This document shows, piece after piece, positions 1-40,157 of a DNA stretch of 40,157 bases; position 1 is the stretch's first letter, and each line of letters starts with the position of its first letter. The position numbers and the translations under genes are program-made. Below the pieces are notes generated by a model. It saw only the letters and a list, made by a program, of their open reading frames with translations. It was not told the DNA's origin and did not search any database. Source of the DNA: Armatimonadota bacterium (GTDB taxonomy: Bacteria; Armatimonadota; Hebobacteria; GCA-020354555; CP070648); contig DATLAK010000024.1 of the NCBI GenBank assembly GCA_035527535.1, positions 1 through 40,157 on the forward strand. The letters are read 5' to 3'.

Positions 1-322
1 GGTCACATACGACAGGCACGCCCCCCACCATGGCTCTGGACTTGGGCCATCGCACCGAGGAATGTGGCACAGAGCCTGCCCCGAGCTTGCCGAGGGGCGC
101 CCTCGCCTGTGAACTCCGCGCCCCGACCTGTCGGGGCACACACACCCGGGGGCGGGTGTGCCACATGAGGCGCACGCCGTGCGCCCCTACGGATGCAGCC
201 TCCCGCGCTTGAACTTTCGCCTGCTGGGTGCTATTCTTGGCGCGGCCCGAGGATAGGGGAGAGTAGAGAGGAGACTGCAGGCGATTCGGGTGAGGGCGCA
301 GCATGCCGCGCCCCTACATTGC
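1..322. repeat. 322-bp tandem repeat unit, copy 1
   Basis: First of two head-to-tail copies with a 322-bp period, differing at only a handful of positions. The unit contains several small inverted repeats: a CCCCGAC/GTCGGGG palindrome (121-136), GGCGCAC/GTGCGCC (169-185) and a GGGCGC...GCGCCC palindrome (294-313). Short open frames run through it but they are interrupted by these palindromes, have no clear ribosome-binding sites and resemble no protein I know, so I treat the unit as non-coding. The window begins exactly at the repeat unit, so more copies may lie upstream. Confidence 0.9.
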
Positions 323-642
323 GGTCACATACGACAGGCACGCCCCCCACCATGGCTCTGGACTTGGGCCATCGCACCGAGGAATGTGGCACAGAGCCTG
401 CCCCGAGCTTGCCGAGGGGCGCCCTCGCCTGTGAACTCCGCGCCCCGACCAGTCGGGGCACACACACCCGGGGGCGGGTGTGCCACATGAGGCGCACGCC
501 GTGCGCCCCTACGGATGCGGCCTCCCGCGCTTGAACTTTCACCTGCTGGGTGCTATTCTTGGCGCGGCCCGAGGATAGGGGAGAGTAGAGAGGAGACCGC
601 AGGCGATTCGGGTGAGGGCGCAGCATGCTGCGCCCCTACATT
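323..642. repeat. 322-bp tandem repeat unit, copy 2
   Basis: Second copy of the preceding unit. It carries the same palindromes: CCCCGACC/AGTCGGGG at 443-458, GGCGCAC/GTGCGCC at 491-507 and a perfect 20-bp palindrome GGGCGCAGCATGCTGCGCCC at 616-635. Similarity stops at 642, after which a CCCCGATCA/TGATCGGGG hairpin (669-690) directly precedes the tRNA gene. The near identity of the two copies implies a recent duplication or ongoing homogenisation. Confidence 0.9.
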
Positions 643-693
643 CACCTTTCAACTTTCACCTGCTCTCGCCCCGATCAGTCTTGATCGGGGCGC

Positions 694-779
694 GCCGGGG
701 TGGCGGAACGGAAGACGCAGGGGACTTAAAATCCTCGGCCCGCAAGGGCATGCGGGTTCGACTCCCGCCCCCGGCACCA
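694..779 (+). tRNA. tRNA-Leu (anticodon UAA)
   Basis: A class II (long variable arm) tRNA can be folded by eye. The acceptor stem GCCGGGG (694-700) pairs with CCCCGGC (769-775), the discriminator is A776, and CCA is encoded at 777-779. The anticodon stem is GGGGA (720-724) with TCCTC (732-736), including one G-U pair. The loop CTTAAAA puts anticodon TAA at 727-729, reading UUA/UUG leucine codons. The T arm is GCGGG-TTCGACT-CCCGC (752-768). The variable arm, about 737-751, is typical of leucine. The tRNA is immediately preceded by a palindrome-rich repeat array. Confidence 0.95.
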
Positions 780-916
780 CCGCCATGCCCGGCTGCGAGC
801 AGCCCCATGGCCGACGTACGCCGACAGAGCGGCTCCACGCGAAATAGACGTTGACAGGGCACCGCAGGGTTCACTGCGCCATTTCTGACGCGATCCACGG
901 ACCGAAGCGTGCGAAG
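780..916. other. Intergenic spacer between tRNA-Leu and thiL
   Basis: There is no gene here. A perfect TTGACA hexamer at 851-856 could be a -35 box for thiL, but no convincing -10 hexamer lies 16-18 bases downstream, so I do not call a promoter. Confidence 0.5.
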
Positions 917-1957
917 ATGAAACTCAGCGACCTGGGCGAATTCGGCCTCATCGCGCGCCTGCGCGCCCGCTGGCCGCAGTCGCCGGCGGGCGTCGTGGTG
1001 GGTCCCGGCGACGACGCCGCCGCGGTGCAGCCCGACCAGGGCCGGCTGCTGCTATTCACCGTGGACGCGATGGTCGAGGACGTTCACTTCCGCCGGCGCT
1101 GGATGCCCCCGCGCGACCTGGGCTGGAAGGCGATGGCGCAGAGCCTCAGCGACATCGCCGCCATGGGCGGCCAGCCGACCCACGCCCTGGTGTGTCTGAG
1201 CCTGCCTGTCCCGAGTGCAGTCGAGGGGCCCGGCGACCTCGATGCGGGTTTCGTTGACGCTCTCTACGACGGCCTCGACGCCGCCGCCGCCGAGTACGGG
1301 GCGAGCGTGATCGGCGGCGACATCGTGGGCTCGACCGGCGGGGTCATGGTGTCGGTGTCGCTGCTGGGCGAGGTGGAAGAAGGGCTGCTGCTGCGCCGGT
1401 CGGGGGCGCGGCCGGGGGAGGTTTTGATGGTCACGGGCGCCCTCGGCGACGCCGCCGCGGGGCTGCGGTTGCTGGAGGCGGGGGAATCGCCGGCTGCCGG
1501 CGAGGAGAGCGCGGTCACCCGGCACCTGCGCCCCGCCCCGCGCGTGGACGAGGCGCGCATCCTGGCGCGCAGCGGCCAGGTGACCGCCGCCATAGACCTC
1601 AGCGACGGCCTGGCGGGCGACGCGGCGCACATCGCCGAGGAGAGCGGCGTCGGCGTGCGTCTGCATGGCGAGCGGCTGCCTGTCGGCGCGGCGTGCAAGC
1701 AGGTGGCGGCGAGGCTGAGGCTGAATCCGCTCCCGCTGGCCCTGCGCGGGGGCGAGGACTACGAGCTGCTGGTCGCCGTGCGCCCGCAGGCGGCGGAGGG
1801 CCTGGCGGAGCTGCTGCATCACGAGACGGGAACGGCGCTGACCGCGGTCGGCGAGGTGGTCGAGGCCGCGCGCGGCGTCGTGCTCATCGCCGCGGACGGA
1901 ATCGAGGCTACGCTGGGCGGGGCGTTCGATCACTTCGGCGAACCATCCGACCGCTAG
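917..1957 (+). CDS. thiL: Thiamine-monophosphate kinase
   Basis: ThiL phosphorylates thiamine monophosphate to the cofactor thiamine diphosphate with ATP, in the cytoplasm. The 346-residue product has the family marks in order: GPGDDAAAV (about 29-37), TVDAMVEDVHF (48-58), the DIAAMGG segment (79-85), the GGD of the central strand, AIDLSDGLAGD and GGEDYELL near the C-terminus. These are ATP, Mg2+ and substrate-binding elements of the PurM/SelD-like fold. I chose ATG 917 because it begins right before the conserved start (MKLSDLGEFGLI); an in-frame start at 851 would add 22 unlikely residues. Residues 97-106 (PVPSAVEGPG, bases 1205-1234) look like a translated intergenic-type repeat inserted into a loop. 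The gene is followed 42 bases later by xylB. Function is near certain from motifs. Confidence 0.95.
   Translation: MKLSDLGEFGLIARLRARWPQSPAGVVVGPGDDAAAVQPDQGRLLLFTVDAMVEDVHFRRRWMPPRDLGWKAMAQSLSDIAAMGGQPTHALVCLSLPVPSAVEGPGDLDAGFVDALYDGLDAAAAEYGASVIGGDIVGSTGGVMVSVSLLGEVEEGLLLRRSGARPGEVLMVTGALGDAAAGLRLLEAGESPAAGEESAVTRHLRPAPRVDEARILARSGQVTAAIDLSDGLAGDAAHIAEESGVGVRLHGERLPVGAACKQVAARLRLNPLPLALRGGEDYELLVAVRPQAAEGLAELLHHETGTALTAVGEVVEAARGVVLIAADGIEATLGGAFDHFGEPSDR
1205..1234. repeat. Short GC repeat inserted in frame in thiL
   Basis: The stretch CCTGTCCCGAGTGCAGTCGA plus flanking bases is a type of sequence I know mainly as a dispersed intergenic repeat in uncultured-bacterium genomes. Here it is read as PVPSAVEGPG between two conserved parts of ThiL where relatives usually have only a short loop. 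The match to a repeat family is from memory; only the odd insertion is visible here. Confidence 0.5.
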
Positions 1958-1999
1958 CCCGCAGACTGCGGGCAACCGGCGGCGGAGGCGGAGGGAACC

Positions 2000-3529
2000 T
2001 TGAGCTACCTGGTTGGCATTGACGTTGGCACCACCGGCGCGAAGGTGCTGCTGGTAGGAGCGGACGGCGGCATCGTCGCGCGCAGCACCCACGAGTACCC
2101 ACTGCTGACGCCGCGGCCCGCGTGGGCGGAGCAGAACCCCGCGGACTGGTGGGAAGCGACCGCCGCGGGCATCCGCCAGGTGCTCAAGCAGAGCGGCATC
2201 CCGCCGCAGGAGATCGCGGGCATGGGCCTGTCCGGGCAGATGCACGGGTCGGTCTTCCTGGACGAGCGCAGCGAGGTCATCCGGCCGGCGATCCTGTGGT
2301 GCGACCAGCGCACCGCCGACCAGTGCCGCTGGATCACCGACCGCGCCGGCGAGAAAACCGTCGTCGAGGAGACCCTCAACCCCGTGCTCACCGGCTTCAC
2401 CGCGCCCAAGATCGTGTGGCTGCGCCAGAACGAGCCGGAAGCCTACGCCCGCGTGCGCAAGCTCCTGCTGCCCAAGGATTACATTCGCTTCCTGCTGACC
2501 GGGGAGTTCGCGACCGACGTGTCGGATGCGTCCGGCACCTCGCTGCTCAACATTGCCCGGCGGCGCTGGTCGCCGAAGATGCTGGCGGCGCTCGACTTAT
2601 CGGAGGCGATGCTGCCGACGGTACACGAATCGCCGGCGGTGACGGGGGGCATCTCGCCCGCGGCCGCGGAGGCCACGGGGCTGGCGGCAGGCACACCCGT
2701 CGTCGGCGGCGGAGGAGATCAAGCGGCGGGCGCGGTGGGCAACGGCATCGTCCGCCCCGGCGTCATCTCCGTCACCACCGGCACCTCCGGCGTCGTTTTC
2801 GCGCACATGGACGAGCCGCGCGTGGACCCCAGGCTGCGCACTCATACCTTCTGCCACGCGGTGCCGGGCAAGTGGCACGTCATGGGGGCGATGCTGTCGG
2901 CCGGGGGGTCGCTGCGGTGGTATCGGGACGCCCTCGCCCAAGCGGAGGTCGCGGAGGCGAAGAAACGCGGCGTGGATCCTTACGAGCTGCTGACCGCAGA
3001 AGCGGCCTCGGCGCCGCCCGGCTGCGAAGGGTTGATCTTCCTGCCCTACCTCACCGGCGAGCGCACCCCCTACCCCGACCCCTGGGCACGGGGGGTCTAT
3101 TTCGGCCTGAGCCTGCGCCACGGGCGGCCGCACCTGGTGCGCGCCATCCTCGAAGGGGTGTCCTACGGCCTGCGGGATTCGCTGGAGATCCTGCGCGGGA
3201 TGGGCCTGCCCATGTCCCAGGTGCGCGCCTCCGGCGGCGGCGCCCGCAGCGCCCTGTGGCGGCAGATTCAGAGCGATGTCTTCGGCGCCGAGCTGGTGAC
3301 GATCAATGTAGATGAGGGCCCGGCATTCGGCGCGGCGCTGCTGGCGGGCGTGGGCGCGGGGGTTTACGCCAGTGTCGAGGAGGCCTGCGACCGCACCATC
3401 TCCGTCAATCAGCGCACCCGGCCCGACCCCGACACCTCGGCCCGCTACGACGCCTACTACCCCATCTACCAGGCGCTGTACGCGTCGCTCAAGGACCGCT
3501 TCGCCGAGGTGGGGCGGCTGCTACAGTGA
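2000..3529 (+). CDS. xylB: Xylulokinase (FGGY carbohydrate kinase)
   Basis: FGGY-family sugar kinases use ATP to phosphorylate a pentulose, here most likely D-xylulose to xylulose 5-phosphate. The 509-residue length suits XylB. The N-terminal phosphate loop is GIDVGTTGAK (6-15). A GQMHGSVFLD segment and a WCDQRT motif follow in the first domain and are characteristic of xylulokinases. The second domain has GGGGDQAAGAVGNG, the TTGTSGVVF adenosine-site strand and ASGGGARSALWRQI near the C-terminus. Translation probably starts at TTG 2000, preceded by a purine-rich GCGGAGGCGGAGGG. The gene overlaps mobB by 4 bases, so thiL, xylB and mobB are probably cotranscribed despite unrelated functions. 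No xylose isomerase or transporter is adjacent, so the exact sugar is inferred. Confidence 0.88.
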   Translation: MSYLVGIDVGTTGAKVLLVGADGGIVARSTHEYPLLTPRPAWAEQNPADWWEATAAGIRQVLKQSGIPPQEIAGMGLSGQMHGSVFLDERSEVIRPAILWCDQRTADQCRWITDRAGEKTVVEETLNPVLTGFTAPKIVWLRQNEPEAYARVRKLLLPKDYIRFLLTGEFATDVSDASGTSLLNIARRRWSPKMLAALDLSEAMLPTVHESPAVTGGISPAAAEATGLAAGTPVVGGGGDQAAGAVGNGIVRPGVISVTTGTSGVVFAHMDEPRVDPRLRTHTFCHAVPGKWHVMGAMLSAGGSLRWYRDALAQAEVAEAKKRGVDPYELLTAEAASAPPGCEGLIFLPYLTGERTPYPDPWARGVYFGLSLRHGRPHLVRAILEGVSYGLRDSLEILRGMGLPMSQVRASGGGARSALWRQIQSDVFGAELVTINVDEGPAFGAALLAGVGAGVYASVEEACDRTISVNQRTRPDPDTSARYDAYYPIYQALYASLKDRFAEVGRLLQ

Positions 3530-4029
3530 CGGGGGTGACGCCCGTAGTCTCCGTGGTCGGCCGCAGCAACTCCGGCAAGACGACGGTGCTGGAGGGCCTC
3601 ATCGCCGAGCTGACCCGGCGCGGCCTGCGAGTGGGGGTGCTCAAGCATGCAGGGCACGGGTTCGAGATGGACCGCGAGGGCACGGACACCTGGCGTCACC
3701 GGCGTGCGGGCGCGGCGGCGGTGGGGATCATGTCCGACGATGGGGTCGCCGTCATCCGCGCGCTGGAGGGGGAACTGCCGCTGGCGGAAGCGGCGGCGCT
3801 GTTGGGGCCCGACCTCGACGTGGTGTTGACCGAGGGCTTCCGGCGGGCGCCGACGCCCAAGATCGAGGTCATGCGCGCCGAACAGGGAGGCGACGTGCAA
3901 ACCCCGCCCCACCAGTTGCTGGCGGTGGTTGCCGATGGCGCGATGAAAACGGGGGCGCCGGTGCTCGCGTTCGACGATGCGTCGGGCCTGGCCGACCTCG
4001 TCGCCGCCGAGATCAAGCGCCCGCTATGA
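3526..4029 (+). CDS. mobB: Molybdopterin-guanine dinucleotide biosynthesis adaptor protein
   Basis: MobB is a small P-loop GTPase that assists conversion of molybdopterin to the guanine dinucleotide cofactor; it binds GTP and partners MobA. The 167-residue protein opens with the Walker A motif GRSNSGKT (12-19), has the conserved KHAGHGFEMD and DTWRHRRAGA segments and the TEGFR motif near residue 102, and ends with an FDD segment, all usual for MobB. The GTG start at 3526 overlaps the xylB stop in a GTGA arrangement; a second GTG at 3535 is possible. The last 6 bases overlap the convergent isomerase gene. No mobA or molybdoenzyme is in this window, so its client enzymes are unknown. Confidence 0.9.
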   Translation: MTGVTPVVSVVGRSNSGKTTVLEGLIAELTRRGLRVGVLKHAGHGFEMDREGTDTWRHRRAGAAAVGIMSDDGVAVIRALEGELPLAEAAALLGPDLDVVLTEGFRRAPTPKIEVMRAEQGGDVQTPPHQLLAVVADGAMKTGAPVLAFDDASGLADLVAAEIKRPL

Positions 4030-4845
4030 GGACGCAGTGAGCCCCGCCGCGGCCATCGCCTGGCGCGCGTAGTCATGCCACATGCGAGCGAGCTCGCGGC
4101 TGGGCACCTCGGGATGGCGCGCACAGGTCACGACGATGGGGCCGTCGAAGCCAATCGCCTTGAGCCCGCGAAAGACGGAGGGAATGTCGGCCGAGCCCGG
4201 GTCCCCCGGCAGCGCCGGCAGCCATGGCCGCCCGCCGATCATGACCGCCGCGGGCGCTTCGCCGTCGGCCGGCGCCGGCTTGTGGGTCTCCAGGAAGCAC
4301 GCGAACGCGTGCTCCCCCAAGGCCTCCACCGCCGCCTGGCCGTGCTCGCGGTCGTCGAACATGAGCTGGCTTGCCTCGAACGCCACCCCGAAGTTGGCGC
4401 GCCCGATCATGGCCAGGGTCTGGCGCGCCATCTCGATATTGGCGAACAGCGTGCCGCTGTGGATGGGGCTGGCGACGCGCAGGCCGCGTTCGGCCGCGCG
4501 GTCGGCGAGCTGCTGGGCGAACGGTATCTCCGCCTCGCGCACGAGCTGCACACGGATAAGGCCGCAATTGAGCGCCAGCGCTACCCCCAGCAGGCGCGTC
4601 GCGTCATCCACCGCCGCCGCGTTCTCCAGTCCGGCGGCGGTGACATTGGCGCAGCGCAGACCGCGCCGCCCCAGCACGTCGCGGATGGTGGCGAGCTCGG
4701 CCGGGCTCGACGTCTCATTGACCTGGCGTCGCCGCAGCTCGATGCCGTCGTAGCCGATCTCCGCCAGCAGCGACGCCAGCTCCTCCAGGCCCAGCTCGTA
4801 GCCGGTGCGCTGCTCGAACATGCGCGCGGACAGTGCCAGTAGCAT
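4024..4845 (-). CDS. Sugar phosphate isomerase/epimerase, TIM-barrel family
   Basis: The 273-residue product belongs to the xylose-isomerase-like TIM-barrel superfamily (AP endonuclease 2 fold), whose members isomerise or epimerise sugars and inositol derivatives using a divalent metal. Visible marks are the N-terminal LEELASLLAEIGYDGIELRRRQ strand-helix unit with its catalytic-type Glu, the ADRAAERGLRVASPIHSGT strand with a His, a FEASQL segment and the C-terminal FDGPIVVTCARHP. No signal peptide is present. It starts at ATG 4845. It is convergent with mobB, sharing 6 bases, and stands alone. The substrate cannot be read from sequence; a link to the xylulokinase gene is possible but unproven. 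Confidence 0.75.
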   Translation of the reverse strand: MLLALSARMFEQRTGYELGLEELASLLAEIGYDGIELRRRQVNETSSPAELATIRDVLGRRGLRCANVTAAGLENAAAVDDATRLLGVALALNCGLIRVQLVREAEIPFAQQLADRAAERGLRVASPIHSGTLFANIEMARQTLAMIGRANFGVAFEASQLMFDDREHGQAAVEALGEHAFACFLETHKPAPADGEAPAAVMIGGRPWLPALPGDPGSADIPSVFRGLKAIGFDGPIVVTCARHPEVPSRELARMWHDYARQAMAAAGLTASS

Positions 4846-4862
4846 GATCTCTCCACACCCCA

Positions 4863-4888
4863 GCCGGGAGGCGCACGCGCTTCCCGGC
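4863..4888. repeat. GC-rich hairpin upstream of the isomerase gene
   Basis: GCCGGGAGGCG and CGCTTCCCGGC form an 11-bp stem with a CACG loop (one G-U pair). It lies 18 bases before the isomerase start in the 4846-5028 spacer. It may be another dispersed palindrome or a leader structure. Confidence 0.5.
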
Positions 4889-4972
4889 GGATTGGCCTGC
4901 GGGGCTCGCCCGCAAGCGTCACTGACTACGCCACGCGGGGGCGCTCGACCTTTCTCCCCTCAGCCATGGCAA

Positions 4973-4998
4973 AGGCCGGTGGAACCCTCCACCGGCCT
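4973..4998 (-). terminator. Putative hairpin terminator after the NifU-like gene
   Basis: AGGCCGGTGGA (4973-4983) pairs perfectly with TCCACCGGCCT (4988-4998) around a four-base loop. On the minus strand it is followed by a short T-containing stretch (TTTGCC), and it lies 30 bases past the stop codon of the NifU-like gene. It has no long T run, so it may act only as a 3' end stabiliser. Confidence 0.55.
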
Positions 4999-5028
4999 CA
5001 GTACGTCGCCGACATGCGACCGCGCGGG

Positions 5029-5253
5029 CTAGGCAGCCACCACCTGCTGCACCCCGGGCACCTGCTCCTTGAGCACCTGCTCCACCCCGCGTTGCAGCGT
5101 CATCTGCGCCATCGGGCAACCGACGCAGGCCCCCTTCAGCCGCACCTTGACGATCCCCTCCTGCTCGTCCACGTCCACCAGGTCAATGTCACCGCCGTCG
5201 GCCTGCAGGCGCACGCGGATGTCGTCTATCGCTTGCTGCACCTTTTCGCGCAT
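5029..5253 (-). CDS. NifU-like C-terminal domain protein (Fe-S cluster scaffold/carrier)
   Basis: This 74-residue protein is a stand-alone NifU C-terminal-type domain (NFU), which carries or assembles an Fe-S cluster on a CxxC pair and passes it to target proteins. It shows the usual ADGGDIDLVDV strand, a KVRLKGACVGCPMAQMT core with Cys pair at about residues 43 and 46, and the helix RGVEQVLKEQVPGV. Length is right for a single-domain Nfu. The start at ATG 5253 follows an AAGGAA ribosome-binding site. It precedes a hairpin terminator and lies downstream of hpt in the same direction. No isc or suf genes are nearby, so clients are not indicated. Confidence 0.92.
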   Translation of the reverse strand: MREKVQQAIDDIRVRLQADGGDIDLVDVDEQEGIVKVRLKGACVGCPMAQMTLQRGVEQVLKEQVPGVQQVVAA

Positions 5254-5342
5254 GGAGCTTCCTTTCCGCAGTCAATTCGACCTGCTCCAAGCATACCCGC
5301 CGCCGTGGGGCGTGTCAACCGCTGCCTTGTGCGTCCCGACCA

Positions 5343-5888
5343 CTAGCCGCCGTAGATCTCCGGCTTGAGCACCGCGACGTAGGGCAGACTGCGGTAGCGG
5401 TGCGCGAAATCGAGCCCGTAGCCGACGACGAATTCGTTGGGTACCTGGAAGCCGACGTAGTCGAGCTGCACCTCCACCTGACGCCGGCTGGGCTTATCCA
5501 GCAGCGCCGCCACCGCCAGGCTCGCGACCTTGCGCGTCTCGAGGTTCTCCAGCAGGTAGCGCAGGGTCAGCCCGGTGTCCACGATGTCCTCGACCACCAG
5601 CACGTGCTGACCCTCGACATTGAGGCTCAGGTCCTTGAGGAGCTGCACCGCGCCGGAGGAGGTAGCGCCCTCGCGATAGCTCGACCACTTGACGAAGTCC
5701 ACGCGCACGGGGATGGTCAGCGCGCGCATGAGGTCGGCCAGGAACACCACCGCGCCGTCGAGCACTCCCACCAGCACCGGCTCGCGGTCGCGGTAGTCGG
5801 CGCTGATCCGCGCCCCCATCTCCGCCACCCGTGCGGCGATCCGGTCGGCGGTCAGCAGCACCTCCCTGACATCGGGGTGAGCGCTCAT
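5343..5888 (-). CDS. hpt: Hypoxanthine phosphoribosyltransferase
   Basis: The enzyme salvages hypoxanthine and guanine by transfer of phosphoribose from PRPP, giving IMP and GMP. The 181-residue protein has the PRPP-binding motif VVEDIVDTGLTL (about 99-110), the hydrophobic VGVLDGAVVFLADL strand near residues 38-51, a VDFVKWSSYREG flexible loop and the C-terminal PNEFVVGYGLDF, all typical. I set the start at ATG 5888 after AAAGG; the open frame extends far upstream only because it reads through repeat DNA. A large hairpin repeat ends about 13 bases upstream of the start, so the promoter must lie inside or beyond that repeat. Confidence 0.93.
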   Translation of the reverse strand: MSAHPDVREVLLTADRIAARVAEMGARISADYRDREPVLVGVLDGAVVFLADLMRALTIPVRVDFVKWSSYREGATSSGAVQLLKDLSLNVEGQHVLVVEDIVDTGLTLRYLLENLETRKVASLAVAALLDKPSRRQVEVQLDYVGFQVPNEFVVGYGLDFAHRYRSLPYVAVLKPEIYGG

Positions 5889-5900
5889 TGGCCTTTGCCA

Positions 5901-5987
5901 TGTCGTTCTGAGTGCAGCGAAGAATCCCCTACCCCTGATGCGCCAGGATAGGGGACTCTTCGGTCGCTGCGCTTCCTCAGAGTGACA
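5901..5987. repeat. Long REP-like imperfect inverted repeat
   Basis: Two arms starting TGTCGTTCTGAG and ending CTCAGAGTGACA pair over about 30 bases. They share the inner segments TGCAGCGAAGAATCCCCTA and TAGGGGACTCTTCGGTCGCTG, and the loop holds CTGATGCGCCAGG. This layout is like dispersed palindromic elements seen in many metagenome-derived genomes. It sits directly before hpt and downstream of groEL on the same strand. Confidence 0.75.
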
Positions 5988-6064
5988 ATTGTGCTCTGGT
6001 GCTCCGTCAACCATGTTTCGAGGGATTCCTTGGGCGCGCGATGTCAATCGCGCGAAGCCGCCCG

Positions 6065-6090
6065 TAGGGGCAAGGCATGCCTTGCCCCTA
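6065..6090. repeat. Perfect 26-bp palindrome, TAGGGGC/GCCCCTA family
   Basis: The arms TAGGGGCAAGGCA and TGCCTTGCCCCTA are exactly complementary. The same 26-bp sequence recurs at 21484-21509 and, with one end base changed, inside mrfA at 24653-24678. Here it lies in the groEL-hpt spacer (5889-6149), which holds no gene. Confidence 0.9.
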
Positions 6091-6149
6091 CCTGTGTCGC
6101 GCCCGGTGCGACCCCGAAGAACACCCATCAATTCATCGTTGACGCAACA

Positions 6150-7769
6150 CTAATACGGCGGCATGCCGTGGCCGTGGGGCGCGGGCGGCGCCTTTTCTTC
6201 CTCGGGGATCTCCGCGACCACCGCCTCGGTGGACAAGATCATGGCGACGATGCTGGTCGCGTTCTCCAGCGCGCTGCGCGTGACCTTGGCCGGGTCCACG
6301 ATCCCCGCCTCCATCATGTCCCCGTACTTCTCGGTCATGACGTCGAGGCCGTGGCCCGCGGGCAGGGCCTTGATCTTGGCGACCACGACCGATCCCTCCA
6401 TCCCCGCGTTGTTGGCGATCTGGCGCGCGGGCTCCTCCAGGGCGCGGCGCATGATGTCCACGCCGATGGCGGCGTCGCCCTTGAGCCGCACCTGCTTGAG
6501 CGCGGGGACGGCGTTGAGGTAGGTCACCCCGCCGCCGGCGACGATCCCTTCCTCGACCGCGGCGCGGGTGGCGGAGAGGGCGTCCTCCATGCGGTGCTTG
6601 CGCTCCTTGAGCTCGGTCTCGGTGGCGGCGCCGACGTTGACGATGGCTACGCCGCCGGCGAGCTTGGCCAGACGTTCCTGCAGCTTCTCGCGGTCATAGG
6701 AGGAGTCGGTGTCCTCGATCTCGCGCTTGATCTGGGCGATGCGCCCCTGGATCGCCTCGGCGCTGCCCTTGCCCTCGACGACGGTGGTGTCGTCCTTGGT
6801 GACGATCACGCGCTTGGCGCGCCCCAGCATGTCGGTGGTAACGTTCTCGAGCTTGCCCCCGAGATCCTCGGAGATGAAGCTGCCGGCGGTGAGCAGCGCC
6901 AGGTCCTGCAACATCGCCTTGCGGCGATCGCCGAAGCCGGGCGCCTTGACCGCGACCGCGGTGAAGGTGCCGCGCAGCTTGTTGACCACCAGCGTCGCCA
7001 GCGCCTCGCCCTCGACGTCCTCGGCCACGATCAACAGCGGCTTGCCCGCGCGCATCGCCGCCTCCAGCACCGGCAGCAGGTCCGCCACCGTCGAGACCTT
7101 CTTCTCGTAGATGAGGATATAGGGATCCTCCAGCACCGCCTCCATGCGCTCGGCGTTGGTGACCATGTAGGGCGAGATGTAGCCCTTGTCGAACTGCATC
7201 CCCTCCACCAGCTCGAGCGTGGTCTCGGCGCTCTTGCCCTCCTCGACGGTGATGACGCCGTCCTTGCCGACCTTGTCCATCGCCTCGGAGATGACCTCGC
7301 CGATGCGCTTCTCGCGCGCGGCGATCGCCGCCACCTGCGCGATCTTGGCCTTGGTCTCGACCGGGAGCGCGGACTTGGCGATGTGCTTGACCACCGCGTC
7401 GCGCGCCGCCTCCAGCCCGCGCTTGATGAACATGGGGTTGGCGCCCGCCGCCACCGCCTTCATCCCCTCGCGCATCATCGCCTGCGCGAGCACGGTGGCG
7501 GTGGTGGTGCCGTCGCCGGCCACGTCATTGGTCTTGGACGCCACCTCCTTCACCAGTTGCGCGCCCAGGTTCTCGAAGCGGTCCTCGACCTCGATCTCCT
7601 TGGCGATGGTGACCCCGTCGTCAATGATGGTCGGCGAGCCGAACTTCTTCTCCAGCATCACCGTGCGGCCGCGCGGCCCCAGGGTCACGCGCACCGCGTT
7701 GGCGAGGATGTTGACCCCGCGCTCCAGCGCGCGCCGGGCCTCCTCGCTGTATGCCAAATCCTTTGCCAT
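6150..7769 (-). CDS. groEL: Chaperonin GroEL
   Basis: GroEL forms the double-ring ATP-driven folding chamber with GroES. The 539-residue product has the equatorial-domain start [15 protein letters not shown], the ATP loop [16 protein letters not shown] (about 82-97), the apical [15 protein letters not shown] segment and the [19 protein letters not shown] / VAGGG signature near 385-415. The C-terminus ends HGHGMPPY, a short His-containing tail in place of the usual GGM repeat. The start at 7769 follows GAGGAGG. It lies 91 bases after groES in the same direction and should be cotranscribed from the promoter before groES. No CIRCE repeat is seen upstream, so HrcA control is not indicated. Confidence 0.98.
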
Positions 7770-7860
7770 AATCGTCAGCCTCCTCGGTTCGCCGCGAAGT
7801 CCTCGCGACCGTAGTCCGCTTATCCCGCCCCCGCCCAGAGGGAGCGGGGTTGATGCGCCG

Positions 7861-8145
7861 CTAGACGACTATCGCCAGCACGTCGCTCTCGCGCAGCACC
7901 ATGTATTCCTTCTTGCCGATGGTGATCTCGGTGCCGCCGTACTTCGTAAAGAGCACGACGTCGCCCTTCTTGACCTCGGGCTTCGCCACCGTTCCGTTGT
8001 CCAGGATGCGGCCGGGGCCGACCGCCACCACCTTGCCCTTCTGCGGCTTCTCCTGCGCGGTGTCGGGCAGCAGAATCCCGGAGGGAGTCTTCTCCTCCGC
8101 CTCCGTCACCGTCACCACCAGGTGATCTGCGACAGGCCTGATCAT
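7861..8145 (-). CDS. groES: Co-chaperonin GroES
   Basis: GroES is the seven-fold lid of the chaperonin chamber. The 94-residue protein matches the family throughout: [10 protein letters not shown] at the start, the mobile-loop region [33 protein letters not shown], the [16 protein letters not shown] strand and a final ILAIVV-like strand (VLAIVV). The ATG at 8145 has a strong AAGGAGG ribosome-binding site 6 bases upstream. It is the first gene of the groES-groEL unit, with a promoter 62-90 bases upstream and a short 6-bp hairpin (8168-8182) in the leader. Confidence 0.98.
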
Positions 8146-8167
8146 GTTCCTACCTCCTTAAGCTCCT

Positions 8168-8182
8168 AGGCGCGCGGCGCCT
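8168..8182 (-). promoter_or_regulatory. Small hairpin in the groES leader
   Basis: AGGCGC (8168-8173) pairs with GCGCCT (8177-8182) around a three-base loop, between the predicted transcription start and the groES ribosome-binding site. It could influence translation or mark an operator. It is not a CIRCE element. Confidence 0.35.
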
Positions 8183-8206
8183 GGTTTCGTGCTGCGGCGA
8201 AGTAAT

Positions 8207-8235
8207 AGTATAGGCGCACGCCGCCGCCTTGTCCA
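8207..8235 (-). promoter_or_regulatory. Sigma70-type promoter for groES-groEL
   Basis: On the minus strand TGGACA (8235-8230) and TATACT (8212-8207) are separated by exactly 17 bases. Each hexamer matches the consensus at five of six positions. The expected transcription start would be about 55 bases before the groES ATG. A vegetative promoter without CIRCE suggests housekeeping expression, or regulation by another heat-shock system. Confidence 0.7.
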
Positions 8236-8275
8236 GACCGATCAAGCTGGCGCCCGGCCGCGGGCGCAGCAGGAG

Positions 8276-10174
8276 CTACCCGGGAGCGGGGTGGCGCACG
8301 ATAGGTCCGCAGGCCGCGTAAACCTCGGCGGCGGCGCGGGCGATACCCGCGCCCGTCAGGCCGAGTGACTCCAGCAGCTCCGCGCGAGGCCCGTGCTCGA
8401 TGAAGCGATCGGGAATGCCCACGCGCCGCACCGGCGCCGCGACGCCGTGCGCCTGCAGCAGCTCCAGCACCGCGCTGCCGAATCCCCCTTGCAGCGCGTT
8501 TTCCTCGATGGTGACCAGGCCGCCGCCGCGTCGCGCGAGGTCGAGGATCAGCTTCTCGTCGAGCGGCTTGACGAAGCGCGCGTCCACGACCGCAGCGGCG
8601 ACCCCTTGCTGCGCCAGCAGCTCCGCCGCCTCTAACGCCGGCGCGACCATGCTCCCGACCGCCAGCAGGGCAAGGTCTTCCCCCTCGCGCAGCATCTGCC
8701 CGGTGCCGGCGGCAATGGGGGCCGAGGCTGGCTCCGGGCCGGTGAGCGCTGTCGCCGCGCGCGGATAGCGGATGGCGGCAGGGCCGTCACCGGCGAGGGC
8801 GGTGCGCAGCATGGCGGCAAGCTGATCGCCGTCGCGCGGGGCCATGACGGTCATGTTCGGCAAGTGCCGCAGGTAGCTCAGATCGAAGAGGCCGTGATGG
8901 GTGGGGCCGTCCTCCCCCACCAGGCCGGCGCGATCGACCGCCAGCACCACCGGCAAGCCCTGCAAGCAGACATCGTGCAGGAGCTGGTCGTAGGCGCGCT
9001 GCAGGAAGGTCGAATAGACCGCCACCACCGGCCGCAGCCCCGCCGCCGCCAGCCCCGCGGCAAAGGTCACCGCGTGGCCCTCCGCCATGGCGACGTCGAA
9101 GAAGCGATCCGGGAACTGCTGAAGGAACGGCGCCAGCCCGGTGCCGTCGGGCATGGCGGCGGTGATGGCGACGATGCGGGGGTCTGCCGCGGCCAGGCGC
9201 ACCAGCTCCGCGCCGAACAGCGACGTGAAGTGGCAGCCGCCGGCGGGCGCGGCGGGCTCACCGGATTCGATGTCGAAGGGGGCGGTGCGGTGGAAGCGAC
9301 TGGCGTCGCGCTCGGCGGGGTCATAGCCCTTCCCCTTGGTGGTAACCGCGTGCAGCAGCACCGGGCCCTTGAGGGTGCGGGCGTGACGGAGCGTCTCGAT
9401 CAGCGCCTCCAGGTCGTGGCCGTCAACCGGCCCCAGGTACGTGAACCCCAGCTCCTCGAACAGTATCCCCGGCACCAGCAGGTGCTTGACGCCGGCCTTG
9501 AGCTTCTCCACCGCCTCCAGCACCGCGGCGCCGCGCGGCAGGCGTTGCAGCGCCGCCTCGAAGTTCTCCTTGGCGCGCAGGTAGTGCGGCTCCGCCCGCA
9601 CGCGCCCCAGGTAGCGGGCGAGGGCGCCGACGTTGCGCGAGATGGACATCTGGTTGTCGTTGAGGACCACGATGAGGTCGCGCCCCAGGTGCCCGGCGTG
9701 GTTGAGGGCCTCGAACGCCAGGCCGCCGGTCATGGCGCCGTCGCCGATGACCGCCACCACCGCGTGGTCTTGATGTCTGAGGTCGCGGGCGATCGCCGCG
9801 CCCAGCGCCGCCGAGATCGAAGTGCTGCCGTGGCCGGTGTCGAAGCAGTCGTGTGGGCTCTCGGCCCGGCGGGGAAAGCCGGACATCCCGCCGCGCTGGC
9901 GCAGGGTGGGCAGGCCGGCGGCGCGCCCGGTCAGCAGCTTGTGGGTGTAGCACTGGTGGCCGACGTCCCAGAGGATCTTGTCGCGCGGGCTGTCGAGCTC
10001 GTAGTGCAGGGCGATGGTGAGCTCGACCACACCCAGGTTGGCGGCGAGATGGCCGCCGGTGCGCGAGACCGCGGCGATCAGGCGTCCGCGAATCTCGTCC
10101 GCCAGCTCAACCAACTGCGCCCGCGACAGGGGCTTGAGGTCGGCGGGACCGGTGATGGTGCTCAACAGTGACAT
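8276..10174 (-). CDS. dxs: 1-Deoxy-D-xylulose-5-phosphate synthase
   Basis: Dxs condenses pyruvate and glyceraldehyde 3-phosphate with thiamine diphosphate, the first step of the MEP isoprenoid pathway, and also feeds thiamine and pyridoxal synthesis. The 632-residue product has [16 protein letters not shown] near residue 45, [15 protein letters not shown], the ThDP signature from [10 protein letters not shown] to NDNQMSIS (about 145-180), the transketolase-like [15 protein letters not shown] segment around 420 and a C-terminal domain beginning [13 protein letters not shown]. It is the last gene of the efp-accB-pilin-accC-nusB-xseA-xseB run, 36 bases after xseB; that spacer contains a palindrome. 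The xseB-dxs order is common in bacteria, supporting the operon. Confidence 0.97.
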
Positions 10175-10189
10175 CGTCAGCCTGGCCCG

Positions 10190-10213
10190 GGGGCGCAGCG
10201 TACTGTGCCCCTA
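10190..10213. repeat. GGGGC/GCCCC palindrome overlapping the xseB stop codon
   Basis: GGGGCGCAG and CTGTGCCCC pair (one G-U) around CGTA. The arm ends in CTA, which read on the minus strand is the TAG stop of xseB. It belongs with the TAGGGGC/GCCCCTA palindromes by its outer arms, but has a different centre. Confidence 0.7.
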
Positions 10214-10453
10214 CGCTTCTTCTTGGTCCTCGTTCGCGAGCTTGGCGATGCGTTGCTCGGCGGCCTGCAGCCGCTGCTGGCAGTAGCGCCCCAGGGCGGT
10301 CGCCTCCTCGTACAGGCGCAGCGAATCCTCCAGCGATTCCTCGCCGCTTTCGAGGCGCTCGACGATCTGCTCCAGGCGCGCCAGCGCATCCTCGAAGGAC
10401 TTGGGCTTGCCGCGCTCGCCGCCGGCATCGGTGGTTACTTTTTTTCGCCTCAT
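10211..10453 (-). CDS. xseB: Exodeoxyribonuclease VII small subunit
   Basis: XseB combines with XseA to make exonuclease VII, which degrades single-stranded DNA from both ends. The 80-residue product has the defining SFEDALARLEQIVERLE and EESLEDSLRLYEEATAL helices (about residues 19-52), followed by QQRLQAAEQRI. I chose ATG 10453, because it overlaps the xseA stop in an ATGA; an upstream in-frame start would add 22 residues. The stop codon is contributed by a palindromic repeat, so the original C-terminus may have been slightly different. Confidence 0.95.
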   Translation of the reverse strand: MRRKKVTTDAGGERGKPKSFEDALARLEQIVERLESGEESLEDSLRLYEEATALGRYCQQRLQAAEQRIAKLANEDQEEA

Positions 10454-11724
10454 GCTTCCCCCTGTGTGGCGGAGCCGGCATCGGTCTTGCGCGGCGTCAC
10501 CCGCTCGACCTCGCACCATGCCGAGCCATCGCTAACCACCACCTCCGCCTCGGCGCCCGGGGCTAGCTGCGAGACCGAGCGCACCACCCGCCCCTGCGGC
10601 GGCAGCCGCATCACGCAGTAACCCCGCCCCAGCACCCGCAGCGGATCCAATGCCCGCGCCCGCTCCCCTTGGGCCGCCACGCGATCGGCGCGGCGGTTGA
10701 TCCCGTCGGCCGCCGCGACGCGGAGGCGCCGCAGCGCCTCATCGCTGCGTTGGCGCGGTTCCGCGAGCATGGCCGCCGGGGTCGCCAGCACGCGGCGTCC
10801 GCGCCAGGTTTCGATTTCCCGTCGCCGCCGTTCCCCCGCGCGCATCGCCGCCCGTCGCGCGCGTTGCGCCAACCGCAGCAGGTGGGCGGAGAGCTCCGCG
10901 GCGTCCGGGGTCAGCATCTCCGCCGCCGCCGACGGCGTCGGCGCGCGCACGTCGGCGACGAAGTCGGCGATGGTGAAATCAGTCTCGTGCCCCACCGCGC
11001 TCACCACCGGCAGCGGCGCCGCGGCGATGGCGCGCGCCACCGCCTCTTCGTTGAACGGCCACAGCTCCTCCAGCGACCCCCCGCCGCGCGCGAGCACGAT
11101 CACCTCCACCTGCGCCAGCGCGGCCGCCTGCGCCAGCGCGCGCACCAACGCGGGCGCCGCCGCCGGCCCCGACACCGCCGCCGGGACGAGCTCCATGCGC
11201 ACCCCCGGCCACCTCCGGCGCGCGATGACCGAGAAGTCGTGAAACACCGCCCCGTCGGCGGAGGTGATAACGGCGATGCGCCGGGGGAAGGTCGGCAGCG
11301 GGCGCTTGCGCGCGGGGTCGAAGAGGCCCTGCGCGCGCAGCTTCTCTTTGAGCTGCTCGAAGCGCAGGTGGAGCGAGCCGACGCCGTCGGCGATGACCTC
11401 GGTGACATAGAGCTGGTAGTGCCCGGCGCGCTCGAAGACGGAGACCGAGCCGTGCACCAGCACGCGGACGCCGTTCTGCGGCAGGCAAGCAAGCCGCTGC
11501 GCGTGGTCGCTGAAGGCCACACACCGCAACTGGCTCGCCTCGTCCTTGAGCGTGAAGTAGATGTGGCCCGAGGAATGGGCGACGCAGTTGCTGACCTCGC
11601 CCCGCACCCAGACCTCGCGCAGCCCCTGGTCGCGCTCGAGCAGCGTGCGCACGTAGCGCGTGAGCTGGCGCACGCTGAAGACGAAGCGGTCGGTGGGGGC
11701 GGCGGAATGCGCGAGCTCGCTCAT
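10450..11724 (-). CDS. xseA: Exodeoxyribonuclease VII large subunit
   Basis: The catalytic subunit of exonuclease VII has 424 residues. The N-terminal OB-fold covers about residues 14-110 (RYVRTLLERD, VWVRGEVSNC, SGHIYFTLKDEASQLRCV). The catalytic region carries RIAVITSADGAVFHDF, the ARGGGSLEELWPFNEE motif and PVVSAVGHETDFTIADFVAD followed by RAPTPSAAAE. A coiled-coil-prone arginine-rich segment and the C-terminal GRGYCVM block follow. It overlaps nusB and xseB by 4 bases on each side, so translation is probably coupled. Exonuclease VII would act beside the ADD-type enzyme also encoded in this window. Confidence 0.97.
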   Translation of the reverse strand: MSELAHSAAPTDRFVFSVRQLTRYVRTLLERDQGLREVWVRGEVSNCVAHSSGHIYFTLKDEASQLRCVAFSDHAQRLACLPQNGVRVLVHGSVSVFERAGHYQLYVTEVIADGVGSLHLRFEQLKEKLRAQGLFDPARKRPLPTFPRRIAVITSADGAVFHDFSVIARRRWPGVRMELVPAAVSGPAAAPALVRALAQAAALAQVEVIVLARGGGSLEELWPFNEEAVARAIAAAPLPVVSAVGHETDFTIADFVADVRAPTPSAAAEMLTPDAAELSAHLLRLAQRARRAAMRAGERRRREIETWRGRRVLATPAAMLAEPRQRSDEALRRLRVAAADGINRRADRVAAQGERARALDPLRVLGRGYCVMRLPPQGRVVRSVSQLAPGAEAEVVVSDGSAWCEVERVTPRKTDAGSATQGEA

Positions 11725-12218
11725 GCCTCCATCTCCCCGGGGGGCGCCTGCTCGCGATCCTCGGATTCGGGATTGGGGACCTGGGGCTGGGCGGCAGCCA
11801 CCGGCTCGGCGACGACGCCCTGCTCGAGGTCGCGCAGCAGGCTGCCCAGCACGCCGTTGACGAACTTGCCGGACTCGGCGGTACTGTACTTCTTGGCGAG
11901 CTCCACCGCCTCGTCAATCGAGACGCTGGGCGGGATGTCGGGCAGGTGGAGGATCTCGAACACCGCGAGGCGCAGGACATTGCGGTCAATGCTCGCCATG
12001 CGGTCGAGGCTCCAGTCCTCGGCGTAGCGCGCGATGAGGGGGTCAATCGTCTGGATGTTGGCGACCGCGCCGCGCAGGAGCTGGCAGGCGAAGGCGAGGC
12101 CCTCGGGCTGCAGGATCCGATGGGCCTCGGCGAGGGCGTCCTCGAGGTCGGTCTTGCCGACGTCCACCTGGTAGAGCCACTGCAGGGCCTGCTCGCGCGC
12201 GGCGCGCCGTGTCCTCAT
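11721..12218 (-). CDS. nusB: Transcription antitermination factor NusB
   Basis: NusB binds NusE (S10) and boxA RNA during rRNA transcription antitermination. The 165-residue protein starts RTRRAAREQALQWLYQVD, the classic Arg-rich first helix, and contains PLIARYAEDWSLDRMASIDRNVLRLAVFEI and a DEAVELAKKYSTAESGKFVNGVLG segment, both diagnostic. About 25 extra C-terminal residues (acidic, Pro/Gln/Glu-rich) go beyond the core fold. It begins 7 bases after accC and overlaps xseA by 4 bases. Confidence 0.96.
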   Translation of the reverse strand: MRTRRAAREQALQWLYQVDVGKTDLEDALAEAHRILQPEGLAFACQLLRGAVANIQTIDPLIARYAEDWSLDRMASIDRNVLRLAVFEILHLPDIPPSVSIDEAVELAKKYSTAESGKFVNGVLGSLLRDLEQGVVAEPVAAAQPQVPNPESEDREQAPPGEMEA

Positions 12219-12225
12219 GGTAGGC

Positions 12226-13578
12226 CTACTGCAACCCCATGCGCCGACGAATGAAATCGGTGCAGGTCTCGCCCTTGCGGAAGAAGGCGTTGGTCAGCAC
12301 TTCGCGGTGGAAGGGGATGGTGGTCTTGAGGCCGTCAATGCGGAACTCGTCGAGCGCGCGCAGCGCGCGGGCGATGGCCTCGCGGCGGTCGCGCCCCCAG
12401 ACGATGAGCTTGGCCAGCAGGGGGTCGTAGTATGAGGGCACGTGATAGCCCGGGTAGAGATGCGTGTCCACGCGCACCCCGGGGCCGCCCGGCAGGGTCA
12501 GGCCGTTGACGGCGCCGGCGGCGGGGGCGAAGTCGCAGAGGGGGTCTTCGGCGGTGATGCGGCATTCGATGGCGTGGCCCCGGGCCTGGATGTCCTTCTG
12601 CGAGTAGGGCAGCTTCTCGCCCGCGGCCAGGCGGATCTGGTCCTTGACCAGGTCGAGGCCGGTGACCGCCTCGGTCACGGGGTGCTCAACCTGGATGCGG
12701 GCGTTCATCTCCAGGAAATAGAACTTGCCGTCGGAGTCGAGCAAGAACTCGACGGTGCCGGCGTTGGCATAGCCGACGGCTTTGGCGGCGCGCAGGGCGG
12801 CTTCGCTCATGCGGTGGCGCAAGGAGGGATTGAGGGCGGTGGAGGGGGACTCCTCCAGCAGCTTCTGGTGGCGCGAGGTCTGGATGGAGCACTCGCGCTC
12901 GCCCACGTGCACGATGTTGCCGCGCTTGTCGGCAAGGATCTGGAACTCGATGTGGCGCGGCTCCTCCAGGAAGCGCTCGAGGTAGACCTCGGGGCGACCG
13001 AAAGCGGCCTGCGCCTCGGCGCGGGCGATGGGCAGGGTGCGCAGCAGGTCGTCGTCGTCGTGGACGATGCGGATGCCGCGCCCGCCCCCGCCGGCGGCGG
13101 CCTTGATCATCATCGGGTAGCGGTGCTTGGAGGCGAGCTTGAGGGCGTCCTGGTCGTTGTAAACGACCGCGCCGTCCTCCGGGGGGATGACGGGCACCCC
13201 GGCGCCGCGCATCACCTGCTTGACCTGGGCCTTGTCCTGCAAGGCCTCGATGGTGGCGGCGCTGGGACCGATGAAGGTGAGCTTGCACGCGTCACAGTTC
13301 TCGGCCAGGGCGGCGGTTTCGGACAGGTTGCCGTAGCCGGGGTGCACGGCGTCGGCGCCGGTGATGAGGGCGGCCTGGATGATATTGGGTAGATTGAGGT
13401 AGCTGTCGCGGTTGGGGGGCGGGCCGATGCACACGGCCTCGTCCGCCAGGCGCACGTGCAGCGAGCCGGCGTCCGCCTGGGAATAGACGGCGACGGTGCG
13501 CAGGCCCATCTCGCGGCAGGCGCGGATCACGCGCACCGCGATCTCGCCGCGGTTGGCGATAAGGATCTTCTTGAACAC
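12226..13578 (-). CDS. accC: Acetyl-CoA carboxylase biotin carboxylase subunit
   Basis: AccC uses ATP and bicarbonate to carboxylate biotin on the carrier protein, the first half-reaction of malonyl-CoA synthesis. The 450-residue product is complete: N-terminal FKKILIANRGEIAVRVIRAC, the ATP-grasp glycine loop KAAAGGGGRGIRIV (about 159-172), the EFQILADKRGN strand and the catalytic MNARIQVEHPVTE (about 290-302), then FRKGETCTDFIRRRMG at the end. GTG 13578 is the likely start, preceded by GGCGGAGA. It lies downstream of an AccB-like gene, with a prepilin-like gene in between. The accA and accD genes are not in the window. Confidence 0.97.
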   Translation of the reverse strand: MFKKILIANRGEIAVRVIRACREMGLRTVAVYSQADAGSLHVRLADEAVCIGPPPNRDSYLNLPNIIQAALITGADAVHPGYGNLSETAALAENCDACKLTFIGPSAATIEALQDKAQVKQVMRGAGVPVIPPEDGAVVYNDQDALKLASKHRYPMMIKAAAGGGGRGIRIVHDDDDLLRTLPIARAEAQAAFGRPEVYLERFLEEPRHIEFQILADKRGNIVHVGERECSIQTSRHQKLLEESPSTALNPSLRHRMSEAALRAAKAVGYANAGTVEFLLDSDGKFYFLEMNARIQVEHPVTEAVTGLDLVKDQIRLAAGEKLPYSQKDIQARGHAIECRITAEDPLCDFAPAAGAVNGLTLPGGPGVRVDTHLYPGYHVPSYYDPLLAKLIVWGRDRREAIARALRALDEFRIDGLKTTIPFHREVLTNAFFRKGETCTDFIRRRMGLQ

Positions 13579-13631
13579 GAAGTTGATCTCCGCCGCAGGG
13601 GCCGCTGCCGCTGTGCGAGGCGCGAGGGCGC

Positions 13632-14018
13632 TTACAGCCCTTCGTGCCCCGGGGTGGTACAGTAAACGGTGCCCGTCTGCGGGTCGTAAACGTAGGGATT
13701 GTGGGAGCTGGGGCAGGAGGTCACGCCGATCCGCAGGTCCTCAAGCGACTTGGGCGGCGCCTCGCTGGAGATACGATGGGCGGCGACGGCCTGGCGGATG
13801 CCGCGCAGGTTCTCTTGGCACTCCACCTTGCGCGCTTGCTCGATAGCGGCGCCCGCGGGCGAGAGCCCCTCACCGCTGGGGCCGACGGCGCCCCCGCCGC
13901 CGGGCCCCACCGGGCCGCGCTGACCGTACACCATGTACACCACCAGAATGATGATGACCGTCACCACCAGCAGCTCGATCAAGGTGAGAAAGCCCGCCTC
14001 AGAGCGATTCCGTTTCAA
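13632..14018 (-). CDS. Prepilin-like protein with collagen-like segment
   Basis: This 128-residue protein of unknown role has a type IV prepilin N-terminus: a short basic leader (MKRNRSEAG) and then FLTLIELLVVTVIIILVVYM, a 20-residue hydrophobic helix starting after Gly9. In ordinary pilins Glu is the fifth mature residue; here it is the sixth (one extra Leu). Residues about 33-55 are GPVGPGGGG-type, Gly/Pro-rich and collagen-like, followed by a helix with two Cys-containing segments (CQENLRGIRQAV; TSCPSSHNPYVYDP). The C-terminal VYDPQTG motif resembles those of small pseudopilins. TTG 14018 has a good AAGGAGC site and overlaps the accB end by 20 bases. It is therefore an operon member, but with no obvious link to fatty acid synthesis. 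Confidence 0.8.
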   Translation of the reverse strand: MKRNRSEAGFLTLIELLVVTVIIILVVYMVYGQRGPVGPGGGGAVGPSGEGLSPAGAAIEQARKVECQENLRGIRQAVAAHRISSEAPPKSLEDLRIGVTSCPSSHNPYVYDPQTGTVYCTTPGHEGL

Positions 14019-14487
14019 CTTCCGCTCCTTCGGTCGCCGCCAGCGGCTCGATCAGCATCAGCAGTTGTCCGTACTCGACCGGCGCCCCGTCGGACGCCAG
14101 CACCTCGCGCACGATGCCGGCGGCCGGCGCCACAATGTCGTTGGGAACCCGCATCGCCTCGATCGCCCCGATCACCTGGCCGCGGGAGACGCTGTCGCCC
14201 GGCGCCACCCGCTGCCCGTGCTCGCCGGCGGCGCGGAAGGTGCCTACCAACGCCGCCGCTACCGGCAGCAGGGCCGGCCCCTGGGCGCTCGCGCCCGGCG
14301 CCTCCGCCGCGGACGGCTGCCCCGACCGGTCGGGGTGCTGCGCCCCTGCCGCATCCTCGTCCACGGGGTCGCGCTTGAGGCTGACCTTGAAGTCCGGGAA
14401 CTCGATTGCGAGCTCACTTACTCCCGATTCGCGCATGACGGCGATGAGCTCCCGCACGCGTTCCAGTTGCAGATTGGGCTTCGCCAT
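13999..14487 (-). CDS. accB: AccB-like protein lacking the biotinylated lysine
   Basis: In sequence and position this is a biotin carboxyl carrier protein: 162 residues, N-terminal VRELIAVMRESGVSELAIEF helix region, a Pro/Ala-rich linker (about 41-75), then the biotinyl domain VGTFRAAGEHG to PVEYGQLLMLIEP. The hallmark EAMKM hairpin reads EAMRV, so Arg113 (codon CGG) replaces the Lys that carries biotin. Changing AAG or AAA to CGG needs at least two base changes, so a single sequencing error is unlikely. As it stands the protein should not be biotinylated; plant BADC proteins are a known case of such non-biotinylated relatives that regulate the enzyme. A 16-bp palindrome in the linker codes for HPDRSGQP. 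ATG 14487 lies 16 bases after efp. The gene name is by homology only. Confidence 0.88.
   Translation of the reverse strand: MAKPNLQLERVRELIAVMRESGVSELAIEFPDFKVSLKRDPVDEDAAGAQHPDRSGQPSAAEAPGASAQGPALLPVAAALVGTFRAAGEHGQRVAPGDSVSRGQVIGAIEAMRVPNDIVAPAAGIVREVLASDGAPVEYGQLLMLIEPLAATEGAEVETESL
14320..14335. repeat. Perfect CCCCGACC/GGTCGGGG palindrome inside accB
   Basis: A 16-bp perfect palindrome lies in the linker-coding part of the AccB-like gene, in frame. Related copies are at 121-136, 443-458, 24221-24238 and 33381-33398. Confidence 0.85.
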
Positions 14488-14503
14488 CGCTTGCTTCGTC
14501 CCG

Positions 14504-15067
14504 TCAGGCGGAGATGCGCTCCAGGTACTGATCGCTGCGAGTGTCCACGCGAATGAGATCACCCGGATTCAGGAACAGTGGAACTTCCACCATCGCCCCC
14601 GTCTCCAGGGTCGCAGGCTTGGAGCCCCCGGAGGCGGTGTTGCCGCGTAAGCCGGGGTCGGTGTGGGCGATCCGCAGTTCCACCGAGTCGGGCAACTCGA
14701 CGCCGATGAGGCGGTCGCCGTGCATCGCCACCGCCACCTCCAGGCCCTCCTTCAGGTAGCGGGCCCGATCACCGATCTGCCCATCGCTGAGCGTGATCTG
14801 GTCGTAGGTATCCAGGTCCATGAGCACGTAGTCGGACCCGGAGCGGTAAAGATACTGCATGGGCCTGCGCTCGACGTGGGCGGCTTCCATGCGCTCGCCC
14901 GCGCGGAAGGTGCGATCGAAGACATTGCCGGTGCGCATATTGCGCAGCTTGGTGCGGACGAAGGCGCCGCCCTTGCCCGGCTTGACATGCTGGAATTCGG
15001 CGATCTGGAAGACCTCACCCTCAAGCTCGATGGTGAGACCGCGCTTGAAATCAGCGGTGGATATCAT
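14504..15067 (-). CDS. efp: Translation elongation factor P
   Basis: EF-P binds between the P and E sites and relieves ribosome stalling at proline stretches. The 187-residue length is standard for its three beta domains. The N-terminal KOW-like domain has FKRGLTIELEGEVFQI and the tip loop HVKPGKGGAFVRTKL; Lys32 is the position that is modified or contacts tRNA in other bacteria. The central VERRPMQYLY segment and the C-terminal LEISGD-region equivalent (LFLNPGDLIRVDTRSDQYLERI) are clear. I chose ATG 15067, since the upstream in-frame extension overlaps the predicted promoter. It heads the eight-gene run. No epmA/earP/ymfI modifier gene is nearby. Confidence 0.97.
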   Translation of the reverse strand: MISTADFKRGLTIELEGEVFQIAEFQHVKPGKGGAFVRTKLRNMRTGNVFDRTFRAGERMEAAHVERRPMQYLYRSGSDYVLMDLDTYDQITLSDGQIGDRARYLKEGLEVAVAMHGDRLIGVELPDSVELRIAHTDPGLRGNTASGGSKPATLETGAMVEVPLFLNPGDLIRVDTRSDQYLERISA

Positions 15068-15119
15068 CTGTGCGCATCTGCCGGTGAAGGAATAATGCGG
15101 GCGCTCGCGGCCCAAGTGG

Positions 15120-15148
15120 AGTGTACTATCGGCCGCGGCAAAAGTCAA
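15120..15148 (-). promoter_or_regulatory. Sigma70-type promoter for the efp-accB-accC-nusB-xse-dxs run
   Basis: On the minus strand TTGACT (15148-15143) and TACACT (15125-15120) are separated by exactly 17 bases, and transcription would start about 45 bases before efp. No promoter of similar quality is visible between the downstream genes, which are tightly packed. Confidence 0.7.
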
Positions 15149-15269
15149 GGACGTGGGTGTGTTCGCGGAACGTGGGGACCGGAGAATAAACTCCCCCTCC
15201 AGGGCTTGGCACTACCCACTTCCTGCGGGGGCCCTTCTCACCAGGTGAGCAATCCAACGGGCGCGCGGT

Positions 15270-16301
15270 CTAGCGGTCCCAGGCGATCTCCACTACCTGC
15301 CCCGCGTCGGCTGACTGCTCCATCGCCGCGATCACCCGCGTGGCCGCCAGGCCGTCCTCGCCGGTCACCAACGGCGGGCGATCCTCGACCACGCACTCGA
15401 CGAAGTGGCGGATGCTCTCGACCGCGAACCCGCCCGGCTTACCGTGCACGGTGGGCATGACGAACGTATCCGGGTAGGCGGCTTCGGTGGCGGTATAGCG
15501 CTCCAGCATGCGATGGTGGCTGCCGTCAATGTAGAGCGCGCCCTCGTCGCCCACGATCTCGCACTTGAGGTCAACAATGTTGGGCGTGGTCTGGGGCAGG
15601 ATCCAGCCGTTCTCCATCAGCGCGGTGGCGCCGCTCGGGAATTCGAGGGTGACCTGGTAGTAGTCGGGGGTGGCGATGCCGCGCGCCGCCAGCACCCGCG
15701 AGCGCCGCACGCAGTAGACGCGCGTCGGCCGCTCCCCCAGTAGCCAGTGGATGGTGTCCAGGCAGTGGCTCGACAGAAACCACGCGACGGTGGACTTGCT
15801 CGCCCAACTCAGCATCTGCGTGGGCACCCAGATGGTGTCGCTGAGCCGGTAGTAGAGGTACATCGGCTTGCCGATCTCTCCCGCGTCGAGCGCGGCCTTG
15901 GCTTTGAAGAACGGGGGGCTCCAGCGATTGTGGAAGTCCACCATGAGCTTGACCCCCGCCTGGCGCGCGGCGGCGATGATCTGCTCGCACTCGGCGACGG
16001 TGAGGGCGAGCGGCTTCTCCACCAGCAGGTGCTTGCCCGCCCGCAGCACCGCCAGCGCGGGCGCGGTGTGCGCGAAGTCGGGGGTGGCGATGCCGACCGC
16101 GGCGATGGAGTCATCGCCCGCGATATCGCCGATCTGCGTCGTCCAGCGCCCGGCGTTGGCGCTCTGCGCGACCACGCGCGCGCGCTGCTCGTCAGCGTCG
16201 CACACCGCCGCCAGCTCGACCGCCGGGTGTTCCGCGAAGATGCGGGCATGGGTGGTTCCCCAGGTCCCCGCGCCGATCACCGCAAACCGTAATCGCTTCA
16301 T
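15270..16301 (-). CDS. Gfo/Idh/MocA family NAD(P)-dependent oxidoreductase
   Basis: The 343-residue product has an N-terminal Rossmann domain with GAGTWG (10-15), the ATPDFAHTAPA and VEKPLALT (94-101) motifs of this family, and a C-terminal alpha/beta domain. The catalytic-region helix reads HCLDTIHWLLGE (His and Asp in the usual HxxD...H setting). Family members oxidise or reduce sugars, inositols and their phosphates with NAD(P). Start ATG 16301 fits the Rossmann strand directly; the upstream open frame passes through a palindrome. A D-amino-acid deacylase gene precedes it in the same direction, 82 bases away. The substrate cannot be deduced. Confidence 0.88.
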   Translation of the reverse strand: MKRLRFAVIGAGTWGTTHARIFAEHPAVELAAVCDADEQRARVVAQSANAGRWTTQIGDIAGDDSIAAVGIATPDFAHTAPALAVLRAGKHLLVEKPLALTVAECEQIIAAARQAGVKLMVDFHNRWSPPFFKAKAALDAGEIGKPMYLYYRLSDTIWVPTQMLSWASKSTVAWFLSSHCLDTIHWLLGERPTRVYCVRRSRVLAARGIATPDYYQVTLEFPSGATALMENGWILPQTTPNIVDLKCEIVGDEGALYIDGSHHRMLERYTATEAAYPDTFVMPTVHGKPGGFAVESIRHFVECVVEDRPPLVTGEDGLAATRVIAAMEQSADAGQVVEIAWDR

Positions 16302-16315
16302 CGTGTTCTCCCTGC

Positions 16316-16343
16316 GTAAGGGCCGTTCGCGAACCGCCCTTAC
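16316..16343. repeat. GTAAGGGC/GCCCTTAC palindrome
   Basis: This 28-base inverted repeat has a single mismatch and lies 15 bases before the oxidoreductase start. Its outer arms resemble the GTAGGGGC/GCCCCTAC palindromes elsewhere in the window. Confidence 0.7.
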
Positions 16344-16383
16344 AACTCTGCGGTCTCCGCGGTGGAATCCCTTCCGCCCGGGT

Positions 16384-17982
16384 TCAGCCGCGCACGAACC
16401 CCGGCCCGCGCAGCACCCGTCCGGGGAGCGCGCCCGTGAGCTCTCCGTCGCGGGCCACCGCCCGCCCATTGACCCACACGCCGCGAATCCCTGCCGGGGG
16501 CTGGATCGGATCGTCATAGGTGGCGCGGTCGGCGATGCGGTCGGGGTCGAACAGAACGAGATCGGCGTAGGCGCCGCGGCGGATAATGCCGCGGTCCTCC
16601 AGCCCCAGGCGGCGCGCCGGCAGGCTCGTCAGCTTGCGGATCGCCTCGCTGAGGCCGATGGTTTTTCGCTCGCGCACATAGTGCCCGAGCACCCGGGGGA
16701 AGGTTCCGAAGGCGCGCGGATGCGGCTTGCCTCGCGCCAGCGGCCCGCTGGTTGCGCGGGCGGCGGCGTCGCTGCCCACCATCACCGCCGGGTGGCGCAG
16801 CACCCGCTCCACATCCTGCTCGCTCATGGCGAACCGCACCATCGCCACATGCCCGCGCTCGCGCACCAGCAGCTCGATCACCGCCTCGGCCGCGCTCAGC
16901 TTCAGCCGGCGCGCCACCTCCGCCATCGTCAGCCCTTCCGCCCAGCGACACTCTTCGCTCATGACCTGCGAGACGCGGATGCGCTCCCAGTCCTGGCGCG
17001 GGCGGCCTTTCAGCTCCGCGGCGGCGCGGCGCCGGACTTGCTCGTCTTGCAGGCGGTTCGCCGTTGGCTCCGCCCCGCCCTCCTGCGCCCACTCCGGCAG
17101 CAGCACGTAGAGTGCGGTGGCGGTCGCGGTGTAGGGATACTGGTCGGCGGTGACCTCCATGCCGTCTGCGCAGGCGGCGTCCAGCCGCTCGAGGCTGCGC
17201 TCAACTAATCCCCAGTTCGCCTCCCCGCACACCTTATGGTGCGAAAGCTGCACCGCGCATCCGGCGCGTCGGCCGACCTCGAGCGCCTCCTCCACTGCCT
17301 CGAGCAGCCGCGCGCCCTCGCTGCGCACGTGGGTCGCATAGAAGCCGCCCATCTCCGCCACCGGCCGGCACACCGCGGCCAGTTCCGCGGCATCGGCCGC
17401 GATGCCGGGCGGGTAGATCAATCCGCTCGACAGGCCGCACGCCCCCTGGCGCATCGCCGCCGTGACCAGCTCCTGCATGGTGCGAATCTCGGCCGGCGAG
17501 GCCGGCCGCCGGCGATATCCCATGGCCGCCGCGCGCAGGTTGCCATGCCCCGCCAGGCAGGCGAAGTTGAGCCCGATGCCGCGCTGCTCCAGCAAGTCCA
17601 GGAACTCCCCCAGCGTCTCCCAGGCGACTTTCATGTCGAATTCGGCCAGAGCCGCCTGCGCCTCGGCGCGCACCGTCTCGACCATCGGCCCGGGCGAGTC
17701 CCCGCAGTTGCCGCCGACCTCGGTCGTCACCCCCTGCAGCACCTTGCTCTCCGCGTGCGGCGCCGCCAGCAGCAGGTGGTCGGAATGACCGTGGAGGTCA
17801 ATGAACCCCGGCGCCAGCGCCAGCCCCGCGCAGTCGAGCACCTCGTAGGCGCACGCGCCCTCCGCGTCCCCGACCAGGGCGATGCGGTCGCCGGCGACGC
17901 CGGCGTCGGCCACCACCGGCGGCGTCCCCGCGCCGTCATAGACGGTGGCCCCGCGGAAAAGGAATGTCAGGTCGCAAGCCAT
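16384..17982 (-). CDS. N-acyl-D-amino-acid deacylase (D-aminoacylase)
   Basis: This amidohydrolase-superfamily enzyme hydrolyses N-acyl-D-amino acids to the free D-amino acid and carboxylate. The 532-residue protein begins with the small beta domain (FLFRGATVYDGAGTPPVVAD), then PGFIDLHGHSDH with metal ligands His64 and His66, and GVTTEVGGNCGDSPGP with Cys93, the unusual metal-binding Cys of D-aminoacylases. Further family motifs are LSSGLIYPPG, YATHVRSEG, QLSHHKVCG, DQYPYTATAT and VMVGSDAAAR, then HPRAFGTFPRVL and ADLVLFDPDRI at the end. ATG 17982 is the start; the open frame continues upstream by 135 residues without family similarity. It may recycle D-amino acids from peptidoglycan, an inference from family. 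Confidence 0.92.
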   Translation of the reverse strand: MACDLTFLFRGATVYDGAGTPPVVADAGVAGDRIALVGDAEGACAYEVLDCAGLALAPGFIDLHGHSDHLLLAAPHAESKVLQGVTTEVGGNCGDSPGPMVETVRAEAQAALAEFDMKVAWETLGEFLDLLEQRGIGLNFACLAGHGNLRAAAMGYRRRPASPAEIRTMQELVTAAMRQGACGLSSGLIYPPGIAADAAELAAVCRPVAEMGGFYATHVRSEGARLLEAVEEALEVGRRAGCAVQLSHHKVCGEANWGLVERSLERLDAACADGMEVTADQYPYTATATALYVLLPEWAQEGGAEPTANRLQDEQVRRRAAAELKGRPRQDWERIRVSQVMSEECRWAEGLTMAEVARRLKLSAAEAVIELLVRERGHVAMVRFAMSEQDVERVLRHPAVMVGSDAAARATSGPLARGKPHPRAFGTFPRVLGHYVRERKTIGLSEAIRKLTSLPARRLGLEDRGIIRRGAYADLVLFDPDRIADRATYDDPIQPPAGIRGVWVNGRAVARDGELTGALPGRVLRGPGFVRG

Positions 17983-18023
17983 ATCTCCGTTATCCTCGCG
18001 CCGATGCAGCGGCCCCAGCCTAT

Positions 18024-19274
18024 TCAACGCTGTGGATCGCCGGCCCCGCGACTGACATATTGCTCTTGCGGCTGCCCCCAGAAGGCGCCCTTCAGCAGGT
18101 GCCGGATCTGCCCGCGCTGGACGATGCGATCGTAGTTGTCGGCGCAGAAACGGGCGATGCCCGCGGTCTGGGCCGCGGTCGTGATACCGGTGTACACCGC
18201 GAACGCCGATCCCCACACCGAGGGCTGCGGCCAGCGCTCGCTGGCGGCGACGAAAGCTTGCGCTCCGTCGTCCCACAGGCCGACGAGGCCCGCGCGCACC
18301 CGCTCGGCTTCCGCGCGCCAGGGGGCCGCCCGACCGTCGTCGCCCGCCGCCGCGAACATCTCCGCCAGCTTGCGGCAGGCGTCCCACAGCAGCACCGAGC
18401 TGAACTGCTCGTCGCCCATCAGCGGCACGCAGTCCATGAAACTGTACGGGCGGAACCGCCTCGGGTCGGCGATGGTCACCAGGCCGTTATCGGGGTTGCG
18501 CGGCACGAAGCGCAGTCCCCGCTCCAGGGCCTCGGCGGTGCGCAGGAACGGCTCCAGGTCGTCGTGCAGCCTCCAATACTGGTGGCAGACGATGACCATG
18601 AACGGCGACTGATCGGTGGAGCCGTGCGCGCTGAGCTGGTCATCATCGGGGCCGGGCGAATAGATGCCGACGCCGTCGGCGCGCACGCGGTCGGGCATGC
18701 AGCCGTCCGCGCGCTGCGCCGCCGCCAGCAAGCGGTAGCCGTCGCGCAGTTCCTGGCGCGTGAACGCCTGGGGGCTCCCCTCGATGGCGTAAGACCAGTC
18801 GCGCACCCAGAACGCACGGTACCATCCGCTCGCATCGGGGGTGAAGATGCGCACGCCGTCCTTGCCGACCGCGGATCCGGCGCGGATGATGCGATCCGCC
18901 TGGGCGCCTAACCATGCTTCGTCCTCGTCGAGCCGGGTCTCCAGGGCTTGCCCCAGGTGCTCGCTGCGAGCCGCAAGGTGCGCCCGCAGCCGCCGCACCC
19001 CGGCCAGGGGCATGCTCGCGCTGGCGACGTAGTCGGCGACGCCGCGCGCATCGCGGTTGATCCACTCGTTGATGCCGGCGGCGCGGAAGTCCGCCACCGC
19101 GGCGCAGAATGTGGCGGCGGCGCGTTCCACATCCACCCGCATCAGGGCGTCCATGAACCATGCCAGCGGCGTCGCCCAGTAGCCGCCGTCCTGGTAGCGG
19201 CCGTCGTCTCTGAGCGCGGACACGTGGGTATTTCCCACTGGCAGCATGCCTCCCCATCGGCGTCGTTGGGTCAT
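18024..19274 (-). CDS. Six-hairpin glycosidase-like protein with permuted order
   Basis: The 416-residue product resembles (alpha/alpha)6-barrel glycoside hydrolase-like proteins of uncharacterised function. WYRAFWVRDWSYAIEG, DGCMPDRVRADG, STDQSPFMVIVCHQYWR and LLWDACRKLAEM follow each other as in relatives. However, YQDGGYWATPLAWFMDALM, which I know as a near-C-terminal element, lies at residues 27-45 here, ahead of everything else. The protein then ends at RHLLKGAFWGQPQEQ, just where relatives continue into that element. This looks like a circular permutation, or recombination between tandem paralogues. No signal peptide is seen. ATG 19274 or 19247 may be the start. It diverges from the FTRc gene by only 71 bases. 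Confidence 0.6.
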   Translation of the reverse strand: MTQRRRWGGMLPVGNTHVSALRDDGRYQDGGYWATPLAWFMDALMRVDVERAAATFCAAVADFRAAGINEWINRDARGVADYVASASMPLAGVRRLRAHLAARSEHLGQALETRLDEDEAWLGAQADRIIRAGSAVGKDGVRIFTPDASGWYRAFWVRDWSYAIEGSPQAFTRQELRDGYRLLAAAQRADGCMPDRVRADGVGIYSPGPDDDQLSAHGSTDQSPFMVIVCHQYWRLHDDLEPFLRTAEALERGLRFVPRNPDNGLVTIADPRRFRPYSFMDCVPLMGDEQFSSVLLWDACRKLAEMFAAAGDDGRAAPWRAEAERVRAGLVGLWDDGAQAFVAASERWPQPSVWGSAFAVYTGITTAAQTAGIARFCADNYDRIVQRGQIRHLLKGAFWGQPQEQYVSRGAGDPQR

Positions 19275-19306
19275 TCCCGCTGATCCGGCGCGGCTCCTCT
19301 CGCGTT

Positions 19307-19335
19307 TTGCCGCCGCCGCGCGGGCCTGGTATAAT
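19307..19335 (+). promoter_or_regulatory. Sigma70-type promoter, near-leaderless transcript
   Basis: TTGCCG (19307-19312) and a perfect TATAAT (19330-19335) are 17 bases apart. The ATG of the next gene starts only 11 bases after the -10 box, so the transcript would have about 3-5 leader bases, or none, and no room for a ribosome-binding site. Confidence 0.75.
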
Positions 19336-19345
19336 AACTTTCGCC

Positions 19346-19699
19346 ATGAACGACCCCGACACCCGCACGGCTGACGCGGAGGGTTTGGCGCGCGCGCGCC
19401 GCCTGGTCGAACGCCGCCTGGAGCGCTACCTGCGGCGCAGCCGGTACCGGCTGTTCCCCGACGAGATGGTGGTGCGCAGCCTGGTCACGCGCCTGGCGCG
19501 CAACCTGCTCGAGCGTGGGCGGCAGTACTGCCCCTGCCGCAAGGTCGCGGGCGACCGCGACGCCGACCGCCCCAACATCTGCCCCTGCCGCAGCCACCGC
19601 GACGAGATCGCCCGCGACGGGCACTGCGAATGTCGGCTGTTCGTGAGCCAGGAGTTCGCCGAGCGGCATGGAAGGATACAGGCCGCGGATGAACGGTGA
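19346..19699 (+). CDS. Ferredoxin:thioredoxin reductase catalytic-type protein
   Basis: The 117-residue protein carries the Cys signature of the catalytic subunit of ferredoxin:thioredoxin reductase: CPC at 62-64, CPC at 79-81 and HCEC at 93-96. In that family these Cys bind a 4Fe-4S cluster and form the redox-active disulfide. Spacing (CPC-x14-CPC-x12-CxC) differs from the plant-type CPC-x16-CPC-x8-CHC. The N-terminal 60 residues are an Arg-rich helical region. ATG 19346 follows a TATAAT box by 11 bases. A thioredoxin-like gene follows 43 bases later, a natural partner. The variable subunit of plant-type enzymes is absent, as in simpler prokaryotic systems. Confidence 0.9.
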   Translation: MNDPDTRTADAEGLARARRLVERRLERYLRRSRYRLFPDEMVVRSLVTRLARNLLERGRQYCPCRKVAGDRDADRPNICPCRSHRDEIARDGHCECRLFVSQEFAERHGRIQAADER

Positions 19700-19742
19700 T
19701 CGGCAGGACCAGACAATTCGGAAACCTATGGGAGGAGACAAC

Positions 19743-20273
19743 ATGGCACTCGCGATTGGGGACCGGGCGCCCGCTTTCAACCTGCCGGGCGTGGACGGGC
19801 GCAACTACGCGCTCGCGGATTTCGCGGGCAAGCGGGCGCTCGCGATCATCTGGTCGTGCAACCACTGCCCGATGGTGGTCAGGTACGAGGATCGCATGGT
19901 GGAACTGCAGCGCGACTACGCCGACCGGGGGGTGCAGGTGGTCGCCATCAACTCCAACGACGTCGCCCGCTACCCCGATGACAGCTTCGAGCGCATGGTC
20001 GAGCGCGCGCGCGAGAAGAGGTTCAACTTCCCCTATCTGCGCGATGAAACTCAACAGGTGGCGCGCGCCTACGGCCCGGCGGTGACCCCGGAGGTGTTCC
20101 TCTTCGACGCCGAGCGCAAGCTGGTTTACCACGGTCGCATTGACGACAACCCCGATGATCCGTCGGCGGTGCGCCGCCGCGATCTGCGCGAGGCGCTGGA
20201 CGCGCTGCTGGCGGGCGCGCCAATCGCGACCGCCGAGACCAACGCCGTCGGCTGCGGCGTGAAGTGGAAGTGA
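19743..20273 (+). CDS. Thioredoxin-like/peroxiredoxin-type protein (CNHC)
   Basis: The 176-residue protein has a thioredoxin fold of the AhpC/TSA-like type: IGDRAPAFNLPGVDG at the start, IIWSCNHCPMV with the redox pair Cys39-Asn-His-Cys42, the VQVVAINSNDVARYPDD strand-loop, and the cis-Pro region AVTPEVFLFD. It ends GCGVKWK, a conserved C-terminal motif of this subfamily with a further Cys. ATG 19743 follows GGGAGGAGA and is preferred over earlier in-frame ATGs. No signal peptide is seen, so it is cytoplasmic. The adjacent FTRc-type gene suggests a ferredoxin-driven thiol pair; the actual client is unknown. Confidence 0.88.
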   Translation: MALAIGDRAPAFNLPGVDGRNYALADFAGKRALAIIWSCNHCPMVVRYEDRMVELQRDYADRGVQVVAINSNDVARYPDDSFERMVERAREKRFNFPYLRDETQQVARAYGPAVTPEVFLFDAERKLVYHGRIDDNPDDPSAVRRRDLREALDALLAGAPIATAETNAVGCGVKWK

Positions 20274-20426
20274 CCTGCGGGCGGGGCAACAGCGGACGCA
20301 AGCCGCCCATTACCACTACAAACTTATCCGCCGCGGCGGAATCGCCGCCGGCGGACCTACTCATGTCCCATCACTGCAGCAGCAGATTGGGGACTTGACC
20401 CCACCGAACCGCAAAGGAGCGTTGCC

Positions 20427-21479
20427 GTGAGTCTGCCCGGATTCGACCCTGGAGTGAGCTTTCTTCCCTTGCTGTCAAATGCGGAGACCCGCTCGATCTC
20501 CGCCGAGAACCCGACCGGGGCAAAGGCCGCTGGAGCGCTGGAGTCACCGGATGCCTCGAGCGCCGGCGCCGACCTCGGCAAGGGCTGGAAAGTGCGACCG
20601 TGCATCACCTTGCCCAAGGAATCAACCTGCACCCTCGCCGAGATCAAGGGGCCCGGCACGATTCAGCATATCTGGATAACCGTCGCGGCGAAGGCGTATC
20701 GTGATTGCGTGCTCCGCTTCTATTGGGATGGTGAGGAGACTCCGTCCGTTGAAGCGCCCCTGGGTGACTTCTTCGCCAACGGTCACGGCCTCCGCTACAA
20801 CGTCAGCTCGCTGGTGGTGGCCGTCAATCCCAGTGGCGGTTTCAATTGCTATTGGCCGATGCCGTTCCGTGAATCGGCCCGCGTGACCATTGAAAACCAG
20901 CGCTGGGAGGACATTGCCGGCTTCTTCTATCAGATTACCTACGCTCTAGGCGAGGTCCCGCCGGAGGCCGCCTATTTCCATGCGCAGTGGCGCCGCAGTG
21001 TGACCCCGCGGGAAAAGCCCGAGCATGTGCTGCTCGAAGGCGTCGAAGGCAAGGGCCACTACGTGGGGACTTTCCTGGCTTGGACCCAGCTCGCCAACGG
21101 CTGGTGGGGAGAGGGCGAGATCAAGTTCTTCATTGACGGCGACGGCGAGCACCCCACCATCTGCGGAACCGGGACCGAGGACTACTTCGGCGGAGCCTGG
21201 GGGTTCGGAGACACCTACTGCACGGCTTTCCTCGGCTATCCGCTGTGGCGGCGGGAGCCGGGGGAGGTGCCGAAGCATGGGCTGTATCGCTGGCATGTAC
21301 TCGACCCGATTCGCTTCCGCCAGGACCTACGGGTCGCTATCCAGGCTCTCGGCTGGTGGCCGAACGGGAGGTATCAGCCTCTAGCCGATGACATCGCCTC
21401 CACCGCCTTCTGGTATCAGGCCGAGCCCCACGCTGGATTCCCGGCTTTTCCTCCGGCAAGCGCACGCTGGCCGAGGTAG
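20427..21479 (+). CDS. GH172 / DUF2961 family protein
   Basis: The 350-residue product matches DUF2961, now glycoside hydrolase family GH172, whose known members act on alpha-D-fructofuranosides or D-arabinofuranosides through a jelly-roll fold and assemble as trimers or hexamers. Diagnostic segments are IKGPGTIQHIWITV, LRFYWDGEETPSVEAPLGDFF, FNCYWPMPF, FFYQITYAL and CGTGTEDYFGGAWGF; the Glu in GTEDYF is in the catalytic region. GTG 20427 follows AAAGGAG. No signal peptide is present, so it would act inside the cell. Its stop at 21477-21479 is four bases from a palindrome shared with convergent rsmI. The sugar specificity is unknown. Confidence 0.88.
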   Translation: MSLPGFDPGVSFLPLLSNAETRSISAENPTGAKAAGALESPDASSAGADLGKGWKVRPCITLPKESTCTLAEIKGPGTIQHIWITVAAKAYRDCVLRFYWDGEETPSVEAPLGDFFANGHGLRYNVSSLVVAVNPSGGFNCYWPMPFRESARVTIENQRWEDIAGFFYQITYALGEVPPEAAYFHAQWRRSVTPREKPEHVLLEGVEGKGHYVGTFLAWTQLANGWWGEGEIKFFIDGDGEHPTICGTGTEDYFGGAWGFGDTYCTAFLGYPLWRREPGEVPKHGLYRWHVLDPIRFRQDLRVAIQALGWWPNGRYQPLADDIASTAFWYQAEPHAGFPAFPPASARWPR

Positions 21480-21483
21480 CCGG

Positions 21484-21509
21484 TAGGGGCAAGGCATGCC
21501 TTGCCCCTA
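21484..21509. repeat. Perfect 26-bp palindrome between GH172 gene and rsmI
   Basis: This is identical to the palindrome at 6065-6090. Its right-hand CTA (21507-21509) is the TAG stop codon of rsmI on the minus strand. Lying between convergent genes it could fold in both transcripts and act as a 3' end. Confidence 0.9.
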
Positions 21510-22352
21510 CTTCCCGCGCTCTTCCAGCGCCGCCTGGTAGAGCCGCCCGCGCGGCAGCCCCGTCGCCGCGGCCACTTGCCGCGCGGCATCGCGTAGGGAT
21601 GTACCTTCGCCAACCAGCCGTCGCACCTCGGCGCCGGCGGCGTCGAAATCCCGCGGCTGCGCTGCGGGGGCGCCGGCACCCTCGACGATGAGCGTGATCT
21701 CGCCGCGCGGCTTGGCGGCGGCGAAATGCGCCGCCAGCTCCGACAGCCGCCCGCGCACCACCTCCTCATGCACCTTGGTCAGCTCGCGCGCCGCCGCCGC
21801 CCGCCGGTCGCCGAAAATCTCCTGCATGTCAGCCAGGCATGTCTGCAGACGATGCGGCGCCTCGTAGAATACCAGCGTTTCCGCCCGCTCGCGCAGGCCC
21901 TGCAACGCCCGCCGCCGGGCCGCCTTGCGGCTGGGCAGGAACCCGTGGAACGCGAACCGTTCGCCCGCCAGCCCCGACACCACCAGCGCCGTCATCACCG
22001 CCGTCGGCCCGGGGACGGCAACCACCGCAACGCCCGCCGCCAGGCAGGCCGCAATCAGCTCCGCCCCCGGATCGCTGATCCCCGGCATGCCGGCGTCGGA
22101 GACGACGGCGATGTTCGCCCCCTGCCGCAACCGCCGCACCAGGGACGCCAGCTTCGCCGGCGGACTGTTCTGATGGTAGCTGGTAATGGGGGTGTGGAGC
22201 TCGTAGCGCGCCAGCAGCTTGCGGGTGACGCGCGTGTCCTCGGCGGCGATGAGGTCCACCTCGCGCAGCACCCGCAGCGCGCGCAGGGTGACGTCCTCCA
22301 GGTTGCCGATGGGGGTGCCGACGACGTAAAGGGTGCCGCTGGTGTTTGCCAC
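21507..22352 (-). CDS. rsmI: 16S rRNA (cytidine(1402)-2'-O)-methyltransferase
   Basis: RsmI methylates the ribose of C1402 in the decoding centre using S-adenosylmethionine. The protein has the tetrapyrrole-methylase fold with TLYVVGTPIGNLEDVTLRAL at the N-terminus, AAEDTRVTRKLLARY, ITSYHQNS, the SAM loop VSDAGMPGISDPGAELI, PGPTAVMTALVVSGL and a C-terminal helical part with RGEITLIVEG. A small helix-turn-helix-like extension at the end (GTSLRDAARQVAAATGLPRGRLYQA) is common in RsmI. GTG 22352 gives 281 residues and starts six residues before TLYVVG; ATG 22427 is an alternative. The stop lies in a palindromic repeat. Confidence 0.94.
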   Translation of the reverse strand: MANTSGTLYVVGTPIGNLEDVTLRALRVLREVDLIAAEDTRVTRKLLARYELHTPITSYHQNSPPAKLASLVRRLRQGANIAVVSDAGMPGISDPGAELIAACLAAGVAVVAVPGPTAVMTALVVSGLAGERFAFHGFLPSRKAARRRALQGLRERAETLVFYEAPHRLQTCLADMQEIFGDRRAAAARELTKVHEEVVRGRLSELAAHFAAAKPRGEITLIVEGAGAPAAQPRDFDAAGAEVRRLVGEGTSLRDAARQVAAATGLPRGRLYQAALEERGK

Positions 22353-22485
22353 GATCGTGCCCCGACGCCTTGCACCTTCGACGAGGCGCGCCGCGCCACC
22401 TCCAAATCCCCCGCGCTGGCAGGTCATGGGTAGTGAATGCAGAATCCGCTGGTAGAACGCATATTCGCTACAGGAGGGCCGCCGG

Positions 22486-23043
22486 ATGGCCGCTCCCAAC
22501 AAGACCAAGGCGGTGAAGAAGGCGGGCGCGCCGGGCAGTGCGAGAGAGAGAGTAGAGCGCCTGGTGCGCCTGGCGAAGCGCTCCGGGGCAGTTGACGTCA
22601 AGGCCATCGGCTCCGATACGGTCTTCACCGCGACCTGGGTGCGGTTGAAATGCCAGTACGGGTGCGGGGGGTATGGCGGCTGCCTCACCTGCCCGCCGCA
22701 TTCGCCAACCCCGGAGACGACGCGCAGGCTGCTGGATGAGTACGAGACCATCCTGCTGGTGCACTTCGCGGGCGGGCGGGATGTGCGCAAGGTGATCGCC
22801 AAGCTGGAGCGGGCGGCGTTCCTGGACGGGTTCTACAAGGCATTCGGCATCGCCTCCGGGCCGTGTTACTTGTGCGACGAATGCAACCTGGAGTCGTGTG
22901 TGCATCCCCACGAGGCGCGGCCCTCGATGGAGGCGTGCGGGATAGATGTCTATGCGACCGCGCGCGCCAACGGCTTCCCCATCGAGGTCTGCCGCACCCG
23001 CGACGCCGAGCAGAATTACTACGGGCTGCTGCTGGTGGAGTAG
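22486..23043 (+). CDS. DUF2284 Cys-rich metal-binding protein
   Basis: The 185-residue protein matches DUF2284, predicted metal- or cluster-binding proteins of unknown function. It contains two Cys clusters: KCQYGCGGYGGCLTCPPHSP (about 66-85) and CYLCDECNLESCVHPHEARP (about 127-147), the second ferredoxin-like, followed by MEACGIDVYATA. The tail NYYGLLLVE is also typical. The first 30 residues are Lys/Ala-rich and variable. ATG 22486 follows an AGGAGGG site. It diverges from rsmI, with 133 bases between, and argC follows 43 bases later. No function can be assigned beyond metal binding. Confidence 0.9.
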   Translation: MAAPNKTKAVKKAGAPGSARERVERLVRLAKRSGAVDVKAIGSDTVFTATWVRLKCQYGCGGYGGCLTCPPHSPTPETTRRLLDEYETILLVHFAGGRDVRKVIAKLERAAFLDGFYKAFGIASGPCYLCDECNLESCVHPHEARPSMEACGIDVYATARANGFPIEVCRTRDAEQNYYGLLLVE

Positions 23044-23086
23044 GGGACGCGGAATCCGGCACCCCAATGCTACGGAGGAGCGAAAG

Positions 23087-24136
23087 GTGATTCGAGTCGG
23101 CATATACGGCGGCAGAGGTTACGTAGCGAGGGAGCTCGCGCGGCTCATCGCTGTTCATCCGGATGCAGAGCTTGCATGGTGGCACAGCCGGGAGGCAGGA
23201 ACGGTCGAGGATGTGCATAGGAATCTCTTGGGTACGCAGTTGCAGTTCATTGCCGGGGAGGGCACCCCGGACGCAGACGTGGTCTTCTTGTGCACTCCTG
23301 TGGGTGTCGCCATGGAAGTTGCGCCGGACCTGCTTCGCCGGGGCAGCAAAGTGGTCTCGATGGCTGCGGATTTCCGTATAACGGACCGGAGCGTCTTCGA
23401 GAGTATCTACGGGCCTCATCGCAGTTGGGAGTTGCAGAAGATGGCCGTGTACGGCATTCCCGAGCTGCATCGAGATGCAATCCGCGCCTGCGATCTGGTG
23501 GCCAATCCCGGATGCTTCAGCACAGCCGCTATCCTGGCGCTCGCCCCCTTGGTGCAAATGCCTAACGTTGATGCGGACCACTTGGTTGTAGATGGCATCT
23601 CGGGAACGTCCGGCGCCGGTGCGACGCTGGATCGCTCCGTGCACCATCCGGAGATGTGCAGCACGGTGATCCCATACAACGTTGTCGGCCACCGTCACAC
23701 GTACGAGATGGAGGAGCAGCTTTCACTGGTGGCCCGTCGTTCCGTATGTGTCCACTTCACCTCCCACTACGGCCCCTTCAGCCGCGGCATTCTGGCGACA
23801 TGCCATGCATTCGCGGATCCATTGCCGACCAGAGATGATCTGCTCGACCTGTATGATGCGTTCTATGCCGAGCAGCCGTTCGTGATCGTCAATAGGCTAT
23901 CCGGCAGTCCGCAAGCGGCGTGGCACTACGAGTCGTACCCGAGTGTGCTGGATGTGGCGAGCTCGAACTTCTGCCAGATAGGCATGGATGTAGATCCGAA
24001 GCGGCGCCGCATTGTGATCTTCGCGGCGATCGACAACATGGGCAAAGGAGCATGTTCGGCGGCTGTGCAGAACATGAATCTGATGTTTCGGATTGACGAG
24101 ACAGCAGGCATCAGCATGCGAGGCCTGGGCATTTGA
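23087..24136 (+). CDS. argC: N-acetyl-gamma-glutamyl-phosphate reductase
   Basis: ArgC reduces N-acetylglutamyl phosphate to the semialdehyde with NADPH in arginine synthesis. The 349-residue product has the GxGYVARELARL cofactor strand (IYGGRGYVARE), the active-site VANPGCFSTAAILAL with the catalytic Cys, and GISGTSGAGA, then HRHTYEMEEQL and the C-terminal AIDNMGKGACSAAVQNMNLM. GTG 23087 follows a purine-rich GGAGGAGCGAAAG. The gene is alone, with no argB, argJ or argD next to it. Its third codon positions contain visibly more A and T than neighbouring genes, which suggests a different history, possibly transfer. Assignment as argC rather than the lysine-pathway LysY is by general similarity. 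Confidence 0.9.
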   Translation: MIRVGIYGGRGYVARELARLIAVHPDAELAWWHSREAGTVEDVHRNLLGTQLQFIAGEGTPDADVVFLCTPVGVAMEVAPDLLRRGSKVVSMAADFRITDRSVFESIYGPHRSWELQKMAVYGIPELHRDAIRACDLVANPGCFSTAAILALAPLVQMPNVDADHLVVDGISGTSGAGATLDRSVHHPEMCSTVIPYNVVGHRHTYEMEEQLSLVARRSVCVHFTSHYGPFSRGILATCHAFADPLPTRDDLLDLYDAFYAEQPFVIVNRLSGSPQAAWHYESYPSVLDVASSNFCQIGMDVDPKRRRIVIFAAIDNMGKGACSAAVQNMNLMFRIDETAGISMRGLGI

Positions 24137-24220
24137 TCGTGCCTCGCTGGTTGAGCGACAGAGTCATTGCCGCGGCGCGTTCGAGAGAGGGTGCGAGGGC
24201 ACGGCCTTCCACCCTCACCC

Positions 24221-24261
24221 GTCCCGACCAGTCGGGACGACCTCTCCCTTGAAGGGAGAGG
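24221..24261. repeat. Two adjacent palindromes upstream of mrfA
   Basis: GTCCCGAC-CA-GTCGGGAC (24221-24238) is followed by CCTCTCCCTT-G-AAGGGAGAGG (24241-24261). The latter supplies the purine-rich GGGAGAGGAG that serves as the ribosome-binding site of mrfA. This fills most of the 24137-24270 spacer. Confidence 0.85.
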
Positions 24262-24270
24262 AGTTGGCAC

Positions 24271-26778
24271 ATGGCCTTAGGCGTAACCGATTTCATTGAA
24301 CAGCTCCGCGCCCGCGCGGGCGCCGGGCGGGTGGCGCATATCGAGCATCTGCCCGCGCGCGAGGCCGAGTTCGCCGACCTCGATCCGCCGCTGCCCGAGG
24401 AACTGCGGCAGGCCCTCGCCGATCAGGGCATTGAGCGCCTCTACTCACACCAGGTCGAGGCGATCGAGCATCTGCGTGCCGGCAAGCATGTAGTGGTCGT
24501 TACCTCTACCGCCAGCGGCAAGACATTATGTTATAACCTGCCGGTGCTGGAGCGTTTGCTCGCCGATCCGCAGGCGAAGGCGTTCTACCTCTTCCCCACC
24601 AAGGCGCTGGCGCAGGATCAACTGCGCGGGCTGCGGAGGTTCGGGGATGATGCAGGGGCAAGGCATGCCTTGCCCCTACGGTGCGGCACCTATGACGGCG
24701 ACACGCCCGCCTCCACCCGCCGCCGTCTGCGCGCCGACGCCAACATCATCCTCACCAACCCCGACATGCTGCACACCGGCATCCTGCCCTACCACAGCCG
24801 CTGGTCACGCTTCTTCGCCGATCTGAAATACGTGGTGGTGGACGAGATCCATACCTACCGCGGCATCTTCGGGTCCCATGTCGCCAATGTCCTGCGGCGG
24901 CTGCGGCGCATCTGCGAGCACTATGGGGCGACCCCGCAGTTCGTCTGCTGCTCCGCCACCATCGCCAACCCGGTCGAGCTCGCCCAGCGCCTGACCGGAT
25001 TGGAGATGGCGGAGATCAGCCGCGACGGCTCCCCCCGCGGCCCTAAAACCTTCCTGCTGTGGAACCCGCCGCACCTCGACGCCGCGCACATGGAGCGCCG
25101 CTCCAGCCACGACGAGGCCAAGGAGCTGCTGGTGGCGCTGATGGCGCGCGGCGTGCAGACCATCGCCTTCACCAAGACCCGGGTCGCCGCGGAGCTGCTG
25201 TTTCGCTATGCCCAGGAATCGCTGCGGAAAGCAGCGCCGGAATTGGCTGACACGCTCAGCCCCTACCGCGCGGGCTACCTGCCGGCCGAGCGCCGCGAGA
25301 TCGAGCGCCGGCTCTTCTCGGGCGAGCTGCGCGGCGTCACCAGCACCAACGCCCTGGAATTGGGCATTGACGTGGGATCGCTGGATGCCTCGATCATCGT
25401 CGGCTATCCCGGCACCATCGCCTCCACCTGGCAGCAGGCGGGTCGCGCCGGCCGCGGCGCCGAGGAGGCGCTGGCAATCCTCGTCGCCTACAACGATCCG
25501 ATAGACCAGTACCTCATGTGCCACCCGCAGTACTTCTTCGGCCGCTCGCCCGAGAACGCGGTGATAGACCCCGAGAATCCCTACGTCCTGGCCGGCCACC
25601 TGCGTTGCGCCGCCTTCGAGCTGCCGTTGCGCCCCGACGACCGGCGCTACTTCGGCGAGCTGACCGATTCCATCGCCGCCATTCTCCAGGACGCCGGCCA
25701 GGTGCAGCGCATTGACGGCGACTGGTACTGGGCGAGCACCGACTACCCCGCGGCCCAGGTCAACCTGCGCACCAGCTCCGACGACACCTTCACCATCATG
25801 GACGCCTCCCGTGACAACGCGGTCATCGGCGTGGTGGATGCCATCAGCGCGCCGGAGCTGGTGTATCCCGGCGGGGTCTATCTGCACCAGGGCGAGACCT
25901 ACCTGGTGCGCGAGCTCGACCTGGAGGCGCGCACCGCGCGGGTGGAGCGCCGTGACCTCGGCTACTACACCCAGGCGGTGCTCGACGCGAATATCCGGGC
26001 TGGCCGGGCCGAACAAGAATGTGTGTGGCGCGGCTGGGGCGTTTGCCACGGCCCGGCGACCGTGACCTGGGCCACCACCGCCTTCAAGAAAATCAAGTTC
26101 TACTCCTTGGACTCTGTCGGCTACGCCAAGCTCGACCTGCCCCCGCAGAGCCTCGACACCGCCGCGACCTGGCTCATCCCCGACGAGCAGACCCTGGAGG
26201 CGGTGCGCGCCGCGGGGCGTCGGCCTATCGAGGGGATGGTGGGGATTCGCAATGTGCTGGTGCACGTGCTGCCGCTCTACGCCATGTGCGATCGCACCGA
26301 CTTGGGGGGGATCGTGGATTCCAGCAACACCGGCACGCCGACCATCTTCCTCTACGACCGCTACCCCGGCGGCCTGGGCTTCGCCGAGAAGGGCTACGAG
26401 ATGGTGGAGGAGATGATGCGCAGTTGCCTGGCGCTGATCCGCGAATGCGAATGCGAGGCGGGGTGTCCGTCGTGCGTGGGCTCGCCGGTAACCCTGCCGC
26501 CGCAGCACGGCGACCCCGACGTGGGGGGCGGTTATCCCATCCCCGACAAGGAGGCGGCGCTGGTGATCCTGCACCGGCTGCTGGGTGGGACCGTCCCTGG
26601 CGGGGCAGGCGTATCTCTTGCCAAGCCTATCTCTGCTGCATTCGCAGCCGAGACGGCTGTGCCACCGAGGAATATCGCGCCCGCTGCCGACCGTATCGCC
26701 GAGCGCGTGCGCCGCGCGGGGCGACGCCGGCGCATCGGCATTCCCCCGCCGGGGGAGAAGGCTTCCGGCGGTGACTGA
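24271..26778 (+). CDS. mrfA: MrfA-type DEAD/DEAH-box helicase with DUF1998 domain
   Basis: The 835-residue protein matches MrfA (YprA) of Bacillus subtilis, a 3'-5' helicase that with MrfB repairs mitomycin C lesions independently of UvrABC. The Q-motif Gln61, Walker A TSTASGKT (78-85), FPTKALAQDQL, DEIHTYRG (191-198) and SATI motif fill RecA domain 1; TKTRVAAELL, TNALELGIDVG and QQAGRAGRG fill domain 2. The DUF1998 domain ends with ECECEAGCPSCVGSP (about 725-740), four Cys likely to hold a metal. Residues 128-136 (AGARHALPL) are the translation of a 26-bp dispersed palindrome. The C-terminal 60 residues after the Cys motif are Pro/Arg-rich and may also hold repeat-derived sequence. The mrfB gene follows after 42 bases, strongly supporting the assignment. 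Confidence 0.92.
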   Translation: MALGVTDFIEQLRARAGAGRVAHIEHLPAREAEFADLDPPLPEELRQALADQGIERLYSHQVEAIEHLRAGKHVVVVTSTASGKTLCYNLPVLERLLADPQAKAFYLFPTKALAQDQLRGLRRFGDDAGARHALPLRCGTYDGDTPASTRRRLRADANIILTNPDMLHTGILPYHSRWSRFFADLKYVVVDEIHTYRGIFGSHVANVLRRLRRICEHYGATPQFVCCSATIANPVELAQRLTGLEMAEISRDGSPRGPKTFLLWNPPHLDAAHMERRSSHDEAKELLVALMARGVQTIAFTKTRVAAELLFRYAQESLRKAAPELADTLSPYRAGYLPAERREIERRLFSGELRGVTSTNALELGIDVGSLDASIIVGYPGTIASTWQQAGRAGRGAEEALAILVAYNDPIDQYLMCHPQYFFGRSPENAVIDPENPYVLAGHLRCAAFELPLRPDDRRYFGELTDSIAAILQDAGQVQRIDGDWYWASTDYPAAQVNLRTSSDDTFTIMDASRDNAVIGVVDAISAPELVYPGGVYLHQGETYLVRELDLEARTARVERRDLGYYTQAVLDANIRAGRAEQECVWRGWGVCHGPATVTWATTAFKKIKFYSLDSVGYAKLDLPPQSLDTAATWLIPDEQTLEAVRAAGRRPIEGMVGIRNVLVHVLPLYAMCDRTDLGGIVDSSNTGTPTIFLYDRYPGGLGFAEKGYEMVEEMMRSCLALIRECECEAGCPSCVGSPVTLPPQHGDPDVGGGYPIPDKEAALVILHRLLGGTVPGGAGVSLAKPISAAFAAETAVPPRNIAPAADRIAERVRRAGRRRRIGIPPPGEKASGGD
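24653..24678. repeat. Dispersed palindrome inserted in frame within mrfA
   Basis: This copy of the 26-bp palindrome at 6065-6090 and 21484-21509 differs at only one end base. It is translated without a frameshift and falls between the KALAQDQL motif and YDGDTP, a variable loop in helicase domain 1. Confidence 0.9.
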
Positions 26779-26820
26779 CGAAATGAACGGCTTCGGGAAC
26801 CTGGAGCTCGGCAGACGCTC

Positions 26821-27681
26821 ATGACTACCGCGCTGCGCGATCAGCTTTCATACTTGCAGCGGAATCGCGGCCGGGCGGGATTGCCGCGCGGACGACGGGG
26901 CACCACCGCGGGTGGAGCGCGGGTCTCTCTGGATCCCGATCTATCGGGGCCCCCGCCCGGGCCATGCGGCACCCCGACCGCCCTCGACCTCCGGCTGGCC
27001 GCCACCGAGCAGGGGGAGTTGCTGGTATGGGAGAAAAGCATCTCCGCGGTCTGGTCCCAAGCCGGGCAGGTGACGCAGAGCCTGTGGGCGGCGCTGGATG
27101 GCGCGGGGGCCGGCGCATCGTCCGCAACTGAGCTGGAGCCGCTGTCGCGGGTGGACCCGACGCGGGTCGGCTGGGTGGACATCGAGACCGCCGGGTTTAT
27201 CGGACGTCCGGTCTTCCTCGTCGGCCTGATGCGGCCGGTTGACGGCGAATTGGTGATCACGCAGCTCCTGGCGCGGGACTACTCGCAGGAGCGGGCGCTG
27301 CTGGCGGCGTGCGCGGCGCTGGTGGCGGAATTGGAGGTGCTGGTGACCTTCAACGGGAAGTGCTTCGACCTGCCGTTCCTGCGCGATCGCATGGCGTATC
27401 ACCGGTTGGCGGGGGAACTGGAGGTGGAGGCGGTGGACCTGCTGTGGGCGGCGCGGCGGCGCTGGCGGGGGCGGGTGCCTGATTGCCGCCTGCAGACGCT
27501 GGAGCGGCACCTGTGCCGACGGCTGCGCGCGGGCGACATCCCCGGGGCGGAGATCCCGCAGCGCTACCACGATTTCGTGCGCAGTCGGGAGGCGGGGCTC
27601 ATCGCGCCCGTCATGCGCCACAACCGGCTGGATCTTCTGACCATGGCCGAGCTGTCGGCCTTGCTGCTGGGGGAGCCATGA
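26821..27681 (+). CDS. mrfB: MrfB-type RNase H-like 3'-5' exonuclease
   Basis: The 286-residue protein matches MrfB (YprB), the metal-dependent exonuclease partner of MrfA. It has the DEDDh pattern: WVDIETAGF with Asp120 and Glu122, VTFNGKCFDLPFLRDR with Asp183, and MRHNRLDLLTMAEL with His267 and Asp271. A variable 110-residue N-terminal part includes DPDLSG (38-43), coded by a small CCCGAT/ATCGGG palindrome. The TPR-like C-terminal region of B. subtilis YprB is missing, as the protein stops after the nuclease domain. ATG 26821 has only a distant GGAG. The end overlaps the J-domain gene by 4 bases (ATGA), so the two should be translationally coupled. Confidence 0.9.
   Translation: MTTALRDQLSYLQRNRGRAGLPRGRRGTTAGGARVSLDPDLSGPPPGPCGTPTALDLRLAATEQGELLVWEKSISAVWSQAGQVTQSLWAALDGAGAGASSATELEPLSRVDPTRVGWVDIETAGFIGRPVFLVGLMRPVDGELVITQLLARDYSQERALLAACAALVAELEVLVTFNGKCFDLPFLRDRMAYHRLAGELEVEAVDLLWAARRRWRGRVPDCRLQTLERHLCRRLRAGDIPGAEIPQRYHDFVRSREAGLIAPVMRHNRLDLLTMAELSALLLGEP
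26935..26948. repeat. CCCGAT/ATCGGG palindrome within mrfB
   Basis: CCCGAT-CT-ATCGGG lies in frame in the variable N-terminal part of mrfB, in a CGATCTATCGGGG context similar to the hairpin at 669-690. It is short, so its link to the repeat family is tentative. Confidence 0.5.
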
Positions 27682-28580
27682 AAAAAGCCGAGCCGGACTA
27701 CTACGCGGTGATGGGGGTGAAGCGCGATGCCGCGCTGGGCGCGATCAAGCAGGCGTATCGGGAGCTGGTGCGCCGCTATCACCCGGACGCGGCGAGGGAT
27801 GACCCACAGGCGCCGCGCGAGTTCGCGCTGCTGCAGATGGCCTACGAGACGCTGTCCGACCCCGCCAAGCGCGCGCAGTACGACAAGTCCCTGCCGCGGC
27901 AGAAATATCCGCTGGCCGAGCTTGAACCCGAGCATCTGTGGCGCGAGGCCACGGAGCTCATTCTCGAGCGCTCCGATGCCTTCGAGATCATGATCCAGGC
28001 GATGCGCGCGGCGGCGCCCATCGCCGTCGAGGGCAACCTGCTGGTGGTGGGCCTCGCGGGCAAGGATCAGTACTTGTCCGGGCACCTGGAAACCCCCGCC
28101 CACCGCCATCGCATCACCGGGGTGCTGCGCGAGGTCTCGGGGCAGGAGATCGAATACCGCGTGATTGAAGGCACCACCCAGGAGGACTGGGACTGGGTCA
28201 AGCGCGCCGAGGGGCGCAAGCCCCACCTCGAACCATCGCCCCCGCCCCCGGGCGCCAAGGCCGGGAAGGAGCCCCTTAAGGAGCGCCCGGCGAAAGCCCC
28301 CCAGGTCACAGCCTGGGAGCTGCTGGCGCGCAAGATCCAGAACACCTGGCAGAACACGCCCAACCGCCAGCACCCGCTGGCCCGCGCCGAGTTCGTCCTC
28401 ACCTGCGTCAACTGGATCTCCGAGGAGGCGAAGGCCGCCTCCGGCGATGGCGCCCAGCGCGACGCCATCCACCGCGAGGTCGGCAAAGCGGTCGAGCGCA
28501 TCGCCCAGCTCCTCGACCTGCCGCCGACCGTGGTGGCGCTGGAGCTCGTGCGCTCTCAGCCCCGCCGGCGGGCGAGTTGA
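27678..28580 (+). CDS. J-domain protein with unique C-terminal region
   Basis: The 300-residue protein begins with a good J domain (residues 6-68), including the HPD tripeptide at 35-37 (RRYHPDAARDD) and the helix FALLQMAYETLSDPAKRAQYDKS, so it should stimulate an Hsp70. No Gly/Phe region, zinc finger or CTD I/II follows, so it is not DnaJ proper. Residues about 90-175 (LWREATELI ... LLVVGLAGKDQYLSGHLE ... GQEIEYRVIEG) faintly recall the N-terminal domain of DnaA. A Pro/Lys linker leads to a helical C-terminal domain (TAWELLARKIQNTW to LDLPPTVVALELV). ATG 27678 overlaps mrfB by 4 bases, suggesting a role tied to the MrfAB repair pair, which is inference. Confidence 0.85.
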   Translation: MKKAEPDYYAVMGVKRDAALGAIKQAYRELVRRYHPDAARDDPQAPREFALLQMAYETLSDPAKRAQYDKSLPRQKYPLAELEPEHLWREATELILERSDAFEIMIQAMRAAAPIAVEGNLLVVGLAGKDQYLSGHLETPAHRHRITGVLREVSGQEIEYRVIEGTTQEDWDWVKRAEGRKPHLEPSPPPPGAKAGKEPLKERPAKAPQVTAWELLARKIQNTWQNTPNRQHPLARAEFVLTCVNWISEEAKAASGDGAQRDAIHREVGKAVERIAQLLDLPPTVVALELVRSQPRRRAS

Positions 28581-28621
28581 GGCGCACCGGACACACATTC
28601 CCCCGCGGCAGGGAGGATCCC

Positions 28622-28987
28622 ATGGGACGAGTTCACGACCTCCTATTCGCCGGACCCACGCTGATCGTCAGCTTGCCCGATAATTCACTCGACCTCACGT
28701 GGCGCGTGTCGCCGAGCGCTCCACGGCTCCTCCTGCTGGCGGGGATACCCTCGCCGCAGGTATGGTCGCTCAACCGGACAGGGGTGATTGGGCTGCTGGA
28801 GGCACTGGGGATGAGGAACTTCGCGGAAGCCTACCGTGAGTACTATCTATCCGCGTGGGTCTATTTCCTGTCAGGGTACTCCGACTCCGCGGCCGCGCGC
28901 AGCACGGTGGCCGCGGCAATTACCGCTCTGCGGTTAGCGGCAAACGCGGCCGAGACGGTGGGTGCAAGCGAAGCCAGATCACTGTGA
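28622..28987 (+). CDS. Chimeric small open frame; start duplicated from the TIM-barrel gene
   Basis: This frame of 121 codons has a strong GGGAGGA site before ATG 28622. Its first 25 residues (including AGPTLIVSLPDNSLDL) are almost identical to the start of the protein encoded at 30158, because bases 28640-28696 repeat 30179-30235 with one mismatch. After residue 25 the sequence is unrelated to that protein and I do not recognise it: a short hydrophobic stretch (PRLLLLAGIPSP), then helical segments (EALGMRNFAEAYREYYLSAW and an Ala-rich end). It may be the remnant of the original TIM-barrel start fused to inserted DNA, or a genuine small gene of the inserted segment. Confidence 0.45.
   Translation: MGRVHDLLFAGPTLIVSLPDNSLDLTWRVSPSAPRLLLLAGIPSPQVWSLNRTGVIGLLEALGMRNFAEAYREYYLSAWVYFLSGYSDSAAARSTVAAAITALRLAANAAETVGASEARSL
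28640..28696. repeat. 57-bp direct repeat, left copy
   Basis: This matches 30179-30235 at 56 of 57 bases (T versus G at 28647). It lies at codons 7-25 of the chimeric frame. The two copies bound a 1.48-kb segment that carries the nucleotidyltransferase/HEPN pair. Confidence 0.95.
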
Positions 28988-29091
28988 CGCTGCCGGTTCG
29001 GAGGCTGGGCTTTTCGGCCGCGACGCGAGTCGGGGCGCCATTCGAGACGACATGACCACATGTGGGCACGATACATCGAGGGAAACCGAAC

Positions 29092-29135
29092 TTGACCAAT
29101 AATATCGGTCAACAGACCAATAATGTTGGTCAATC
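29092..29135 (+). promoter_or_regulatory. AT-rich operator-like repeats at the MNT gene start
   Basis: GACCAATAATATCGGTCAACA (21 bases, 29094-29114) is followed directly by a variant at 29115-29135. Each unit is also an inverted repeat (TTGACC...GGTCAA; GACCAA...TTGGTC). The 21-base spacing is two helical turns. It stands out as AT-rich in a GC-rich region and overlaps the predicted start codon, fitting a binding site for the winged-helix protein itself. Confidence 0.6.
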
Positions 29136-29724
29136 CGGCTTGGGGCAGCTCTTTGCCTCCCCGACCCTCGTCGCCCTCCTGCGGCTGTTCGTCTTGCGGC
29201 CGGGCCAGGCTTTCTACCAGCGCCAGTTGGCGCAGGCAGTAGGGGCGCGGCTGTACTTGGTGCAGCGAGAGCTCGGCCGGCTGGAGAACGCGGGCCTCGT
29301 GACGCGGACGCCCCAAGGCAACCGCGTTTACTATCGGCTCAAATCGCGCCACCCTGCACTCGACGACCTCAGGCGACTGCTGCTCAAGACGGTCGCCATC
29401 GGCGACGCCCTGCGTTCGGCGCTCCTGCCGCTGGAGGAGCGAGTGCTGGTCGCCTTCATCTACGGCTCCTTCGCAAGCGGCAACGAGACTGCGGACAGCG
29501 ACATAGACCTGCTGGTAATCGGACGCCTTTCCGCGAAGGAGGCGGCTCGTGCACTGGGCCCGGTGGGGCGCGATCTCGGGCGCGAGTTGAATGCAGCCTT
29601 CTACCCGCCGGAGGAGTTCCGCAAAAAGGCTCGGGACGGGCACCATTTCGTTAGCCAGGTGCTGGCGGCGCCCAAAGTGTTCTTGATCGGGGGCGAGGAT
29701 GAGCTTGCAGGACTTGCTGGCTGA
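29092..29724 (+). CDS. Winged-helix nucleotidyltransferase-domain protein (MNT-type)
   Basis: The 210-residue protein joins a winged helix-turn-helix (about 18-85: LFASPTLVALLRLFVLRP, QLAQAVGARLYLVQRELGRLENAGLVTRT) to a minimal nucleotidyltransferase domain with YGSFASGNETADSDIDLLV (about 124-141; GS pair and DxD metal ligands). Such proteins are usually encoded with a HEPN partner, as toxin-antitoxin modules in which the MNT protein can modify the HEPN protein. I set the start at TTG 29092, 8 bases after GAGGGAAAC-like purines; GTG 29062 is the alternative. The first 14 residues are a 7-residue repeat (TNNIGQ, TNNVGQ) coded by a 21-bp direct repeat that looks like an operator. It overlaps the HEPN-like gene by 26 bases. 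Confidence 0.82.
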   Translation: MTNNIGQQTNNVGQSGLGQLFASPTLVALLRLFVLRPGQAFYQRQLAQAVGARLYLVQRELGRLENAGLVTRTPQGNRVYYRLKSRHPALDDLRRLLLKTVAIGDALRSALLPLEERVLVAFIYGSFASGNETADSDIDLLVIGRLSAKEAARALGPVGRDLGRELNAAFYPPEEFRKKARDGHHFVSQVLAAPKVFLIGGEDELAGLAG

Positions 29725-30148
29725 GGGCAGGCTCCGCAGACACGAGACGTCGGCGGATGAAGTTAGCGCTCTCTTGCAGGTATCGGAGCGCGACCTTGCG
29801 GACGCCGTGATTGCCGCGCTTTCGACCGACCGACGTTTTGCGACCGCCTACAATGGCGCGTTGGCGCTCGCAACAATGGTGCTGCACGCGGCCGGTTATC
29901 GTGCATCGGGAGCCGGACATCACTGGGTGACTCTTCGGGCGTTACCGCTCATCATGGGGGAGCAGTTTCAGGCGAAGGCTGATTACTTTGACCAGTGTCG
30001 CTCGAAGCGCAATATCGCCGATTACGATCGGGTGGGTGAGGTCGCAGACGCGCAGGTCGCCGAACTGGTCGCGGAGACCCGGACGTTTCAGGGCGAGGTG
30101 TTGCAGTGGCTGCGAGCGATCCACCCGCAGCTTGCGCCGGAGGGTTAG
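29699..30148 (+). CDS. HEPN-like domain protein, partner of the MNT-type protein
   Basis: The 149-residue, mostly helical protein fits a HEPN-like fold: YNGALALATMVLHAAGYRASGAGHHW (51-76) resembles the second helix and the following loop, and RSKRNIADYD (101-110) lies at the usual catalytic position. The RNase motif R-x4-6-H is not complete: Arg104 is followed by Asn, and no His lies within reach, while Tyr109 is present. It may therefore be a non-cleaving binding partner. ATG 29699 overlaps the MNT gene by 26 bases. HEPN assignment rests on motif and on the neighbour, and I would not exclude a different four-helix family. Confidence 0.7.
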   Translation: MSLQDLLAEGRLRRHETSADEVSALLQVSERDLADAVIAALSTDRRFATAYNGALALATMVLHAAGYRASGAGHHWVTLRALPLIMGEQFQAKADYFDQCRSKRNIADYDRVGEVADAQVAELVAETRTFQGEVLQWLRAIHPQLAPEG

Positions 30149-30157
30149 CTTCCTGGC

Positions 30158-30901
30158 ATGTCTAAACACGCCTACGAACTCCTATGCGCCGGACCCACGC
30201 TGATCGTCAGCTTGCCCGATAATTCACTCGACCTCGCGCGCGCCGCCGCCGCAGGCGGCGCGCACGCGCTCAAGACCCATATCAACGTCCACCACGACGC
30301 CAGCGGCACCCACTTCGGCTCGTTGGAACAGGAGCGCCCTCGCCTGCAGGCCATCCTCGACGCGGTGAACCTGCCCGTGGGCATCGTCCCGGGGGTCACT
30401 GACCCCCTGCGCCGCGACGAGCTGGAGACCCTCGCCGACATGGGCTTCGATTTCGTGGACACCTTCGCCCACTGTTTCCCGTCGTGGCTGATCGGCAATG
30501 CGGCGCCGCCGCCCCGCGGCGTGAGCTTGGAGCAGGCCCCGGCGGTGAAGCGCATGACGCGGGTGATGGCCATAGACGTGACTTACAGCGCCGAGGCGGC
30601 GACGAGCCTGGCCGCGGTCGGCATGGAGGTGCTGGAGGCGGCGGTGATCCCGCACGACCAGTACGGCCGGCCGCTGACCGCCGCCGACCTGGCGCTCTAC
30701 TCGCGCCTGGCGCAGGCGGTGCCGACGCCCATCATCGTCCCCAGCCAGCGCCGTTTCGAGCCGGACGATGTCGCCCATATCGTCGCCGCCGGCGTCACCG
30801 GCATAATGATCGGCGCCATCGTCACCGGCGTCGAAGCGGCGAGCCTGGAGGCGGCCACGCGCGGTTTCCGCGCCGCCCTGGACGAGCTGGCGGCCTCATG
30901 A
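30158..30901 (+). CDS. Ribulose-phosphate-binding-type TIM-barrel protein, function unknown
   Basis: The 247-residue protein reads as a phosphate-binding TIM barrel. It has regular strand-helix units: TLIVSLPDNSLDLARAAAAG, ALKTHINVHHD, LPVGIVPG, FDFVDTFAHCFPSWLI, VMAIDVTYSAEA, MEVLEAAVIPHDQYG and PTPIIVPSQRRF. A final GVTGIMIGAIVTGVE suits the phosphate-binding loop of HisA/TrpC/NanE-like enzymes. I cannot name the reaction. ATG 30158 has no close ribosome-binding site, while the left repeat copy at 28622 has an excellent one; this suggests that the inserted segment displaced the original start. Its stop overlaps the DUF4127 start in an ATGA, so the two are likely to work together. Confidence 0.7.
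   Translation: MSKHAYELLCAGPTLIVSLPDNSLDLARAAAAGGAHALKTHINVHHDASGTHFGSLEQERPRLQAILDAVNLPVGIVPGVTDPLRRDELETLADMGFDFVDTFAHCFPSWLIGNAAPPPRGVSLEQAPAVKRMTRVMAIDVTYSAEAATSLAAVGMEVLEAAVIPHDQYGRPLTAADLALYSRLAQAVPTPIIVPSQRRFEPDDVAHIVAAGVTGIMIGAIVTGVEAASLEAATRGFRAALDELAAS
30179..30235. repeat. 57-bp direct repeat, right copy
   Basis: This is the partner of 28640-28696, at codons 8-26 of the TIM-barrel gene. Upstream of it the codons differ between the two genes, and downstream only this copy continues into a full TIM-barrel protein. Confidence 0.95.
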
Positions 30902-32463
30902 GACCGCCCGGCGCGGCCACGGCGAAGATCCCCGCCTTCGCCCTGCTCCCCCTGGACGACCGGCCGCCCAACCTGCAATTCCCTCGCCGGCTGGCGGCCA
31001 TTGGCGGGCTTGAGTTGCGCGTGCCGCCGCGGCGACAGCTCGGTCGCTTCCTGCGCCCGGGCGACACCGAGGCGCTGGGGCAGTGGCTGGCAGCGGTCGC
31101 GGGCGAGGTGCAGGGGATAATCGTCTCCTGCGACATGCTGGCCTACGGCGGGCTGGTCGCCTCGCGCACCACGGAGGTGACTCAGCAGGCAGCGGCCGCC
31201 CGCGTGCGCCGGCTGTGCGATCTGCGACGGCGTTTCCCGCACCTTCGCATCCACGCCTTCGCCGTCATCCCGCGGCTGGGGCTGACCGTTTCATCGCCGC
31301 GGTTGGCCAAGCTCGGCCCCATGCTGGCGCGCTACGACGCGCTGCGCCACCGCCCGGCCCTGGAGCCGGCGGAGGCCGAGGAGCTGACGCGGCTGGGGGC
31401 GGCGCTGCCGCCCGCGGTGGTCGCCGGCCACGCGGCCATGCGGCGGCGCAATCTCGCGGTCAACAAGGAGCTCGTCGGGCTGGCGGAGCGGGGGGTCGTG
31501 GATTACCTGGTGCTGGCGCAGGAGGACGCGCCGCCCAGCGGCCCCCACGTCGCCGAGCAGGCGGAGCTGGCAACGGAGGCTGCGTCGCGCGGCGTCGCCG
31601 AGGTGGTGCGCATCTTCCCCGGGGCGGACGAGCAGGGCATGGTTCTGCTGGCGCGCGCGGCAGGAAGGGCATACGGCGCGATCGTCCGGGTGCAGGTCAT
31701 GTGCAGCACGCCGGGTGGGACCGAGTGCCTCGCGCTGTTCGAGGATCGGCCGGTCGGCCGGACCTTGGCCGGCCAGATCGAGGCGGCGGGGCTGGAGATC
31801 GCGCCCACCGCGCAAGCCGCCGACATCGTCCTCGCCTTGCATACGCCGCCGACCCCGACCCAGGACGATATCACCTGCGTCGCGCCCGGCTCCGCGCCGC
31901 CCGCGGAGTTCATCGGCCGCATCGCGCAGGCGACTGCCGCGGGCCGGGCGGTCGCGCTCGCCGATGTCGCCTACTGCAACGGGGTTGACCCGGCGCTCAT
32001 CGCCGCCCTCGCCGGCCACCGCGCGCTGCCGCGCCTGGCCGCCTTTGCCGGCTGGAATACCGCCGGCAACACCATCGGCGCCGCCCTGGCGCACGCGGCC
32101 CTGCGCGTGATGGGCGCGCGCGCGACCGCCGGCAGCGCGCCCCGCCGCGCTCATGTCGAGTTCCTGTTCGAGCGCCTGCTCGACGACTTCGGCTACCAGA
32201 CGGTGGTGCGCGCGCAGGCCTATCGCTTTGCGCGCGAGGAGCTGGGAGCCTATCCGCTGCACCTGCGGCGCGGGCGGCGCCGGGCGGCGGAATACGTCCG
32301 TCGCCGGCTGGGTGATGTCGCGCGCGGGCTGTTCGCCGCGCATTTCGCCGGCGTCGAGGTGGACCGCGCGCGCATCGCCGAGCTGCGCGACCTGCGCATA
32401 CGCCTGCCGTGGCCGCGCCTGTTCGAGGTCGAGGTGGAGGCGCGCATCGCAGTCACCGCGTGA
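30898..32463 (+). CDS. DUF4127 family protein
   Basis: The 521-residue product matches DUF4127, a family without a known reaction. Family marks are LLPLDDRPPNLQFPRRLA near residue 16, the SCDMLAYGGLVASR block (about 78-91), LAQEDAPPSGPHVAEQ, the FPGADEQGMVLLARA block around residue 240 and ADVAYCNGVDPALI with FAGWNTAGNTIG (about 355-385). Conserved Asp, Asn and Glu clusters suggest an enzyme with a metal or sugar-like ligand, which is inference. There is no signal peptide. It starts at ATG 30898, overlapping the TIM-barrel stop, and ends 16 bases from the convergent addA gene. Confidence 0.88.
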   Translation: MRPPGAATAKIPAFALLPLDDRPPNLQFPRRLAAIGGLELRVPPRRQLGRFLRPGDTEALGQWLAAVAGEVQGIIVSCDMLAYGGLVASRTTEVTQQAAAARVRRLCDLRRRFPHLRIHAFAVIPRLGLTVSSPRLAKLGPMLARYDALRHRPALEPAEAEELTRLGAALPPAVVAGHAAMRRRNLAVNKELVGLAERGVVDYLVLAQEDAPPSGPHVAEQAELATEAASRGVAEVVRIFPGADEQGMVLLARAAGRAYGAIVRVQVMCSTPGGTECLALFEDRPVGRTLAGQIEAAGLEIAPTAQAADIVLALHTPPTPTQDDITCVAPGSAPPAEFIGRIAQATAAGRAVALADVAYCNGVDPALIAALAGHRALPRLAAFAGWNTAGNTIGAALAHAALRVMGARATAGSAPRRAHVEFLFERLLDDFGYQTVVRAQAYRFAREELGAYPLHLRRGRRRAAEYVRRRLGDVARGLFAAHFAGVEVDRARIAELRDLRIRLPWPRLFEVEVEARIAVTA

Positions 32464-32479
32464 GGCCGCGGCTCGTTGA

Positions 32480-35400
32480 TTATCCGCTTGCCTTTGCGCA
32501 CACCCGGAGGAAGCCGCACCTGCCGCACGCCTGCCCCTCCCGGCGCGGGAAATCGCCGCCAGCGATACCCGCCAGCGCGCGCTGCAAAGCGGCGGCTGCG
32601 TGGTCCAGCATCTCCCCGGTGATGGCGAAGGTCTCCGGCTCCCCGGCGTCGGCGTCGAGATAGTAGATCATCCCCCGCGTCGGCGCGACCCCCAGCAGCT
32701 CCCGGCAGGCCAGCGCGTAGAGCACGACTTGGCCGCGATACTCCTGGTCGTGACGGGCGCCGGTCTTGTAGTCAACGACCATCCACCCCCCCGCCCGCCG
32801 CCGCAGGACATCCGCCTTGCCGCGCAGCAGTCCGCCGTCGAGGCGCAGGACGAACGGCGTCTCGCGCTGGAGCGCGCCCGCCTCCCGCTGCGCCGCCGCC
32901 AGGTCATCCCACAGCGGCCCGCGACGGAATCGCCGCAGCACCGCCTCCGCGTCCGCCCGCGCGTCAGCGGGCAGATCGGCGAGCAGGCGCGTCAGCTCCT
33001 GCTCGAAATCCGCCTGCAAGTCCAGCTTGCTCAGTAGCTCGTGCAGGCGTTCGCCGCGGGTGGATGGGTCCTCGTCGCCGCGGTCGGCGGCGGTTCGCTC
33101 CTGCTCCCCGTGCGCAAACCCCGGCTCGGGCAGGCGCGCGATGTCCGCCAGCTCGTAGCGGCGCGGGCAGGCCGCATAGCGCAGGGCGGCGGTGGCGCTG
33201 ATCGTCACCTGGGCGGCCGGGGGCGCCGGCCTGGCGGTCACGCGGGCCGCCACCGCTTGCGCCTCGCGCACCAGACCCTCGACCTCCGCCTGCCGGTCGA
33301 GAGCTGCAATCTCCAGCTCTTCGCCCGCTTCGAGTTGAGCGCGAAAACGCACCGCCAGCGGTCGGTCCGTGCGCCGCTCGGCCCCGACCGGTCGGGGCGC
33401 GTCGCTGCGCACGAGGACCGGGACCTCGCCAGCCTGCATAACCCGCCCCTGCGGCGGCGGCAGCTCGTCGAGGCCCAGGAACTGCATCACCCACTGCGCC
33501 CAGCTTCGAAGGCCGGCGTAGGGCCGGTCGAGCGACGGGGCCTTAACCCGGCCCGGCTCGTCGGCGCTCGTGCTTCGTAGCGAAGAAGCCTCGCTACTTC
33601 GCAGAGTAGCATCGGCTTCCACACACCCCGACAGCAGCAGGTGCTCCTGCGCGCGCGTGCACGCGACGTAGAACAGGCGCGTGTCCTCGGCGCGGTCGGC
33701 GGCGATCGCCGCCTGCTCCAACTCTTCGTAATCCGGCGGCTTCGCCGTCTCGTCGCGGAGGGGATGCTTGAGCCGCAGCGCCAGCTCTCCGCGCGACGAC
33801 AGCAGCGCCGGCTTGGGGTCAAACCTGAGCCGCCGCCCGAGATCGGCCACGACCACGATCGGCGCCTCCAGCCCCTTCGCCTGGTGGATGGTCATCAGGC
33901 GCACGACATCGCTGTCCTCGGCCTCGGTGGCGGCCTCGGTCTCGCGCTCGGCGAGGACTTGCAGGTGCTGCAGGTGGTCGAGGAAGTCGCGCGGCCCGAA
34001 GCGCGCCTGACTCTGGAAGGCGAGGGCGAGCTGGCGCAGCTTCTCGAGGTTGGCGTAGCGGCGGCGTCCGTTGCGCTGGCACAGGAGCTTGAGGTCGTAA
34101 TCGGTGGCGCGCACGGCGGTCTCCAGCACCTCGGCGACGTGGCTGCCCGCCGCCAACTGGCGCAGGCGGTGGAACAGCGGGCGGAAGGCCGCGGCGCGCT
34201 CGCGATCCGGCGGCGCGAGGCCCCCCAACTGCTCCGCGCGCTCCAGCCCCGCGGCGATGCGCCCGGCGCCCTGAGGCGGCGGCTCGTCCTCATCGCGCGG
34301 CCCCGATGGCGCGGGCGCGCCGAGCCAGTAGAGCCCGGCGTCGCCGACCCCCACCAGGGGAGAACGCAGCACCGCCGCCAGCGCGACATCGTCCAGCGGG
34401 TTCTCGATCGCCGCCAGCAGGTTGCGCAGATCTTGCACCTCCTGCGTGTGGTAGAACCCGCGCCCGCTGACCGTGTAGTAGGGGAGGTCGTAGCGGCTGA
34501 GCGCATCCTCGTAGCGCTGGATCTCCGTCGTCGCGCGGAATAGCACGAGCACGTCACCCGGGGTCGCCGGGCGCACGCGCTCAGCCCCCGTCAGGGTCAG
34601 CGCCGGGGAATTCCCAAGCCCCACCAGCTCCCCGATGCGCCGCGCCAGCGCATCCGCCTCCCGCGCGCGCGCCTCGCGCAGGTTCCGTCCCTGCTCCACC
34701 AGCAGCGCCTCCACCCGCGGCCCCGCGCGCTCGCCGAACTGCCTGCCCGGCGCCAGCCCGCCGGCCGTCAGGCCCTGCTGCGCCCACAGCTCGCCGAAGA
34801 AGGCGTTGGTGAATGCCAGCACCGCCGGATGGCTGCGGAAGTTGCGCGCCAGCGCCAGGTTCGCCCCGCCCCGCTCGGCGAGGGCGGGCTCGCGCTCCCG
34901 GAAGATGTCCACGTCGGCGTAGAGGAAACGGTAGATGGACTGCTTGGCGTCGCCCACGGTGAACGACCGGCCGGGGCGGATGATGGGCGCCACCACCGCC
35001 ATTTGCAGCCGGTTGGTGTCCTGGAACTCGTCCATGAGGAAGAACCGGAAGCGGTCGCGGTAGCCAAGCGCGGTCGGGGTCGGCTGCTCGGGCGTGCCGA
35101 AGAGGTCGCGCGCTGCGGTCAGCAGATCATCGAAGTCGAGCAGCCCCTGCTCGTCCTTGGCGGCGCGGTAGGCGGCGTCGAACTCGCCGAGCAGCTCGCG
35201 CAGCGCCTGCGCGCGGGCGCTCGCGCCGATCCCCAGCAGCCCCCCGGCGAAGGCGAGGACGCCCTGCTTCGCGTCCGCGATGATCGGCTTCTGCTCGCGG
35301 GCGCCGACGTTGCCCTTGAAGAGCCGGGCCGCCTGCTGCAACTCGTCGTACGCGCCCCAGTCGAACTCGCGCGCCTCCAGCAGGGTGGCGACTCGGTCCC

Positions 35401-36067
35401 CGGTTTCCCGCGCCGCCGCCAGTGCGTTTCTGAGCGCCTTGCTGGCCGGCGCCTGCGCCAGCGCCAGTGCCGCCGCAACCGCTGCGCGCGCTTGGTCGGC
35501 GAGCGCACCGAGGTCCGGCGCGGCCGCGGTCACCAGCTCCGCTGGGCGCTTGCCCAGGCGGCGCGCGTGCGCGTAGAGGGAGAGCACGATTTCGCGCAGC
35601 TCCGGCAGCGAGAACTCCGACAGCAAGACCTCCGCCGGCCCCGCGCTGGAACCAGCGCCGGGCATGAGCGCGTCGAACACCTGGCGCTGAAGCATCGCCG
35701 CCGCAGCCTCCTGGAGCTGGGTGAAGTGAGGGTCCACCCCCGCCTCGAGGGCATTCTCACGCAGCACGCGCGCGCAGAAGGAGTGGATGGTGCCGATGTA
35801 GGCGGTCTCGACGCGCCGGCGGTCGTCGGCACGGCCGCGGTCGGCGAAGCGGCGGACGATGCGCTCCTTCATCTCGCGCGCCGCCTTCTCGGTGAAGGTC
35901 AGGGCGAGGATCTCGTCCACCGCCGCCCGCCCCTGCTCGACGATGTGGGTGAAGCGATGGGTGAGCACGCGCGTCTTGCCGGTGCCCGCGCCGGCGGTGA
36001 CCAGCACGTCGCGGTCCAGCGTCTCCACCGCCGCCTGCTGCTCCGGTGTCAGCACTTCATCCGCCAC
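32480..36067 (-). CDS. addA: AddA-type helicase-nuclease with Cys-bound C-terminal nuclease
   Basis: AddA is the UvrD/RecB-like motor and nuclease of the AddAB complex, which processes double-strand breaks for recombination. The 1195-residue product has Walker A TAGAGTGKT (25-33), ALTFTEKAAREMKER, GTIHSFCARVL, the DEFQDTNRLQ Walker B, TVGDAKQSIYRFLYAD, ARNFRSHPAVL, TIHQAKGLEAPIVV and VACTRAQEHLLLSG. The C-terminal nuclease has GKADVLRRR...VVDYKTG (PD-(D/E)xK). It is flanked by RYAACPRRYEL and CGRCGFLRVC, four Cys that probably hold a 4Fe-4S cluster, which B. subtilis AddA lacks. Two palindromic repeats are read in frame (about residues 822-832 and 890-896). GTG 36067 shares one base with the addB stop (TAGTG). 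Confidence 0.93.
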   Translation of the reverse strand: MADEVLTPEQQAAVETLDRDVLVTAGAGTGKTRVLTHRFTHIVEQGRAAVDEILALTFTEKAAREMKERIVRRFADRGRADDRRRVETAYIGTIHSFCARVLRENALEAGVDPHFTQLQEAAAAMLQRQVFDALMPGAGSSAGPAEVLLSEFSLPELREIVLSLYAHARRLGKRPAELVTAAAPDLGALADQARAAVAAALALAQAPASKALRNALAAARETGDRVATLLEAREFDWGAYDELQQAARLFKGNVGAREQKPIIADAKQGVLAFAGGLLGIGASARAQALRELLGEFDAAYRAAKDEQGLLDFDDLLTAARDLFGTPEQPTPTALGYRDRFRFFLMDEFQDTNRLQMAVVAPIIRPGRSFTVGDAKQSIYRFLYADVDIFREREPALAERGGANLALARNFRSHPAVLAFTNAFFGELWAQQGLTAGGLAPGRQFGERAGPRVEALLVEQGRNLREARAREADALARRIGELVGLGNSPALTLTGAERVRPATPGDVLVLFRATTEIQRYEDALSRYDLPYYTVSGRGFYHTQEVQDLRNLLAAIENPLDDVALAAVLRSPLVGVGDAGLYWLGAPAPSGPRDEDEPPPQGAGRIAAGLERAEQLGGLAPPDRERAAAFRPLFHRLRQLAAGSHVAEVLETAVRATDYDLKLLCQRNGRRRYANLEKLRQLALAFQSQARFGPRDFLDHLQHLQVLAERETEAATEAEDSDVVRLMTIHQAKGLEAPIVVVADLGRRLRFDPKPALLSSRGELALRLKHPLRDETAKPPDYEELEQAAIAADRAEDTRLFYVACTRAQEHLLLSGCVEADATLRSSEASSLRSTSADEPGRVKAPSLDRPYAGLRSWAQWVMQFLGLDELPPPQGRVMQAGEVPVLVRSDAPRPVGAERRTDRPLAVRFRAQLEAGEELEIAALDRQAEVEGLVREAQAVAARVTARPAPPAAQVTISATAALRYAACPRRYELADIARLPEPGFAHGEQERTAADRGDEDPSTRGERLHELLSKLDLQADFEQELTRLLADLPADARADAEAVLRRFRRGPLWDDLAAAQREAGALQRETPFVLRLDGGLLRGKADVLRRRAGGWMVVDYKTGARHDQEYRGQVVLYALACRELLGVAPTRGMIYYLDADAGEPETFAITGEMLDHAAAALQRALAGIAGGDFPRREGQACGRCGFLRVCAKASG
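33381..33398. repeat. Perfect 18-bp GCCCCGACC/GGTCGGGGC palindrome inside addA
   Basis: The palindrome is read in frame as part of DAPRPVGAERR, in the link between helicase and nuclease domains. It is the same element as that in accB (14320-14335), extended by one base pair at each end. Confidence 0.85.
33573..33606. repeat. CTTCGTAGCGA/TCGCTACTTCG inverted repeat inside addA
   Basis: GTAGCGA (33577-33583) and TCGCTAC (33591-33597) form a stem. The surrounding CTTCG motifs extend the repetitive look. It is read in frame as part of ATLRSSEASSLRSTS, a low-complexity insert just after helicase motif VI. Confidence 0.65.
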
Positions 36068-39000
36068 TACCGATTCCCCCGCTGCGACTGCAGGGCGCGC
36101 AGGGTCCACGCGTCCATGCGGCAGATCCCCCGGTAGCCGCACCACGCCGGGCAGTCCTGGCGCGGACCCCGCGGCATCTCCCCGCGCCGTATCCGCCCCA
36201 CGCATTCCCGCGCCACCTGCGCCGCGGACTCCAGCTTCGCCTCCAGCTCCGGCGCCGGCAGCACCAGGTTGCGCACCGAGTCATGCGTCGCCAGCCCCTC
36301 CGCGGCGTACATTCCGCTGCGCTTGCCCGCGGCGATGGAGGCGTACTCCGCCCCCGCCACCGCCAGCCCGAACACCTCCCGCGCCGCCAGCGCATACAGC
36401 GGCGCCTGCACCAGCGCCCCCGCCTCCAGCTCCCGCAGGTCGCGCAGCTCCTTGCTCAGCTTGTAGTCCACGATCACCGCCGCCCCCTCGGGCGTCAGGT
36501 CCACCCGATCCATGCGCCCGGCGATGAGCACCGGCCGCCCGTCGAGCCCCCCCAGGTTGAGGCATTCCTCCCGCGACGCCGGATCGGCGCGTCGGTCCGC
36601 GGGGGACCCGAATTGCAGCTCGAAGTACGCCGGGCGCAGGCCGCGGGTCGCCGTGTCCCGCAGATCGGCCTCCAGGAACCGAGCGAGCAGCGCGCCCAGT
36701 CGGCGCCGCTCGATCGCCCTGTGCGCCGCCGGCAAGTTGGCGAAGCGCGACTGGCGCCTCAGGCAGTCGTCCAGCATCTCCCGCCCCCGCGCTATCACCG
36801 CCTCCTGGTCGCGGGCCGTGACCGCGATCGGCCCCCCCGCCTGGTCGCGCCATTCCCGGTAGAGGCGGGCCAGCGCCTCGTGCAGCACCAGCCCGTAGTC
36901 CACCGGCGCGATCTCGCGCTCGACCGGATGCAGCTCCAACAGCTTGTCGCAATAGTACAGGTAGGGGCAGGTGAGGTATGCCTCCAGCTCGCTGGGGTGG
37001 TAGGGGCCTGCGCGCGCCGCCAGCGCGGCGAGCAGGTCGGGATCCGACAGCACGTCGGCGTAGGGCGGGGCGGGGCGCATGTAGTCTGCGGGCCGCGCCG
37101 CCTCGCTGCCGATCCATGCGTTGTAGTGCGCCGCTTGCAGCGCCTGTTCGCGCGGCGCCGCGCGGCGGGCGAATCCATGCCAGATGCACGCCGCCCAGTC
37201 GCGCGCCGACACCGCCTCGGCCGGCGCCGGCGTCAGCTCCGAGAACCGCCGCCGCCGGTACAGCCGCTCGTCGTCGCCGAACAGGCGGCTGACCTCGTTG
37301 ACGTAGAACGACGGCAGGCTCTCTTTCGCCGCCTCGTCCGCCGCCGGATAGGTCAAGTACAGTCGCTCGCTCGCGCTCGTCACCGCGCGCCAGAAAAGCA
37401 GCCGCTCCTCGTCCTGGCGCTCGGTGGAGAGGGCGAGTCGCATCGGCTGCGCGGGGTCCGCCGCCGCCGCCAGCAGCCGCCGCTCGCGGTCGCGCAGGAA
37501 CGGGTCCTCGCGCACCTGCGCGGGCAAGACCTTCTCCAGCAGACCGGCCACTAACACCACGCGGTAGCGCTGGCCGCCCAGGTCGGTGGCGTCGTGCAGG
37601 GCGACGGCGTCGGCCGGGCGCGCCCCGGGGCGATAGGCGGCCTGCGCGATCGCGCGCTCCAGGCCCTCGCAGAACTCCTGCCACCGCGGCCGGCGTTCCT
37701 GCAGCCCCGCCACCTCCTCGACCTCGGCGATGACCTCCTGCAAGCGGTCGCGCGCCTGCTCTTCGTCGCGCCGCGTGCCTGGATCATCCGGGGGCTGAAA
37801 TCCCGCGACCAGTGCGCGTACCGCCGCCGCCATCTCCGCCGCCGCGCCCGCCTGGCGCAGGCGATCCTCCAGCTCGCGCACCGGGGCCAGCGCCTGCTCG
37901 CGGGCCGGCAGCGTATCATCATCCCGCCACTGCGCGAACCAGAGGTCCCGCCCCTCGCGCACCCCCAACTCCCACGACCGCACCTCCGCCCGCGCCCGCG
38001 CCACCGCCTCCCCCGGCAGCACCGGCGACTTGAGCGCCGACCCCACCGCCGCCGCCGGCCAGCCTTCGCGCACAATGCGCAGGCATTCCAGCAGGGTGCG
38101 CCCGGCGGCGCTCGCGCCCAGGGATTCCGTGCGCCCGCGCACCGGCACCTCGAAGCGCGCCAGCAGATGCGCGAAGCGCCCGCGCGCCTCGTCGCCGCGG
38201 GTGATGACGGCGATGTCGGCATAGCACGCGCGCCCGTCGGCGACGAGGCGACAGATCTCGCGCGCCACCTGCTCCGCCTCCTGAGCCGGGCTTCCCGCCT
38301 CCATGATCACCACTGAGCCGTCGGGGGGCTTGACCTGCGCCGCCGGATCGAACAGGCCCGCCGCGAGGTGACCGAGGTTGGCGGCATCATCGGCCGGCGG
38401 CGCCACCCGCGCCTCACACCCCGGCAGCCGCTTCAGGGCCTCCAGCGTGCGCGCGGAAGCGGCAAGCGCCTGCGGGCGACGCGGGTCGTGGCGAAGATGA
38501 ATGAACACCTCGTCGGCGCTCTCGGCGATGGCCCCCAGCAGCCGCATCTGCACGCGGTGGAAGTCCCGGAAGCCGTGGAAGAAGAACCGCGTCACCGGCG
38601 CCAGGATTCGCGGATCTTCCTCCAGCGCGTTCACCGCGTGCCACATCAGCCCCTCACCGTCGTGCCGGGGATGGGCCGGGTCCTCCAGCAGCGTCTGGTA
38701 GCGCTCATAGAGGACCAGGAGATCCCCCAACTTGGCGCGCAGCGGCGCCTCCGTTTTCGGCAATCCATCCGCCGCCGCGCGCAGGTCGGGGGGGTGGATC
38801 ATCGCCAGCTTCAGCTCGCCGATAAGGTCGCCCAGGGCGGCGGCGAAACCGGGGAAGCGCTGCACCCGGCGGAAAGTCGGCAGGTCGGCGTCGGCGACCT
38901 GCGCCTCGAGCAGCAGCGCGCGCTGCAGGTTGGAGAGGTTGCGTCCGCCCAGGCGTCGCGCCTCCGCGATGTCGCGCGCGAGGTCGTAGAAGGTGCGCAG

Positions 39001-39195
39001 GGGCCGGCCGAAGATGCCGGGCAGATCGAACTCGCGCAGCAGGCGTTCGGTGAGGTGGTCGGCGGCATCGCGCGTGGGCACGATGCACAGCATCCGCCCC
39101 CACTCGTCCCCGGCCAGGCGGCGCGCTAGGCGCGCCAGCCACTCCTTGTCGGCCGCCTCGCCGCCCGCGCTGACGAGAACCTCGACCCTCGACAT
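36067..39195 (-). CDS. addB: AddB-type helicase-like/nuclease subunit
   Basis: AddB pairs with AddA; it holds a second nuclease and an inactivated helicase-like part. The 1042-residue product begins VEVLVSAGGEAADKEW, where a Walker A would be, but without the GxGKS residues. It continues with RMLCIVPTRDAADHLTERLLR, FGRPLRTFYDLARDIAEA, FFFHGFRDFHRVQMRLL and VAREICRLVADG...IAVITRG. The C-terminal nuclease has YHPSELEAYLTCPYLYYC, GLVLHEALARLY, AGRMDRVDL...VIVDYKLSKE and CPAWCGYRGIC, giving the four Cys of the iron-staple fold. ATG 39195 follows AAGGGGA. It is first in the addB-addA pair, with the addA start overlapping its stop by one base. Confidence 0.92.
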   Translation of the reverse strand: MSRVEVLVSAGGEAADKEWLARLARRLAGDEWGRMLCIVPTRDAADHLTERLLREFDLPGIFGRPLRTFYDLARDIAEARRLGGRNLSNLQRALLLEAQVADADLPTFRRVQRFPGFAAALGDLIGELKLAMIHPPDLRAAADGLPKTEAPLRAKLGDLLVLYERYQTLLEDPAHPRHDGEGLMWHAVNALEEDPRILAPVTRFFFHGFRDFHRVQMRLLGAIAESADEVFIHLRHDPRRPQALAASARTLEALKRLPGCEARVAPPADDAANLGHLAAGLFDPAAQVKPPDGSVVIMEAGSPAQEAEQVAREICRLVADGRACYADIAVITRGDEARGRFAHLLARFEVPVRGRTESLGASAAGRTLLECLRIVREGWPAAAVGSALKSPVLPGEAVARARAEVRSWELGVREGRDLWFAQWRDDDTLPAREQALAPVRELEDRLRQAGAAAEMAAAVRALVAGFQPPDDPGTRRDEEQARDRLQEVIAEVEEVAGLQERRPRWQEFCEGLERAIAQAAYRPGARPADAVALHDATDLGGQRYRVVLVAGLLEKVLPAQVREDPFLRDRERRLLAAAADPAQPMRLALSTERQDEERLLFWRAVTSASERLYLTYPAADEAAKESLPSFYVNEVSRLFGDDERLYRRRRFSELTPAPAEAVSARDWAACIWHGFARRAAPREQALQAAHYNAWIGSEAARPADYMRPAPPYADVLSDPDLLAALAARAGPYHPSELEAYLTCPYLYYCDKLLELHPVEREIAPVDYGLVLHEALARLYREWRDQAGGPIAVTARDQEAVIARGREMLDDCLRRQSRFANLPAAHRAIERRRLGALLARFLEADLRDTATRGLRPAYFELQFGSPADRRADPASREECLNLGGLDGRPVLIAGRMDRVDLTPEGAAVIVDYKLSKELRDLRELEAGALVQAPLYALAAREVFGLAVAGAEYASIAAGKRSGMYAAEGLATHDSVRNLVLPAPELEAKLESAAQVARECVGRIRRGEMPRGPRQDCPAWCGYRGICRMDAWTLRALQSQRGNR

Positions 39196-39347
39196 GCCCG
39201 GCTTCCCCTTGCGCTTGCTGCCCATACGTTCTTCTGCGGGCAGGCCGGGCAACCTGCGGGACCGGAGCGCGGCAGCGGCGACGTCGCGCGTGGGCGGCGG
39301 GTGGGGGGGCGCAAGCGAGGAACGTCAGAAAGGGCGGCGGCGGGCCC

Positions 39348-39932
39348 TCAGCGTCCCCGGCTGGTGAAGAGCGCGATGATGCGCACCAGCAGGAAGCCCG
39401 CCACCGTTGCCAGCCCCACCGTCCCCAGCAGGGCCAGCAGGAGATCGGACTGCGCCACCTGCACCGCGTCGTTGAGGTCCAGCACCTGGGCCGTCAAGGT
39501 GGCCATGCGAAAGGATAGCAGGGCGCCGGCCGCTGCGATCAGAAACGACTGGAAAAGAACGATGATGAGCTGCGAAGCCGGCAGCGGCTGACGGATGGGC
39601 TTGGGCTTGGGCGCGTCGCCGACGGTCACCTCCAGCGCGAAGTGATCCACCGCCGCGCCGTTCTCGATCGAATCGTAGGACAGCTTGAGCAGGGCATAGC
39701 CGGTGCGGGCGGCGCGGAAGGTCCACAAGCGGGTTTGATCCGCCTCGTCCAGCAGCCACACCGTCTGCGTGTTGGTGGGCGACGACACGACTGCCAGCAC
39801 GTTGGCGTCAACCTCCACGTGCCAGCTCGCTGCCGCATCGGTCTCCGGCAGGCTCAGCTCCAGCAGGTCGCCCACACCCAGCCGGATGGACTTGCCGTCG
39901 TCTTCTTTACCAACGGAGACTTTGGTTTGCAC
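39348..39932 (-). CDS. Chagasin-like (I42) domain membrane protein
   Basis: This 194-residue protein has a cytoplasmic or extracellular beta domain (about 12-105) resembling chagasin/I42 cysteine protease inhibitors: SIRLGVGDLLELSLPET, a SWHVEVDANVLAVVSS strand, RTGYALLKLSYDS and a final HFALEVTVGD. The inhibitor-loop NPTTGY is replaced by LPETDAAA, so inhibition is not assured. Two membrane helices follow at about 121-141 and 164-188, joined by a short loop, and a Pro/Lys linker (107-117) precedes them. Membrane anchoring C-terminal to the domain, without an N-terminal signal peptide, is unusual. GTG 39932 follows GGGAGA. The fold assignment is tentative. Confidence 0.55.
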   Translation of the reverse strand: MQTKVSVGKEDDGKSIRLGVGDLLELSLPETDAAASWHVEVDANVLAVVSSPTNTQTVWLLDEADQTRLWTFRAARTGYALLKLSYDSIENGAAVDHFALEVTVGDAPKPKPIRQPLPASQLIIVLFQSFLIAAAGALLSFRMATLTAQVLDLNDAVQVAQSDLLLALLGTVGLATVAGFLLVRIIALFTSRGR

Positions 39933-39965
39933 CTGGCTCTCCCGCGCGAGACGCCCCGCAGGTAA

Positions 39966-40157
39966 TCATTCCGCATGACCCCACCCGTTCCTGCCAGCGC
40001 GCGCGGGATCAGCGGCGCGCGCCGTTGCCTCCTCGGCGATGCGGCGCGTTCGCGGCAAGCCCAGGTCGCGCAGCGCCTGGCGCAGTCGCGCTTCGCTCGC
40101 GCCCCCCCCACGGATTTCAGAGCAAGAACCCGCAACTCCTTCGCCTCCCCCAGGGGG
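39966..40157 (-). CDS. Possible C-terminal end of an unidentified gene (partial)
   Basis: On the minus strand a frame open from the window edge to a TGA at 39966-39968 encodes a helix-rich tail (ASEARLRQALRDLGLPRTRR, then an Ala/Arg-rich end). Codon choice looks coding, but the fragment is too short to identify. Competing frames are also open here. If real, it precedes the chagasin-like gene by 33 bases. Confidence 0.3.
   Translation of the reverse strand, partial: PPGGGEGVAGSCSEIRGGGASEARLRQALRDLGLPRTRRIAEEATARAADPARAGRNGWGHAE

Follow-up and report, generated by a model that had tools for sequence, protein, structure and literature searches.

The window analysed here is a stretch of 40,157 nucleotides from the genome of an Armatimonadota bacterium, and it carries on its minus strand an operon for part of acetyl-CoA carboxylase, the enzyme that makes malonyl-CoA in the first committed step of fatty acid synthesis. 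The order of genes is efp (elongation factor P, 14504-15067), an AccB homologue that we call accB' (13999-14487), a small pseudopilin-like open reading frame (13632-14018), accC (biotin carboxylase, 12226-13578), nusB (11721-12218), xseA (10450-11724) and then dxs (8276-10174). Most of these were identified from Pfam and NCBIfam matches; for accB' the open reading frame, its translation, profile matches and relatives were used together, and for the small reading frame, a comparison of relatives. A preliminary description of this DNA had placed a complete accC in the same operon as accB', and this is what we find: the gene lies on the same strand with one open reading frame between, and its 450-residue product scores 652.8 bits with the NCBIfam accC model (cut-off 626.5). 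The small reading frame that separates the two genes has no Pfam or NCBIfam match. Pseudopilin-like frames are recognised at this place in 43 of 66 Armatimonadota loci examined, several with the C-terminal signature YDPxTGxVxCxxPGHE, and in none of 14 Eremiobacterota loci checked.

The product of accB' is a homologue of the biotin carboxyl carrier protein (AccB or BCCP), 162 residues long, and its end reads GQVIGAIEAMRVPNDIVAP. Pfam Biotin_lipoyl (PF00364) matches residues 80-146 with 53.9 bits (cut-off 22.1). The biotinyl lysine of the E-x-M-K motif is absent; as the preliminary description had it, EAMK is replaced by EAMR, and the codon concerned (CGG, 14149-14151 on the minus strand, Arg113) is two changes from a lysine codon. 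That description left room for biotinylation at a shifted lysine instead. The lysines of the protein are at residues 3, 34 and 38, with none after residue 38; the barrel matched by Pfam is thus free of lysine, and a shifted acceptor is ruled out. The thumb loop also differs, with FRAAGEHGQRVAPGD replacing FYRxPxPxxxxFVEVGD, so that the conserved Tyr and Pro of the thumb are missing. With the NCBIfam equivalog model for BCCP (TIGR00531, cut-off 115.2) the protein scores 77.1 bits, and the EAMK-bearing paralogue in the same genome, at 93.7 bits, likewise falls under the cut-off. The lysine-less AccB homologue is real.

An AlphaFold2 model of the protein (mean pLDDT 81) was used to delimit its parts. 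The N-terminal module, residues 5-38 (14374-14475, minus strand), is predicted to form a helix (5-21) and a beta-hairpin (25-29/34-38); by analogy with the biotin carboxylase of Chloroflexus (BC1), it is the presumed contact with biotin carboxylase. Residues 74-148 (14044-14268, minus strand) are predicted to fold into the lysine-free beta barrel of biotinyl type, with a pLDDT of about 89-98 per block of ten over residues 71-150. The best solved match from Foldseek is 1bdo, the biotinyl domain of E. coli BCCP, with a TM-score of 0.85 by target length; 4hr7 is also matched.

If this protein cannot carry biotin, a true carrier should exist elsewhere, as was predicted beforehand. The assembly (3.24 Mb in 192 contigs, 95.75% complete, 1.56% contaminated) contains three Biotin_lipoyl matches: the window protein, a GcvH-like protein and a second AccB on contig C177 with EAMKVFNEIN, whose gene lies directly upstream of the homoserine dehydrogenase gene (hom). 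The predicted carrier therefore exists in the same genome. Its origin from a contaminating contig is unlikely, given that in the tree both AccB copies cluster with their respective counterparts from a relative in the same family (G001). A search for BirA, the ligase that such a carrier would need, gave a BirA-like protein: there are two BPL/LplA/LipB matches, one of which, on contig C67, has GRGQRGRRW and KWPND, which we take to be biotin ligase motifs. The rest of the set is present once. There is one pair of carboxyltransferase matches (AccD/AccA, on contig C76) and one biotin carboxylase C-terminal domain, which makes the accC of the window the sole biotin carboxylase gene found; a stronger CPSase_L_D2 match on contig C37 was considered as a second biotin carboxylase and proved to be the large chain of carbamoyl-phosphate synthase.

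The arrangement can be followed through the phylum. A tblastn search over 81 genomes (our own and 80 relatives) found AccB in 79; the match regions were fetched, and each copy was placed by its neighbour genes into class A (usually hom-linked) or class B (accC-linked). Two fragment rows and four rows that were not AccB were left out before counting, and for twelve rows that had no neighbours the sequence decided the class (ten A, two B), in agreement with the tree. Class A has the lysine in 72 of 72 genomes. In 62 of these copies the carrier gene is followed directly by hom, an odd neighbour for accB; the ten others are those assigned by sequence and tree. A readable class B copy is present in 74 of the 81 genomes, with Lys in 26 and another residue in 48 (Gly 26, Arg 10, His 4, Thr 3, Asp 2, Ser 2, Asn 1). 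The preliminary description had suggested comparing relatives at this codon, and the pattern recurs, here and in at least one further phylum (below); because the column is non-Lys in 48 of the 74 accC-linked copies, the window's included, a sequencing error is an unlikely source of it. Class B is present in 32 families, of which 23 include non-Lys copies. Both classes were found in 67 genomes, 45 of them with a lysine-less B. The motifs of the 26 Lys-bearing copies are ESMK (11), EAMK (8), ESLK (4), EAIK, ETIK and EVMK (1 each). The nearest relative, G001, still has Lys in B (EVMK), and the Arg of the window thus arose within its family; a family of the same class as the window genome (f2) has His at this column, and family f3 has EAMK. 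Our gene is, on this sequence comparison, a member of an AccB paralogue group, mostly lysine-less, that occupies the usual accB seat of an efp-accB-accC operon.

Genomes with one class alone were looked at individually. Seven had B and no A in the first set, and a profile search recovered A in four of these, with EAMK in G013, G074 and G075; in the fourth, G068 (63% complete), which has a lysine-less B, the A copy ends at the contig end before its Lys. Class A was not found by this search in G011, G041 and G073, among which G041 (80% complete) is the one with a lysine-less B (Arg). The seven genomes in which no B could be read were searched for AccC. Three gave no usable AccC match: those in G010 and G072 were weak and resembled carbamoyl-phosphate synthase, and G062 had none. 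In G005 AccC is present and the contig ends just upstream, in G004 it is in pieces on a short contig, and in G012 it is partial. In G019 AccC is full-length, the 1.5 kb fetched upstream of it contain no B, and two further AccC fragments lie elsewhere.

A wider sample came from AccC itself. In many AccC proteins of the Armatimonadota, an additional residue immediately precedes the conserved RHQK (CSIQTSRHQK, compared with CSMQRRHQK in E. coli), and a DNA pattern for this insertion gave at least 120 loci in the genome collection. Among the matches listed, the titles are nearly all Armatimonadota; the others are two Abditibacteriota, one Berkelbacteria, one Methanoregulaceae, one Candidatus Eremiobacterota and nine given as 'bacterium'. 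A readable B is present in 88 of these loci, and in 32 the piece fetched has no B open reading frame. Lys is lacking in 76 of the 88 (Gly in 63), which is not a frequency, since at least 120 loci are listed and they were chosen by an AccC motif; some belong to the same species as members of the 81-genome set, and the two sets are not additive. The 12 rows with Lys include L205 (the Berkelbacteria title), which is not a typical AccB, and L303, the Eremiobacterota locus. Among the listed loci, many with Fimbriimonadia and Chthonomonas titles share a motif close to ALGLANDV. In eight genomes behind the listed loci, including CP021423, CP021424, CP054189 and AP024673, class A with EAMK is present in all eight.

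The Eremiobacterota locus led to 38 genomes from the same phylum (Vulcanimicrobiota in the NCBI taxonomy). Here the operon reads accB'-accC-nusB, and the accC-linked B has Lys in 3 of 31 copies and another residue in 28 (Gly 17, Asn 8, Ser 2, Arg 1). Class A has Lys in 29 of 29 copies, these being the loci fetched as best matches; the remaining nine genomes, with weaker best matches, were left unsorted.

How the two classes are related was addressed with trees. A first AccB tree, of Armatimonadota and outgroups, set B apart with a support of 92. In an unrooted tree of both phyla, built with the Lys column removed from 63 B rows, 61 A copies and nine outgroup AccBs (E. coli and records from a plasmid collection), B of both phyla falls on one side of a single branch (SH-aLRT 98), with A and the outgroups on the other. 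We read the divergence of A and B as an old split, although these trees have long branches and few columns, and long-branch attraction could account for part of the unity of B. When the Lys or non-Lys state of B is mapped on a tree of AccC from 63 genomes, it needs 12 changes (11-13 in bootstraps), 10 of them forced by well-supported branches. Lys can be taken as ancestral, because class A and all nine outgroups have it, and if its loss is also irreversible, the same tree requires 15 losses. Class B is under purifying selection: in pairwise comparisons the median dN/dS of B is 0.12 over 24 pairs (22 lysine-less; in some, both sequences come from a single species present in two collections), and that of A is 0.16 over 18 pairs.

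Column entropies indicate where constraint was lost. The means are 2.48 bits in A and 2.68 in B for the N-terminal module, where conservation is moderate only in both classes, and 1.79 and 2.03 for the barrel. At the EAMK hairpin the mean rises from 0.06 to 1.70, compared with little change elsewhere, so that the relaxation in B concerns mainly the biotin hairpin and the thumb. Columns 107-111, in the thumb, consist mainly of gaps in class B. Measured from the VG that precedes the thumb, the Lys column is at a distance of 34 in 56 of 69 measured A copies, as counted also on the E. coli AccB sequence, and 29 in the commonest form of B (31 of 71). Other parts of B are well kept: G100, G160, V99, V157 and L163 are invariant or nearly so in the alignment, and VEYGQxL near the C terminus is conserved more in B than in A. 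This pattern fits a protein kept for binding, not for carrying. Two changes were considered as possible partners of the lysine loss. Shortening of the thumb has no clear link with it (29 short and 19 full among lysine-less copies, 11 short and 14 full among Lys-bearing ones, with one unmeasured), and the AccC insertion CSIQTxRHQK has no correspondence with it by eye.

Two known systems help to interpret class B. In plants, according to PMC11926652, the BADC (biotin attachment domain-containing) proteins of heteromeric acetyl-CoA carboxylase are without the biotinylation motif, interact with BCCP and biotin carboxylase and act as glue for the complex, and they are called unique to the plant enzyme. 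Like BADC, the lysine-less proteins of class B are BCCP homologues found alongside a true BCCP and a biotin carboxylase, and accB' has both sequence features, in that it lacks the motif and its genome has a BCCP with it (the EAMK copy on C177, which groups with that of G001). Class B differs in being bacterial, in standing beside accC in an operon and in its many separate lysine changes, and the likeness is one of features, with a putative binding of B to biotin carboxylase and BCCP. The other system is the fused biotin carboxylase and BCCP of Chloroflexus aurantiacus, BC1. According to PMC11077971, the N-terminal BCCP hairpins, and not the biotinyl core, hold the biotin carboxylase tetramer and support activity. 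The likeness is a BCCP-type N-terminal hairpin with a structural role in biotin carboxylase assembly; the difference is that in BC1 the same chain carries biotin (Lys553), whereas here the structural and carrier roles would be on two proteins. Ordinary bacterial AccB, as in E. coli and TIGR00531, resembles class B in predicted fold, N-terminal module, operon position and size, and differs in having the acceptor lysine, in a thumb about five residues longer than in many B copies and in its model score, as given above. In searches of the open-licence PMC literature we found no bacterial lysine-less AccB.

Taken with the hairpin role in BC1 and the glue role of BADC, these results favour a mixed AccC scaffold in which both A and B chains take part and biotin is carried on A, which we consider rather likely. 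Class B would most likely belong to the biotin carboxylase complex as a subunit that carries no biotin, a functional parallel of plant BADC; if so, a bacterial protein works like BADC. It is probably made together with AccC, and would most likely join the AccC complex, biotin-free, with the N-terminal helix, the hairpin and the barrel as its contacts. The carrier role would fall to the class A AccB encoded beside hom, presumably biotinylated by BirA, and B could serve in assembly or as a spacer, raising or tuning AccC activity and setting the number of biotin arms per complex. We infer the binding to AccC, which the preliminary description also proposed, from the place of the gene in the operon, the conservation seen in the N-terminal module and the predicted barrel fold, and we infer also the mixed assembly and its effect on activity. 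Because B keeps Lys in 26 of the 74 Armatimonadota copies, it may still be a carrier in those lineages. Also weighing against this reading are the moderate conservation of the N-terminal module, the variation at AccC position 37 (below), the lysine-less B of G041 and G068 beside no A or a truncated one, and the full-length AccC of G019 with no B in the upstream piece. In a broader account, which we hold to be evenly poised, two AccB proteins would predate the parting of Armatimonadota and Eremiobacterota (Vulcanimicrobiota), the copy in the accC operon having become a structural non-carrier, with many lysine losses since, and the second gene the carrier; BADC would then exemplify a general design, a two-part AccB scaffold, of which bacteria evolved their own version separately.

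Other roles for class B can be weighed against the same evidence. The sequence features would be identical if B were an inhibitor, displacing the biotinylated carrier from the AccC complex and so lowering fatty acid synthesis; co-transcription with accC would then fix the ratio of the two, and for BADC itself both views, assembly and inhibition, are put forward according to PMC11926652. However, B is retained beside accC, in the usual place of the carrier gene, in two phyla, which is better suited to an obligate subunit than to an optional brake, and we regard inhibition as unlikely. AccB of E. coli is reported to autoregulate its own expression, and B could conceivably be a specialised form of this, a regulator of acc genes with its N-terminal part kept and its gene within the acc operon. 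No DNA-binding family was matched in Pfam or NCBIfam, and constraint on the whole barrel and VEYGQxL would be needless for a protein acting through its N terminus, so that we find this role improbable.

The many residues found at the Lys column raise the matter of whether B has a function at all. Fast divergence, with eight letters including Lys at that position, is what a drifting, decaying relic would also give, yet the dN/dS of B is as low as that of A, open frames and operon position are kept over 32 families and a second phylum, and the invariant and near-invariant columns remain; a pseudogene is rejected on dN/dS and retention, and a relic in general is very improbable. Another reading would have the Lys-bearing B proteins be carriers like A, and the lysine-less state be a late and nearly neutral loss of a redundant arm, in an ordinary BCCP partner whose biotin is dispensable. 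The lysine in B of the nearest relative and of family f3 agrees with this, as does its presence in 26 of the 74 Armatimonadota copies. The Lys-bearing copies are nevertheless often off-motif, ESMK being commoner than EAMK, and some lysine-less clades have conserved motifs of their own (ALGLANDVES, EALGIRNPVRS), and we give this reading little credence. The non-carrying subunit remains the preferred reading, and it has practical consequences. Annotation by homology would name class B genes as biotin carriers despite the missing acceptor lysine. The many separate lysine losses are natural replicates, the proteins are small and can be expressed in E. coli, and Lys-bearing relatives are at hand for comparison; thus, whether B assembles or inhibits can be put to experiment.

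Some further observations concern AccC. In a check covering 21 E. coli positions, K116, K159, H209, E211, K238, E276, E288, N290, R292 and R338, which we take to be active-site positions, are identical in the window protein and in 63 of 63 AccC proteins. At position 37 (E. coli numbering), a possible equivalent, judged by residue number, of an interface residue in Chloroflexus BC1, 28 of the 63 have Ala and 17 have Arg. The extra residue before RHQK may serve as a marker of the phylum, the matches listed for its DNA pattern being almost all from Armatimonadota. The contigs of L205 (Candidatus Berkelbacteria) and L271 (Methanoregulaceae archaeon) carry the Armatimonadota-type AccC motif, and it is possible that both were misbinned.

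Follow-up and report, generated by a model that had tools for sequence, protein, structure and literature searches.

The window analysed here, 40,157 nucleotides of an Armatimonadota draft genome (contig DATLAK010000024.1), contains a pair of overlapping genes for a nucleotidyltransferase and a HEPN protein, situated between a J-domain gene and a gene for a TIM-barrel protein (Table 1). These adjacent genes are strongly matched by both models of PDC-M05 (M05A and M05B, E about 1e-55), in the order and with the overlap known for that system, and the pair is assigned to this archaeal-enriched candidate defence system, whose antiviral role is unconfirmed (PMC12988326). The nucleotidyltransferase motif GS-x10-D-x-D is present as GSFASGNETADSDID, and 17 sequences show little or no variation at its Gly, Ser and both Asp residues. 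The partner has the HEPN fold, in that its best structural matches are HEPN domains and HepT (probability 0.75–1.00, with Foldseek E values of only 0.05–1). Its alignment lacks the canonical Rx4-6H motif; RSKRNIADY occurs instead, with no conserved His at that place, and the invariant residues are R101, R104 and Y109. With HEPN-MNT type VII systems (PMC7641770, PMC2701414, PMC3710099) the pair shares the nucleotidyltransferase motif, the HEPN fold, a conserved C-terminal tyrosine, a leading nucleotidyltransferase gene and horizontal mobility, which for HEPN-MNT pairs is known from their distribution (PMC2701414). Unlike those systems, the antitoxin in the window bears an N-terminal winged HTH, and the HEPN protein is without the Rx4-6H RNase motif and resembles the SAV_6107 family, whose type of HEPN is listed as devoid of this motif (PMC3710099). 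It is likely that the HTH-nucleotidyltransferase serves as antitoxin and autorepressor and the HEPN protein as its partner, these toxin and antitoxin roles being inferred in the absence of toxicity data.

Table 1. Features at the insertion locus (window coordinates) and a comparable bracket in genome G472.
Feature	Position	Strand	Details
J-domain (DnaJ-like) gene, upstream neighbour of the target	27678..28580	+	PF00226, E=1.4e-21
Left remnant (chimeric frame), 121 aa	28622..28987	+	TIM-barrel start codon and first 25 codons running into a 96-codon tail
Left repeat copy	28635..28699	+	57-bp unit 28640-28696; exact 49-bp core 28648-28696
Winged-HTH and minimal nucleotidyltransferase gene (PDC-M05A)	29062..29724	+	PADLOC PDLC04368, E=9.8e-56; PF18765/PF01909; GS-x10-D-x-D
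Two 17-bp near-palindromes, GACCAATAATATCGGTC and GACCAATAATGTTGGTC, 21 bp apart	29094..29131		probable autoregulatory operator pair
HEPN gene (PDC-M05B), overlapping the preceding gene	29699..30148	+	PADLOC PDLC04374, E=8.3e-55; model pLDDT 93
Target gene, TIM-barrel protein (phosphate-binding superfamily)	30158..30901	+	new start codon 9 nt past the HEPN stop
Right repeat copy	30174..30238	+	57-bp unit 30179-30235; codes for the first helix and strand of the barrel (secondary structure)
DUF4127 gene, downstream neighbour	30898..32463	+	PF13552, E=1.1e-127; also 3' of the TIM-barrel gene in genome G001
porB/HepT-MntA bracket in genome G472	L165 1608-3821 (G472:C29)	cassette on opposite strand	BrnT/BrnA-like pair just beyond

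The pair is enclosed by a 57-bp direct repeat, the two copies of which agree at 56 of 57 positions (the single mismatch is T at 28647 against G at 30186). The exact core spans 49 bp, the right-hand copy of it lying at 30187–30235; when the alignment is extended to 65 bp, 62 positions agree (95%) and the mismatches are confined near the outer ends. Spacing between the copies is 1539 bp. The best of the other direct repeats in this region reach only 14–35 bp at 71–93% identity, and the 49-bp exact repeat is therefore not due to chance. The left copy corresponds to codons 7–25 of the chimeric frame, counted from ATG 28622, and the right copy to codons 8–26 of the TIM-barrel gene, counted from ATG 30158. 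A sequence-only reading of the window had described this repeat around the nucleotidyltransferase/HEPN pair, and its coordinates, codons and frames held in full. A whole-genome search found the 57-bp sequence only in these two copies in the 3.24-Mb assembly, and a 35-bp stretch of the core did not occur in the viral contigs searched; other cassettes flanked by the same sequence, which the sequence-only reading had proposed to look for, were thus found in neither. The insert is 64% G+C against 70–74% in the flanks, and searches of plasmid and phage collections with its DNA gave no hit.

Comparison with relatives demonstrates that the arrangement is an insertion into the start of the TIM-barrel gene. 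The TIM-barrel gene comes immediately after the J-domain gene in G001, a genome of the same family, and at ten further loci of the same class, and none of these 11 loci carries a nucleotidyltransferase/HEPN pair between the two genes. Given these empty sites, the left copy marks where the gene originally began and retains its ribosome-binding site (GGGAGG, shortly 5' of ATG 28622), and the right copy continues into the gene body. The restored TIM-barrel frame is intact and begins 9 nt 3' of the HEPN stop codon without a well-placed Shine-Dalgarno sequence, so that translation by coupling to the HEPN gene is its likely mode of expression, as inferred from sequence alone. Nothing related to the tail of the chimeric frame (96 codons, 28697–28984) turned up in 290 further genomes of the phylum or in Pfam, PADLOC and NCBIfam, and the codon-position signal of this tail is weak. 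In the TIM-barrel protein itself we observed an additional stretch of about 16 residues (the IGNAAPPPRGVSLEQAPAVK region, 30470–30550) that is missing from 12 aligned homologues and in which the confidence of the structural model falls.

The empty-site comparison had been suggested in the sequence-only reading as a check on an insertion, and it succeeded. The same reading held that the left copy keeps a strong ribosome-binding site while the right copy supplies a new start for the TIM-barrel gene, which is borne out, the right start being without a strong ribosome-binding site of its own. It also held that no recombinase gene lies inside the cassette, and no such domain was found in the insert using Pfam, PADLOC and NCBIfam. 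Neither was a sigma-70-like promoter found in the insert. A transposon was considered and rejected, as the longest inverted repeats near the insert are not at its ends.

We asked whether the bracketed anatomy recurs in other members of the family. A scan with a HEPN alignment gathered 51 further PDC-M05 loci from GTDB genomes by sequence alone, and displaced pseudo-cassettes in the same DNA served as controls. Exact bracketing repeats of at least 17 bp were present at 12 of 71 testable loci, all belonging to the HEPN-scan set (12 of 44), as against 2 of 186 displaced controls (p=5e-6); a looser test with gapped alignments found brackets at 13 of 69 loci versus 4 of 92 controls (p=0.003). Around 29 loci of the phylum, no exact repeat of 18 bp or longer was found besides that of the window; the bracketing is thus not apparent within the phylum, which counts against the explanation preferred below. 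The bracketed anatomy is a habit of the PDC-M05 family, shown by about a quarter of the testable loci in the HEPN-scan set. The exact repeats measure 19–83 bp and mostly differ in sequence, and no att sequence is common to the members: outside the vsr and dnaG groups, each bracketed locus has its own repeat. The clear brackets consist of gene ends, which we take to be, from reading their translations, those of dnaG (5' end, L064 and L071), vsr (pieces, L080, L087, L088 and L096), a porB-like gene (3' end, L061; porB denotes the beta gene of 2-oxoacid:ferredoxin oxidoreductase) and a peptidase-E-like gene (3' end, L109). Single, uninterrupted dnaG and porB genes in relatives represent the empty sites. 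The two dnaG loci carry cassettes that are 93% identical and reflect one lineage event, and we did not count them as two targets; the vsr cases, within one family, may not be independent either. The repeats at L065, L069, L082 and L092 are non-coding or dispersed, may have other causes and were excluded from the gene-end argument. Most of these loci come from draft metagenome assemblies for which we had no reads.

The same target genes also receive other cassettes. At L123, the first 27 codons of vsr are followed by a PIN (VapBC-like) pair and then by an entire vsr that has a start codon of its own, which is the plan seen in the window. A nucleotidyltransferase pair lies between vsr and a copy of the vsr end at L127. 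In G472, a relative of the genome that carries L061, porB and an 88% copy of the porB end flank a canonical HepT/MntA pair that is encoded on the opposite strand (PF01934, E=8e-24). That one target accommodates many cassettes, and one cassette family many targets, argues against a site-specific enzyme encoded by the element.

Several further arrangements around vsr were observed. Among 30 vsr loci from one set of relatives, PDC-M05 pairs or pieces adjoin vsr, in both orientations, at L111–L113, L119, L121 and L139, making vsr a favoured neighbour. At L139, vsr is broken at codon 43 beside a PDC-M05 pair, and the arrangement is bracketed by an 81-bp exact repeat at 1710–1790 and 3033–3113; this repeat is apparently a dispersed intergenic sequence, with a third partial copy at 747. 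L080 (positions 1–7260, CAMBVX010000263.1, in cassette orientation) has six vsr pieces in 8.5 kb, and the cassettes among them are VapBC-like, PDC-M05, AbiEii-like and PIN, resembling a toxin-antitoxin array built on vsr fragments.

The porB loci bear on the origin of the second gene-end copy. A local duplication followed by decay would give private differences spread over codon positions. At L061, 17 of the 20 differences between the copy and the resident porB are bases that occur in the porB of other species, and the resident allele has no private changes in the compared stretch; in G472, alleles of other species account for 20 of 26 differences between the two porB copies. Random substitution would yield 4–8 such matches, also if it is made to respect codon positions (p<5e-5). 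When five comparisons are pooled, third codon positions account for 57 of 101 differences. A tree of the porB pieces, which are short, does not significantly separate the copy from the resident allele (p-AU 0.14) and places the G472 pair weakly as sisters, and the claim of import accordingly rests on the shared alleles. On this basis the second porB copies of L061 and G472 were likely imported rather than duplicated in place. In the window, the two gene starts resemble each other beyond the exact core (HDLLFAG versus YELLCAG), and this resemblance and the restriction of mismatches to the edges agree with import as a possibility without proving it, the copies being alike at 62 of 65 positions and close relatives lacking. 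That the window repeat arose as in the porB cases is an inference from these related loci.

The explanation that we prefer, with moderate confidence, is host homologous recombination of a recombinase-free cassette that carries a borrowed gene end; the dependence on RecA, the circles, the route of transfer, the translational coupling and the toxin and antitoxin roles within it are all inferred. According to this model, a PDC-M05 cassette was inserted into the TIM-barrel gene so as to separate its promoter and ribosome-binding site from its body. The incoming DNA would most likely already have contained a homologous TIM-barrel gene start joined to the cassette, import at the window being itself inferred, and host recombination would have taken place within the 49 identical bases, between the carried piece and the resident gene start. 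This would have left part of the gene start on either side of the cassette: to the left the 25-codon stub behind the old ribosome-binding site, to the right the copy that restores the frame. The same repeats could then release the cassette as a circle, able to re-enter any cell that has the gene, although such excision is inferred. How a cassette first joins a new gene end is left unexplained by this mechanism.

The strongest competing explanation, which remains possible, is a long target duplication, whereby some unknown event akin to transposition or repair makes a cut with a wide stagger (about 50–200 bp), the gap is filled in and both copies derive from the recipient gene, as has been suggested for restriction-modification systems. 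The anatomy that it would produce looks alike from outside, the two window copies share 95% of their bases, and a review describes restriction-modification systems whose insertion goes with long, variable duplications of the target, about 100 bp in length, with no known mobile element (PMC3874152, citing Nobusato 2000 and Furuta 2010, PMC2853133). Against it, the copies in L061 and G472 are foreign alleles, and the share of third-position differences exceeds the roughly 44% that we guess for a single decaying copy (p=0.008).

Site-specific integration, in which the 49-bp core would be an att site and the integrase would act in trans or have been deleted later, is unlikely. An identical core with divergence only outside it, a gene end as target and a restored frame are features commonly seen when att sites lie within genes. 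However, the insert has no integrase, related cassettes have unrelated repeats and targets while unrelated cassettes have one target in common, and the searches of viral contigs for the 35-bp core stretch and of plasmid and phage DNA for the insert were negative. The sequence-only reading had left the choice between site-specific and recombinational insertion of a toxin-antitoxin-like cassette with repair of its target. Insertion, restoration of the frame and the recombinational half of that proposal are supported; the site-specific half is not, because related cassettes have unrelated brackets and different cassettes share one target gene.

An assembly artefact, in which segments of unrelated strains were joined from short reads through a 49-mer common to both, is very improbable. 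The genome is a draft of 192 contigs without reads, which leaves room for such an artefact, but the gene order on both flanks is that conserved in relatives, the pair lies in its normal operon, and assemblies made independently, among them a 2.76-Mb contig (L109), show the same anatomy. Finally, an ancestral arrangement with the chimeric frame as a real, conserved gene, which would have refuted the sequence-only reading and in favour of which one could cite the strong ribosome-binding site and the 121 open codons, is all but excluded, being refuted within the sampled class by the absence of the frame from 11 of 11 loci and by a tail that lacks relatives in the 290 phylum genomes and has little codon-position signal.

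Host recombination with a carried gene end can be set beside two known modes of insertion. Like the restriction-modification systems that generate long target duplications, the cassette is a small addictive gene complex with no recombinase, long variable target repeats and empty sites in relatives. It differs in its cargo, which is a nucleotidyltransferase/HEPN pair in the window and other toxin-antitoxin pairs elsewhere, without restriction-modification genes; in addition, the repeats examined here are mostly gene ends, and in two cases one copy appears to be an imported allele. Integrative elements at tRNA- or prfC-type sites restore the gene that they interrupt, and the window shares with them a direct repeat derived from a gene end and a restored frame; unlike them, it has no integrase, and the family has no common att sequence. 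In the literature that we searched (titles, abstracts and selected passages), we found no description of such a bracket for toxin-antitoxin or PDC-M05 modules, nor of the way in which PDC-M05 moves.

The idea that cassettes carry the end of an adjacent gene as a homology arm offers a testable route for their movement and links toxin-antitoxin modules to a two-decade-old observation on restriction-modification systems. The two porB cases give evidence that the ‘duplication' is an imported allele. The landing genes identified here provide specific places at which excision, RecA dependence and transfer could be measured. A bolder reading, which we hold to be rather less well supported than its negation, is that the toxin-antitoxin and defence cassettes of several families make up a class of mobile units without a recombinase, in which a piece of a host gene is the portable part. 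If this were true, the homology arm from a gene end would let host recombination insert, excise and exchange cassettes across species, and ordinary genes such as vsr and porB would be shared landing pads.

The cassette also appears to control its own expression. A repeat matching at 13 of 17 positions or better, at a spacing of 20–22 bp near the nucleotidyltransferase start, occurs at 28 of 79 family loci where 0.6 would be expected. Because such paired near-palindromes recur, we regard autoregulation of the cassette by the HTH domain as likely, this being inferred from the sequence alone. The nucleotidyltransferase might start at TTG 29092 or TTG 29140 instead of GTG 29062. Operator pairs are found in many relatives (upstream regions of L030–L109), and in several of these the second copy contains the start codon, which a -10-like box precedes at a short distance; from these positions we infer that leaderless or near-leaderless mRNA is a possibility in several relatives.
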